Virus record (IMG/VR): IMGVR_UViG_3300049855_000015
Coordinates: 1-42,928 of that record
Length of the DNA stretch: 42,928 nt
Reading direction: 5' to 3' (one strand)
Origin: a virus
Positions within the stretch are counted from its first letter, which is position 1; each line of letters begins with the position of its first letter. A program made the translations under genes and the position numbers. Under the pieces are notes generated by a model, which was not told the DNA's origin, did no database searches, and was given only the letters and a program-made list of their open reading frames with translations. This document shows, piece by piece, positions 1-42,928 of this stretch.

Positions 1-34
1 ATCCCCCCGGAGCAAAAATATAGAGCCGCGCGAT

Positions 35-73
35 GGAGAGGGGGGGGTATTATTGCAGACCCCTCCCCCCTCC
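35..73. terminator. G/C-run inverted repeat at left end, possible operon terminator
   Basis: A GGAG-plus-G-run arm at 35-47 faces a C-run-plus-CTCC arm at 60-73, with an AT-containing centre (TATTATTGCA). On the minus strand it follows the stop codon of the last gene by fewer than 10 nt, and a TATATTTTTG tract lies further on, so it may end the long leftward transcript. The G runs could also form a quadruplex, or the site may lie close to the physical genome end (the window begins with six Cs after AT). I cannot tell these apart. Confidence 0.45.
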
Positions 74-81
74 GTCAACGA

Positions 82-327
82 TTAAGGCTTCACATCTTTT
101 TGAACCTTTGTCCACACACCAATGACATTGTACTTTACAATCTCATCGATAGCATCCTCGATAGCTTTGTTCTCTTGTGCCGGAGTAAGTTCATTTGACA
201 GCTTGGCGATTCGAGCTACCATTCCAGGACTGTTGTAGCCTGCTTGCATGTCAAAGAGAAACCAATCATCCCATTGAGTGAAAGGATCATAAGGATTATC
301 AATAGTTGTAAGCATTGATACCATCAT
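82..327 (-). CDS. Small conserved phage protein (81 aa), last gene of the leftward unit
   Basis: An 81-residue soluble, acidic protein with no recognisable catalytic motif. The N-terminal TTIDNPYDPFTQWDDW and the C-terminal EEAIDEIV-like stretch (AIEDAIDEIVKYNVIG) resemble a small conserved family I have seen in tailed-phage genomes, of unknown function. The start is set by an ATGA overlap with the stop of the preceding 42-residue gene, so translation is probably coupled; M5 at 315 is an alternative. It is the final gene before the G/C-rich inverted repeat. No function is proposed. Confidence 0.7.
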   Translation of the reverse strand: MMVSMLTTIDNPYDPFTQWDDWFLFDMQAGYNSPGMVARIAKLSNELTPAQENKAIEDAIDEIVKYNVIGVWTKVQKDVKP

Positions 328-452
328 GATACATCACACAACTTAACACTAGAAGCTAGCCATAGTGGTGGTGGCATGGGGCATGCATCAATTAGTCTTT
401 GTAGTTCTGACTTCTCAAAGCTAATGAACTCATCATAGATTACCCACATCAT
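324..452 (-). CDS. Short ORF (42 aa) between RNA polymerase and the last gene
   Basis: A 42-codon frame begins MMWVIYDEFISFEKSEL and ends DVS. It fills an otherwise unexplained gap after the RNA polymerase gene. Its ATG sits behind GAAAGGTGGTGT, a fair ribosome site, 11 nt after the polymerase stop, and its TGA overlaps the ATG of the next gene (ATGA). The tight spacing on both sides is the main support. There are no known motifs; the tryptophan- and proline-rich C-terminal half may be an interaction peptide, but that is a guess. Confidence 0.6.
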   Translation of the reverse strand: MMWVIYDEFISFEKSELQRLIDACPMPPPLWLASSVKLCDVS

Positions 453-463
453 ACACCACCTTT

Positions 464-3169
464 CTATAGACTGTCTTTCAGTGTAGTAAGAGAGACACCA
501 AGTTGTTCTGCTACCTGTGCCTGTGTGTACCCTTGTGCTAGCATAGCCTCAGCACGTGCCTGCTTAGATGATGTCATTAACAACTTAGTTCTAGGAGTAG
601 CCAGCTCACGCACCACATCCATGTCGGCATTGTTAAGGATGTCAGTAAGCATCTTGTTTGAGACGGCCCCTGATTGAATGGCCTTCCATTCGTTAGGCTC
701 AATCACAATCTGTGCCTTCTTTGCACCAGTCCTAGCACGTGCTGCTTCTAGTGCTTGACGCTCAACCTTCTTGACTTCATCTTTGGTCATGTTGGGATCA
801 GCGGCACGCCTAGACGCCACCTCAGCACCTGCTACAATCTGGGCTTGTCTTTCAAGGGGGCGGTTTCTAAGGGCCAGGTTTAGTTTAGCGTTGAGATCAT
901 CAACTTCTTTCTTATAAACCTTCTTGGCACCGGGGTTCAAACGGACGCCCTTAGTACGAACCTCTTCTTTTCTTGCTTCGTTAGCAAGGCCCTTTAATTT
1001 ATTAGAGTGGGATACATAAAGAGATTCTACTACGGTGCCTGAACTAAGGGGGCTAACATCATCCAGTTCCCTAATGGCCTTAACCCTAGAGACGGGGGTT
1101 ACTGTTTCGCCCTTCTCATTGACCCATGTGCGACCGGTTTCCCTATAGACCTTTTTCCCAGTAGCGGGATCAATGTCATACGAAAGCTTGCGCTCAGGTA
1201 CAGCAATCTTAACAGAACCTTTTCGAGAAACAATAGTGGATGCAGCGCCACGAGAGTTACCAACACCAGCGCCTTGGAATTCTTCCTTAAGCTGGCGAAT
1301 GCCATTAACTCTTTCTGATTCCTTGTAATTCAGATCATGCTTTGCTGCATCAATCACCACCATCGAATGCCGAACTGCACGAGCGATCTGATCCTGTGAC
1401 GCACCCTTAATGGTCATGTCGGTAATCAGATTAGAAACATCGCCCATGAGTTGTTGCTTTCGACCTTCAGTCAACTTGGGCATACCATCATACCCAGGAA
1501 ATGCCGATTGAGGATCGAAGTTCTTCAGACCTTCAAGTGGTGGTGATGTTGTGATTCGGTTCTTAGCTGTGCGTGGATTAGGAATAACAACGACTGTGTC
1601 GCCATCAAAGTCCGCACCAGAAAGACGAGCCGCTGTCTTGGGGTTGATTCCAACGGCATCAATTGCTGAACCAGTAATGACACTCTTTCCCTCACGGTTG
1701 CTGTTGTTGACCCTTAGTTCTGGGATCTCAAACGTTCCACCATGTGGGTAACGAATAAGAACGACGGTTTCGCCATCCTTATAGTTTGGTGCATAGATCT
1801 CATTATCCTTCAAAGAAGGAATTGGTAAAATAACATGACTCTGCATACGCTTAAGACCAGCAGCCTTAAGGTGAGCTGATGCGGTATCCGCTTCTTCACC
1901 AAACTCACGAAGTAGCTTCTTACGAACCGTAGAGTTAGTTAGTGAGTTAATCTCATCCAACTCAGACTTCTTACGATCGTATGTCATGTCAAGTTGTTGC
2001 TTAATCAGTGCTGGCTTCTGCTTAGAAAGCATCTGTGAAGAAAGAGTTCGCGACCAGTCATACCAGTCACCTTCTTCATTCACAAGGTTCATTGCCGAAC
2101 GGACGGTGTTAGGAATCTCATTACCATCTTTATCCAGCTTGGGTAGCTGACGCTTAATATATGACCCAAAGGGGTTGTCTGGATCATCTTTGATCTTCTT
2201 CATCGCGTCGAGCTTACTACCTGTGTTGGACTTATTCGTGTTGAAAATAAGGTCTACACCAGGAGGCATGTCATCCTTATAGAAGGCCATACCTTTTAGA
2301 TAGTGGGTGTCGTTGACCATAACACGAACTTGAGCATAACGATTAGAACCTAGCGATACATCCTCAACACCACGACGAACGTAGATCGTTCCATCTTCTT
2401 TATCTCCACCGTCTTCCTTGTACCTGATGCCAACTCTCTTAGAGTCGATCGACAAGGGAGGGACGAGACCAAGCATGGTTCGACCGTTGTCGTTGGTGTG
2501 GTGGAAGGTGAGCCCAACCTTTCCGGCCTCTACCGCACGCTTAGCGTCCAGATATGTAGATTCCTTGGGCCCAACAACCTTAACAAGAGTCTTTTGACCA
2601 GGGGCTGTGCCTAGCTGATTCACCTGTACAGTGTGAACCTTATAGCCACGCTCCTTCAGCATTGATGTGGCAACCTTTAGGCGGTCAGAACTGACGCCAA
2701 TGTGATTCTCCACACCACTACCAACATCAATAAAACCCTGCTTTTCTACATTCATCTCCAACATGTCTGCGATGTTCTTTGTCGCATCGGTACGCTCTTT
2801 GGCACCCGGCTTCAAATATGAACGGACCGTTGGCTCGGGAATACCCAGACGATCGCTAATTGCCTGGGTCGACATTCCCTTTACATTACGCATTCTCTCT
2901 ACTTGCGCAATGTTAGAAGCCCTGACTTCAGCACGAGCAATACTGAGAGACGCACGAAAGTCAGACGTGTTGAACTTTGTATCCGGGTCAAGCATCCCAA
3001 TACCACGAGCGATCTCGGTGTCGCTCATACCTTGAGCACGCATACCATCTACATAGTCCAGAAAGCTACGATTACGAGCATCCTGGTTACCACCAGAACC
3101 CCAAGGATAGCGTCCGGACTTACGCAAGATGCCATAGTGCACTAGATAGTTTTCATCTGAGATGATCAC
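464..3169 (-). CDS. Single-chain two-barrel DNA-dependent RNA polymerase (YonO-like)
   Basis: 901 residues, GTG start after CAGGAGG, overlapping the preceding nuclease stop (GTGA). Residues 520-524 read DFDGD, the metal-binding triad of the beta-prime double-psi barrel, preceded by the expected R473-x-P475 and GINPKTAARLSGA. Residues 290-311 (LKGMAFYKDDMPPGVDLIFN) match the beta-subunit barrel pattern (KG...EDMP...D.vlNp). Both catalytic barrels are therefore in one chain, as known for YonO of phage SPbeta and its relatives. Helix-turn-helix-like segments lie at about 38-62, 88-120 and 868-900. Residues 8-25 (LVHYGILRKSGRYPWGSG) resemble the tag on two head proteins of this phage. It presumably transcribes phage genes. 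Polymerase identity is strong; timing, promoter and location are inference. Confidence 0.88.
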   Translation of the reverse strand: MIISDENYLVHYGILRKSGRYPWGSGGNQDARNRSFLDYVDGMRAQGMSDTEIARGIGMLDPDTKFNTSDFRASLSIARAEVRASNIAQVERMRNVKGMSTQAISDRLGIPEPTVRSYLKPGAKERTDATKNIADMLEMNVEKQGFIDVGSGVENHIGVSSDRLKVATSMLKERGYKVHTVQVNQLGTAPGQKTLVKVVGPKESTYLDAKRAVEAGKVGLTFHHTNDNGRTMLGLVPPLSIDSKRVGIRYKEDGGDKEDGTIYVRRGVEDVSLGSNRYAQVRVMVNDTHYLKGMAFYKDDMPPGVDLIFNTNKSNTGSKLDAMKKIKDDPDNPFGSYIKRQLPKLDKDGNEIPNTVRSAMNLVNEEGDWYDWSRTLSSQMLSKQKPALIKQQLDMTYDRKKSELDEINSLTNSTVRKKLLREFGEEADTASAHLKAAGLKRMQSHVILPIPSLKDNEIYAPNYKDGETVVLIRYPHGGTFEIPELRVNNSNREGKSVITGSAIDAVGINPKTAARLSGADFDGDTVVVIPNPRTAKNRITTSPPLEGLKNFDPQSAFPGYDGMPKLTEGRKQQLMGDVSNLITDMTIKGASQDQIARAVRHSMVVIDAAKHDLNYKESERVNGIRQLKEEFQGAGVGNSRGAASTIVSRKGSVKIAVPERKLSYDIDPATGKKVYRETGRTWVNEKGETVTPVSRVKAIRELDDVSPLSSGTVVESLYVSHSNKLKGLANEARKEEVRTKGVRLNPGAKKVYKKEVDDLNAKLNLALRNRPLERQAQIVAGAEVASRRAADPNMTKDEVKKVERQALEAARARTGAKKAQIVIEPNEWKAIQSGAVSNKMLTDILNNADMDVVRELATPRTKLLMTSSKQARAEAMLAQGYTQAQVAEQLGVSLTTLKDSL

Positions 3170-3732
3170 GATGTCGCCTCCTGCTTGATAGTCTCGATAC
3201 GCTTATCAAAGGCCTGGATCTTATCCATAATATACGTGATGCGTTCTACGTTTCCTTCATACATGCGAATCTCGTCGTTCTGGTAGATACGAAGATCCAT
3301 CTCGATTGAGTCGGGACGGTACTTGTACTCCAGACAGAAATATGCCGCGTAAACTTCGAGCTGTCGCTCAGCAGCATTAGACTCACCTACTCCAGTCTTA
3401 AGATCGTGAATCCTAAGTTTGTTACGACGGAAACAAATAGCATCGGCTGTACCGAAGGCATTGACCGAATAGAACAACGGAACCTCGGGACGCATATTAT
3501 AACCGATGGCGTCATTCACATACATGTTTAGAGTCTTTTTGGAAGACGGAAGCTTAATCCCTAGACGAATAGCTTCAGAAGCAAACTCATGCAACTCAGT
3601 TCCACGCTGTGCTGCGAGCCGAGCCACATAGTTGCGGTCCAGCTTATCGTCAGAGTAGTTCACCCAAGCGCTGCTACTTGCGCTTAGATACGAATGGAGG
3701 CCGACGAGCTCGGAATGATTGTTGAAGCGCAT
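3166..3732 (-). CDS. PD-(D/E)XK nuclease of RecB/Cas4 type
   Basis: 188 residues. The family motifs appear in order: GTELHEF (motif I His, about 45-51), GTADAICFRR...IHDLKTG (Asp and D-x-K, about 95-113), and QLEVYAAYF (the Q-x-x-x-Y motif). Such proteins cut or resect DNA ends during phage recombination, replication or host DNA breakdown. No Cys cluster for an Fe-S centre is visible, unlike most Cas4 proteins. The ATG lies 10 nt after GAGGAG. The first 59 nt overlap the 3' end of the VRR-NUC gene in another frame, and its stop overlaps the RNA polymerase start. Confidence 0.8.
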   Translation of the reverse strand: MRFNNHSELVGLHSYLSASSSAWVNYSDDKLDRNYVARLAAQRGTELHEFASEAIRLGIKLPSSKKTLNMYVNDAIGYNMRPEVPLFYSVNAFGTADAICFRRNKLRIHDLKTGVGESNAAERQLEVYAAYFCLEYKYRPDSIEMDLRIYQNDEIRMYEGNVERITYIMDKIQAFDKRIETIKQEATS

Positions 3733-3994
3733 CTAGAACCAACTCCTCGTTTTCAGGAAAAATAACAGCAGAGAAAGACATCTCATTGAAAGCACGAACC
3801 CAGTAAAGCTGATTGGGTTGTAGCGGTGCCTTCTCAGACGCCTTTACCTCCAGCATGGCCCAACGGTCTTCCCACAAAACGAGAAGGTCTGGTACACCCT
3901 GCATGTAACTAGAATCATTCTTTAGAATAACACAGTCAGGCAGGAGGTCTTTGATTCGCTTTACGAGATCGGCTTGGTAAGCACTTTCACGCAT
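3674..3994 (-). CDS. VRR-NUC domain endonuclease
   Basis: 106 residues. The fold motifs are plain: E and YQxxLV near the N terminus, QGVPDLLVLW (the G-x-PD motif) and AMLEVK (the E-x-K motif), followed by PNQLYW. VRR-NUC proteins are small Holliday-junction or structure-specific nucleases, common in phage replication modules. I chose the ATG at 3994 because AGGAGG lies 5 nt upstream; an upstream ATG at 4045 has no ribosome site and would add a hydrophobic stretch absent from the family. The gene overlaps the next nuclease by 59 nt, unusually long for this genome, so the two are probably co-regulated. Confidence 0.82.
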   Translation of the reverse strand: MRESAYQADLVKRIKDLLPDCVILKNDSSYMQGVPDLLVLWEDRWAMLEVKASEKAPLQPNQLYWVRAFNEMSFSAVIFPENEELVLDALQQSFRARRPPFVSKRK

Positions 3995-4031
3995 AATACC
4001 TCCTAAAAAGGGCGAAAACAAAAATAGTAGC

Positions 4032-4067
4032 AGTACCCTATTCATTATATACCATGATATGGGTACT
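4032..4067 (-). promoter_or_regulatory. Candidate promoter inside an inverted repeat, upstream of VRR-NUC
   Basis: On the minus strand TATAAT occupies 4049-4044. It sits inside a dyad whose arms are AGTACCC (4032-4038) and GGGTACT (4061-4067), perfect over 7 bp. No good -35 box is visible. A promoter -10 within a dyad suggests an operator. The VRR-NUC start codon lies about 50 nt downstream. An AAATACTATA copy of the intergenic repeat family lies next to it at 4072-4081. Confidence 0.4.
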
Positions 4068-4075
4068 TTTAAATA

Positions 4076-4576
4076 CTATACCTCTACTTCTTCGAACATT
4101 TGGTTAGTTGGGAAGACAAACGTGCGACTTAGCATCGCTTCTCTCACTTGTGCATCAATCAACCCAAAGGTTTTAGCTACGACAAGGCTGTTGGGATATA
4201 CCTCCCCAGTAGCAACATCTCTGACCGGACCCTTATATGATGCTGTGTAGCCAGGTACGAACATTCTGTTGTATCGAACGGTGAACCAACGTGGTCTAGC
4301 GGCTAGGTTCGAAATATGATTGTTGCCTCGGTCACCATCGATATTGATCACAGAGTTAAATCGCTCTGACCAATGTGGGTCAAATGCATGAATAACCAAA
4401 AGGTTGACCGAACGGTTGTACACTCGGGATGCTCGAACTAGGTTAACCCTAAGTACGCCCTGCTGATTGAACGAGGCATGTACCTCATGATCTGTGTTGA
4501 TGTTGATGACTCGACCATAGTTAGATACGGCATACGAATCCTCGAAGTCCTTGATAGGAAGAAACTCTTCTCGCAT
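4076..4576 (-). CDS. NUMOD4/HNH homing-endonuclease-like protein, probably degenerate
   Basis: 166 residues. The N terminus (FLPIKDFEDSYAVSNYGRV) fits the NUMOD4 DNA-binding module of phage homing nucleases. The centre (LLVIHAFDP...INIDGDRGNNHISNL) follows the HNH_3 pattern, in which one expects VNHIDGDxxNNxxxNLeW. Here the central His is replaced by Asn (INIDGD) and the conserved Trp is absent, so cutting may be lost while DNA binding remains. The ATG follows GGGAGGTGA. Copies of the TAGTATTTA repeat flank the gene on both sides, which would suit a mobile insertion or a self-regulating gene. Confidence 0.7.
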   Translation of the reverse strand: MREEFLPIKDFEDSYAVSNYGRVININTDHEVHASFNQQGVLRVNLVRASRVYNRSVNLLVIHAFDPHWSERFNSVINIDGDRGNNHISNLAARPRWFTVRYNRMFVPGYTASYKGPVRDVATGEVYPNSLVVAKTFGLIDAQVREAMLSRTFVFPTNQMFEEVEV

Positions 4577-4588
4577 AACTCACCTCCC

Positions 4589-4598
4589 TAGTATTTAG
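4589..4598. repeat. TAGTATTTAG copy of the intergenic AT-rich motif
   Basis: Read on the minus strand this is CTAAATACTA running directly into the GGGAGG ribosome site of the HNH-like gene. The same arrangement recurs at 6121-6130 before another gene, so the site would be in the mRNA leader as well as in DNA. Confidence 0.6.
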
Positions 4599-4639
4599 TT
4601 TGCCAATATCTTGTGGAAAAACTTTTCTATACGTAACCT

Positions 4640-4659
4640 TTAATACTATATAGTATTAA
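4640..4659. promoter_or_regulatory. 20-bp perfect palindrome, operator or promoter-like
   Basis: TTAATACTATATAGTATTAA is its own reverse complement over 20 bp. It lies in the 157-bp gap between the helicase and HNH-like genes. A second palindrome with the same core is centred 57 bp away at 4698-4715. A weaker dyad (AAACC-A-TTCT-G-AGAA-A-GGTTT) sits between them at 4661-4681. Perfect symmetry fits a dimeric DNA-binding protein; use by the phage RNA polymerase is an alternative. Confidence 0.65.
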
Positions 4660-4697
4660 GAAACCATTCTGAGAAAGGTTTTTAGAGCAAAATTGAC

Positions 4698-4715
4698 AAA
4701 TACTATATAGTATTT
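4698..4715. promoter_or_regulatory. 18-bp perfect palindrome with the same core
   Basis: AAATACTATATAGTATTT, a perfect 18-bp palindrome sharing the 16-bp core AATACTATATAGTATT with the copy at 4642-4657. TTGACA abuts it on the plus strand (4693-4698) but no -10 box at the right distance follows and no plus-strand gene exists. A shorter relative (AAATACTATAGTA) overlaps the helicase stop codon at 4729-4741. Confidence 0.65.
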
Positions 4716-4733
4716 ACAGTTTTTAACTAAATA

Positions 4734-5897
4734 CTATAGTAGATCGGCCATGTCGAGGGCGTTGAAGTTCCTCTTTTCCATCAAAGCCCTCCAATTTCGG
4801 TAGTCGGTGATGGACTTAGACCGAAGAATATGGTAGTCCAAATCAAAGAATGGCGTATCTAGCCGGTCCGTCCTTCCGAAAGATTGCTCCCAATTACGGA
4901 AACTAGATGGTAGAGAGTACATCGCAGTCTGGTTAGTAGTGATACAATTCCAGCCTTCTGCCCCCGCCGTGTACTGAACTAGGTAGCACCATTCTTCACC
5001 CTCAGGAAGACTTTCGTGTTTGTGTCCATTCCACTCATGGGTAAGGACGTCATCGCTAAGACTCCGCAATATATCGAGTTCGAAGTTGAAGTTGTAGAAA
5101 ATAAGCAATTTCGGATGCTGACTGCGCAGACGCCAAATCTCGTTCATCCTCGATGGATGACTGTTCGTAACACGCCTCGAAACACGATACAGTTCTCCCG
5201 CATCTTTTAGCGGACGATCCTCGTAGACATTCCATCGATCCTTGCATACGGCATCCATCATCTCCTTATCAAACTCTACATGGACAATGTGCGAGTGACG
5301 CGTAGTGTGTCGTACAACCCGCATCTCTACCAGTAGATCACGGCGATGGCGATTGAGACGATCCACACCGATGTAGCGATCCACTTTGGGATATCGAGAA
5401 TATGTGTTATAGACAACGTGGTCCCTTTTGAACTCCGTTCGGTTCTTATAGAAGCCGTTAGCAATGAATACGGGAACATAATCCATCCACGTGTCCCCAG
5501 GTGTAGCAGTAAGTAGAATCCATCGATTCGATTTTGAAATCTTGATGAAGTGCTTACTCCAAGCCCCGCTACCCACAAGCCGCTGTTCGTCAAATACGAA
5601 AAAGGCATCTTGAACATCTGTATACCTCCCAATATTGTTCCATGAATCTACGGTAAGAAGTCCAGCCGTACTTACCTCTTTGCCAATTCCGTAGTTGCCG
5701 GCCTCACGTTCCCAATCTAAAGAGTCTCTCTTCTTGGCCGTAGTGATAATAATCAGGCGGCGGGGTCTCTCGTTCTGCCAATAGTATTCGATGGCCACGA
5801 AACTCTTCCCCGACCCAACACCGCCATGCAAGATCTTCCCATTCGATAGCTTCTGTAGAGCCAATCGCTGTTCTGATCGTAGCGTCTTCTGCTTCAT
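4734..5897 (-). CDS. Superfamily 2 DNA helicase/translocase
   Basis: 387 residues from the ATG at 5897, about 5 nt after AGGGGG; a GTG two codons upstream (5903) is possible. SF2 motifs in order: GGVGSGKS (Walker A, motif I), VFDEQR (DExx, motif II), LLTATP (motif III), QYTAGAEGWN (motif V) and QSFGRTDR (motif VI, arginine finger). It is a compact SNF2/DEAD-like enzyme common in phage replication modules, probably used in remodelling replication or recombination intermediates. It lies between the zinc-finger-like gene and the palindrome-rich gap, and its stop overlaps one copy of the AT-rich motif. Confidence 0.87.
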   Translation of the reverse strand: MKQKTLRSEQRLALQKLSNGKILHGGVGSGKSFVAIEYYWQNERPRRLIIITTAKKRDSLDWEREAGNYGIGKEVSTAGLLTVDSWNNIGRYTDVQDAFFVFDEQRLVGSGAWSKHFIKISKSNRWILLTATPGDTWMDYVPVFIANGFYKNRTEFKRDHVVYNTYSRYPKVDRYIGVDRLNRHRRDLLVEMRVVRHTTRHSHIVHVEFDKEMMDAVCKDRWNVYEDRPLKDAGELYRVSRRVTNSHPSRMNEIWRLRSQHPKLLIFYNFNFELDILRSLSDDVLTHEWNGHKHESLPEGEEWCYLVQYTAGAEGWNCITTNQTAMYSLPSSFRNWEQSFGRTDRLDTPFFDLDYHILRSKSITDYRNWRALMEKRNFNALDMADLL

Positions 5898-5906
5898 CCC
5901 CACCCC

Positions 5907-6110
5907 CTAACATAGATTGATTTGCGGCTTGTTGTGTGTGGGTGTCGCTTGGAATCCCACAGCCGTGTTGCATGTCTGATACGGCTCAACATCATCTGAC
6001 GGTTGGTGTAGCCAGATATGTTGGATGTCCCATCGGTCGTCCATACTGAAGAGTTTGATGCGCTCATTACAGAATAGACATGGGACCCATCGCGCTTTTA
6101 GTGTACCCAT
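5907..6110 (-). CDS. Small Cys/His-rich protein, possible zinc-binding
   Basis: 67 residues with CLFC near residues 11-14, several histidines in the middle (QHIWLHQ) and a late Cys in YQTCNT. A single C-x-x-C plus scattered His/Cys suggests metal binding, but I do not recognise the family. The ATG follows CTAGGAGTTACTT. The ribosome site is fused to a CTAAATACTA copy of the repeat family, as at the HNH-like gene. The stop lies about 10 nt before the helicase start, so the two are likely co-translated. Confidence 0.6.
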   Translation of the reverse strand: MGTLKARWVPCLFCNERIKLFSMDDRWDIQHIWLHQPSDDVEPYQTCNTAVGFQATPTHNKPQINLC

Positions 6111-6120
6111 AAGTAACTCC

Positions 6121-6130
6121 TAGTATTTAG
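6121..6130. repeat. TAGTATTTAG copy of the intergenic AT-rich motif
   Basis: On the minus strand CTAAATACTA leads straight into the GGAG of the Cys/His-rich gene. It lies just after a terminator hairpin, so it could be a promoter element restarting transcription of the helicase-nuclease-RNA polymerase block. Confidence 0.55.
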
Positions 6131-6162
6131 CACAAAACAAAAGGCCCTGGTTAGAGGACCTT
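6131..6162 (-). terminator. Rho-independent terminator
   Basis: On the minus strand AAGGTCCT (6162-6155) pairs with AGGGCCTT (6148-6141), with one G-U pair, over a 6-nt loop, followed by TTGTTTTGTG. It lies 12 nt after the stop of the 73-residue gene and separates the small-gene operon from the helicase block. Confidence 0.75.
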
Positions 6163-6174
6163 CTGTCTTTGACA

Positions 6175-6396
6175 CTACATCGAGTACAGGTGAATCTCTG
6201 TCTCCGTGTTGACTGTGAGTGTGGCTTCGCGCGCGGTGTAGTCGGCATCATTCGGCAACTTCTCGGTCAGATACAGAGTTGTGGTGTCTTCACGAAAAAC
6301 GATCGTGAGTACGCCAGTAACAATATACTGATCGTTGAAGAGTTGAATGACATCGCCTTCACGAACACGGTGGGCGGGCACAGCGGTGAGAGCCAT
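6175..6396 (-). CDS. Small beta-rich phage protein (73 aa)
   Basis: 73 residues, MALTAVPAHRVREGDVIQLF..., with alternating hydrophobic strands (YIVTGVLTIVF, TTLYLTE, EATLTVNTETEIHLYS). It may fold as a small beta-barrel, but I do not recognise a family. The ATG follows AAGGAGACATC. The gene has its own copy of the repeated -10 module just upstream and a terminator just after, so it is an independent unit. Confidence 0.7.
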   Translation of the reverse strand: MALTAVPAHRVREGDVIQLFNDQYIVTGVLTIVFREDTTTLYLTEKLPNDADYTAREATLTVNTETEIHLYSM

Positions 6397-6417
6397 GATG
6401 TCTCCTTGATAGGGGTG

Positions 6418-6441
6418 TAGGGGTCATTATAGGGCTTGTTT
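6418..6441 (-). promoter_or_regulatory. Copy 1 of the repeated AACAnGCCyTATAATGACCCC promoter module
   Basis: On the minus strand AACAAGCCCTATAATGACCCC. The -10 hexamer TATAAT is at 6431-6426 and the start codon of the 73-residue gene lies about 30 nt downstream. Flanks on both sides of the -10 are conserved with four other copies; a -35 box is not. Confidence 0.75.
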
Positions 6442-6473
6442 ATCCTACGTCCCGACCCATTTCAAGGCACTCA

Positions 6474-6794
6474 TCACAGACGGTCTTCGACCCTGTCTGC
6501 AGAATCAATTTCTCCCGGCAGATCAGGCAATGGTTGTACTTCGGTCTCTTGTGGGTCGGCTTGTACACCACTTTCAGCAATCTCCAAAGGCAGTTGGTCC
6601 TGGTCGACGGTGTTAAGAAGTTCGGCGCTGTTCACGAAGAAGACTTCGCCATCTTCGAATTCATCATCGGTGAGAAAGGCTTCGATAACTGGGTGATTAT
6701 CGAGGACGTACTGAGCATCTTCCATGTTTGCGAAGAACCCGAAGTGAAGGCTCTGCTTAGGGTCTTCATTATGGATGAGAGTGATACACCACAC
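6474..6794 (-). CDS. Acidic hypothetical protein (106 aa)
   Basis: 106 residues with a GTG start 1 nt after the TGA of the preceding small membrane protein and behind TAGGTAACTGAC. The N-terminal half is mixed (MWCITLIHNEDPKQSLHFGF); the C-terminal half is very acidic and proline-rich (VQADPQETEVQPLPDLPGE), probably disordered. I do not recognise the family. The acidic tail could mimic DNA or bind a basic partner, but nothing else supports that. Confidence 0.62.
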   Translation of the reverse strand: MWCITLIHNEDPKQSLHFGFFANMEDAQYVLDNHPVIEAFLTDDEFEDGEVFFVNSAELLNTVDQDQLPLEIAESGVQADPQETEVQPLPDLPGEIDSADRVEDRL

Positions 6795-6795
6795 G

Positions 6796-6954
6796 TCAGT
6801 TACCTACATTCTTGAAGAGGGCGGTGAAACCCGCGATGATGGCCCACAGGATGAACATGATGAGATAGATCGCGAGGAACCCGATGATGAGTAGACCTGC
6901 TACAAACACAAGAATCCCTAGCAGAATGGCCAGGATAGCTGTGAGGAAATCCAT
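6796..6954 (-). CDS. Small membrane protein (52 aa)
   Basis: A 52-codon frame beginning MDFLTAILAILLGILVF, almost wholly hydrophobic (two closely spaced transmembrane helices through about residue 45) and ending TALFKNVGN. The ATG follows GAAAGGACTCTCTGAC. Its ATG is 1 nt after the stop of the upstream coiled-coil gene and its TGA is 1 nt before the next GTG. The three genes form a tight translational string. It has no recognisable family; it could act at the host membrane. Confidence 0.72.
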   Translation of the reverse strand: MDFLTAILAILLGILVFVAGLLIIGFLAIYLIMFILWAIIAGFTALFKNVGN

Positions 6955-6955
6955 G

Positions 6956-7084
6956 TCAGAGAGTCCTTTCGATAATACAGATGAGCTTCTCGACGCTTCC
7001 GTTTAGAGAGTCGATGATGTCGAGCATTCGTTCCTGGCTTTCTTCAAGATCCGAAACACGCTTAGCCAAGTCTTCGATGTTCAT
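6956..7084 (-). CDS. Small coiled-coil protein (42 aa)
   Basis: A 42-codon frame, MNIEDLAKRVSDLEESQERM..., with a heptad pattern of L/I/V/M over nearly its whole length, so probably a dimeric coiled coil. The ATG follows CTAAGGAGCAACT, a good ribosome site, 9 nt after the preceding stop. It sits immediately before the small membrane protein gene, so the two might form a pair. I do not recognise a family. Confidence 0.72.
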   Translation of the reverse strand: MNIEDLAKRVSDLEESQERMLDIIDSLNGSVEKLICIIERTL

Positions 7085-7093
7085 AGTTGCTCC

Positions 7094-7306
7094 TTAGCCC
7101 AGGTGGGCGATAGTGTTGGCATTTAGAGCCTGCGTCAGAAGAAGTGGGGTCATAAGAAACTGACCATTTGCATCCTTAAGGAGTAGTGGAGCGACCCCTT
7201 GTTCGGTAGCCATGCGATTTACTTCTTGAACCTGCTGATCCGTTGCGATTAGGATCTTGTTTGCCAGGGTCAAAAGTTCACTTCGATTGGGGTGGTATCT
7301 ACTCAT
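7094..7306 (-). CDS. Hypothetical protein (70 aa) downstream of the structured RNA region
   Basis: 70 residues from ATG 7306 behind TAAGGAGAGTCAAC; an upstream in-frame start would run into the structured leader and lacks a ribosome site. The protein is mostly helical (SRYHPNRSELLTLANKILIATDQQVQEVN) and soluble, without known motifs. Its ribosome site lies only about 12 nt from the outer stem of a predicted pseudoknot (7330-7405), so that RNA could control its translation. It is also the first gene after the 920-nt gene-free block. Confidence 0.68.
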   Translation of the reverse strand: MSRYHPNRSELLTLANKILIATDQQVQEVNRMATEQGVAPLLLKDANGQFLMTPLLLTQALNANTIAHLG

Positions 7307-7329
7307 GTTGACTCTCCTTATATAGGGTT

Positions 7330-7405
7330 GAGGGCACAGATTTGCAACTAGCCGCTGTCGTTTAACCCAATACCGGTGCCGTACAGTTGCCACGGTAGGG
7401 CCCTC
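7330..7405 (-). ncRNA. Predicted H-type pseudoknot at the 3' end of the RNA region
   Basis: An outer stem GAGGGC/GCCCTC (7405-7400 with 7335-7330 on the minus strand) encloses GCAACT/AGTTGC (7390-7385 with 7349-7344) and TACCG/CGGTA (7397-7393 with 7375-7371). The two inner helices cross, as in an H-type pseudoknot. The joining strand contains TTAAACGACAGC, the element shared with the site near 16.87 kb. All pairings are exact. Confidence 0.5.
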
Positions 7406-7678
7406 GTTTCGATTCCTAGCAGTATTCAGTTGTATGGCTCGTTTGCTCGCAGCACGTGATTGCCAGACGGATTTGTTGCTGAGGTACTCGCTGAGTAACC
7501 AGACCCTACTAGTTGTTTCGGGTACATCGTCTCTTGGCCGTACCTATGTAGTAGTTATAACTAGTGTCATGTCGCTCGGTGGCGCAGTAGTCTCGATCTA
7601 GACAGCGTAGGCGGAGGTTGGCTAACTGACCTATAGTCCAACAACGCGGCATAGTAGTCCGCTCTCGGCCTTGGTTTT

Positions 7679-7698
7679 CAGGGCATTATAACTTTCCT
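7679..7698 (-). promoter_or_regulatory. Possible -10 element inside the RNA region
   Basis: The minus strand reads GGAAAGTTATAATGCCC. TATAATGCCC resembles the TATAATGACCCC core of the repeated promoter module, but the upstream AACAnGCC part is missing. It may be a diverged promoter for the 3' third of the RNA and the gene at 7306, or part of the RNA itself. Confidence 0.3.
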
Positions 7699-8233
7699 CC
7701 TCTCGTGACTACACCCATCCTAAGGGTGACTTGGTAGTGGGTCTAAGTGGTTATCATCAGCACCTAAGGGCGAATCGCCAGGTCCTCCGGTAACGACATC
7801 TACCCCTAGGCGGTAGTGTCTTCTTAGTTTTAAAGTCTCCGCTAACCCCGAGACTCCCACAAATTTGTGAAGGGCACCGGTTAACCGACGGTCGTTTAAA
7901 ATCAGCGTAGGGTGGCCGCTAATTCCCTTAATGCCCCACCAGTCCAATTTAGACGGTAGGGAGTAACTGCGTTATGGCGCCTATCCTCGTACGACTCGGG
8001 ATAGATCTTCGCGTGGGTCGTATTCACCTTATTACTCACCATAACCGGTTTTTTAACTGCTTGCGCTGCGGGCCGCTAAGCCTGTCGCCGCCTTCGGAGT
8101 ACCTTCTCCGCTCACATGTGGGACGCAGGCTCCGGCCATCTGGACCATTGCTTTCTGTCTTTTACACCCAAGCCGGCTTCCCCTCCGGCTGAGGTCCCAC
8201 AACGCTCTGAGCCTAAGACCTATTTATACTCGC

Positions 8234-8446
8234 TCAGTCGAGTTCGGGCTCTTCTACGACTTCCGGCTCTGGGTCCGGAACGTTGTCGACCGAGAAGGTA
8301 ACCCAGCTACCGTTCTCGTAATTGATGTCAGTCTCCTGCGTCTTCAGAAGAAGAGCGCCTTCGGAGAGGACCTTAACCCAGACGATTTCACTGTGAACGA
8401 TAACGCTGTCCGAGTCCTCATTTTGCTGAACTGAAACATTAAGCAT
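8234..8446 (-). CDS. Small acidic protein (70 aa)
   Basis: 70 residues, MLNVSVQQNEDSDSVIVHSE..., with a beta-rich first part and a strongly acidic tail (PDPEPEVVEEPELD). The ATG follows GTAAGGAGTCATA. It is the last gene before the large structured RNA region, and its stop lies 10 nt before a TATAAAT sequence that could be a weak promoter for that RNA. I do not recognise a family. Confidence 0.68.
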   Translation of the reverse strand: MLNVSVQQNEDSDSVIVHSEIVWVKVLSEGALLLKTQETDINYENGSWVTFSVDNVPDPEPEVVEEPELD

Positions 8447-8505
8447 TATGACTCCTTACGTAGAATGGGGTGGGCAGTTTAACGTCTTATACCCAGGACG
8501 TCGTG

Positions 8506-8697
8506 CTAGAGCTGGACGAAGTACGGAGGCAATCCGTCAGCCTCGGAGTTTTCGAGCATGTGCTTGATCTCATCATGAGAGAACATACCATACTCAACGC
8601 GTCCATTACCCATCACTACCTTGCACGCGAATCGCTCGGGTCGAGTCTTCGTTGGGACGTCGTGAGAGCTGGTGTTGATGTTTGTGTCAAACGGCAT
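8506..8697 (-). CDS. Hypothetical protein (63 aa)
   Basis: 63 residues from ATG 8697, behind CGAGGAGGCCCCTA; the longer upstream frame overlaps the previous gene and lacks a ribosome site. The protein (MPFDTNINTSSHDVPTKTRP...) ends with an acidic helix, SHDEIKHMLENSEADGLPPYF. It overlaps the 3' end of the preceding gene by 11 nt. No known motifs. Confidence 0.66.
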   Translation of the reverse strand: MPFDTNINTSSHDVPTKTRPERFACKVVMGNGRVEYGMFSHDEIKHMLENSEADGLPPYFVQL

Positions 8698-8983
8698 TAG
8701 GGGCCTCCTCGGGCTGGAATGACTTCTCGAATGCACTCTGGGTGTAGACCTTGTAGCCACCGTCGGACAAGAGAATCCAGTCCCCAACATAGGCCTTGGT
8801 CTGTCGGTTGGTCTTTGGCTGGCGCACGTTAACCTTCACGTAGCGCTTTGCCCCATCACTCATCGTGGTCTGGGTTCGCACATGCCCCCCACACCAATCT
8901 GCGATCTGCTCCAAGTTCTCTTCTGACACCTGGATTCCTTCAACCGTGAAGGGCTTGCGAACGTACTTAGAGGTCTCGATCAT
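8687..8983 (-). CDS. Conserved actinophage-type protein (98 aa)
   Basis: 98 residues from ATG 8983 behind AGGAGAACAATCAACT; a longer frame from 9046 would overlap the SSB-like gene without a ribosome site. The pattern KYVRKPFTVEGIQVSEENLEQ, then WCGG, then an AYVGDWIL segment and a KVYTQSAFEKSF ending fits a small conserved protein often found in early regions of phages of Gram-positive hosts. Its function is unknown. It overlaps the following gene by 11 nt. Confidence 0.75.
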   Translation of the reverse strand: MIETSKYVRKPFTVEGIQVSEENLEQIADWCGGHVRTQTTMSDGAKRYVKVNVRQPKTNRQTKAYVGDWILLSDGGYKVYTQSAFEKSFQPEEAPNAV

Positions 8984-9005
8984 AGTTGATTGTTCTCCTA
9001 GGTTA

Positions 9006-9473
9006 TTAGTCAGAATGAGGAATGGCGTACTTAAGCTCCAGCGCATCCTCGATGATGGTGATGTAGAGTGACTTCAGGTAAGCCTTCTTGCCCTTCTTAC
9101 CCGAGACCTCCCAGTTATACGGTCGGACCATAAGATCCACATGTGCGACCTCGACAGAGTCAAGGAGCTCGACCTGAGCCTCCCCCAACTCCGTACGCGA
9201 GCCAGACTGCGATCCGATCATGACGATGCGGGGCGGGTAGTTACCAAACCCAACCGAGACCGGAAGATATGGCTGCGGCTCGTCTCCCTCCTCACGCGGA
9301 TTCAACTGCTTGACGTTCCAGCCGTTGGCCACCAATGTGTCAGCCATAGCGGTGTCGAGAAGCACACAGAAGTTACGATCTCCTGCAGCATTGAACTGAC
9401 CTTCGCGGCCTGCGAAATTCAGAAAGAGGATCTTAGCGTCCTCGATAGTGATGTTGTCTTCTCTAGGTGACAT
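9006..9473 (-). CDS. Predicted single-stranded DNA-binding protein
   Basis: 155 residues. The opening TIEDAKILFLNFAGREGQFN with GDRNFCVLLD, then PREEGDEPQPYLPVSV, PPRIVMI and a final KAYLKSLYITIIEDALELKY resemble a phage family usually annotated as ssDNA-binding (OB-fold-like) proteins. Placement right after the replicase gene supports a replication role, coating ssDNA at the fork. The ATG follows GGAGCAGACTA and overlaps the preceding gene by 11 nt. Unlike bacterial SSB, the C-terminal tail is short (YAIPHSD). Assignment is by resemblance only. Confidence 0.6.
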   Translation of the reverse strand: MSPREDNITIEDAKILFLNFAGREGQFNAAGDRNFCVLLDTAMADTLVANGWNVKQLNPREEGDEPQPYLPVSVGFGNYPPRIVMIGSQSGSRTELGEAQVELLDSVEVAHVDLMVRPYNWEVSGKKGKKAYLKSLYITIIEDALELKYAIPHSD

Positions 9474-9726
9474 TAGTCTGCTCCTTCTTAGCGTTATAGT
9501 CGAGGAGCTGCAGGATGATCTCCTCCAGCTTTGCCACGGTATTAGTGATCTTCAACTGCTGAAACAAGATCCATGGCAGATTCGCACGTTCCTTCTGACT
9601 CATGGAATGCAGGAAAGCAAACCCCTGCGTTACCCCATCCATAAGTTCTTGCCTATACTGGGTTGGGTGGCCCCCATGATCCTTCAGATATAGAAGGGCT
9701 AGGTGGCTAGTGCCCCATTCGCTCAT
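9463..9726 (-). CDS. Hypothetical protein (87 aa) coupled to the replicase
   Basis: 87 residues, helical, with amphipathic C-terminal half (NTVAKLEEIILQLLDYNAKK). The ATG overlaps the stop of the replicase gene (ATGA), so its translation is probably coupled and its amount tied to the polymerase. It ends overlapping the SSB-like gene by 11 nt. I do not recognise a family; the position suggests a replisome accessory factor. Confidence 0.7.
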   Translation of the reverse strand: MSEWGTSHLALLYLKDHGGHPTQYRQELMDGVTQGFAFLHSMSQKERANLPWILFQQLKITNTVAKLEEIILQLLDYNAKKEQTNVT

Positions 9727-12700
9727 TGGACAAACTCCTCATAAGATCCGAATTTTTCGATAGCGAGCTTTGCGTCATACACCAACTTGTCGGAATATCC
9801 GAGGTTCAGGATCTTGTCGAGATCCTTGCGGTTACGTACATCTTCCGCCTCAAGCCACAGATATCCCTTAGTCCCAGCCAAGGCATAATTCCGACCATCA
9901 TGAACACGGTATAGAACAGCACCGACATCATGCACGGGGACAAAGCGTCCGATGCGGCCAACGAATTGCATTCCGTCGCCTTCTTCTTGCAACGCCATAG
10001 CCTTATCCCAATTGAAGTCCATATAGATAAGACCCTTGACAACCTGCTTCGTCTCGCAGTAGTCATCGAACTCGATCGGGTCTCCGGTGAAGAGAGTCTT
10101 GTACACGATGGGGTGCTGGAATTGAGCACCAACCGCTGTGTAATTCGGTTCGGGAGCGTTCTTACGAGCGACATAAACTGCGTCATTCACGAGACACAAC
10201 TTATCGTATGTCATCTCATGCTCGAAGTCGTACCCATACCTCTTACCGAAGTCCATCACGAAGTTAATGATGTGCGGATCAGCATCGGGGATCTTAATAG
10301 AGTCGGTCTTAATATGAGCGACTGTGTATCCCTTCTTCTGTACTGCGTGCTTAAGATCGATCATGAACAAAGCACCACGCTTGGCAACGATGTTGTCGAT
10401 GTTACGCGGGTCCTTGAAAGCATTGTCGAACCTAGCAGTCGTCAATCCATAGACGGTGTTGATGACGATCTTAAGAGCATACGCCAATCCCGCTGCAGAA
10501 TCATCATTCCCGTCCAAAAATGGCGCGAGCTTACCATGTAGCAGAGTTCTGGCGCTCTCGTAGTCCTTATGCTTAATAGCCATCCGGGCCGTCTTGAGGT
10601 CAGAGAAGTTTTGCGTGTATGGTCCAAATAGGTTAAGGTTTTCGATCGACGTCGGATGCATAGACGCCACGTCCAGAAGGGCCACGTTTGAGTAGATTCC
10701 TGGTTCGGCGTAGACATACCCGCCTTCACCAACCAACTCACCGCGATAATAAGAATTGCCCAGGTCATAAGTGTATCCATCAAATTCCTCACTCAGATGT
10801 GTATAGATGAAGGATGACTGCGGATTCTTTTCGTTACCGAAGATGATTTTAGCTGTGTGGTTCTGCGTCGTATGATTAACGGATAGACCACTAAGATCAG
10901 CAAGCACTTGACGAGCAACAAAGTCTTGCTTACAAGCATTGAAGACCTCCTCTGTTGCATTAACGTCGTTGGCGCAGTATTCGACAACCTTCTCCCACTG
11001 TTCCTCGGGTACGGGCATGTCCCAAGGAATATCCATCTCCAGGTGACGAATACCAAGATCGATCTCCCACTTCTTCAAACTCTTCTTAACCGAAGCGAAG
11101 TCGTAGATATCAGTGTAGGACAGGTTGTATGCAGCGCCAAACATAGCGGTACGAGAGTTGTTGATCATCTTTTGCGATAGGTCGTAGAGTGCGGCGTTGT
11201 CATACCCAAGATGACGTGCGTATAGAATATGGTTGTCGTACCTACGATTGTTGTACCCGACGAGCTTGAACTTAAAGAGCTGCTCAACCTCGTGAGGTTC
11301 TGGATTGATCATTCGCACCACGTCACTGGTGCCTTCGTACTTCCAGCAAACAATGAGAAGGTTGGGATATACCTCCACATCGTAGAAGACCAATCGACTT
11401 TCCGTGGATTCGTCAACGGTCTCAGCTGGCGCTTCAGAAGCAAACTTCATCTCCTGAACAGCTCGCAATGCTGGAACAGGTTGGTTTGTACTCTGGTTTG
11501 CGAAAGCGATCAACTTTGGCTTCAGATCAGACACGTCATAAGGCATACCAGACTCATATGCCTCATCCAGGACGTGCTTAATGAAATCAACCGAGGACTT
11601 AGTTCCAGGATGAATTTCCTTCTTGAGGTTGCGCGCAATCATCTTACGCAGACCAGCCTCACTCTTAATAGTGCTATCAGCTAGCATTTTCTTCTCCTTG
11701 AACTTAAGTCCCGTGTTGATCGTGGAGATGGGGACAGCATTACAAAGCGAGACTCTGCGCCTGAGGGCAGAATCACCGGGGTATGTTTTAACCTCAATTC
11801 CTTCTGTAAATATAGGCGCAAGGTCTTCAAATCGACCCCCGGCCCAGATATAATGGAGGTGGACCCCCGAGCCAGACTTAGAGAGTTCCGCATACGTCGA
11901 TGGCCAATTGCTGGCCGCTTCAAGATTCCGTTCGAGCGATTTTTCGCCATGCTCATCTTTAAGGTCGAAGTCGATGATAATGTGGTTCTCTGGTACCTTG
12001 ACATAGTGAACCTCCTTCGTATCTAGCTCGCTGAGCGTCGTCTCTACACGTTCCCACTTTTGCTTCGGGAGCCCCGAGTCCGTCGCGTACTGCGCCTGCT
12101 GGTTTGCGTATTCGATGTCGAGGAGTGACTCAGTTTCATCGAGAACCAGAGAAAAGACTTCTCCATCTTCTGTCGGCGCCTTAAACTTATCGGCATTGAA
12201 TCCCTTATAGACGTGGCGAACTGTCTTGCCATCGATCATCTCCCGTTCCTTGAACTCGTCGAAGTAGTTACGCAACTCTTCTCGAATTTTGTACTGAGGC
12301 AGAATATGTGGGACACCAGTGGTATCGCAGTATTCCTTATACAAAGCATATGCCTGCTGGATTGTTGTGGCATCCTGCTTCTTGAAGATATCAAAGTTGT
12401 ACTCGATGAAGTTGAAGAACACGTCAGTCTGGAACATCATCTCGACCGGGCGATACGCGTTATAGTGATTCTTGCCCAGCCTCAAATATACGTCCAAACA
12501 ATGCTTCGCGATGAACCCCAACTCAAAGTCAATCTGGGTAAGAAGAGTTTGATAGTGGTTGGGGGCAATTCGTACACCGGTCGGATGCACGTCAATAAGA
12601 CGACGAATGATTCCCGACTTTGCGTCAGAGATCTTAACGGGCTGGTTAGTGCCCATGAACAAGAAAGCGTTAACCCTAGCGGTATAGCTGGGCTTGTACT

Positions 12701-13466
12701 TCTCGTTCATCGTCATGTCTTCATGCGAGATAATCGAGTTTAGCTTCGTGTTGTCTTCGATCTTTGATAGATCTCCGTCGTGTTGGATGGCAACCAATGG
12801 ATTGCCCCTAAACACTTCAGTTGCAAAAGCATTGTTATTACCACCCAGCGCTTTAGCTTCAAAGGTGGTCGTATAGCCAACGAAAAGTTTGCTAATGATG
12901 TCGAGCACCGTTGACTTGCCTGTGCCAGCTGGCCCATAGAGGACTAGAAACTTTTGAAGCTTCTTTGCATCTCCACTAACGACGGCGCCAATTGCCCATT
13001 CAATCTTCTCACGCTCCTCTGGATTATATAGCGTCCCTACAAGTTCATCCCATGCGGAAACGTCACCAGACTCAAGAGGATATGGCAGACGCCTACTAAC
13101 ATAGTCGGACTTCTTGACTTCCGTGTTGGCGAACGTTAGCTTTTCATCGAGCGGCTTGCTGTTGTCGCTCAACTGGCTAATGAACTTCTTGAATGTTGGC
13201 CAAGACTGGCTGTTGAATGACTGGAGTAGCTTTAGAGAATATCGTCGGTCGGAGGGGAGACCAGCAACATAAGCCCGCAACTCTGCATCTACAAGACGTT
13301 GTACATCATACTCGTCTGTAGACCACAGACCGGCTTCTTCATCCCAGATTGCATAGACTGCTTTGCCTCGGATCATCAAGTCCTTTGATCGCCCAACAAG
13401 CCAGTCAGGATATACTTCGATAGTGCCATTCTTCAATTCCTTTTCTGCGATCTGAAAGAAATCCAC
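9723..13466 (-). CDS. Fused SF3-type helicase, AEP-like primase and family B DNA polymerase
   Basis: 1247 residues, GTG start 7 nt after AAAGGAGGG. Residues 1-440: a D5/SF3-like helicase with Walker A GPAGTGKS (178-185), Walker B region LVAIQHDGDL (224-233), sensor FMGTNQP (270-276) and arginine finger IIRRL. Residues about 470-620: an archaeo-eukaryotic-type primase pattern, IIIDFDLKD (497-504, two Asp) and SGSGVHLHY (531-539, the s-x-H motif). Residues 690-1247: family B polymerase, with exonuclease Asp/Glu in YDVEVYPN (695-702), YNNRRYDN and CANDVNATEE, motif A LLDVASMHPTS (930-940), motif B K999-x-x-x-N-x-x-YG (1007) and motif C KTDS (1053-1056). The chain could unwind, prime and copy DNA. 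I see no terminal-protein signature. Confidence 0.88.
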   Translation of the reverse strand: MDFFQIAEKELKNGTIEVYPDWLVGRSKDLMIRGKAVYAIWDEEAGLWSTDEYDVQRLVDAELRAYVAGLPSDRRYSLKLLQSFNSQSWPTFKKFISQLSDNSKPLDEKLTFANTEVKKSDYVSRRLPYPLESGDVSAWDELVGTLYNPEEREKIEWAIGAVVSGDAKKLQKFLVLYGPAGTGKSTVLDIISKLFVGYTTTFEAKALGGNNNAFATEVFRGNPLVAIQHDGDLSKIEDNTKLNSIISHEDMTMNEKYKPSYTARVNAFLFMGTNQPVKISDAKSGIIRRLIDVHPTGVRIAPNHYQTLLTQIDFELGFIAKHCLDVYLRLGKNHYNAYRPVEMMFQTDVFFNFIEYNFDIFKKQDATTIQQAYALYKEYCDTTGVPHILPQYKIREELRNYFDEFKEREMIDGKTVRHVYKGFNADKFKAPTEDGEVFSLVLDETESLLDIEYANQQAQYATDSGLPKQKWERVETTLSELDTKEVHYVKVPENHIIIDFDLKDEHGEKSLERNLEAASNWPSTYAELSKSGSGVHLHYIWAGGRFEDLAPIFTEGIEVKTYPGDSALRRRVSLCNAVPISTINTGLKFKEKKMLADSTIKSEAGLRKMIARNLKKEIHPGTKSSVDFIKHVLDEAYESGMPYDVSDLKPKLIAFANQSTNQPVPALRAVQEMKFASEAPAETVDESTESRLVFYDVEVYPNLLIVCWKYEGTSDVVRMINPEPHEVEQLFKFKLVGYNNRRYDNHILYARHLGYDNAALYDLSQKMINNSRTAMFGAAYNLSYTDIYDFASVKKSLKKWEIDLGIRHLEMDIPWDMPVPEEQWEKVVEYCANDVNATEEVFNACKQDFVARQVLADLSGLSVNHTTQNHTAKIIFGNEKNPQSSFIYTHLSEEFDGYTYDLGNSYYRGELVGEGGYVYAEPGIYSNVALLDVASMHPTSIENLNLFGPYTQNFSDLKTARMAIKHKDYESARTLLHGKLAPFLDGNDDSAAGLAYALKIVINTVYGLTTARFDNAFKDPRNIDNIVAKRGALFMIDLKHAVQKKGYTVAHIKTDSIKIPDADPHIINFVMDFGKRYGYDFEHEMTYDKLCLVNDAVYVARKNAPEPNYTAVGAQFQHPIVYKTLFTGDPIEFDDYCETKQVVKGLIYMDFNWDKAMALQEEGDGMQFVGRIGRFVPVHDVGAVLYRVHDGRNYALAGTKGYLWLEAEDVRNRKDLDKILNLGYSDKLVYDAKLAIEKFGSYEEFVQ

Positions 13467-13481
13467 GGTCCCTCCTTTCTG

Positions 13482-14009
13482 TTATAGGTTCTCCAACACA
13501 TAAGCATTAAGCTGATACCAAATCTCCACGTGTCGTTGGTCTTCTGACGCGTACTTAAGAGGGAACATACCGCCCGTTCCATTGAAGGAATACTCGCGCC
13601 ACATTAGACGATCCAGCATAATATCTAGATCGTTTTGATCGTACATTGTTGCATCGGTGTGCCCAGTCAAGCCCAGGTTGTAGAATATAACCCAAAAGGC
13701 CTGACTGGTTGAGTACGACGTCATGAATGACATACGCCTCGACACACCGACTAGCAGTTCTAATACAGAGCACCCAAGGTGGTTCCAGTTCTCATCGGCA
13801 ATAGGGTGAACCTGTGAATTGAGAAACTCATCACGCAAGGCTCGACCATCTTCCGCACGGTTGCGATCGCCCGGGATAATCCATACGTACTCTTTCTCGA
13901 AGAGCTGACGCATGACATCCCAATATGTGTGTGTCGGTCGTCTTTCACTAGTGGACACAACATGAGCACACAACCAATGGAAATATTGATCGTCCAGCGG
14001 ACCGACCAT
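13482..14009 (-). CDS. Conserved phage protein of unknown function (175 aa)
   Basis: 175 residues beginning MVGPLDDQYFHWLCAHV and containing THTYWDVMRQLFEKEYVWIIP..DRN.AEDG, LGCSVLELLVGVSRRMSF, GGMFPL and VEIWYQLNAYVLE. I recognise this as a family frequent in actinophages and other siphoviruses, without known function. It is helical and soluble. The start codon overlaps the preceding stop by one base (TAATG). It stands next to the replicase, 15 nt upstream, so it may belong to replication. Confidence 0.8.
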   Translation of the reverse strand: MVGPLDDQYFHWLCAHVVSTSERRPTHTYWDVMRQLFEKEYVWIIPGDRNRAEDGRALRDEFLNSQVHPIADENWNHLGCSVLELLVGVSRRMSFMTSYSTSQAFWVIFYNLGLTGHTDATMYDQNDLDIMLDRLMWREYSFNGTGGMFPLKYASEDQRHVEIWYQLNAYVLENL

Positions 14010-14710
14010 TAGTCGTTATACTGCCTAAATCGCCTGGGCGCCGAGTGCTGAAGTTCGGCATCTGCCGCTTCCTCAGCCTCAATGCCTAGAACAACTTCAC
14101 TGTACTTGCCGTCGGTACGCGTGATTTCGTAAATACAACCCTTGGTTTCGTTCTGGACGTAGACGATGTCCTCGTCACCCGAGCCATAGCCAAACTTGAA
14201 CAGGGACTCGACGCCAATATGACCAACGACGTCGTGAACAACCTGATCCTGCTCGTCGACAAGCTGATCATCTCCACCGTAGTAGGAGAACTGACGCTCG
14301 TCGAATTCCCGCTCGTTGGTAAGGAACTCATCCCTACTCAGAATATAAATTGCCTTCTCGTTTCGCTCAGCGTCTGCTGCTGGTTGATTCCAGTCAGGCA
14401 CAGCCGGGCTTTCCGCAAAGACATTCACAACGGTCGTTTCTGGTGCCGCTTCCCGGATATCATCAGAGCTTGTCATGTAACCCAAATCCTCAACAAGGGC
14501 CTTCGCGTCCTCGTTGTCCTTAGCGACCTTCCGAGCAATTTCGTAGTCCATGCGCTCGGCGTATTCAGCCTTGAAGGACTGGATCTCTGCGTCGGCGATC
14601 TCCTCGAAGCGCTTCTTGAAAATAAGGTAACCGGCCCCGACACCTGCGCCGAAGGCCACAACCACAGACCCGAAGGCGACTGCGGAAGAGTTGATACCGA
14701 TGTTACTCAT
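14009..14710 (-). CDS. Membrane-anchored phage protein (233 aa)
   Basis: 233 residues. Residues about 9-30 (SAVAFGSVVVAFGAGVGAGY) form one transmembrane helix, followed by KKRFEE and a long charged helix, so the bulk is probably cytoplasmic. The C-terminal part (YILSRDEFLTNEREFDERQ, YYGGDDQLVDEQDQ, FKFGYGSGDEDIVYVQNE) resembles the C-terminal domain of a known actinophage membrane-protein family of unknown role. The ATG follows CTAGGAGGAACT. It shares one base with the following gene and belongs to a run of membrane protein genes. Confidence 0.75.
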   Translation of the reverse strand: MSNIGINSSAVAFGSVVVAFGAGVGAGYLIFKKRFEEIADAEIQSFKAEYAERMDYEIARKVAKDNEDAKALVEDLGYMTSSDDIREAAPETTVVNVFAESPAVPDWNQPAADAERNEKAIYILSRDEFLTNEREFDERQFSYYGGDDQLVDEQDQVVHDVVGHIGVESLFKFGYGSGDEDIVYVQNETKGCIYEITRTDGKYSEVVLGIEAEEAADAELQHSAPRRFRQYND

Positions 14711-14718
14711 AGTTCCTC

Positions 14719-15630
14719 CTAGTTATCCATCAGGTCGTAGATGATTCCGTCAACGTTGAAGTCGAGACGAATGGCTGCTTCTCGACCATTAACGAAATTG
14801 ATCGATCCTTCGTTCATAGCATTGAACACACCAAAGTCGATGTACCCATCACCATGATTACGCACCCAGCCGACAACCGCACCGGCCTTGGTGTGCTCGA
14901 TACCGAGTGACTGGTATACCTCATTAAGGAATACGTGTCCTCGGATGCGCAACATGTCGTTCCAGTAGTTCTGACGCGAACGAAGGAAGACCATGTTGTA
15001 TTCCTGGGTCGGCTCCCAGTATTCGTTTAGCTGATCGAAGAACTTGGAATACTGAGAAAGCGAAGTCTCGTCAACCGTAAGGCTTCGAGCGGTAAGAGTA
15101 ATATCCTTACCGTTGTCCGCCTTGATGGTCACCGGGAATTCCTGAGGCTTTCCGTGCTGGTATTCGTAGTCCTTCTCACGCCCAAGGTCGTCGATTACAC
15201 GTGAACGGTAACGGTTGAATCCCTGGTCGAGCGCAGCGTACGCAGCCGTTACAGCAGCATTACGCTTGTTCAGAATACGGTGCGAGCTCGTAAGAGCTGC
15301 GATAGAAAGACCACCAACAATGATTGCGGGACCATACATCTTGAAAATATCAGCAGTAGCCTTGCCATACAGCAACGCGACATCATGATTGTAGTCTGCC
15401 TGGTCGTAGGCAACATCATCATCGTCAAGGGCAATGATCATCTTGTCCTTGAACTCACTGACCTCGTCCAGGACGTCAGGCAGCTTGAGAGTTGCTCGAC
15501 TAGCCAAAACCGTCGTTGCAACGAATCCCGTAACCCCCGCGGCAAACAGGATTGTCGGGGAGTTCTTCTTCAGAACGAGGGACTTTGGACCCGTGTACTT
15601 GAGAATCCCGTTAGGGAGCTTGAGCTTCAT
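14719..15630 (-). CDS. DUF6353-like membrane protein A (303 aa)
   Basis: 303 residues. Two hydrophobic segments: NSPTILFAAGVTGFVATTVL (about 24-43) and YGPAIIVGGLSIAALTSS (about 105-122), then RNAAVTAAYAALDQGFNRYRSRV and a soluble C-terminal domain ending FNVDGIIYDLMDN. The order matches the protein at 17847-18602, so the two are paralogues. I associate both with DUF6353, common in actinophages and of unknown function. The ATG follows CTAAGGAGATCAT. Possible roles include membrane-linked replication, exclusion of other phages or lysis control; the sequence does not decide. Confidence 0.75.
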   Translation of the reverse strand: MKLKLPNGILKYTGPKSLVLKKNSPTILFAAGVTGFVATTVLASRATLKLPDVLDEVSEFKDKMIIALDDDDVAYDQADYNHDVALLYGKATADIFKMYGPAIIVGGLSIAALTSSHRILNKRNAAVTAAYAALDQGFNRYRSRVIDDLGREKDYEYQHGKPQEFPVTIKADNGKDITLTARSLTVDETSLSQYSKFFDQLNEYWEPTQEYNMVFLRSRQNYWNDMLRIRGHVFLNEVYQSLGIEHTKAGAVVGWVRNHGDGYIDFGVFNAMNEGSINFVNGREAAIRLDFNVDGIIYDLMDN

Positions 15631-15639
15631 ATGATCTCC

Positions 15640-15774
15640 TTAGACCTTTCCAGATTTCTTTAGCCGCAAATATACGGCTACGACTTGATCCTCCGACATC
15701 GCGAGGACTTTGTTACGCCAAGAGGCGGTAGAATATGCATGTAATAGGGCTTGACGCTTTGCCTCCGTGTCCAT
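15640..15774 (-). CDS. Short helical protein (44 aa)
   Basis: A 44-codon frame, MDTEAKRQALLHAYSTASWR..., ending RLKKSGKV. The ATG follows TTAGGAGATCCA, and the stop TAA overlaps the ribosome site of the next gene, so it fits cleanly between its neighbours. It is basic and helical, with an EDQVVAVYLRLKKSGK ending. Small proteins of this kind lie next to DUF6353 genes in actinophages, but I do not recognise a function. Confidence 0.7.
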   Translation of the reverse strand: MDTEAKRQALLHAYSTASWRNKVLAMSEDQVVAVYLRLKKSGKV

Positions 15775-15782
15775 TGGATCTC

Positions 15783-16442
15783 CTAATCTAGAACGATGGG
15801 TCGAGGTAGGTCGAGCAAATATCCGCCACGAACGCGGACGACAGAAGAACCTTGCAGAGAAGTCCAGCCCCAGCCACGGTCCGTGAACTCGTCGGTCACT
15901 CCAACGAGCTCGTAGAACTCTGAAACCGTGACCTGCTCGTACTGACTAAGCAAGTTGTACATGTTTTCCAGAACGAAGTCGGCGTCTGCGCGGCTCTCCA
16001 ACACGATTTCGTCGAAGTTGTGCATACCGCGAGCACGAGAACTCATCTGGCGGCCCTGTTGCTGCTGAGCACGCTGCGGGTTTCCGTAATTTACGGGGCC
16101 CTGATTGCCGTAGGACATGGTCCCAAGTGGTCCACTAGGGCCACCGCGACGGCGTCCTGGACGTCCCCAACGCTGCTCTCCGCCAAAGAGCATTTGGTCT
16201 ACGCCCGAACTAACAGCGTCGGACAGCATGTCCTTAGCTGCCGGGACGAGAATATCGTAGGCAATGTACTGCCAAACGTTCTTAGAATCTCCGCCAAGGA
16301 AGACATTAGCAAAGCGCTTTCCAAGCGGAGTCTTACGACGAGAGACACTACCCTGCGTAACCTTTTCGATCTTCTTATCGGCAGTAGGCCGCTGCTGTGG
16401 AACTCGCTTGGCCTTATTGCTGTTAGATGGATAGTTTTCCAT
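15783..16442 (-). CDS. Conserved phage protein with disordered middle (219 aa)
   Basis: 219 residues from ATG 16442 behind GAAAAGAGGATTC; an earlier ATG at 16475 falls in a terminator hairpin. The N terminus is basic (NKAKRVPQQRPTADKKIEK), then GKRFANVFLGGDSKNVWQYIAYDILVPAAKD, a glycine/arginine/glutamine-rich linker, and a compact C-terminal domain (ADFVLENMYNLLSQYEQVTVSEFYELVG...). The same layout occurs in a conserved actinophage family of unknown function. The basic half suggests nucleic acid or membrane contact. Confidence 0.75.
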   Translation of the reverse strand: MENYPSNSNKAKRVPQQRPTADKKIEKVTQGSVSRRKTPLGKRFANVFLGGDSKNVWQYIAYDILVPAAKDMLSDAVSSGVDQMLFGGEQRWGRPGRRRGGPSGPLGTMSYGNQGPVNYGNPQRAQQQQGRQMSSRARGMHNFDEIVLESRADADFVLENMYNLLSQYEQVTVSEFYELVGVTDEFTDRGWGWTSLQGSSVVRVRGGYLLDLPRPIVLD

Positions 16443-16451
16443 GAATCCTCT

Positions 16452-16498
16452 TTTCAAAAATAGAAAGCCATACACCAGGGTTTAGTTGGTGTACAGCT
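16452..16498 (-). terminator. Rho-independent terminator
   Basis: On the minus strand AGCTGTACACCA (16498-16487) pairs with TGGTGTATGGCT (16477-16466) over 12 bp including G-U pairs, loop ACTAAACCC-like, followed by TTCTATTTTTG. It lies right after the stop of the 93-residue gene. Confidence 0.82.
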
Positions 16499-16504
16499 TT
16501 TGTG

Positions 16505-16786
16505 CTATGAGGCGGGAGTGGTCTCTTCGGACTTGACAGTGACACGGATTCCGTTCACGAAGTCAGCGACAGCGTCGATCTGGTCTTCGATGAAGTCTTC
16601 AGCGTAGTCCGAGATCATCCAGGCAAGCGTGTACGCACCAGCGACGTAAGCTACCTTACGGAACTTAGTGGCGGGTGTGCACGTGTTGTGGAGGATGACA
16701 TCGGAGATGATCTGAGACGCACCGATTCCCACAATTGACTTTGCGGTGAACTTTGCGATTCGGTATCCAGTGGCATTCTTGTTCAT
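16505..16786 (-). CDS. Small membrane protein (93 aa)
   Basis: 93 residues with two moderately hydrophobic segments, SIVGIGASQIISDVIL (about 17-32) and KVAYVAGAYTLAWMISDY (about 44-61), and an acidic then threonine-rich C terminus. The ATG follows GAAAGGATATTCTC. A copy of the repeated promoter module lies just upstream and a strong terminator just after, so this is a one-gene unit, probably highly expressed. I do not recognise a family. Confidence 0.75.
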   Translation of the reverse strand: MNKNATGYRIAKFTAKSIVGIGASQIISDVILHNTCTPATKFRKVAYVAGAYTLAWMISDYAEDFIEDQIDAVADFVNGIRVTVKSEETTPAS

Positions 16787-16801
16787 GAGAATATCCTTTC
16801 A

Positions 16802-16826
16802 TAGGGGTCATTATAAGGCATGTTTT
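16802..16826 (-). promoter_or_regulatory. Copy 2 of the repeated promoter module
   Basis: Minus strand AACATGCCTTATAATGACCCC; -10 TATAAT at 16815-16810. The ATG of the 93-residue membrane protein lies about 24 nt downstream, leaving a very short leader. Confidence 0.75.
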
Positions 16827-16854
16827 TATTACGAGGAAGGGGGCGCATGTTTGC

Positions 16855-16940
16855 GGGGGATGCAACTCGGCTGTCGTTTAAGTTCAGCGTCCGGAATAGA
16901 GCAACCTGTACCCCTACCGTAATGCTCTCGCTGAACCCCT
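16855..16940 (-). ncRNA. Structured RNA element with the shared TTAAACGACAGC motif
   Basis: On the minus strand GTTCAGCG (16936-16929) pairs with CGCTGAAC (16889-16882), enclosing AGAGCA (16928-16923) paired with TGCTCT (16903-16898) and a 19-nt loop. All 14 pairs are exact. The 3' strand continues TTAAACGACAGC-CG-AGTTGCA, matching TTAAACGACAGC-GGCT-AGTTGCA in the large RNA region (7343-7365). It follows the stop of the gene ending at 16946 and precedes promoter copy 2, so it would be a 3' UTR element or a small RNA. Confidence 0.55.
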
Positions 16941-16945
16941 TTCAC

Positions 16946-17476
16946 TCAAGAACTACTTCCGGACGACTGCTGCTCTCGCCAAGCGGTGTACTCTCGATAC
17001 TCCTCGACAGACATGTTCATCTTTGCAGCCGCCGCGACCTCTGGGTCCACAACAGGACTAGTCAAAGGTGCGTTAGGAAGCGGAAGGTTTTGCTTCTGCT
17101 TGTGGTCCTCCGGCTCCAGGTTGTTCGGGACAACGTTGTTCATGAAGTCCGCTGCTTCCTTGTCGTCCGTAGCTAGCAGCATGAAGAACTCAGAATATGC
17201 GTTGGTCTGAGTGAACTCTTCACGAAGCTCGGGCGTCTTGATGAAGCGACGACCATCGGGGGACTTTATTCCGTAAGCACGAAGCACAAGGTCCTTGAAA
17301 GTGGAAACCAAAAGGGCCCCGTCTTCTGACGCAGCAATAGCCTGCATTCGGGCGACAAGGCCACCCTTGGTGCTGAGGTTCATCTCAGTGAGCTCGGCCT
17401 TAGACAGGTTGAAATATAGTTCTTCAGTGACCTCGGTACCGTTAAAGTCCGTATAGGTCAGGATCTTCTTGTACAT
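16946..17476 (-). CDS. Conserved phage protein, tail-chaperone-like (176 aa)
   Basis: 176 residues. The N-terminal 110 residues (KKILTYTDFNGTEVTEELYFNLSKAELTEM..., FKDLVLRAYGIKSPDGRRF, TNAYSEFFMLLATDDKEAADFMN) resemble a widespread phage family seen near tail or early genes and sometimes labelled tail assembly chaperone. The C-terminal 60 residues are proline- and serine-rich and likely disordered. The ATG follows TTTGGAGAACC. It lies in the membrane-protein island, far from the tail genes, which weakens the chaperone label. A structured RNA element follows its stop. Confidence 0.65.
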   Translation of the reverse strand: MYKKILTYTDFNGTEVTEELYFNLSKAELTEMNLSTKGGLVARMQAIAASEDGALLVSTFKDLVLRAYGIKSPDGRRFIKTPELREEFTQTNAYSEFFMLLATDDKEAADFMNNVVPNNLEPEDHKQKQNLPLPNAPLTSPVVDPEVAAAAKMNMSVEEYREYTAWREQQSSGSSS

Positions 17477-17490
17477 GGTTCTCCAAATAT

Positions 17491-17527
17491 CGAAAAGGAA
17501 TAGGCCCAGTAAAATTCTTACTGAGCC
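17491..17527 (-). terminator. Hairpin terminator or attenuator
   Basis: On the minus strand GGCTCAGTAA (17527-17518) pairs with TTACTGGGCC (17512-17503) over 10 bp with one G-U pair and a 5-nt loop, followed by TATTCCTTTTC. It lies between the gene ending at 17566 and the ribosome site of the next gene, whose only visible promoter is upstream, so termination is probably partial. Confidence 0.65.
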
Positions 17528-17565
17528 CAGTCCTTTGACTTGATTCCTGTTGAGGGAATGTGAGG

Positions 17566-17790
17566 TCAGACGATCTCTTCGGTCGAGAAGTCGTTCGAGG
17601 AGTCCGAGTCATCTGCGTCGTTGTCGTCCGACAGGAACTTCGTAGCCGCGAAGGCTGCAGCAGCGGTGCCAAGGGCAACCAGTGCAACAGTCGCGAGGGT
17701 ACGACGGTTCTTGTAGAACGGAACGGCGGCGGGGATGATGACGGTCTCATCGGAGACGATCTCAACAACCGGGGGAGTGGTGTCAGACAT
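17566..17790 (-). CDS. Small single-pass membrane protein (74 aa)
   Basis: 74 residues from ATG 17790 behind GAAAGGAACTGTC; upstream in-frame starts run through the promoter. The N terminus is acidic, then KNRRTLATVALVALGTAAAAFAATKF forms one transmembrane helix, and the C terminus is an Asp/Ser-rich tail (DDNDADDSDSSNDFS). Promoter copy 3 lies directly upstream. The layout resembles small actinophage membrane proteins of unknown function. Confidence 0.75.
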   Translation of the reverse strand: MSDTTPPVVEIVSDETVIIPAAVPFYKNRRTLATVALVALGTAAAAFAATKFLSDDNDADDSDSSNDFSTEEIV

Positions 17791-17813
17791 GACAGTTCCT
17801 TTCGTTAAGGGGT

Positions 17814-17840
17814 GGGGGGTCATTATAGGGCTTGTTTTTT
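17814..17840 (-). promoter_or_regulatory. Copy 3 of the repeated promoter module
   Basis: Minus strand AACAAGCCCTATAATGACCCC; -10 at 17827-17822. It starts immediately after the stop codon of the upstream gene. Its upstream flank (TTTGCG, ACCGCAGAAAAAACA) is almost identical to that of copy 4, so these two are a longer duplication. Confidence 0.75.
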
Positions 17841-17846
17841 CTGCGG

Positions 17847-18602
17847 TTACGCAAAGCGATAGTAGTCCCTTACGGGTGCTACATTGAAGTTGATAGACAG
17901 ACAAGGCTTGTCGTCAGCTGTCAAAGTAGCCGAAAGACTAACATCAAGTAGCTTGTCTACGTTCCAACCAACTTCATCTGAGAATTCAGTGCGATCCAGA
18001 TCCAGCAAGTTATACCAGTCCGTAAGTGACGCATAGTTGTCATGAAGGACTCGGTGGTTCAGATCGTTCTCGGCCTTTCGAATGGTTTCTACCGTCGAAC
18101 AAAAATATCGACCAGAAAAAGCATCGAAACAAAGAACATCAGAGTTACCAGACACAAGAATAGTCTGCGCTCCGTTTGTACGCTTAACCTGATCCTGGGC
18201 AACTTCATCTCGAATCTGCCTTTCCTTGTGTTCGCCAATCTTATCAATGACCTTCTCCTTGTACTCGGTCATTGTCTTTTCGGAGATCGCATATGCTGCG
18301 GCGAGTGCGGCCGCCCTACGGTTTCCGATGCGATTCGAGAGAACAATGCAGGTAACCGTACCTAGACCTAGGACTACCGGTGGAATATAGACGGGCCACA
18401 CCAGCTTGACGCAATCCTTGTAGGGGATTGGTTCCTGCCGAATATCGCACTCCTCATCCAGAATCCGGATAGCCTTGAATGATGCTCGTCCCGTAAGGAC
18501 GGCTGTGGTGATAGTACCAGCAACGGCGACACCCGTGAGAATCGTAGGGGAGTTGTCGAGAATGATCTTTTCGAGTTTCTTTGCTCGTCTACTCAAAGTC
18601 AC
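17847..18602 (-). CDS. DUF6353-like membrane protein B (251 aa)
   Basis: 251 residues from a GTG at 18602, 7 nt after GAGGAG; the upstream ATG at 18674 has no ribosome site and would overlap the previous gene by 86 nt. Two hydrophobic segments, NSPTILTGVAVAGTITTAVL and YIPPVVLGLGTVTCIVLS, then RRAAALAAAYAISEKTMTEYKEKVIDKIGE and a C-terminal domain ending SINFNVAPVRDYYRFA. Segment order and spacing match protein A (14719-15630), so they are paralogues from an old duplication. Function unknown. The stop is only a few bases from promoter copy 3. Confidence 0.75.
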   Translation of the reverse strand: MTLSRRAKKLEKIILDNSPTILTGVAVAGTITTAVLTGRASFKAIRILDEECDIRQEPIPYKDCVKLVWPVYIPPVVLGLGTVTCIVLSNRIGNRRAAALAAAYAISEKTMTEYKEKVIDKIGEHKERQIRDEVAQDQVKRTNGAQTILVSGNSDVLCFDAFSGRYFCSTVETIRKAENDLNHRVLHDNYASLTDWYNLLDLDRTEFSDEVGWNVDKLLDVSLSATLTADDKPCLSINFNVAPVRDYYRFA

Positions 18603-18783
18603 TACGATACTCCTCTGCTCGTCGAAGTGTTTCTGCGTCCTTACGATCTTGCTTGATCTCTTCGAAATATCCATTGATTTCGAGGTAGAAGATCACACCA
18701 GCACCCACGATCACGATCAGGGCTGCGCCAAACACAACTACATACCACAGAACAACAATGGCATCTGCCAAGAACGTAAGCAT
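18589..18783 (-). CDS. Small membrane protein (64 aa)
   Basis: 64 residues. MLTFLADAIVVLWYVVVFGA and the following LIVIVGAGVIFYL make a long hydrophobic hairpin or single helix, followed by a charged cytoplasmic tail (GYFEEIKQDRKDAETLRRAEE). The ATG follows CTAGGAGAAACA. It overlaps the start of the DUF6353-like gene by 14 nt, and that gene's ribosome site lies inside its last codons, so the two are translationally coupled. Confidence 0.75.
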   Translation of the reverse strand: MLTFLADAIVVLWYVVVFGAALIVIVGAGVIFYLEINGYFEEIKQDRKDAETLRRAEEYRSDFE

Positions 18784-18798
18784 TGTTTCTCCTAGGGG

Positions 18799-18915
18799 TT
18801 AGTTACGAACTTCGCGGACAAACACCCAAATAAGCCAGAAGCCACAGGTGATAAATGTCATGAAGCAGTCAAACAGAAAATTCAGAAAGCCATAACGGCC
18901 TTTTGCAATAGACAT
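18799..18915 (-). CDS. Small membrane protein (38 aa)
   Basis: A 38-codon frame, MSIAKGRYGFLNFLFDCFMT..., with one transmembrane helix (FLFDCFMTFITCGFWLIWVFV) and a basic C terminus (REVRN). The ATG follows TTTTTAGGAGGCAAT. The pattern GFxNFLFDCFMT-xx-WLIWVFVRE is one I recognise from tiny conserved actinophage membrane proteins. It heads the operon with the 64-residue and DUF6353-like genes, although a terminator hairpin lies just upstream. Confidence 0.75.
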   Translation of the reverse strand: MSIAKGRYGFLNFLFDCFMTFITCGFWLIWVFVREVRN

Positions 18916-18925
18916 ATTGCCTCCT

Positions 18926-18976
18926 AAAAATAGAAACCCATAACCCAGGTCGGGTGACGAGGGTTTGGGTTATTGG
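18926..18976 (-). terminator. Rho-independent terminator
   Basis: On the minus strand CCAATAACCCA (18976-18966) pairs with TGGGTTATGGG (18947-18937) with one mismatch, followed by TTTCTATTTTTAGG. The T-rich tail leads into the AGGAGG of the next gene, so read-through or a new start must serve the genes below. Confidence 0.72.
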
Positions 18977-18978
18977 CT

Positions 18979-19104
18979 TCAGAGTCCGATCTTGTCGCAA
19001 GCCTTGTCGGCTGCCTTCGTAGCAATGGTTCCGACCGTCACGACTGCGAGTACGTAGACGGCGGCCTTAACCAGAGTGCGCTGAAAGCTTTCGTTGGTGG
19101 GCAT
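18979..19104 (-). CDS. Small membrane protein (41 aa)
   Basis: A 41-codon frame, MPTNESFQRTLVKAAVYVLA..., with one transmembrane helix (LVKAAVYVLAVVTVGTIATKA) and a short Lys/Asp tail. The ATG follows GAAAGGATCTACTCTC and lies about 20 nt below the -10 of promoter copy 4. The stop is right before a terminator hairpin. A one-gene unit with its own promoter and terminator implies strong, separate expression of this tiny protein. Confidence 0.72.
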   Translation of the reverse strand: MPTNESFQRTLVKAAVYVLAVVTVGTIATKAADKACDKIGL

Positions 19105-19122
19105 GAGAGTAGATCCTTTCTG

Positions 19123-19149
19123 TAGGGGTCATTATAAGGCATGTTTTTT
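19123..19149 (-). promoter_or_regulatory. Copy 4 of the repeated promoter module
   Basis: Minus strand AACATGCCTTATAATGACCCC; -10 at 19136-19131, with the extended upstream match ACCGCAGAAAAAACA shared with copy 3. It drives the 41-residue membrane protein gene. Confidence 0.75.
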
Positions 19150-19173
19150 CTGCGGTCGCAAAATATATAGGCC

Positions 19174-19242
19174 ATGGGAGAGACACAGAAGACATGTAAG
19201 AGTTTATGTAGCGTTCTTACACGTCTTCTGTGTCTTACCCAT
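19174..19242. other. Very long hairpin, about 25 bp
   Basis: AGACACAGAAGAC (19181-19193) pairs with GTCTTCTGTGTCT (19223-19235) without error; after an A/C mismatch TGTAAGA (19195-19201) pairs with TCTTACA (19215-19221), closing a 13-nt loop. Outer ATGGG/CCCAT (19174-19178/19238-19242) adds 5 bp across a small internal loop. There is no U-tail on the minus strand. It lies after the stop of the 96-residue gene and just above promoter copy 4. It may be a terminator-like barrier, an RNase III site or a double-stranded regulator. Confidence 0.8.
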
Positions 19243-19257
19243 TGATGGCGGATCGTG

Positions 19258-19548
19258 TTACTTCAGCTTGGTGATGAAGGACGTCGCCTTGGTGGTGATA
19301 ATGTTGTGCTTCTCGTAGCCAACGATGATCAGGATTCCGGCGAGGTTTCCTGCAATGATCGCAAGCGTGTCAGGGCTCACCTTGGGCGTAGGCTTGTTAG
19401 CTGTTCGCAGTTTGGTGAGCTTCTTAATCGCTTTGAGCGTTGCAGAATATTCATCGGAACCCACGGTCATCGTCGACAGAGCGAGAAGTCGATCATTGAT
19501 CAACTTTTCAAGACGGTCGTCCGTTGTATTCACTTTGCGTGTGAACAA
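19258..19548 (-). CDS. Small membrane protein (96 aa), TTG start
   Basis: 96 residues. I chose a TTG at 19548, 6 nt after GGAG and about 25 nt below promoter copy 5; upstream ATGs lie on the promoter itself. A GTG at 19533 is an alternative. The N-terminal half is helical and charged (TTDDRLEKLINDRLLALST), then SPDTLAIIAGNLAGILIIVGY forms one transmembrane helix near the C terminus, so most of the protein would be cytoplasmic. It follows the endolysin gene and may be accessory to lysis, but it is transcribed separately. Confidence 0.68.
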   Translation of the reverse strand: MFTRKVNTTDDRLEKLINDRLLALSTMTVGSDEYSATLKAIKKLTKLRTANKPTPKVSPDTLAIIAGNLAGILIIVGYEKHNIITTKATSFITKLK

Positions 19549-19563
19549 GGAGTTCTCCAATCG

Positions 19564-19588
19564 TAGGGGGTCATTATAGGCCCTGTTA
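19564..19588 (-). promoter_or_regulatory. Copy 5 of the repeated promoter module
   Basis: Minus strand AACAGGGCCTATAATGACCCC; -10 at 19578-19573. It begins 7 nt after the endolysin stop and is the most diverged copy in the AACAnGCC part. A TTGTAT at -35 distance (18 nt) is the best -35 match among the five. Confidence 0.72.
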
Positions 19589-19594
19589 TTCCTA

Positions 19595-20179
19595 CTATAC
19601 AAGCTTGTTCACGATCTTCTGAACAGCTGCTGCGTTGTAGCCAGCCTTGGTCAAACGAGTCACACGATCTGCACCATAACCCCACTTGCCCGCGATGACT
19701 TCCTTGGCAATGGTCGTATTGGACTTGAGCACACGAGTGTACTTTGGGCGTCCATAGCCCTTGATGCCCGTCTTACGAATCTTGCGCCAAACGCCATTAC
19801 CCTCACGAGATCCGGCGCTGTTTGTGTTACCCTCGATGGTGATGATCGATCCGTCCTTAAGAACAGCCTCGACGATACCCACGTGGCTAATACGGTTCAC
19901 ACCGTCGCCGGGGAAGTCGAAATATACGATGTCACCAGCGCGAGGGGAACTGTGCCACTGTCCGCGATCCTTGAACCACTGGGCACCAGCAGGAGTGTAG
20001 GCATGCTTGGGGATGATCTTGCTTGCTCCGGCCTTAGAGGCCACCCAGGAAACAAACATTGCGCACCATGGGTTGTTGTTAAGACCATACCACTTGCCGT
20101 ACTTGGTGTCGTTGTTTGCGCCCTCCTTGTAGCCGATCTGAGAGCGAGCGACGGAAATAACCTGAGCTGCAGTAGTCAT
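19595..20179 (-). CDS. Endolysin: CHAP peptidase plus Cpl-7-like repeat
   Basis: 194 residues. The CHAP domain covers about 1-145: catalytic Cys in NPWCAMFVSWVASKAG (about 38), His in ISHVGIVEAV (about 102) and TIEGNTN for the third residue. Residues about 155-194 (AKEVIAGKWGYGADRVTRLTKAGYNAAAVQKIVN) match a Cpl-7-type wall-binding repeat (EVIaGkWGnG..R..RL..AGYd..aVQ..VN). It cuts peptidoglycan at lysis. There is no signal peptide, so release depends on the holin encoded one base upstream (TAATG overlap). The ribosome site is GAGGAGGCGTA. Confidence 0.93.
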   Translation of the reverse strand: MTTAAQVISVARSQIGYKEGANNDTKYGKWYGLNNNPWCAMFVSWVASKAGASKIIPKHAYTPAGAQWFKDRGQWHSSPRAGDIVYFDFPGDGVNRISHVGIVEAVLKDGSIITIEGNTNSAGSREGNGVWRKIRKTGIKGYGRPKYTRVLKSNTTIAKEVIAGKWGYGADRVTRLTKAGYNAAAVQKIVNKLV

Positions 20180-20499
20180 TACGCCTCCTCGCCGTCGGAC
20201 ACATACTCATGGTTGGGGTCCTGAATAACCTTCTGCGATCCGTCTTCGGGTCGCTCAGAGTTGTCAGTGGCCTCTGCGAACTCATCGAGCTCGGTGGCGT
20301 CAGCCTTAACCTGGCCGAGTCCGTAGCCCTGAACCAATGGCGTAACCCAGGCAAGAAGCGCAGTCAGAACCAAAGTCCCGATTGACGCCTGCATGGGCGT
20401 AAGTTCAAGCGAGGGCAGCTGCTCAAGACCAAAAGTAACGGCAGCCGACAAAAGCAACAGCAACAGGTGACGCACCTGTACTGGAAGTCGTCCAATCAT
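20179..20499 (-). CDS. Holin
   Basis: 106 residues from ATG 20499 behind GTAGGAGTTAAT; a longer frame lacks a ribosome site. Two transmembrane helices, HLLLLLLSAAVTFGL and QASIGTLVLTALLAWVTPLV, are followed by a YGLG turn and a long acidic C-terminal tail (ELDEFAEATDNSERPEDGSQ). This is the layout of r1t-type phage holins. It would form the membrane lesion that releases the endolysin, whose start overlaps its stop. Confidence 0.82.
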   Translation of the reverse strand: MIGRLPVQVRHLLLLLLSAAVTFGLEQLPSLELTPMQASIGTLVLTALLAWVTPLVQGYGLGQVKADATELDEFAEATDNSERPEDGSQKVIQDPNHEYVSDGEEA

Positions 20500-20500
20500 A

Positions 20501-21046
20501 TTAACTCCTACTCTGTGTACTATTACCGCTAACGCGTTCAATTCTTACGTTAGTCGGACCAGCAAATGTAACGCATTTAGACCTAGTGCCGCTTTCTGAG
20601 CAGCCAGTAATCTCGAAATCATAAAGTCCAGTCCCCAAGGTACCGTCAACGTATACCGACGTTGGATTGTCGTAAATACATTCGGGGAACGTTTCTGGAA
20701 TATGGAAATCGCGACTAACTACTTTAGTTCTAATCTGCGCCTCGCCCTTATCTGTTCTAAACTTCAGAACCGCGATAATGTCGGACGTTGTTTTACCGGT
20801 TGGTTGACAAATTTCGGGAAACGTCCAAGTGACAACGTCTCCAGTACGATATACACCATCTGCTGGTGCGTTTACCAGTGTTGGCTTACCGGTTACGGTT
20901 ACCTGTGGGATTGGCCAAATATAGTACGCCGCCGTAAGGATGATCACAAGAGTGGCAAAGATAATCGGCGCGATATAGAACTTAGCCTTCTTGGCTTCCT
21001 TTTTGTTCAGATCGTGTACGCCATCTAGCCCTTGGTGATCCACCAT
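20501..21046 (-). CDS. Single-pass membrane protein with exported domain (181 aa)
   Basis: 181 residues from ATG 21046 behind GGGAGGTTTGACGAT. After a charged N terminus (NKKEAKKAKF), IAPIIFATLVIILTAAYYIW is a membrane anchor, and the remaining 130 residues look like a beta-rich extracytoplasmic domain with three or four cysteines (EICQPTG, ECIYD, GCSESG, KCVTF) that may form disulfides. It stands in the lysis cassette between a membrane coiled-coil protein and the holin. It could be a spanin-like or antiholin factor or an exclusion protein; no family is recognised. Confidence 0.7.
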   Translation of the reverse strand: MVDHQGLDGVHDLNKKEAKKAKFYIAPIIFATLVIILTAAYYIWPIPQVTVTGKPTLVNAPADGVYRTGDVVTWTFPEICQPTGKTTSDIIAVLKFRTDKGEAQIRTKVVSRDFHIPETFPECIYDNPTSVYVDGTLGTGLYDFEITGCSESGTRSKCVTFAGPTNVRIERVSGNSTQSRS

Positions 21047-21327
21047 ATCGTCAAACCTCCCGCCACTGTAGTGATGAACGTAACAACCCATTTCATGACA
21101 GTTGTGGCCGGCTGTCGAGGCAGAAACGTAGCCATCAGATTAATGAATTCAATTCGTCGATTGAGCGTGTCCTTACGTTCCGCAACCATGTCATCTCGAA
21201 TCGCACGCATTTCCGACACAATGACATGATTTGGGATGGTTTCGCCCAATACAGCACGTTCTTCTAGCTTGTTTACCCGCTCCAGAGCATCGTCCAAGCG
21301 ACCAAGAACGGGATCATCTTCAACCAT
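21025..21327 (-). CDS. Coiled-coil membrane protein in the lysis cassette (100 aa)
   Basis: 100 residues. An N-terminal coiled coil (LGRLDDALERVNKLEERAVLGE, EMRAIRDDMVAERKDTLNRR) precedes a single hydrophobic C-terminal segment (VMKWVVTFITTVAGGLTIWWI) ending TKG. The shape fits a haemolysin XhlA-like or second-holin protein. The ATG follows GGAGGCGACTA. It overlaps the next gene by 22 nt. In the lysis cassette it may modulate holin timing. Confidence 0.68.
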   Translation of the reverse strand: MVEDDPVLGRLDDALERVNKLEERAVLGETIPNHVIVSEMRAIRDDMVAERKDTLNRRIEFINLMATFLPRQPATTVMKWVVTFITTVAGGLTIWWITKG

Positions 21328-21338
21328 TAGTCGCCTCC

Positions 21339-22532
21339 TCAGATGACTGTAATTGTCGGGTACTCTTTGTGTCCGGTTGCGTCGTGTGTATAAATATACT
21401 CGACTACGCGTGCGTTTTCGTATGCACCATGAACACCCTGCAAAGTGACAATGTCACCCATGTTGTAATGTGTACCTAGCTTAAACTCCGACGAAATAAC
21501 AACCTCACCGTCGATTAGACGAACAAAGTTATTATTAGCAATAATGTCCTTAGCCCTTTGCATCAGCACGTCGCGAGCCTTAATGATGCCATTATTAGAC
21601 GGATTAGTATACCAGTGATAATCTTCCGGCGTCATGTCGTCGAACGTGGCAATATAAGTCTTGCGATTGAACATGGTGTGCGAGCCACCAAATACATTAC
21701 TATTAGCGTATCCGACTGCGTAAGACGGATCATAGCCGTAATTTGCTGGACGCAGTTTAGGAGCGTAGGTGTGACAAGCTGTGATTAGCCCCTCAATAGA
21801 ATGAATCTCTTCGGCGTTCTTAAGATTATTGTTACCTTGGGAAAATATAACAGGAGTCACAACCGACTGATCGATAGAACGATCAATACCACGATATGCT
21901 TCCCATCGAAGTTCGTAGTTAGATGTGCCGTCGGGAATCGGGTACAAACGCCACCCAACGGCTTTAGGCTCAAACAATTCGACGATAATATCGCGGAAGT
22001 TTTTAGGTAGTGAGATCTGATGCTCCACCACGTTAGCCGTTATGTTTGGGTAAATATAACCAGCACCAGGCGTGTCATCATAACCACTTTTAAGATTTGG
22101 CATAACCTCAAGAAGAACATCCTCGATGTCAACCACTGGGTAAAAAGAGTTCAAACCAGGACCAACGTAGTAGTATAGCATAAAAGCCATCATACGTTCT
22201 GGTGTGTCGGTACGAGTCTTACCCGATGAGTTAGCGTCACTAACACCTCGAAGAATATACCAGCGATGCCGAAGCATGTCACCGAGCAAAGGCCCCTTGA
22301 CGGTTACCTTATTGTCTTTAAAAATGGTCTTCTCGATTACACCACACTCGACGGTGCCCTTACGACCAATAAAGTCGTTCTCGCCAGGGGAACCAATGGC
22401 TCTATATTGTGCGTCACTAAAGACGATCTCAAAATCTCCGGGCTTGGAATATCTTTCTGTCCAGATTGCTGAAGAATACTTCTCGATAAGATCATTCTTA
22501 TTAAAGTTGGAGTCCAACTTGTACAACTCCAT
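21339..22532 (-). CDS. Tail protein, ReqiPepy6 Gp37-like
   Basis: 397 residues. The opening MELYKLDSNFNKNDLIEKYSSAIWTERYSKPGDFEIVFSD-type layout (seen over residues 1-40), the short PGENDFIGRK and the VECGVIEKTIFK segment match the siphovirus Gp37-like family, encoded after the distal tail gene and placed in the baseplate or tail tip. The C-terminal part carries YNMGDIVTLQGVHGAYENARVVEYIYTHD-like strands expected of a tail hub domain. The ATG overlaps the stop of the distal tail gene (TAATG). It probably forms the hub through which the tape measure and DNA leave. Confidence 0.82.
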   Translation of the reverse strand: MELYKLDSNFNKNDLIEKYSSAIWTERYSKPGDFEIVFSDAQYRAIGSPGENDFIGRKGTVECGVIEKTIFKDNKVTVKGPLLGDMLRHRWYILRGVSDANSSGKTRTDTPERMMAFMLYYYVGPGLNSFYPVVDIEDVLLEVMPNLKSGYDDTPGAGYIYPNITANVVEHQISLPKNFRDIIVELFEPKAVGWRLYPIPDGTSNYELRWEAYRGIDRSIDQSVVTPVIFSQGNNNLKNAEEIHSIEGLITACHTYAPKLRPANYGYDPSYAVGYANSNVFGGSHTMFNRKTYIATFDDMTPEDYHWYTNPSNNGIIKARDVLMQRAKDIIANNNFVRLIDGEVVISSEFKLGTHYNMGDIVTLQGVHGAYENARVVEYIYTHDATGHKEYPTITVI

Positions 22533-23419
22533 TAGAGACCTCCGTGACGCCTATTGTAGACAACATACCAATCGGCTGTCGAAATGCCGTCACAACGACC
22601 AAACATCTGGTTATAGCCGGGATATAGCATCGGCCAACTGGAGTCATCCGCCACGTTACCAAGAAGACTTGTACTGTAAGACACACCAGATGCAAAGCGC
22701 TTAACGTAACGTCCACCGGGCGTGGTGTTCAGATAAAATCCTTCGGTCTGATTTAGTACAAAGTCACCCTTGAAAATCTCGTAGTGTTCACTAACACTCC
22801 ACCCACGAGTGATGAACTGGGTCTCGATCTTGGCTGTCGAGGTAGAAGTTGTAGCCCGACTAACCTCCAAGCGAAACCCGCATGGGGCAGTTCCAGTATA
22901 ATCAATCGTTGTAAACGGAGATTGCGCCGAAAGACTAGACAACATGTCGCCATTCAATGACTGAGCGGTATACTCAGTGAAGTAAGGATCGGGACACAGA
23001 ATCGAAACAGTAACCTCGGGCGTGTCTGAAAAAATGTTCGGCTCAACGGTCTCAACATAGCCGGTAATCATGAGCTTACTCGAAGCAATCTCAAGATCTG
23101 TGAATTCCAGATCAAGCTTTCTTCCGGGTGTCATTCCTCGCAAATATAGAGTCTTGCGAAGTGCTGTTACCGTGTCGCCAGTTGCATAATCTGGATTGAA
23201 TCCGAACTTAAACACGATGTTACGAACACCAACACGCGTACTTGTGAGCTGAGAGCCGTCCATCATACCATACGGTTCAATGCCCATCTCGGCAGCCACC
23301 GGCCCAAGTCCCTGAATATCACGAATCTGGTAGGGGTCTGTACTATAGGTGTTAATGTTGCTGACGATTGGGTAATTGGGGTTACCCCGCGCATCAAATA
23401 TCTTTACTTGTGAAAGCAC
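22532..23419 (-). CDS. Distal tail (Dit-like) protein
   Basis: 295 residues, GTG start behind GGAGGGGTA. It follows the tape measure gene, the standard place for Dit. The N-terminal half has the pattern of Sipho_tail/Dit proteins: a QIRDIQGLGP segment, VRNIVFKFGFNPDY, ALRKTLYLRGMTPGRKLDLEF, then LMITGYVETVEPNIFSDTPEVTVSI and CPDPYF, all typical. It would form a hexameric ring at the tail tip. A strong hairpin separates it from the tape measure stop. Confidence 0.83.
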   Translation of the reverse strand: MLSQVKIFDARGNPNYPIVSNINTYSTDPYQIRDIQGLGPVAAEMGIEPYGMMDGSQLTSTRVGVRNIVFKFGFNPDYATGDTVTALRKTLYLRGMTPGRKLDLEFTDLEIASSKLMITGYVETVEPNIFSDTPEVTVSILCPDPYFTEYTAQSLNGDMLSSLSAQSPFTTIDYTGTAPCGFRLEVSRATTSTSTAKIETQFITRGWSVSEHYEIFKGDFVLNQTEGFYLNTTPGGRYVKRFASGVSYSTSLLGNVADDSSWPMLYPGYNQMFGRCDGISTADWYVVYNRRHGGL

Positions 23420-23442
23420 TACCCCTCCTTTCTATGATGAGA

Positions 23443-23472
23443 CTGGGCCCCAACCGTCTGATCAGGGCCCAG
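23443..23472 (-). terminator. GC-rich hairpin just after the tape measure gene
   Basis: On the minus strand CTGGGCCC (23472-23465) pairs with GGGCCCAG (23450-23443) over 8 exact base pairs with a 14-nt loop. It begins 7 nt after the tape measure stop and lacks a U-tail, so it is more likely an attenuator or mRNA-stability element than a full terminator. Confidence 0.6.
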
Positions 23473-23478
23473 CCACAC

Positions 23479-26400
23479 TCATCCAGTTTTCTTGGTTTGA
23501 GCAACAAGCGTCTTCGTCTGACGGTAAATATCAACCGTAGACAAAGCCTCAGGCGAGTTGTTAGTTTGATTGAAGTTGATGACTTGTTGCTTGAAGTCGT
23601 CACCAATCTTGCTATCGTCTCGACTCTTCTCTTGAGCAGCGATAGCCGCGCGAACGCGAGAACTCATCGCCGTCCAATTCACAGTCGAAATATCTTCCTT
23701 CTGAACCTTCTTGAGCGACTTCTTGTACTCATCAAGGTTAACAACGGGCGTAATCACGGGCTGAGACGAAATATCATTCTCTGCCATGTCTCGAATGCGA
23801 CTCATGTAATCCTTCATTCGAGTTACCGTGGTGTCGCCAACGTCGTCGATAGCAACGCCAGCCTGAGACTTATTAGTCTTCAGACCCTTAACCAAACCAG
23901 CAATCATCTGCTTAGCAATATCCATGAACTTACGCGACGGCGACTTAATACCAAGACCCTTCTTGATCTTGGACACCATGTAGTTCGCGATACGGTCCAT
24001 CTCCTTATTAATGCTCGCCTGCTGCTGCTGGAGACCCTTCACGAGGCCCTCAGCGGCCTTAATACCAGCGTCAAACAACTGGTTAGCCGCACCTTGAGCA
24101 AGCTTCTTAGCGGAGCTCTCAAGCGCCTTATTGGTCTTGTTGAACTCGCTAACCGCGCCCCTACCACCAGCGGAAAGCTGGTTGACCAAGGACTGTGCGT
24201 CAGCACCTTCGGCAAGAAGCTTCTTGTACGATGCATCGTCAAGTCCAAGCTTACGTAGCTGATCGAGCGAATTCTTGTACTGCTCGTTTGCCTGCGTTGT
24301 GGACCTAACATCTTGCAAATATCCCTGAAGACCAGTTTCCTTACCGATGTCGGGCAGGGTGTTGTACTGGTTGAACAGTTCTTCGTACTTAGACTTCTTG
24401 TCGTCCTTGAGCTGCTGCAGATTATCCTTAGCTGCTTCCAACTTCTTGGTGACGGTCTCGTAAGCACCGGCCAAACGCAGCAACTTAGCACGCTCATCGT
24501 CGAGGTACTTATTGTAGTTGTTGCGCGTGTTCAGAATACGCTTCTTCTCCGCCTGAAGTCGGTCGACTTCCTTGAACGCCTTCCGAATATCCGCGTAGCT
24601 AGCATTCTCGTCCTTCATCAGACGGTCTCGCTCAGCCTTAGCGTCGGTGATCTGATCGTTAATCTCCTTCAGGCCTTCCTTAAATATGTTGCTCATAGCC
24701 AGGAAGGATTCCTTCATATCAGACCTCGAAGTGGCGTTGATCAGACCCTTGGCGAAGCCTTCGGTCGTTTGTTCACCAATCTTGGTCGTGACTCGGGAGG
24801 GTGAGAAGATCTTAAGGACGTTCTTGAGACCGTCGGGGACCAGGTTGGCGACCCATTCGACGGCACCACGGATACGATCTGCGAACTTATTGTCCATAAG
24901 GCCGTTAACCATACCCTGAATAATGGCTTCCGCAATATCAAAGCCCTTGGCCACAATAGTGCTCATGTTCGCTCGAATAGACTGTTCAAGACCATTCAAG
25001 AAAATAATGAGAACCGTGAACGCCGTGTTGACGATCTCAAGGCTTTCCCTGGCGATACCCCACAGGAACTCTTGGATTAGGTTACTACCAGCATTGATGA
25101 TGCGACCAAGATTCTTGCTCAACTCGTTAATGAACTTGACAATGATACTGCCGACCGTCGTTACTAGTTCCGGAATATCATTCTCAATACCCTTTAGGAG
25201 CTTCTTGAGGAATCGTCCCCCGGCGGCGATAAGGTCTGGAGCATTCTTGTCCAAGACCTGGATAGCCGTCGTAACAAGCTCGTCGATAAGACGTCGCAAC
25301 TTCGGCATACTATCACTGATCGCATCAAGCATAACCCCAATAAGGGACGCAAACGCCTTAGTTAGTGTTTCACCGTTAGACGCGAGCGTGGTTACGAAGT
25401 TGACTAGACCAGTAGCCAAAGCTCCAAGAAGCTCGGGAATGATGTTAATGATCTCGATCAAGGCGGCCTTAAGGATCTCTACAGTCTTAAGACCGGCCTC
25501 TGCTACTAGCTTCAGACCAGTGCCGAAGAGCATCATACCAACACCAGCAATAAGCATAGCTGCGCCCACACCAAGAATAGCGACGGACAACAGAAGCAAT
25601 GCCGGGCCAAATACGTATGCGACAGCACCAAAGGCGGCAAGAACACCGGTAAGAGCAAGCATGGTCGCAATACCACGAAGGATTTGGCGATCGTCCATAC
25701 CCGTACCTAGCATCTGCATAGCCTGAGCCAACAACACAATAGCCCCCGCAGCAATAACGAGGGCGACCGCACCGAGAACCATGCCCTGCGCAGCTGCCAT
25801 AGCAACCACAAGGACCAGCAACGACGCAGCGATAGATCCAATGCCTGTAGCCAACACCTTCGGGTCCATAGATCCAAAGATCTTGACCGCACCAGCAAAT
25901 ATGATTAGCGCACTAGCAAGCAAGACCATTCCTGCAGCCGTGGCTACCATACCAACAGCCCCAGTCATGATCTTAGAAATCCCAGCCAAACCAAGCAGGA
26001 TAGCACCAATCGCGGCTAGACCCTGCTTAAGCACTTCCGGCTTGAGACTACCAAGAAGGAAGACTGAACTGGCAAATATGTTAAGCGCAATGGCCAAAGG
26101 CACCATAGCCGCTGCTGTTGCAATAAGTCCCGCGGGGGCAACTCCGACCTTCTTGACAAATATCATCAAACCGCCAAGAATTGCACCAATCGCGGCAATA
26201 CCAGTTGCCACTTGCTCCGGCTTCATGCTACCGATGATCTTAACTGCTCCGGCCATAACCAGAACAGCGCCTGATACGGCGACAAGAACTGCGCCGATAC
26301 CCATAAGCTTCATCATGCCGGAAGTAGAGTTGTCGGCCATCTTAAGGAAGCCGAGCATAACCCCAGACAACAGACCAAGAACTGCGGCGATACCAAAGAG

Positions 26401-28737
26401 TCCTCGAACAACCGCATCGGTGTCCATGTTACCAAGAACCCAAAGCGATGCTGCGAGAACTCCGACGGCAATGGCAATCTTAAGAATAATGTTTGCCTTA
26501 ACGTCGGCCTGCATAACCTTAAGAGACTGCGTTAGGTTGTTGAAGATGCCGGTAATGCTGTTGACCATGTTTCGAAGGTCCATAATCAAGTCGTCTAGCT
26601 TGCCGCTAAAGTTCTTGATGAGACGGTAGATACCGTAGATCAGACCCGCGTTAAGAATCAGCATAACATCGGTGAAATCGAGGTCCTTGGCCCATTGCAC
26701 AAGCTTCTGACCAATTGCAGAAAGAACGTTACCGATACCATCGATCAGTGGCTTAAGAATTCTTGCGGCCTCCTTGATCGTGTTAACGATGCCGTCCCAC
26801 AGAGACTTAGCGCCAGTTCCTGTTGCCTGAAGAGCCCCCAGGGCCTTTTCGCCAACCTTAGCGTCGCTCGTGTCAAGCTTAGGCTTGAAAGTGAGCTTCT
26901 CCTTGAGCGTTGTGATCTTGGACTGAAGACCGTCGATAAAGTTAGTAACGGGCTGGAACGTCGGACCAGCGATACCAGCAAGCCACGACTTGAACTTGTC
27001 AAGGAGGTTTTGCATAGCATCGGCAGCCTTATCGAGCGCTGTGTTAAACACCTCGGTCAATGGTCCGAGCGAGTATAGTGCCGTCTGGATTCGAGCGAAG
27101 AACAATGCGGTGTCTCCCTGAGCAAGAGCCGCAAAGCCCTTAGCCAGTTCGATTAGCGCTGAAAATACAGGACCAAGTACAGCAGCCTGGACCTTCCGGA
27201 GCTTTTCGAAGAAGTCCGTAATCGCCGTTGTGCTAGTTGCCCAATCACTAAAGGTGTCGAGCATCTTACGAAGCCCACCGGTAAGCTGATCGGTCGGCCC
27301 AAGGCTGTCCTTGAAAATAGAGAAGGTGTTTGTGATCAGAGAACGAAGCCCGGAGAAAACCTGTAGCCCAATCTTGATAACCGAGAAGAAAGCTCGTGAG
27401 ATCTGCTTAATGGTGTTTAGACCATCTGCTCCCATTTTGAGCTTTTCGGTAAACTCGGCAAAACTATTAGTCATAGCCACCAAACGACGAACAGTCATCG
27501 GTGGGAAAACAGCTCGGAAGCCGGCTGCAATGTTCTTAATTACGCTGTAAAGGGCATCGAAAGCGTTATTGAGAGCCTCAATTAGCTTTTCACGACCACC
27601 CCATTCGGCCCAGCCCTTAAGCAACTCGTTTCGAGAGTCGCCGAACTGACCAATGATGCCGCCAAGCTTCTCGTTTACCTTGGTCCAAAGCTCGGTTGCC
27701 TGCTCAAAGTCACCGACGACCACCTTAAACGTCTCGGACCAGGAGGACCCGATGCTTTCGGTAATGGTGGTGCGGAGCTGGGCAAAGGTGCGGACCTTGG
27801 TTGCGGCCTCTTCGGCAGTCTTTTGCTGCTTCTGGAAGGCTACGATCTGCTTTTCGGTAAGACCAAGCTGCTTCATCTGGGCTGGAGTGACCTTGCCGGC
27901 CATGATCTTAAGGTATTGCTCCATGATGTCGCCCGAAAGCCACTTCGACTCTAGCGACCCATTGAAGTCCTTGGCTGCGGCAGCCGCGGTCGTCGTCTTT
28001 GAGTTAAACGCCCCCATGGCAGTACCGAGCTGGATCAGACTGTCCTGCATGTTCTTGTTGCCCATACCAACATTGGTAAGAGATCGCCAGTCCATGAGAC
28101 GAATCGTCCCAGCAGAGAGAGCCTGGGAAAGCTGATACGCCGCACCAGCGGCACCTTCCGCAGAAGTACCAGAAGCAGCAGCAACATTTGAGAAACCCTG
28201 AATCATTGACGTTGCGTCGCCGATTCGGATTCCTGCATTCGTGAACAGACCGATGTTCTTGGTCATGTCTCCGAAGTTGTAGATGGTCTTGTCAGCGTAA
28301 GCATTCAGCTCTTCCAGGTTAGCTGTAACTTCTGGAAGCTTCGTGCCATAACGTGCCGTATTGGCAAGCATGGTCTGAATCGACCCAATGGTAAGTTCAT
28401 ACTCTGCAAAACCAGCGGTGATTGGCGAGATCGTCAGAGCCTTAGCGATGCGAATTCCAGCATCAACGGCGCGATTGGTAATGTTAGCCAAAGTTGTAAT
28501 CGCGATTGTAGACAGAGCAACAAACTTAGCAGAAACACCCTCGATACCTCGACTAATCGTGTCGAAGTTCATCTTGTTAGCTTGTGCCTGAATATCACTC
28601 AGACCCTTGCCCGCACCAGCCTTGCTCAAGCTAGCATCGAGCTTCTGAAGCGACGCCATAGTTTGTGCGATTCGCTGCTCAAACTGTTGGTTGTCGAACT
28701 TCATAGAAACAACTTTGTTGTCAATCTCATCGCTCAT
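23479..28737 (-). CDS. Tail tape measure protein
   Basis: 1752 residues from ATG 28737 (ATGA overlap with the upstream stop). The N terminus, NKVVSMKFDNQQFEQRIAQTM followed by an alanine/glycine-rich helix, is typical of tape measures. A long hydrophobic, alanine-rich block of repeated GAVKIIGSM-type helices spans roughly 720-1100, then alternating coiled coils (ITDAKAERDRLMKDENASYA) and a FSPSRVTTKIGEQT / IKSPSRKFMDIAKQM pair of segments. At about 0.15 nm per residue it predicts a tail near 260 nm. The protein fills the tail tube and probably helps DNA cross the host membrane. Confidence 0.95.
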   Translation of the reverse strand: MSDEIDNKVVSMKFDNQQFEQRIAQTMASLQKLDASLSKAGAGKGLSDIQAQANKMNFDTISRGIEGVSAKFVALSTIAITTLANITNRAVDAGIRIAKALTISPITAGFAEYELTIGSIQTMLANTARYGTKLPEVTANLEELNAYADKTIYNFGDMTKNIGLFTNAGIRIGDATSMIQGFSNVAAASGTSAEGAAGAAYQLSQALSAGTIRLMDWRSLTNVGMGNKNMQDSLIQLGTAMGAFNSKTTTAAAAAKDFNGSLESKWLSGDIMEQYLKIMAGKVTPAQMKQLGLTEKQIVAFQKQQKTAEEAATKVRTFAQLRTTITESIGSSWSETFKVVVGDFEQATELWTKVNEKLGGIIGQFGDSRNELLKGWAEWGGREKLIEALNNAFDALYSVIKNIAAGFRAVFPPMTVRRLVAMTNSFAEFTEKLKMGADGLNTIKQISRAFFSVIKIGLQVFSGLRSLITNTFSIFKDSLGPTDQLTGGLRKMLDTFSDWATSTTAITDFFEKLRKVQAAVLGPVFSALIELAKGFAALAQGDTALFFARIQTALYSLGPLTEVFNTALDKAADAMQNLLDKFKSWLAGIAGPTFQPVTNFIDGLQSKITTLKEKLTFKPKLDTSDAKVGEKALGALQATGTGAKSLWDGIVNTIKEAARILKPLIDGIGNVLSAIGQKLVQWAKDLDFTDVMLILNAGLIYGIYRLIKNFSGKLDDLIMDLRNMVNSITGIFNNLTQSLKVMQADVKANIILKIAIAVGVLAASLWVLGNMDTDAVVRGLFGIAAVLGLLSGVMLGFLKMADNSTSGMMKLMGIGAVLVAVSGAVLVMAGAVKIIGSMKPEQVATGIAAIGAILGGLMIFVKKVGVAPAGLIATAAAMVPLAIALNIFASSVFLLGSLKPEVLKQGLAAIGAILLGLAGISKIMTGAVGMVATAAGMVLLASALIIFAGAVKIFGSMDPKVLATGIGSIAASLLVLVVAMAAAQGMVLGAVALVIAAGAIVLLAQAMQMLGTGMDDRQILRGIATMLALTGVLAAFGAVAYVFGPALLLLSVAILGVGAAMLIAGVGMMLFGTGLKLVAEAGLKTVEILKAALIEIINIIPELLGALATGLVNFVTTLASNGETLTKAFASLIGVMLDAISDSMPKLRRLIDELVTTAIQVLDKNAPDLIAAGGRFLKKLLKGIENDIPELVTTVGSIIVKFINELSKNLGRIINAGSNLIQEFLWGIARESLEIVNTAFTVLIIFLNGLEQSIRANMSTIVAKGFDIAEAIIQGMVNGLMDNKFADRIRGAVEWVANLVPDGLKNVLKIFSPSRVTTKIGEQTTEGFAKGLINATSRSDMKESFLAMSNIFKEGLKEINDQITDAKAERDRLMKDENASYADIRKAFKEVDRLQAEKKRILNTRNNYNKYLDDERAKLLRLAGAYETVTKKLEAAKDNLQQLKDDKKSKYEELFNQYNTLPDIGKETGLQGYLQDVRSTTQANEQYKNSLDQLRKLGLDDASYKKLLAEGADAQSLVNQLSAGGRGAVSEFNKTNKALESSAKKLAQGAANQLFDAGIKAAEGLVKGLQQQQASINKEMDRIANYMVSKIKKGLGIKSPSRKFMDIAKQMIAGLVKGLKTNKSQAGVAIDDVGDTTVTRMKDYMSRIRDMAENDISSQPVITPVVNLDEYKKSLKKVQKEDISTVNWTAMSSRVRAAIAAQEKSRDDSKIGDDFKQQVINFNQTNNSPEALSTVDIYRQTKTLVAQTKKTG

Positions 28738-29111
28738 GCTGTTTTCACCACCTTCCACACTTCTCGTTCGATCTTGTCAAATATGGGCTTTAGTGCTGGA
28801 TTAATGAAATCTCTTCCGGCAACATACCCGCCACCGTTAGTACCATGGCCATACTGAATCAACAGAACAACACGTGCTCCGTTTTCCACGTTGTCGTTAG
28901 ACCAGGACAATTCATAACCCGTTCTGGTCTTCTCTACCGAATATGACCAAGAGGACGCCGCTTTACCACTATCTTTAGGGGTTGCCTGAGATAGTGCGGT
29001 GACGCCCTCTTGGCCAAATCGTTGAAGCTGTGTCTTAATGTCGTTCTTTAGCAATCGAGACAAATATGACTCAGTCTTCTTGAATGAGCCAGAGGATTGT
29101 AAACTAATCAT
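28734..29111 (-). CDS. HK97 gp10-like tail completion protein
   Basis: 125 residues from ATG 29111 behind AAAGGAGGAGTC; an upstream frame from 29237 lacks a ribosome site. The pattern QRFGQEGVTALSQATPKDSG, SWSYSV, LLIQYGHGTNGGGYVAGRDFINPAL matches the HK97-gp10-like family (T-P-x-D-T/S-G, then I-x-x-G.G). Such proteins close the neck or terminate the tail. Its usual place is between head and tail tube genes; here it sits right before the tape measure and is translationally coupled to it. Confidence 0.78.
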   Translation of the reverse strand: MISLQSSGSFKKTESYLSRLLKNDIKTQLQRFGQEGVTALSQATPKDSGKAASSWSYSVEKTRTGYELSWSNDNVENGARVVLLIQYGHGTNGGGYVAGRDFINPALKPIFDKIEREVWKVVKTA

Positions 29112-29122
29112 GACTCCTCCTT

Positions 29123-29368
29123 TTAGACTGGTGGTTTGTCTTTCTTCTTTCGTTTTTCTAAAAGAATATGCCAAGTGAACCAACCGATAAACACAATGAA
29201 TAGGATTGAGAATATAGGATGTATACTCACAACCCATTGCAGCGATTCGCTCAGAGTGTCCCCAGGAGAATCACTGACGATTGCAATGGCTTCGGGAATG
29301 GCGAATGCTAAGAAACCAAACACAAGTAGCCAATACAAAAACCAACGACGCTTGGGGGGCGCAGTCAT
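29123..29368 (-). CDS. Two-helix membrane protein in the tail module (81 aa)
   Basis: 81 residues from ATG 29368 (ATGA overlap with the upstream stop). Two transmembrane helices, RRWFLYWLLVFGFLAFAIPEAIAIV and HPIFSILFIVFIGWFTWHILL, flank a short loop, with a basic end (EKRKKKDKP). I know small membrane proteins of this form from actinophage structural regions. A membrane protein among virion genes is odd; it might act at DNA entry, in exclusion or as an extra holin. Confidence 0.72.
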   Translation of the reverse strand: MTAPPKRRWFLYWLLVFGFLAFAIPEAIAIVSDSPGDTLSESLQWVVSIHPIFSILFIVFIGWFTWHILLEKRKKKDKPPV

Positions 29369-29841
29369 GTGCTTAGAGCAGCAAGCGCCAGAATAGACTG
29401 TGCCTGCTGGCCTCGCTGAAGCATCCAATCGCGCTGATCATTGACTGCATCAGTCTTAATCGCTAGGTTCTTGTGCGCGAGAAGAAGCGTTTCCGCCTGA
29501 GTTAACAACGAAATATAAGAGGACGAGGATAGCGACCCTTGCGCGCCACCAGTCTGAATGAACTGCTGCGCCGACGTGCACCAAGCAATGATGTCATCGG
29601 TTAGCTCAAACATCGACTGTCTAAGTGTTTCGGCAGCATCAAATGCCGTTTCGGCTTCTTCTACTTTTGAAATTATAGTTGAGATTTGGGTCGGCGTTGG
29701 GATTAGTCTTTCTTGAAAATCTGTAAAAGCGACAGGCCCTTCACCATAGTCAACTGTTCTTCCTACCGGATCAACTAAAATATCTTCACCGGTAACTGGA
29801 TCTTGGATAACGAATGGTTCAGTAGATGTTAATGTCAACAT
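29365..29841 (-). CDS. Tail-module protein, coiled coil (158 aa)
   Basis: 158 residues from ATG 29841 behind GAAAGGATGTCAGT. It starts with a short segment, MLTLTSTEPFVIQDPVTGED, then helices (IPTPTQISTIISKVEEAETAFDAAE) and ends ILALAALST. It overlaps the methyltransferase-like gene by 23 nt. Placed after the fibre and before the tape measure, it may be a fibre chaperone or minor tail protein. No family is recognised. Confidence 0.65.
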   Translation of the reverse strand: MLTLTSTEPFVIQDPVTGEDILVDPVGRTVDYGEGPVAFTDFQERLIPTPTQISTIISKVEEAETAFDAAETLRQSMFELTDDIIAWCTSAQQFIQTGGAQGSLSSSSYISLLTQAETLLLAHKNLAIKTDAVNDQRDWMLQRGQQAQSILALAALST

Positions 29842-30220
29842 ACTGACATCCTTTCGGTGAATAATGATACGCATTGGCGTGACGGTGAAACTTTCGATTT
29901 TGTGTTAGGAGTTTGGCATCATCTACTACAACTTCCGCTCCCGTTTCGACTAACCAATGAGCAACGGTCCAACGTTGTTCCAAAGGAAAATGATCGACAA
30001 AACCGAAATCAAAATCTTGGACGTGTTCCTCTTTAATTTCTGGTAAATATGTGGCATAGTTCTGAAGATAATTAATGTCATTCTCTATTCCAACAACAGT
30101 ATCACCACAAAATTTCAACACAGAGTACGACGTACCATAACCAGTGCCAATATCAACACATTGACCAAACGCTGTATCAAAAAGTAAACTCAAGGTTGAC
30201 GTGTATGGCTTGTAGTCCAT
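29819..30220 (-). CDS. Small class I methyltransferase-like protein (133 aa)
   Basis: 133 residues. CVDIGTGYGTSYSVLKFCG (about 21-39) fits the SAM-binding motif I (D-x-G-x-G-x-G), and VVGIENDINYLQNYATYLP fits motif II with its acidic residue. Further on, WLVETGAEVVVDDAKLL could be a later strand, but the C-terminal half of a full methyltransferase domain is missing. It starts by TAATG overlap with the fibre gene stop. Similar small methyltransferases accompany fibre genes in some phages. Substrate unknown; modification of the fibre or a host molecule is a guess. Confidence 0.6.
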   Translation of the reverse strand: MDYKPYTSTLSLLFDTAFGQCVDIGTGYGTSYSVLKFCGDTVVGIENDINYLQNYATYLPEIKEEHVQDFDFGFVDHFPLEQRWTVAHWLVETGAEVVVDDAKLLTQNRKFHRHANAYHYSPKGCQYVDINIY

Positions 30221-32412
30221 TAGAAAATAACCGTCTGCATCCCAGGCATTACTCTGGCATTTAGCGCATTTCCATAGGTCCCTGAGGCAGACTGCATGAA
30301 GAAACCATGTGTTCCACCAAGTGTATAGAACGAAGAGTATGAGTTTACAGATGAAAAGAGAAGGGCTCCAGCTCGTCTAACAACAAGGTCATACTTACCC
30401 CAAGCGCTGTGCATATAAATCACATCGTTGGCTTGGACAGATCCGATAACAACACCTTCGCCATGATCAGCTCCAGACCAGGCAACTTGACCTGACGCAT
30501 TAATTGTGATACAAGGGATTGGCGCGCCGTATTGTTGTCCAAGACCAAACTTAAGTACCGCGGAGCCAGTTGGAAGTTTAGTTAACGTCCAAATATAAGA
30601 CCCGCCCTTAACGAAGCCATTTGACTCGTAAGTGTTGCCAAACTGATTGTAAACTTTACCCCCATTACCGCCGATTTCGATTTCACCCCCAACACCAGTA
30701 GACCAAACAGTTGAACCTACTTCGGTAAAACGCCCTGACGCGACCGCCGTTAGCTGTGTCCCAGCGGCACCAGTATTGGGAGACGCTTCACAAGCCCCAA
30801 CGCCATTGTGAAACTTCCATAAACTAAGACCTCCGGCCGCGCTTAGTGCTGGTTCCCCCCAACCAACACTCGTGCCCCAAGCAGGGACAGCTGGCCAAGC
30901 CCCGGCCGCTTTGGGTCCAAACACCCACCCGGTGTCGGCGCAACGAGCAAAGTCCCCATCCGCGCCAAGAGAGTTTGATGGGACACCGCCATACGACCCA
31001 ATAGTTGCACCAGAATCATATGTGTGGAATGTCGTACCAGCACTACCACCGGAAGCGGGCGTGGCCCATGTTCCGTCAGCACGGAGAAATGTAGTAGACC
31101 CTCCGGGAGGCACTACCACACCACGAGTAGACGCCGCAGCTGTAGGGAGCAATGCCGCAACCTGAGTCCCAGTAAGGTCTTCTACGTTACCAGTGCCTGC
31201 GGTAGAACGACCCTTTACTGTAGCTGTTGCCACTTGTGCAAGATCCGAATTGACTACGGCATTGGCATCGATTGACCAAACAGTACCGCCACCAGAGACA
31301 GTAATATCACCCTTGTCTCCGTCAGTGACTCCACCGCCGCCGGGAGGAGCAGCCCAGGTACCGTCTGCGCGGAGGAAGTTAGTAGTACCGCCACCGGATG
31401 CGGGCGCCAATCCCTTAAGCGCCGCTGTGAACGTGTCAAGAAGCGTCGTTGCCTGCGTACCGGTAAGGTCTTCAACGTTGCCGGTTGCTGCGGTAACTCG
31501 ACCATGAAAGCGAGCAGTAGCAATCTGAGCCAGCTTGGCGTTAGACACAGTGTTGTTGTCAATTGTCCAGACCGTACCGGAGCCCGAGACGGTAATATCG
31601 CCCTTGTCGCCATCTGAGATACCGGCACCCCCCGGCGGATTAGCCCAGGTACCGTCTGCGCGGAGGAAGTTAGTTGTGCCACCCCCAGACGCAGGGGCAA
31701 GACCCTTAAGTGATGCATTGAAAGTGTCAAGAAGTGTTGTCGCCTGAGCTCCTGTAAGCTCTTCCTGAACACCCGAGGCGGCGGTAACACGACCCATGAT
31801 ACGAGCCGTGTTGACATTGGCCTGCTTGGCGAGAGTAACCGCACCATTATCAATGGTCCATACGGCCCCAGATCCCGAGACAGTAATATCACCCTTGTCG
31901 CCGTCTGAGATACCGGCTCCGCCGGGAGGAGCAGCCCAGGTACCGTCTGCGCGGAGGAAGTTAGTAGTACCGCCACCGGATGCGGGAGCAAGGCCCTTCA
32001 GTGATGTAGTGAAAATATCGAGAAGGGTTGTGGCCTGGGTACCAGTAAGGTCTTCCACGTTGCCAGTTGCTGCGGTAACGCGTCCTCGAATGCGGGCAGT
32101 AGCAATCTGGGCTAGCTTGGCGTTGGAGATGGAGTTGTTGTCGACGGTCCATACTGTTCCAGATGCTGAGACAGTAATATCGCCCTTGTCGCCGTCTGAG
32201 ATACCGGCTCCGCCGGGAGGAGCAGCCCAAGTACCGTCTGCGCGGAGGAAGTTAGTTGTGCCGCCTGCGCCAGCTGTGGGAACGTGAATGGCGTTGTTGT
32301 CGAGGTGGTCGTGGGCCTGGTCGATGCCCGTTTCCATCTTGTTAAGGTTCGCTGCGCTAAGCGGCGTTGCCGTAGATGGTGAATTGGCCCAAGTTGTTGG
32401 CGTATAAGCCAT
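30220..32412 (-). CDS. Repeat-rich tail fibre or receptor-binding protein
   Basis: 730 residues. The N terminus (TTWANSPSTATPLSAANLNKMETGIDQAHDHLDN) is of the kind seen at the base of phage fibres. Residues 51-438 are four tandem 97-residue units, each opening TNFLRADGTWAxPP, followed by DGDKGDITVSGSG and LTGTQATTLL, a collar found in many fibres; a partial fifth opens at 439. The last 230 residues (YDSGATIGSYGGVPS to RVMPGMQTVIF) form a distinct beta-rich head likely to bind the receptor. The ATG follows AAAGGAGTTTCGAA. Its place between tail tube genes and tape measure is unusual. Confidence 0.82.
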   Translation of the reverse strand: MAYTPTTWANSPSTATPLSAANLNKMETGIDQAHDHLDNNAIHVPTAGAGGTTNFLRADGTWAAPPGGAGISDGDKGDITVSASGTVWTVDNNSISNAKLAQIATARIRGRVTAATGNVEDLTGTQATTLLDIFTTSLKGLAPASGGGTTNFLRADGTWAAPPGGAGISDGDKGDITVSGSGAVWTIDNGAVTLAKQANVNTARIMGRVTAASGVQEELTGAQATTLLDTFNASLKGLAPASGGGTTNFLRADGTWANPPGGAGISDGDKGDITVSGSGTVWTIDNNTVSNAKLAQIATARFHGRVTAATGNVEDLTGTQATTLLDTFTAALKGLAPASGGGTTNFLRADGTWAAPPGGGGVTDGDKGDITVSGGGTVWSIDANAVVNSDLAQVATATVKGRSTAGTGNVEDLTGTQVAALLPTAAASTRGVVVPPGGSTTFLRADGTWATPASGGSAGTTFHTYDSGATIGSYGGVPSNSLGADGDFARCADTGWVFGPKAAGAWPAVPAWGTSVGWGEPALSAAGGLSLWKFHNGVGACEASPNTGAAGTQLTAVASGRFTEVGSTVWSTGVGGEIEIGGNGGKVYNQFGNTYESNGFVKGGSYIWTLTKLPTGSAVLKFGLGQQYGAPIPCITINASGQVAWSGADHGEGVVIGSVQANDVIYMHSAWGKYDLVVRRAGALLFSSVNSYSSFYTLGGTHGFFMQSASGTYGNALNARVMPGMQTVIF
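31099..32262 (-). repeat. Four tandem 291-bp repeats in the fibre gene
   Basis: The string GTACCGTCTGCGC recurs with exact 291-bp spacing (near 31358, 31649, 31940 and 32231). The unit boundaries in protein are 51-147, 148-244, 245-341 and 342-438. Units 1-3 are very close; unit 4 is diverged. Such repeats can gain or lose units by recombination, changing fibre length. Confidence 0.9.
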
Positions 32413-32427
32413 TTCGAAACTCCTTTC

Positions 32428-33141
32428 TTAGATCGTATCGGGATATACAGTTGTAGACGGGTAGCGATTTGTCGCGGGAAGCGGAAGCACAACATCTGCT
32501 CCGGCATCCATTAGAGTAAGAACCTCTAGTGCGGAGGGCATACGAGGTCCGCTTGACGCTACGTCATACAAAACTTCCTCGATGTAATTCAATGCACTCA
32601 AAGGCGCCTTAGTTGAATCAATGACAATATGAGAGACTGGTCGGGTGTTGGCCACTGACTTATCGGGGATACAACTATATGACCACCCGAACAAGTCTGG
32701 CTCTGCTGAGGAATCAATCGTATTAGACTCAACTGCATCAGGAACCAAACTAACATTGTAAAGCAGATGGATCTTATACCCCTTGTCGAGTCCTTCTAGA
32801 TCGTTTCCAATCTTAGTCCTGTATGACAAGTTGAAGTTAAACTCTGAGGGTTGGTCGTCAAAGAACACGCCCAGATTCTTGTCTTGGTATCCTAGGAAGG
32901 GCAGAAGAATGTCTGGGTAAGTGTATGCAGTAATGCTTCCACTATGTCCACCATATACTGTCTGGTGTCCGTACACTTGACCGTCAAGGAACAACTGTTC
33001 TCTAGATCGAATGAACGGGTCTCTTGTAACCGAAACTAATCCATTCCAGGCGGCGTAATTCCCATCTGCATAGACAACACCCTTGTCGATGCCATCTTCG
33101 TAAAGCTTTGCTCCGGGTTCATTCCACAAGACTGCGGGCAT
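32428..33141 (-). CDS. Tail tube paralogue B (237 aa)
   Basis: 237 residues. It shares with the protein at 33716-34621 a common plan: MPaVLW(N/D)..G..(L/F)YE.G(I/V)D(K/R)GV(V/L)Y at the start, AWNGL.(S/A)V, I.AYTYP, LSYR(T/S)(K/R)IGND, DKGYK(I/L)HL(L/I)YN and (V/E)IDSTK. The decoration domain at the C terminus of the other copy is absent; instead it ends with PATNRYPSTTVYPDTI. The ATG follows AAAGGAGGATCTT. It may be a minor tube, tail cap or fibre-anchor ring, as it directly precedes the fibre gene. Confidence 0.72.
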   Translation of the reverse strand: MPAVLWNEPGAKLYEDGIDKGVVYADGNYAAWNGLVSVTRDPFIRSREQLFLDGQVYGHQTVYGGHSGSITAYTYPDILLPFLGYQDKNLGVFFDDQPSEFNFNLSYRTKIGNDLEGLDKGYKIHLLYNVSLVPDAVESNTIDSSAEPDLFGWSYSCIPDKSVANTRPVSHIVIDSTKAPLSALNYIEEVLYDVASSGPRMPSALEVLTLMDAGADVVLPLPATNRYPSTTVYPDTI

Positions 33142-33154
33142 AAGATCCTCCTTT

Positions 33155-33694
33155 CTATCCGCTAGTTCCCAATGCTTGACGTCGTTGCTCGTTTAGAGCA
33201 TGCTGCTGAGAAAGGGTATCGGAACGACTCATCCTCTTCTGCTTGGAATTCTTGATTCCGTAGATGCGAATCAAGTTAAACAACCGGTTCAAGTTCCAGT
33301 ATTGGGCCTCGAATGGAATGTTAGATTGCACCATCCAGTAGTAGATGATCTCCGAAGTAATGATCTCTCTAGACGGTGCTCCGCGACTTTCAGAGAAAAC
33401 CGTTGCGGAGTTTTTGGCGTCTAGATAATTGTTAATCTGAGTCAGATTCTCTTCGGTCAGACGACCAAATACCTCTTCGTCAGATAACGCATGAGTACAC
33501 ATGCATTTAACATAACTATAGAGTTGTTCTGGTGTGCGTTCTCCCTTTGCAAGGAAAGGCACTTCCCAAATCGACTCCCATTTTGACAGGGAGACCAGAG
33601 AATGCTCTAGATGAAGCACAACGTCGCCCTTTGTGAAGAACTCTCCGGTTGATTCGTCGTAGAATTCTTGTCCTGGGACAGTTATAGTAAGCAT
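33155..33694 (-). CDS. Tail assembly chaperone-like protein (179 aa)
   Basis: 179 residues. The sequence MLTITVPGQEFYDESTGEFF, LEHSLVSLSKWESIWEVPFL, ITSEIIYYWMVQSNIPFEAQ, and a C-terminal basic tail match a family encoded after the tail tube in many phages of Gram-positive hosts, whose place suggests tail assembly chaperones. It lies right after the first tail tube gene. I looked for a slippery heptamer giving a longer product and saw no convincing one. The ATG follows AAAGGAGGCCAGAGA. Confidence 0.68.
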   Translation of the reverse strand: MLTITVPGQEFYDESTGEFFTKGDVVLHLEHSLVSLSKWESIWEVPFLAKGERTPEQLYSYVKCMCTHALSDEEVFGRLTEENLTQINNYLDAKNSATVFSESRGAPSREIITSEIIYYWMVQSNIPFEAQYWNLNRLFNLIRIYGIKNSKQKRMSRSDTLSQQHALNEQRRQALGTSG

Positions 33695-33715
33695 TCTCTG
33701 GCCTCCTTTTTGTCA

Positions 33716-34621
33716 TTACGGTCGAGTGAACGACCAGTCGCTGTCCGACTTCGGGTCCAGCACGTAACCGGCGTCCGGAACCGCGGTGACAACCACCGTA
33801 GTACCAGTACCGATCGCGGTCTGCGCGCCCGGGTTGCGGAGCACGCCGTCGATGTACCACTTGATGCCGGTGACCGTCGGCAGAGTGATGACACCGGTGC
33901 CCGAGACGAAGGTCGGGGCGTTGGCGTTGGTGAGAAGGACAACCGTAGCCGCTCCACCAGAGAAGAGTGCAGCGACAGCCTGCGGGGTCGGGAGGGACGC
34001 GGTGGTGCCCGCCGTTCCGTACAGGAGGTTCTCCAGGTTGGTCAAAGCCGCGCCAGCGACCTTGGTCGAGTCGATCTCGATGTACGAGGTCGGCGCGAAC
34101 TTGACGGAGTTGATAGTACCAACATCGACCTTGGTGGTCATGACTTCCCAGCTAAACGTGATAGCCTCGGGCGAGTCGTTGATCGTGCCGAAAGCACGCT
34201 CGGTCGGCGACGCGATACCGTTGTAAATGAGGTGCAGCTTGTAGCCCTTGTCCGTGCCATCGACATCGTTACCGATGCGCGAGCGGTAGGAAAGACCGAA
34301 GGGCTTGCGCAGCTGCTGACCGATCTGAACACCCGCGTAGGGCGAACGCGATCCGTCGCACTGAGCAAACTGCGTCGGGTAGGTGTAGGCCTCGATCGTT
34401 GCGGCAAACTCTTCCGCAGAGCGAAGGTCGACATAAACCTGGTTGTCTGCATACTGCTTGTTGCTCTCGGCACCCGAGGGCGACTCAGTAACAGCGGTCA
34501 GACCGTTCCAGGCGAAACCCGTGTCGTAAACCCCACTCGCGTTGGGGAGGTAGAGGACTCCGCGATCGACACCCGTCTCGTAGAAACGCTCGCCGAACTG
34601 GTCCCATTGCAGAACTGGCAT
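33716..34621 (-). CDS. Major tail tube protein A with C-terminal decoration domain
   Basis: 301 residues. Residues 1-225 carry the tube domain (GLSYRSRIGND, DKGYKLHLIYNG, ITFSWEVMTTKV, TSYIEIDSTK). Residues 232-301 form a separate Ig-like or BIG-like domain: PTFVSGTGVITLP, then GAQTAIGTGTTVVVTAVP and a WSF end. A domain of the same pattern ends the capsid protein of this phage. The ATG follows AAAGGTAAAACA. Codon choice here is GC-richer than in neighbouring genes, as expected of an abundant virion protein. Confidence 0.85.
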   Translation of the reverse strand: MPVLQWDQFGERFYETGVDRGVLYLPNASGVYDTGFAWNGLTAVTESPSGAESNKQYADNQVYVDLRSAEEFAATIEAYTYPTQFAQCDGSRSPYAGVQIGQQLRKPFGLSYRSRIGNDVDGTDKGYKLHLIYNGIASPTERAFGTINDSPEAITFSWEVMTTKVDVGTINSVKFAPTSYIEIDSTKVAGAALTNLENLLYGTAGTTASLPTPQAVAALFSGGAATVVLLTNANAPTFVSGTGVITLPTVTGIKWYIDGVLRNPGAQTAIGTGTTVVVTAVPDAGYVLDPKSDSDWSFTRP

Positions 34622-34633
34622 TGTTTTACCTTT

Positions 34634-34936
34634 CTAGAAGTAAAGCGTAAAAACGTCATGATTCAGATTGTCAGCTGCGAAGCGTCTATCATAGCTACAC
34701 AAAGGCAAATCCAAAACAGACTCTGGGATGGAACTATCCGGATCACGGTCAATAACCGTCACCGTGTAACGAGTTGTATTCCGATACTTATCGTTACCTG
34801 CGTGAAGAGTTAGCACATCTGACTTGTTGTAGACGATGCACGGATACTCCATACGCAATCCATTAGGCGGTTGGTAATATACTTTGGGAGTTATGTCTGT
34901 CAGTTGAGCGTGAAGCTCAAGACGGGGTCGGCCCAT
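34634..34936 (-). CDS. Neck or tail terminator protein (100 aa)
   Basis: 100 residues from ATG 34936, 8 nt after AGGGGG; a GTG three codons earlier (34945) is possible. The protein (MGRPRLELHAQLTDITPKVYYQPPNGLRMEYPCIVYN...) has the pattern YPCIVYxxSDxxxxxAxNxxYxxxxRYTVTVIDRDPDSxIPExVLxLP, which I recognise from small tail terminator-like proteins encoded between neck and tail tube genes. It overlaps the upstream gene by 20 nt. Confidence 0.72.
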   Translation of the reverse strand: MGRPRLELHAQLTDITPKVYYQPPNGLRMEYPCIVYNKSDVLTLHAGNDKYRNTTRYTVTVIDRDPDSSIPESVLDLPLCSYDRRFAADNLNHDVFTLYF

Positions 34937-35249
34937 TGTATACACCCCCTAGTCTCAAAATTAGACGAGGACTCTGAACCTCAATCTCTTGAACGGTCCA
35001 TCGTGAACCCATCCACTTAATATACCTAATGGCATGAAAATTCTCATAGGCATAAGCATCAGCAACTACGCTGATTGAGTTGCTTACGGAAATATCATTG
35101 TTAAGCCGTTCGCCCTCCGAACTCTGGACTGTGTTTCGGACAACATCACCAAAATATGTTCTTTCAGTAATGGTATCAACCCACACACCAGAGTTCGGAG
35201 GGTTCTCGGTAGATACACCGTAACCAATCTCACCATGGTATCTAGCCAT
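34917..35249 (-). CDS. Head closure/neck protein (110 aa)
   Basis: 110 residues beginning MARYHGEIGYGVSTENPPNS and then WVDTITERTYFGDVV and IKWMGSRWTVQEIEVQSPRLILRLGG. I know this as a conserved protein between capsid and tail genes in siphoviruses, probably a head-completion or stopper protein. The ATG follows GTAGGTCTCACTA. It overlaps the next gene by 20 nt. Confidence 0.72.
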   Translation of the reverse strand: MARYHGEIGYGVSTENPPNSGVWVDTITERTYFGDVVRNTVQSSEGERLNNDISVSNSISVVADAYAYENFHAIRYIKWMGSRWTVQEIEVQSPRLILRLGGVYNGPTPS

Positions 35250-35266
35250 TAGTGAGACCTACCCTA

Positions 35267-36544
35267 TCAGGCGCGGTTAAAGAGCCAGGTGGACTTCTGG
35301 TTGTTGGCGATCGCGTAACCAGCGGCCGGAACAGCCTTCACGCGCAGGTAACCACCCGCGGGGATGGCGGTCTGCGGACCAGTGGCCAGCGTAGCACCAG
35401 TCTCGGCGTTGATGTAGGTGACGTTAGTCGTAGCAACGATTGTCACAACACCAGTGCCAGAGACATAGGTCGGGTCGTTAGGCGTAACAACACCAGAGGC
35501 GTTGGCACGAGCAACGGTAACCGCAGTCTTCCACTTGGTGAGCGTACCAGAGACACGGGTCTCGATCAGGTACTTGTACTGGTTGTAGTCGATGTCGAAG
35601 TCATCGAACATACCGATGTTACCACCCTTGTCGGCACCAAAGGTGTAGTCCGACATGTTGACCAGAACGGCCAGGATCGGTGCGTTGTTGAGGACACGAC
35701 CCTCAAGCACCGGAGTGGTAACAAAGTTGGAGACGCGCATGGCCGCAGCCAGCTCCGCCTCAGTCTTGTAGATACGCTGCCCGGTGGTGTCCTTGACGAG
35801 CAGGAGCTCGGTCAGGAAGTCCTCGGTGCAGAAGCACGTCGGGTTCGAACCACCCTTGTAGTTCTTGCGAAGCTTGACGAACTCATCCACAACGGCGTCA
35901 CCGGCAACGTTCGCGGCCAGCGTGACCTTGTGCGTGTAGAAGTCGTTGTCATAGGCGATCGGACGGATGTTGCTCTCGTTGATCTTGTCCGGGTCGTCAA
36001 CCTCACGACCGTCACCGACCAGCGCAGCACGCGCGAGCTCCTCGTCGAGCATGACGCGCATCTCAGCCTTGATCCACGCGACAACGTCGAGGTCCGTGAT
36101 GTCGATGATGTCATCGCGGTCGAGCTTCTGCTTCTTGTACAGCGTGAAGGGAGTGGTCGTTCGCTTCGTGATCGCGAAGAACTCTTCCTTCTTCATGTTA
36201 CCCTTGACGTAACCCTTGGCACGGGCCTCGTCCCAGGTGATGTCGGCCGACAGGCTCTTGATTCGCGAGAAGGGGGACTTGCTCGCGGCGTTAAGAACCT
36301 TCGGGACCCAATCCATCGGGCGGGAGACCCACTGGGGGGCGTTTCCGTCAACGGCCTTGGCGTCCGGGAACAGGATGTCGATGTTCTGGATGCCGTACTC
36401 CTGCGCGTGCTGGAGGAACGACTCCTTGAGCGAACCATACTTCTCAGCGCCGTCGACAATCGACTTCAGCTGGTCGTGCGTAAGACTCGGGCGAGGGGCC
36501 GGAGCACCGGAGCCGCCGTGCGTCTCAAAGACGTTGTGCGTCAT
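35267..36544 (-). CDS. Probable internal start giving the free major capsid protein (425 aa)
   Basis: An in-frame ATG at 36544 (residue 232 of the fusion) follows AGGAAGG with a 7-nt spacer, as good as the real gene starts nearby. The product, MTHNVFETHGGSGAPAPRPS..., would be the HK97-fold capsid protein without protease and scaffold. Nested in-frame products of this kind are known from lambda C/Nu3. Translation from both starts would give few fusion chains and many capsid subunits. Proposed from sequence; alternatively proteolysis near here produces the same subunit. Confidence 0.55.
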   Translation of the reverse strand: MTHNVFETHGGSGAPAPRPSLTHDQLKSIVDGAEKYGSLKESFLQHAQEYGIQNIDILFPDAKAVDGNAPQWVSRPMDWVPKVLNAASKSPFSRIKSLSADITWDEARAKGYVKGNMKKEEFFAITKRTTTPFTLYKKQKLDRDDIIDITDLDVVAWIKAEMRVMLDEELARAALVGDGREVDDPDKINESNIRPIAYDNDFYTHKVTLAANVAGDAVVDEFVKLRKNYKGGSNPTCFCTEDFLTELLLVKDTTGQRIYKTEAELAAAMRVSNFVTTPVLEGRVLNNAPILAVLVNMSDYTFGADKGGNIGMFDDFDIDYNQYKYLIETRVSGTLTKWKTAVTVARANASGVVTPNDPTYVSGTGVVTIVATTNVTYINAETGATLATGPQTAIPAGGYLRVKAVPAAGYAIANNQKSTWLFNRA

Positions 36545-37237
36545 TTCTGAACCTTCCTGGTGTTCGAGGGTACCCTCGCCATTGTTGGTTTCGTCTGCCT
36601 CGGTAGCAGACTGCTTCACTTCGCCGCCCTGCTCAACTGCGACGCCGACCATGTAGTGAAGGACATCCTTCTGCTTGTCGGTCATGCTGTCGTAAACATC
36701 GGCGACGGTCTCGTTGTCGTCCGCGTGCTCGACGACAGGCTCTGTGGTGGTTTCCACGGGTTCTGCCTTTCCGCCCGAGTGACTGAACTCAAGGCCGGTG
36801 TAGATGATTGCCTCGTCCTCGATCGTCTCAACCGAGCCATCGGAGTGTGCGACACGAACGTAGTCGATCAGCGCGCCCGGGTTGGCTCCTCGAAGAACGA
36901 GGGAGACCTCATTGATGATCCCGTGGAAGACCTGCTTCGATCGCTCCACGAGCCTATTAGCGTGAATAGACATAGCATTCACGTCGCCATGCTGAACAGC
37001 CAGCTTCATGTGCTGACCCTTAGGCGTTTCATTGAAATATGCATGACCATACACGCCATCGGCACGATGCTCAAGCTTCACGTGACCCAGAACATTCTCT
37101 GGCTCTCCGTGACCATGCTGCCACACGAGCGGAACAATCTCTCCGTTCATGTGTTGGAACGCATCCGGCATAATCGTTCGGCCGTCAGCGCACTTGAGTC
37201 CTGCCTTTGTAACGTAGCCAGAAAAATCTGCTTCCAT
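35267..37237 (-). CDS. Prohead protease - scaffold - major capsid protein fusion with decoration domain
   Basis: 656 residues in four parts. 1-125: HK97 prohead protease-like, with His in LVWQHGH (38-43), DGVYGHAYFNETPKG, Ser in NAMSIHAN (Ser90) and INEVSLVLRGANPGA. About 155-235: acidic, low-complexity scaffold-like region. About 250-575: HK97-type capsid protein (SSKS/FSRIKSLSADITWDEARAKG, KRTTTPFTLYKKQKLDRDDI, GSNPTCFCTEDFLTELLLVKD, TTPVLEGRVLNNAPILAV). 585-656: decoration domain resembling that of tail tube A. The ATG follows AAAGGAGAACTGTCAAA. It forms the capsid shell; the protease would free and mature the subunits. Confidence 0.88.
   Translation of the reverse strand: MEADFSGYVTKAGLKCADGRTIMPDAFQHMNGEIVPLVWQHGHGEPENVLGHVKLEHRADGVYGHAYFNETPKGQHMKLAVQHGDVNAMSIHANRLVERSKQVFHGIINEVSLVLRGANPGALIDYVRVAHSDGSVETIEDEAIIYTGLEFSHSGGKAEPVETTTEPVVEHADDNETVADVYDSMTDKQKDVLHYMVGVAVEQGGEVKQSATEADETNNGEGTLEHQEGSEMTHNVFETHGGSGAPAPRPSLTHDQLKSIVDGAEKYGSLKESFLQHAQEYGIQNIDILFPDAKAVDGNAPQWVSRPMDWVPKVLNAASKSPFSRIKSLSADITWDEARAKGYVKGNMKKEEFFAITKRTTTPFTLYKKQKLDRDDIIDITDLDVVAWIKAEMRVMLDEELARAALVGDGREVDDPDKINESNIRPIAYDNDFYTHKVTLAANVAGDAVVDEFVKLRKNYKGGSNPTCFCTEDFLTELLLVKDTTGQRIYKTEAELAAAMRVSNFVTTPVLEGRVLNNAPILAVLVNMSDYTFGADKGGNIGMFDDFDIDYNQYKYLIETRVSGTLTKWKTAVTVARANASGVVTPNDPTYVSGTGVVTIVATTNVTYINAETGATLATGPQTAIPAGGYLRVKAVPAAGYAIANNQKSTWLFNRA
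36542..36558 (-). promoter_or_regulatory. Internal ribosome binding site in the capsid fusion gene
   Basis: On the minus strand AGGAAGG (36558-36552), a 7-nt spacer TTCAGAA and ATG (36544-36542), in frame with the capsid domain. It lies exactly at the junction of scaffold-like and capsid segments, where an independent start would make sense. Confidence 0.6.
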
Positions 37238-37257
37238 TTTGACAGTTCTCCTTTCCT

Positions 37258-38514
37258 TTAGTGGTCAACGGCCTTGTCGCCGCTTTCTGGTTGTGGTTGA
37301 GCTGCCGGATTGACTGGCGGCTTTTCCGTTGCTGGTTGCGGCATGTTGCTGTTAATCAACTTGTCAGCCTTTGGGTCCTTCGAAGGCTTCCAACCAACGA
37401 CGCCACGCATCTCATTACTAGTTGCAATCTCATTCCGAACAAACTTGTCTGCAATCTCGGCAAGTTGAGTAACAGGAACAAGCTTAAATGGATCAGAGAA
37501 GTACCTAATAGCCTGCTTTTGAGTTCGAGCAGTCTTAGTAAGGAACTTTCGCTCCATGTTTGCAGTTACTGCCGAAACAAGTGGCTCGATGGTTCGGCTG
37601 TGGTAGTTAAGCATGGCCTGCTCATCTGCCGTACCGTTCATTACCTCGGCGGTCAGACCTAGCTGGCTGTATAGCATCTCGGTCAAGAACTCGACTTGCT
37701 TAAGGAGGTTGTTCTCGGCCGGACGGTTTAGCTGTGTGATCTTCTCGGTTCCGTCGGTGTATGCAATGCCGTACTGGGAGTTCTTGAGTTGGTTCTCAAT
37801 GTCCACTCGCCTCTGTTCGGCCTGCTGTCGACGTGCCTCCGACTTAATCACATAGGGCAACTGGATAATCAAGTCCAGATTACCTGACGCAGACTGTTCG
37901 TCGATTGCGTCGAGAAGGTTAAGCTTGCGCATCAACCGTTGAAGCGTTGAGTTAGGACTATTCATTACCGCGTAAAGCGGATTCTCTACAATACATGCAA
38001 GCTTCTTCGGAACCGTAATCTCTTGCCTGGTTCCGAGCTGCTGATTGTAGAGATTGACAGTCACATGTTCGGGATACCAAGCAACAACCTCGCCGACTCG
38101 CATCGTTTCGATGTCATAGCCACCACTGGTTGTCGGATTAACAGAGTAGTCAATCGGAACGACTGCAGAAACACCCTTATCGAGTGTGGTCATGATGATG
38201 TCTTGCCGCAAAGCTCGTGAGTCCTGATCAATGTTTGGATCTAGTGTCAGACATAGATTCAACTTAGAGCTGATGTCTTCCATGTAGCGATCTTGATCGT
38301 CCAATCGAACGTGTCGAATGGCTACGGACGCTGCGTCAATAGCAATTCGTGTGTAAATCGAAGAGATAATGGATCGCTCACTAGAAAGACGAAATCTATT
38401 CTGATCTGGCCGAATGCCGAAGTTGCCAGACGAAGGTCCAATGTTACCTCGGTCGACCTCTGAACTATTAAACACATTCCAGGCGTGCTTTAATACTTGC
38501 GATGGTCTCGTCAC
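37258..38514 (-). CDS. Portal protein
   Basis: 418 residues from a GTG at 38514, 6 nt after AAAGGAGGT. Between the large terminase and capsid fusion genes, the standard place for a portal. The pattern SIYTRIAIDAASVAIRHVRLDD, then LCLTLDPNIDQDSRALRQDIIMT, GVSAVVPIDYS, VVAWYPEHVTVNLYN and a C-terminal FLTKTARTQKQAIRYFSDPFKLVP fits the phage portal families. It makes the dodecameric DNA entry ring. The C-terminal tail is proline/glutamine-rich and disordered. Confidence 0.88.
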   Translation of the reverse strand: MTRPSQVLKHAWNVFNSSEVDRGNIGPSSGNFGIRPDQNRFRLSSERSIISSIYTRIAIDAASVAIRHVRLDDQDRYMEDISSKLNLCLTLDPNIDQDSRALRQDIIMTTLDKGVSAVVPIDYSVNPTTSGGYDIETMRVGEVVAWYPEHVTVNLYNQQLGTRQEITVPKKLACIVENPLYAVMNSPNSTLQRLMRKLNLLDAIDEQSASGNLDLIIQLPYVIKSEARRQQAEQRRVDIENQLKNSQYGIAYTDGTEKITQLNRPAENNLLKQVEFLTEMLYSQLGLTAEVMNGTADEQAMLNYHSRTIEPLVSAVTANMERKFLTKTARTQKQAIRYFSDPFKLVPVTQLAEIADKFVRNEIATSNEMRGVVGWKPSKDPKADKLINSNMPQPATEKPPVNPAAQPQPESGDKAVDH

Positions 38515-38543
38515 CGAGTCACCTCCTTTCTGCAATCGTTGAG

Positions 38544-40286
38544 TTACTCAAAAGAGTCCTTGTTGGCCTTGTATGCAACGTATCCGTCCATCAACGCCGC
38601 CACATTGTCGATCTTGTCCTCTTGACGTGCCTTATACAGCTTGCGGTTACCATTGGTGTCTTCCAATGTGATAGCATTACCCATTGCAAACGACATAAGG
38701 TCCTCGTCAAATAAGAGAAGTCGTTGTTCACTCAGCTTCTTTAGCTCACCCAGGGGAACAGACTCAGTCCGAGCTCCCTGAATAACCTTCTCAATTCCGA
38801 AAGGACCATTCTCGCCCTCCCACCGAGTCACAAACTCCTTCGCGTTGTACGGGTCGTAACCAAAGGCACGTACGTCGTACTCACATGACAAAATATGAGC
38901 TTCGAGGTCGTCATAGACCATCATCATGTCCAGAACATTACCAGGAAGAACGTGCAGACTACCCTCATTGACGAATTGATCATACTTATAGCGCATTGCT
39001 GCGGGAAGTTTCATCAAAGTGAGTTCGGTGATGTAACTTCGAGCCTTAACACCAAATGCGTCTCCACCAAGTGGGAACAAAAATGTGAAAGCACAGAAGT
39101 CGTCACCCTTAGAGAGGTCTGCGCCAAGTGCACAGGGCATACGCCAGTAAGTACGCTGACGATGTGGGACCGTCTCCTCGTACGTGAAGAAGTAGGTGTA
39201 TCCCTCCATGGGAATACCAAAGCGCTTGGCGAGAATATCGTTACGAGAGGCAGGAGCCTTCTCGGCACGCTCTACGTCGAGCTGATATGTGTCATAGGTG
39301 ACAGTCAAACCAAGATTCGGGTTGGCCTTAAGCCATGTTGACGGGTCAGCAACTTCCTCAATCTCGTCCAGCTTGTAGTGGAAGATCGAGATGTGCGGCG
39401 CAAGGTACTCACCCTTCAAAATATCCTGAAGCTCCATCTTGATGGTGTCTCCAGAACCATTACGGACCGTACCTTCCGAAGATATAGCGACGATGAGCCA
39501 ATCGTCAAGCTTAGATGCACCTTGCTCGATTGCACCCACAACGTCTTCTCTTAGATCTCCAGAAAGCCATTCGTCGATTGTCGAAACCTTAGGCCTTAGA
39601 CCCTGTAGTTTGTTAATCGCCATTGGGCGCACCTCCAGGAGAGATCCAGTTAGGAAGTTCTCCACGCCCTTCTTGGTTGAGGCGAGCTTAACTCTATTGA
39701 GTTTAGAGCCTGTGGTGTTCTGAAGCGAACCCTCAGTCAAGAATTTAAACAACGGCCCGCGCGAGCGCGTGATGGCTGTGCGAAGAGGAGACATTACCTC
39801 TTCCGCCTGCTTCATCGTAGGTGCCGTAGTGATCTGGTGTGTTGTTGAAGTGTCTACATTCAAGAAATATGCTTGAATGCACTCAGCATACATAGACTTA
39901 GCTGCTCCACGAGCAACAATCAGGTATTGCTTTGTGGTTAGACGCTTTTTGACTGTCTTCTGTACGTATTGGCCGCCATGGTTATCAGGGTATGGCTCAT
40001 AGACACTACGCTCGACGAAGTAATACCAACCGAAGATCTGCTCAGACCATAGTTTAAAGCTGTCGAGTAGATGTAGGTCGGTTCCGTCCGTGAGTGTTAG
40101 CTCATTCTCGCAGTACAGAATAAAACCATTAATGGCTTCATCATCATAGTAGATGTTTGGGTTAGCAATGAGGGCGTCAATGCGATTCATCTCCATAGAG
40201 ATTTCACGGCACACTGGAATATCGCCGCGAAGAACTGCATCACGGAACATACCATAGTAGATTGGTGTCGCGGTGTTCGAAAGCAT
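38544..40286 (-). CDS. Terminase large subunit
   Basis: 580 residues. ATPase: Walker A-like VARGAAKS (about 124-131), Walker B VSTIDEWLSG (about 231-240) and coupling TTAPTMKQAEEV. Nuclease: ADLSKGDDFCAFTFLFP (about 394-410, first metal-binding Asp), MVYDDLEAHI and FGYDPYNAKEF for later acidic residues. The ATG follows AGAGGAGGGTTAG. It cuts concatemers and pumps DNA into the prohead. The gene layout (small subunit several genes upstream, HNH nuclease beside it) resembles cos-type packaging systems. Confidence 0.93.
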   Translation of the reverse strand: MLSNTATPIYYGMFRDAVLRGDIPVCREISMEMNRIDALIANPNIYYDDEAINGFILYCENELTLTDGTDLHLLDSFKLWSEQIFGWYYFVERSVYEPYPDNHGGQYVQKTVKKRLTTKQYLIVARGAAKSMYAECIQAYFLNVDTSTTHQITTAPTMKQAEEVMSPLRTAITRSRGPLFKFLTEGSLQNTTGSKLNRVKLASTKKGVENFLTGSLLEVRPMAINKLQGLRPKVSTIDEWLSGDLREDVVGAIEQGASKLDDWLIVAISSEGTVRNGSGDTIKMELQDILKGEYLAPHISIFHYKLDEIEEVADPSTWLKANPNLGLTVTYDTYQLDVERAEKAPASRNDILAKRFGIPMEGYTYFFTYEETVPHRQRTYWRMPCALGADLSKGDDFCAFTFLFPLGGDAFGVKARSYITELTLMKLPAAMRYKYDQFVNEGSLHVLPGNVLDMMMVYDDLEAHILSCEYDVRAFGYDPYNAKEFVTRWEGENGPFGIEKVIQGARTESVPLGELKKLSEQRLLLFDEDLMSFAMGNAITLEDTNGNRKLYKARQEDKIDNVAALMDGYVAYKANKDSFE

Positions 40287-40304
40287 CTAACCCTCCTCTC
40301 TAAC

Positions 40305-41369
40305 TTAAAGGATCTTCGTAGACGAACTCAAAACCTTACCGACAACGACCTTGCCGCCAGCCTTGCTAGCGTTACGAGCAGCAGCACCTGCGCCGGCTGA
40401 TGCGCCCGCCCTAGCTGCGAGCAACGTGGTAAGACCACCAACGACAATCGCAGTAACAGGGCCGAGCTTGCCATTCTGAAGGGCTGTGGTTTCATTCTTA
40501 ACCAAACCCTTAACAAACTTAGCACCAGCACTTTGTGTAGACTGCTGTGAGGCTAGCTTCTTGTACTGCTGCTCCAGATTCATACGCTCAACTAGCTTCT
40601 TAAGCTCTGCGTTGGAGAGAGCATCGGTAGAACTGGCCTTTGCCTTCTGTCGAGTTGATGCCTTAGCGGCAGCGTCTTCCGAAACACCATGGCCCTTGCC
40701 ACCCTTAGCGGCAGTAACGCCCTTGCCGGGCTTGGTGTAGAGCTTAACCGGAGTCGGTCCACTGGGAGCGTTGGAACGATCCTTACGAACACCCCACTTC
40801 ATGCCCTTGACGCCAAAGTGTTCGAGGAAATCTTCACCTAGAGCAACTGTCTGCTCCATAGTGGCTACCTGAGCTTCGACAACATGTCGATTGGCATCCA
40901 AACGAAGTGGAATTACAATCTCAGGTTCAAGATCCTCGGTGTCTGCGTGCTTCACCGTAACGTTAGTAATCGCAATGCGAGGGCCACCAATTTCGGTATA
41001 CACAGCACGCTTTGTCCCGCTTGGATTCTTTCCGTGAACCTCTGCGACGGCTTCGCTATAGACACGAGCCGCCATCTTTGAGTATTCCTTCTCGTATTGC
41101 TTGTGTAGAGCCGGGTTGTCGTAAAGATTCTTGTCTTTGTACTTTGGCTGATTGTTCAGCTTATCAAGTTCTCCGCCGTTCATCTTTTCGGCAACTCGAT
41201 TATGAATCTTAATGGCGCCCGCGGTTGTGTAGATCTGCTTTTCCCACTTGGCATCTGCTTTGGCGAGCTTCTTTTCGGCCCTGCGAACGCCCCACTTCAT
41301 GCCCTTGGTGCCGAAGTGTTCCAAAAAATCGGCGCCTGACTCTGCAGTTTCCTGCATGTTGTTACTCAT
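40305..41369 (-). CDS. Head-associated protein with two KGMKWGVR tags (354 aa)
   Basis: 354 residues. The tag DFLEHFGTKGMKWGVR is at 14-29, and DFLEHFGVKGMKWGVR at 180-195. The first tagged half is lysine-rich and helical; the second includes KASTRQKAKASSTDALSNAELKK and an alanine/glycine-rich hydrophobic end (ARAGASAGAGAAARNASK). Tags of this type recur in phage minor capsid or MuF-like proteins, function unknown. The ATG follows GTAGGAGGCGCT. It looks like two units joined by duplication; its place next to the terminase points to a head or ejected protein. Confidence 0.72.
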   Translation of the reverse strand: MSNNMQETAESGADFLEHFGTKGMKWGVRRAEKKLAKADAKWEKQIYTTAGAIKIHNRVAEKMNGGELDKLNNQPKYKDKNLYDNPALHKQYEKEYSKMAARVYSEAVAEVHGKNPSGTKRAVYTEIGGPRIAITNVTVKHADTEDLEPEIVIPLRLDANRHVVEAQVATMEQTVALGEDFLEHFGVKGMKWGVRKDRSNAPSGPTPVKLYTKPGKGVTAAKGGKGHGVSEDAAAKASTRQKAKASSTDALSNAELKKLVERMNLEQQYKKLASQQSTQSAGAKFVKGLVKNETTALQNGKLGPVTAIVVGGLTTLLAARAGASAGAGAAARNASKAGGKVVVGKVLSSSTKIL

Positions 41370-41377
41370 AGCGCCTC

Positions 41378-41731
41378 CTACTTCCTAGAATATTGTGGGC
41401 CAAAGATTAATGTGGTTACAACCAACTCGCCTTTTTCGATTCGCTCCTTTGACCGCTCAAGTTCTGAAATTCGCTTGTTTTGGTACGCTTCATGGCGACC
41501 ATTTCGGCCCCACGTGTACTTATCCAACAGCGCGACCTTGCCGGTAACGCCCTTATTATCTCTGGCGTTTTCGTGCACCTTAATCGCAGCGTTGGTTCGA
41601 GATGTAGCAACCTTAACAGCGGCCCTGCGAACGCCCCACTTCATGCCCTTGGTGCCGTAGTGCTCAAGCGTGTCTTCTACCAGGGCTCTTCCGGATACAA
41701 GCCTTCCGTCGGGACTAGCGGTGGACTCCAT
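41378..41731 (-). CDS. Small head-associated protein with one KGMKWGVR tag (117 aa)
   Basis: 117 residues from ATG 41731 behind GAGGGGGAGCA. The tag DTLEHYGTKGMKWGVR lies at 20-35, followed by an Ala/Lys/Arg-rich helix (AAVKVATSRTNAAIKVHENAR) and a charged C-terminal coil (NKRISELERSKERIEKGEL). The N-terminal 55 nt overlap the upstream connector gene. It is an evident relative of the first half of the 354-residue protein next to it, so the tagged family here has three units in two genes. Confidence 0.7.
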   Translation of the reverse strand: MESTASPDGRLVSGRALVEDTLEHYGTKGMKWGVRRAAVKVATSRTNAAIKVHENARDNKGVTGKVALLDKYTWGRNGRHEAYQNKRISELERSKERIEKGELVVTTLIFGPQYSRK

Positions 41732-42069
41732 TGCTCCCCCTCTCTGTATGTGTTGAGGCGCCATTCAAGCTCTTGAATCTGCTTCTCCATGGCGGTGACG
41801 TGGTAACCAGTGGTCGGGGGATCGAACATCTGGCGAACTTTCAGAAAAATATAAGCCTTGACTCCGTTAAGATGAAGATTAGAGACGAGAACATCGTCCC
41901 ACTCTTCAGTAGTGCCGTTGATCATAAACCCCGCTGGGGGACCAAGACCAATCTGAGCAACAGTAGAAAATGCGCTGTTGATGAAGTCAATCACTTGTGA
42001 GTCAAACACGGTATAGTCGGCCGCGAGGCCTAGCTTCTCCTTTGTACTCAAAAGGATGCTGTCGGTCAT
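41677..42069 (-). CDS. Head-tail connector-like protein (130 aa)
   Basis: 130 residues from ATG 42069 behind AGGAGGTGACCAGC; a GTG three codons upstream is possible. MTDSILLSTKEKLGLAADYT, FDSQVIDFINSAFSTVAQIG and HLNGVKAYIFLKVRQMFDPPT, with AMEKQIQELEWRLNTYREG, fit the gp6-like connector family (phage_connect). It would sit between portal and stopper. It overlaps the downstream tagged protein gene by 55 nt. It is far upstream of its usual place after the capsid gene. Confidence 0.75.
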   Translation of the reverse strand: MTDSILLSTKEKLGLAADYTVFDSQVIDFINSAFSTVAQIGLGPPAGFMINGTTEEWDDVLVSNLHLNGVKAYIFLKVRQMFDPPTTGYHVTAMEKQIQELEWRLNTYREGEQWSPPLVPTEGLYPEEPW

Positions 42070-42081
42070 GCTGGTCACCTC

Positions 42082-42504
42082 CTATCGCCAGGGTGTGGTA
42101 TCGTTTCGACTACGCTCGACATACTTCTTTGGGAGCATGGAGCGATTGCCATAGTGTATCGCATTGTGAGTACGCTTAGTTGTGGTGATCAAGAAGTCTG
42201 GGTTCAGAATATCGGGATCGTGATGTGTGATAGCATCCGGAGTAATCGGATTCATGTGGTGAATCAGGATCTCTCGATGAATGTCATAACCGGGAACTCC
42301 CAGGTCGCAACTTTCATCTCGGAGAATAACGAACTCTCGAACTTGCTTCCACTCTCGTGAACCGTAAAACTGCTGATTGATCCATCGATCGTAACCAAAC
42401 GTGGCTTCTCCAACGTACCCTGCAAGATTAAGGTAATCAAAGCGCTCCTCGAAGGTCTCGAACTGAGATAGCTCTTGCCAAGATCTAGTCGCCAAAGTCG
42501 TCAT
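42082..42504 (-). CDS. HNH endonuclease next to terminase
   Basis: 140 residues. The HNH core is EILIHHMNPITPDAI (double His), then DPDILNPDFL (the Asn) and KRTHNAIHYGN (last His and Asn). Phage HNH proteins beside the terminase help cut DNA at cos sites during packaging. Upstream FVILRDESCDLGV replaces the usual Cys pairs, with only one Cys. Start ATG 42504 overlaps the small terminase gene by 20 nt and has a weak ribosome site. Confidence 0.83.
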   Translation of the reverse strand: MTTLATRSWQELSQFETFEERFDYLNLAGYVGEATFGYDRWINQQFYGSREWKQVREFVILRDESCDLGVPGYDIHREILIHHMNPITPDAITHHDPDILNPDFLITTTKRTHNAIHYGNRSMLPKKYVERSRNDTTPWR

Positions 42505-42841
42505 CTGGATTCACCACCACAGTTGAAGAGCTGTTGCCAGAATAAGCACGCATAGCTTCCAGTGCTTCCGTGTACACGGACTGGAGTGCGGCCTGCGCCT
42601 TGAGCGCTTCCATCTTCTGCTCATTCAACTCTAGTTCATTACGAATACGTTCTTGCTCAAGCTTCTCACGACTAGACCCGAGCTTCAAGAAGCCGCTGAT
42701 GACTGCAGCCGAAGCTGTACCATCCTTCAACTGCTTCTCGGCTAGGTCGAACGCCATGTTGATGAGTTGATTCTCTCGTGCCTCAGGAGTTCTAGCAGGT
42801 GGCGACCGCCTTGCCCCTGACTTCTTCTTCGGTTCAGACAT
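42485..42841 (-). CDS. Terminase small subunit
   Basis: 118 residues, first gene of the leftward unit. Basic N terminus (KKKSGARRSPPARTPEARENQL), then helical segments (MAFDLAEKQLKDGTASAAVISGFLKLGS and REKLEQERIRNELELNEQKMEAL) and a short acidic tail. This matches the small terminase-like proteins encoded ahead of HNH and connector genes in many siphoviruses. It would recognise the packaging site. The ATG follows GAAAGGAGGTGTCAAC. The gene start lies 28 nt from a 32-bp dyad of the AT-rich repeat family. Confidence 0.78.
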   Translation of the reverse strand: MSEPKKKSGARRSPPARTPEARENQLINMAFDLAEKQLKDGTASAAVISGFLKLGSSREKLEQERIRNELELNEQKMEALKAQAALQSVYTEALEAMRAYSGNSSSTVVVNPDDDFGD

Positions 42842-42868
42842 GTTGACACCTCCTTTCGTCCGAGACCG

Positions 42869-42900
42869 ACATAGTATTAAGTGGTTTCTAAATACTATGT
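42869..42900. promoter_or_regulatory. Dyad of ACATAGTATT/AATACTATGT upstream of the structural operon
   Basis: ACATAGTATT (42869-42878) and AATACTATGT (42891-42900) are exact inverted copies separated by 12 nt. Both arms carry the AGTATT core of the palindromes near 4.65 and 4.70 kb. It is the only visible candidate control site for the head genes; the window ends 28 nt further on. Confidence 0.6.
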
Positions 42901-42928
42901 TATGCCCATTGCTCCCCCCAAATATCCC

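Follow-up and report, generated by a model that had tools for sequence, protein, structure and literature searches.

A large structured phage RNA with a predicted pistol ribozyme at its head

The gene-free block and its pistol ribozyme

The window analyzed here is the whole stretch of 42,928 nucleotides of the virus record IMGVR_UViG_3300049855_000015. On its minus strand, the genes 8234-8446 and 7094-7306 flank a block without any plausible gene in between, in agreement with the initial annotation of this DNA. The same annotation had described the block as packed with helices, which we could not reproduce: the number of exact inverted repeats (arms of at least 6 nt, gap of at most 120 nt) is 20 versus 19.0±4.8 in dinucleotide shuffles of the block, 4 versus 4.9 for arms of at least 7 nt and 1 versus 1.1 for arms of at least 8 nt, and the MFE z-score is -0.12 for the minus and -0.99 for the plus strand. 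As both bulk signals are at the level of chance, no dense packing with helices is visible and the case for an RNA depends on comparison; the statistical basis of the original proposal was invalid, though its inference of a large structured RNA is supported comparatively (see below). The suggestion that two adjacent RNAs are split at the TATAAT at 7690-7685 is also without support, because neither a promoter-like site nor a minus-strand terminator was found in the block. A reading of the block as protein-coding was rejected as well, since relatives of its internal ORFs are lacking from the homologous loci, across which no conserved protein frame is present.

A cmscan with Rfam 15 identified the pistol ribozyme (RF02679), overlooked in the initial annotation, as the sole match of the block, and at E <= 5 only chance matches were added (sR42, Rev44). 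The ribozyme opens the block on the minus strand with 49.2 bits compared to a gathering threshold of 34.5 (E 1.4e-7), and it passes the gathering threshold in the window and in the family members scanned. Apart from the score, P1, P2, P3, the pseudoknot and the two-base junction are all present. The element begins at 8243 and not at 8233, so that its first bases are shared with the last ones of the upstream gene. Neither ARAGORN nor Rfam revealed a tRNA or tmRNA in the window, and a DNA similarity search matched cultured phages in the pistol only. The genes and the parts of the ribozyme are as follows:

8234-8446, minus strand: upstream gene, 70 aa, last 10 nt inside the pistol, not conserved among members
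7094-7306, minus strand: downstream gene, 70 aa, start codon 23 nt past m3, ribosome-binding site AAGGAGAG at 7319-7312, not conserved among members
8110-8243, minus strand: pistol ribozyme with enlarged P3 (Rfam RF02679, P2/P3 covariation)
8243-8239/8232-8228, minus strand: pistol P1 (read directly, Rfam alignment)
8237-8232/8212-8207, minus strand: pistol pseudoknot (read directly, Rfam alignment)
8220-8217/8113-8110, minus strand: pistol P2, covarying across 28 members
8201-8194/8124-8117, minus strand: pistol P3, covarying across 28 members
8114-8115, minus strand: predicted cleavage site G8115|U8114 (published pistol rule, PMC4604425)

In Rfam the pistol ends at 8193, but covariation of P2 and P3 across 28 members places the 3' strand of P2 directly beside the hairpin H1, and in two members with a short P3 (L291 and L376) Rfam's own pistol ends at H1. 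We therefore regard the boundary at 8193 as an artefact of the enlarged P3. The second pair of P2 is frequently mismatched; its pairs 3 and 4 are preserved in 26 of 28 members each, and none of 5000 permutations was as good. For P3, 139 of 147 cells over 21 members are paired, compared to a permuted maximum of 118. According to the published rule, a two-base GU-type junction of fixed length lies at the cut site (PMC4604425), which would set cleavage between G8115 and U8114; among the 28 members the junction reads GU in 18, AU in 8 and CU in one. A cut straight after GAGCG (8203), which would leave P3 inside the mature RNA, is at odds with the right-shoulder junction rule (PMC4604425). Judged from the sequence, it is very probable that the ribozyme would cleave in vivo at the head of the block.

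A family of RNAs with covarying helices

Searching IMG/VR and GTDB genomes with pistol patterns resulted in about 140 pistol sites. Most of the first set examined are intergenic, with a short-hairpin P3 and a gene soon after, and a subset combines a larger P3 with a long gene-free tail. A covariance model (R1) built from 13 members of this subset retrieved 21 members among 95 sources, including 8 (E <= 7e-5) that were not part of the seed, all located just 3' of a pistol; it did not match any of the other roughly 70 viral or the 44 bacterial-genome pistol loci. A pattern of the core alone revealed 5 further members, each with a pistol directly upstream, and therefore the linkage to the pistol does not stem from the query. 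The pattern AAGNAGTTAAAAAAC was too unspecific to yield members, and the only gain of AGTTAAAAAACN{8,38}AATAAGGTG was a near-duplicate of L090. Altogether, 27 other phage sequences, mostly metagenomic contigs, share the architecture of the window (28 members in total): an enlarged-P3 pistol, a 5' hairpin (H1), a second hairpin (H2), the conserved GUUAAA(CAAA)AAACC and an enclosing helix with an H-type pseudoknot. Two cultured phages of Microbacterium, Count (MH153801) and Camille (MH153800), harbor a diverged version in a stretch that lacks annotation; both were assigned by eye and by the fit of the fixed-register pairs, as R1 scored Count weakly (12.9 bits, E 3.8) and Camille not at all.

To quantify covariation, all 28 members were aligned in fixed register over 14 pairs of pistol P2 (2), P3 (7) and H1 (5) (alignment A4). 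In this alignment 95.7% of the cells are paired versus 64.4±1.7 after shuffling, and 11 of the 14 pairs have changed on both sides. The covariation score is 0.795, compared to 0.199±0.023 for shuffled controls, which ignore relatedness, and 0.095-0.174 for slid versions, which do not. This is the comparison on which the large structured RNA suggested earlier could have failed, and we consider it almost certain that a real structured RNA class is present. Beyond the ribozyme, the following parts were assigned:

8095-8110, minus strand: H1 hairpin CGGAG-AAGGUA-CUCCG, 5' end of the predicted mature RNA, 100% paired, compensatory changes in two pairs
8068-8092, minus strand: H2, second hairpin, sequence variable, 3-4 nt downstream of H1 in the majority of members
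8047-8058, minus strand: A-rich conserved joint AGUUAAAAAACC (alignment A2, covariance model R1)
7971-8045, minus strand: helix A, 8045-8037/7979-7971, around the H-type pseudoknot (outer-pair register; z of the piece -2.1)
8022-8017/7995-7990, minus strand: pseudoknot helix u, UACGAC/GUCGUA
8005-7999/7986-7980, minus strand: pseudoknot helix s, UCUAUCC/GGAUAGG
8117-8201, minus strand: three-way-junction module m1 inside pistol P3, with P2 8190-8185/8176-8171, joint UGUAAAAGA 8166-8158 and P3 8157-8155/8128-8126 (P1 test)
7867-7939, minus strand: three-way-junction module m2, joint UUUUAAACGA 7901-7892 (joint and P3-Y-GCCC layout like other modules)
7406-7866, minus strand: middle of the RNA, no plausible gene
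7330-7405, minus strand: terminal three-way-junction module m3, with P1 7405-7400/7335-7330, P2 7397-7393/7375-7371 and joint UUAAACGA
7330-8114, minus strand: predicted mature RNA of about 785 nt, 5' end by the pistol cut, 3' end inferred

The family core runs in the order H1, H2 and GUUAAA(CAAA)AAACC. H1 also occurs in the alternative form CTGTG-AAGGACA-CACAG, and the predicted 3' product starts U-GAGC-GGAG, four bases ahead of H1, in agreement with H1 being the conserved hairpin at the 5' terminus. As helix A and H2 were picked as best helices, mismatched-partner permutations and shuffles, respectively, served as null models; like the shuffled controls above, they take no account of relatedness. 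H2 beats 95% of the shuffles in over half of 21 members but does not reach significance on its own in the window. The outer pair of helix A follows AAAAAAC by exactly 2 nt in 17 of 26 members, compared to at most 7 for any other offset, and 0 of 20000 permutations reached this. The topology u-s-u'-s' of the pseudoknot is kept with different sequences in L062, L090, L085, L281 and L376; testing the whole arrangement against shuffles gave a combined Z of 4.1 over 26 members, several of them non-significant, and because of this weaker test the pseudoknot is best supported in these five.

Two sets of crossing helices had been proposed for the block, and each of them stood in part. In the first set, 7971-7977/8039-8045 (GUUAUGG/CCAUAAC) is helix A, in register in the 17 members mentioned above, but its partner 7961-7966/8032-8037 (GAGUAA/UUACUC) was not seen in the relatives inspected by eye, and the crossing pair that recurs is u with s. 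The second set, 7344-7349/7385-7390 with 7371-7375/7393-7397, fits module m3 as its P2 plus a possible L2-L3 kiss, but no such loop-loop contact was detected in the remaining three-way-junction modules.

The three-way-junction modules have the layout P1 – P2 hairpin – (U)UUAAACGA-type joint – P3 hairpin – pyrimidine – P1' and are present in three copies in the window (m1, m2 and m3). Over 15 modules, the complementarity of P1 was not matched by any of 20000 between-module permutations. Folding m1 as an isolated piece yields the identical MFE structure, m2 has the weakest P1 among the modules, and m3 may contain a kissing pair (7390-7385/7349-7344). At the level of sequence, the comparison shows the ribozyme fold, H1, helix A and the junction module to be under selection to keep pairing. 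Homologous sequence for 7866-7406 was not found in the other members, and comparative support is absent there. The end of m3, the last module, at about 7330 and 23 nt ahead of the next start codon, was taken as the 3' boundary of the RNA; the last modules of L024, L057, L062, L088 and L090 similarly lie shortly before the next gene. As the search revealed no terminator at this end, the RNA may remain joined to the downstream message. Near the 3' ends of some blocks (L050 with two copies, L028, L098, L008, L289) a short repeated CCTGGGYATGACGTTAAACTGCCC was observed, which is likely a small hairpin or pseudoknot.

The content of P3 was described by eye. A second insert type, GGGCGCTAAG..CTTACTGTCTG..GTCAGRCCGCCC, is found in L024, L028, L042, L043, L049, L054, L060, L066, L077, L083, L101 and L275; it is conserved across members and also occurs outside P3, as in L056, which has it downstream too. 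tRNA-like elements with a T-arm of the GTTCGATTCC type are located in the pistol P3 of L056 (about 1690-1610, minus strand) and L003 (3045-3180), with no ARAGORN call in L003 and no Rfam match in L056, and another one lies just upstream of the pistol in L392 (about 1500-1610), together with weak sub-threshold tmRNA scores. A different pistol-headed RNA with the recurring motif GCACCNG..CNGGA..AAAAGCCCCTG was seen in the Curtobacterium phages L004 and L005 and in L067 and L097, and is perhaps a sister class.

Genomic context and possible function

In the members the RNA occupies a slot between the SSB gene (PF24083) and a helicase gene. Their primase-polymerases are 55-64% and their helicases 52-58% identical to those of the window, and the members form one lineage of actinobacteria-infecting phages with large divergence. 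Most genes touching the RNA are without a relative in the member set, and the search for relatives of the downstream 70-aa protein was negative. This lack of conservation argues against a leader or regulator of one specific gene. Of the cultured phages sampled that share this gene order (Gordonia, Arthrobacter, Streptomyces, Rhodococcus), most lack the RNA and do not match the core model; annotated genes fill their SSB–helicase interval. From its absence in these relatives we assume that the RNA is optional and dispensable in some hosts. A 119-aa protein family without Pfam match, located at 8687-9046 (minus strand) in the window, has multiple copies surrounding the RNA slot in many of the members.

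The explanation that we favor overall, and consider probable, is a large processed noncoding RNA with a pistol-freed 5' end that acts in trans. The RNA would be transcribed from the minus strand within the replication-gene operon, and the pistol at its head would cleave the operon transcript at G8115|U8114. A folded 3' end, made up of pistol P1 and the P3 bearing m1, would remain on the upstream message. The downstream product would start with a 5'-hydroxyl U, followed by H1, H2, the A-rich joint and the helix-A pseudoknot domain, and further three-way-junction modules would continue it to about 7330. Once released, it might be a scaffold or a binding RNA, comparable to GOLLD and ROOL; for this trans-acting role, proposed by analogy, we see the arguments as evenly balanced. 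We have moderate confidence in the more specific picture of a pistol-defined large RNA class in which the P3 loop is a cassette site, the body is built from three-way-junction and pseudoknot modules and the RNA acts in trans during infection.

It is also conceivable, if doubtful, that the RNA is not free and serves as the 5' leader of the downstream operon message, with the 5'-hydroxyl and the fold protecting it from 5'-end-dependent decay. A good ribosome-binding site precedes the next gene, whose start is 23 nt past the last module, no terminator separates the two, and many other phage pistols are intergenic with a short leader only. However, mere stabilization needs neither 260-790 nt nor a conserved pseudoknot domain and exchangeable modules, and the downstream gene varies from phage to phage. 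The position just upstream of a gene and the conserved pseudoknot domain would also be in line with a riboswitch-like cis-regulatory sensor of the adjacent gene, but this is improbable as conservation of the adjacent gene, seen in most riboswitch classes, is lacking among the members, and no riboswitch in Rfam matches.

A derived tmRNA or another tRNA-like RNA acting on the ribosome was considered on account of the folds seen by eye in three members, within P3 in L056 and L003 and ahead of the pistol in L392, which also shows the weak tmRNA-family scores. Such an origin is very improbable, as ARAGORN and Rfam found no tRNA or tmRNA in the window and most members lack the tRNA-like element. Finally, the inverted-repeat count and folding energy at chance level are what degraded or spacer DNA with fortuitous helices beside a pistol would show. 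Compensatory changes in register across 28 diverged sequences contradict this over 8243-7971, so that we give it hardly any credence as an account of the RNA; 7866-7406, by contrast, may be spacer DNA.

To our knowledge, only few classes of very large ornate RNAs of bacteria and phages are known and their functions are open. The RNA described here would resemble GOLLD and ROOL in its way of working and is by sequence a member of neither. Both Rfam models gave no match in the window and the scanned members (cmscan in gathering and E-value modes), and membership in GOLLD, ROOL or tmRNA was rejected as model matches are absent. GOLLD is a large ornate phage RNA of about 800 nt with pseudoknots and a variable part that contains tRNAs in some members (PMC12286853). 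The RNA shares with it the occurrence in phages, the pseudoknots and the similar length of about 800 nt, but differs in its pistol head, its location at replication genes and its position mostly not beside tRNA genes. ROOL is likewise a large ornate RNA of phages and prophages with several pseudoknots, but its context is different and in the literature searched no 5' ribozyme is described for it. HDV-like theta ribozymes of gut phages also process operon RNA next to a structured RNA (PMC10879173), but have another ribozyme fold and were proposed to act in tRNA 3' trailer processing (PMC10879173).

The ribozyme part belongs to the pistol family (RF02679), with predicted cleavage, and the body of the RNA is missing from Rfam 15. 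With typical pistols it has P1, the P1-loop pseudoknot, P2, P3, the two-base GU or AU cleavage junction and the location in phages in common. In contrast, its P3 comprises about 85 nt, a conserved RNA of 260-790 nt comes directly after it, and the P3 inserts of its relatives are interchangeable between a three-way junction, a tRNA-like element and the GGGCGCUAAG..CUUACUGUCUG module. No description of the RNA was found in the literature searched, which left most subscription papers and preprints outside, and an earlier description is possible. The RNA appears to set its own 5' end by a ribozyme and to consist of exchangeable modules, and its presence in two cultured phages of a laboratory host makes processing, structure and deletion phenotype directly testable. 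Parting a structured RNA from an operon message is thereby one suggested role for pistol ribozymes, whose purpose is unclear.

Other arrangements of pistols were observed during the survey. The large tRNA array of Gordonia phage GMA2, which has a tmRNA upstream, contains a pistol (L002, 3001-3057) flanked by tRNA-Trp and tRNA-Gln. In the phage contigs L026 (four pistols), L029 and L069, several pistols occupy intergenic gaps in a row, which suggests message cutting across the operon. In sequences from Oscillospiraceae and relatives (L112, L113, L115-L118, L122, L132, L135, L141 and others) the pistol is followed by a conserved GGGGGTTTAGCA..TTTGCTAATCAGAAGCC..TTGATAC stretch, possibly a mobile element or a separate RNA.
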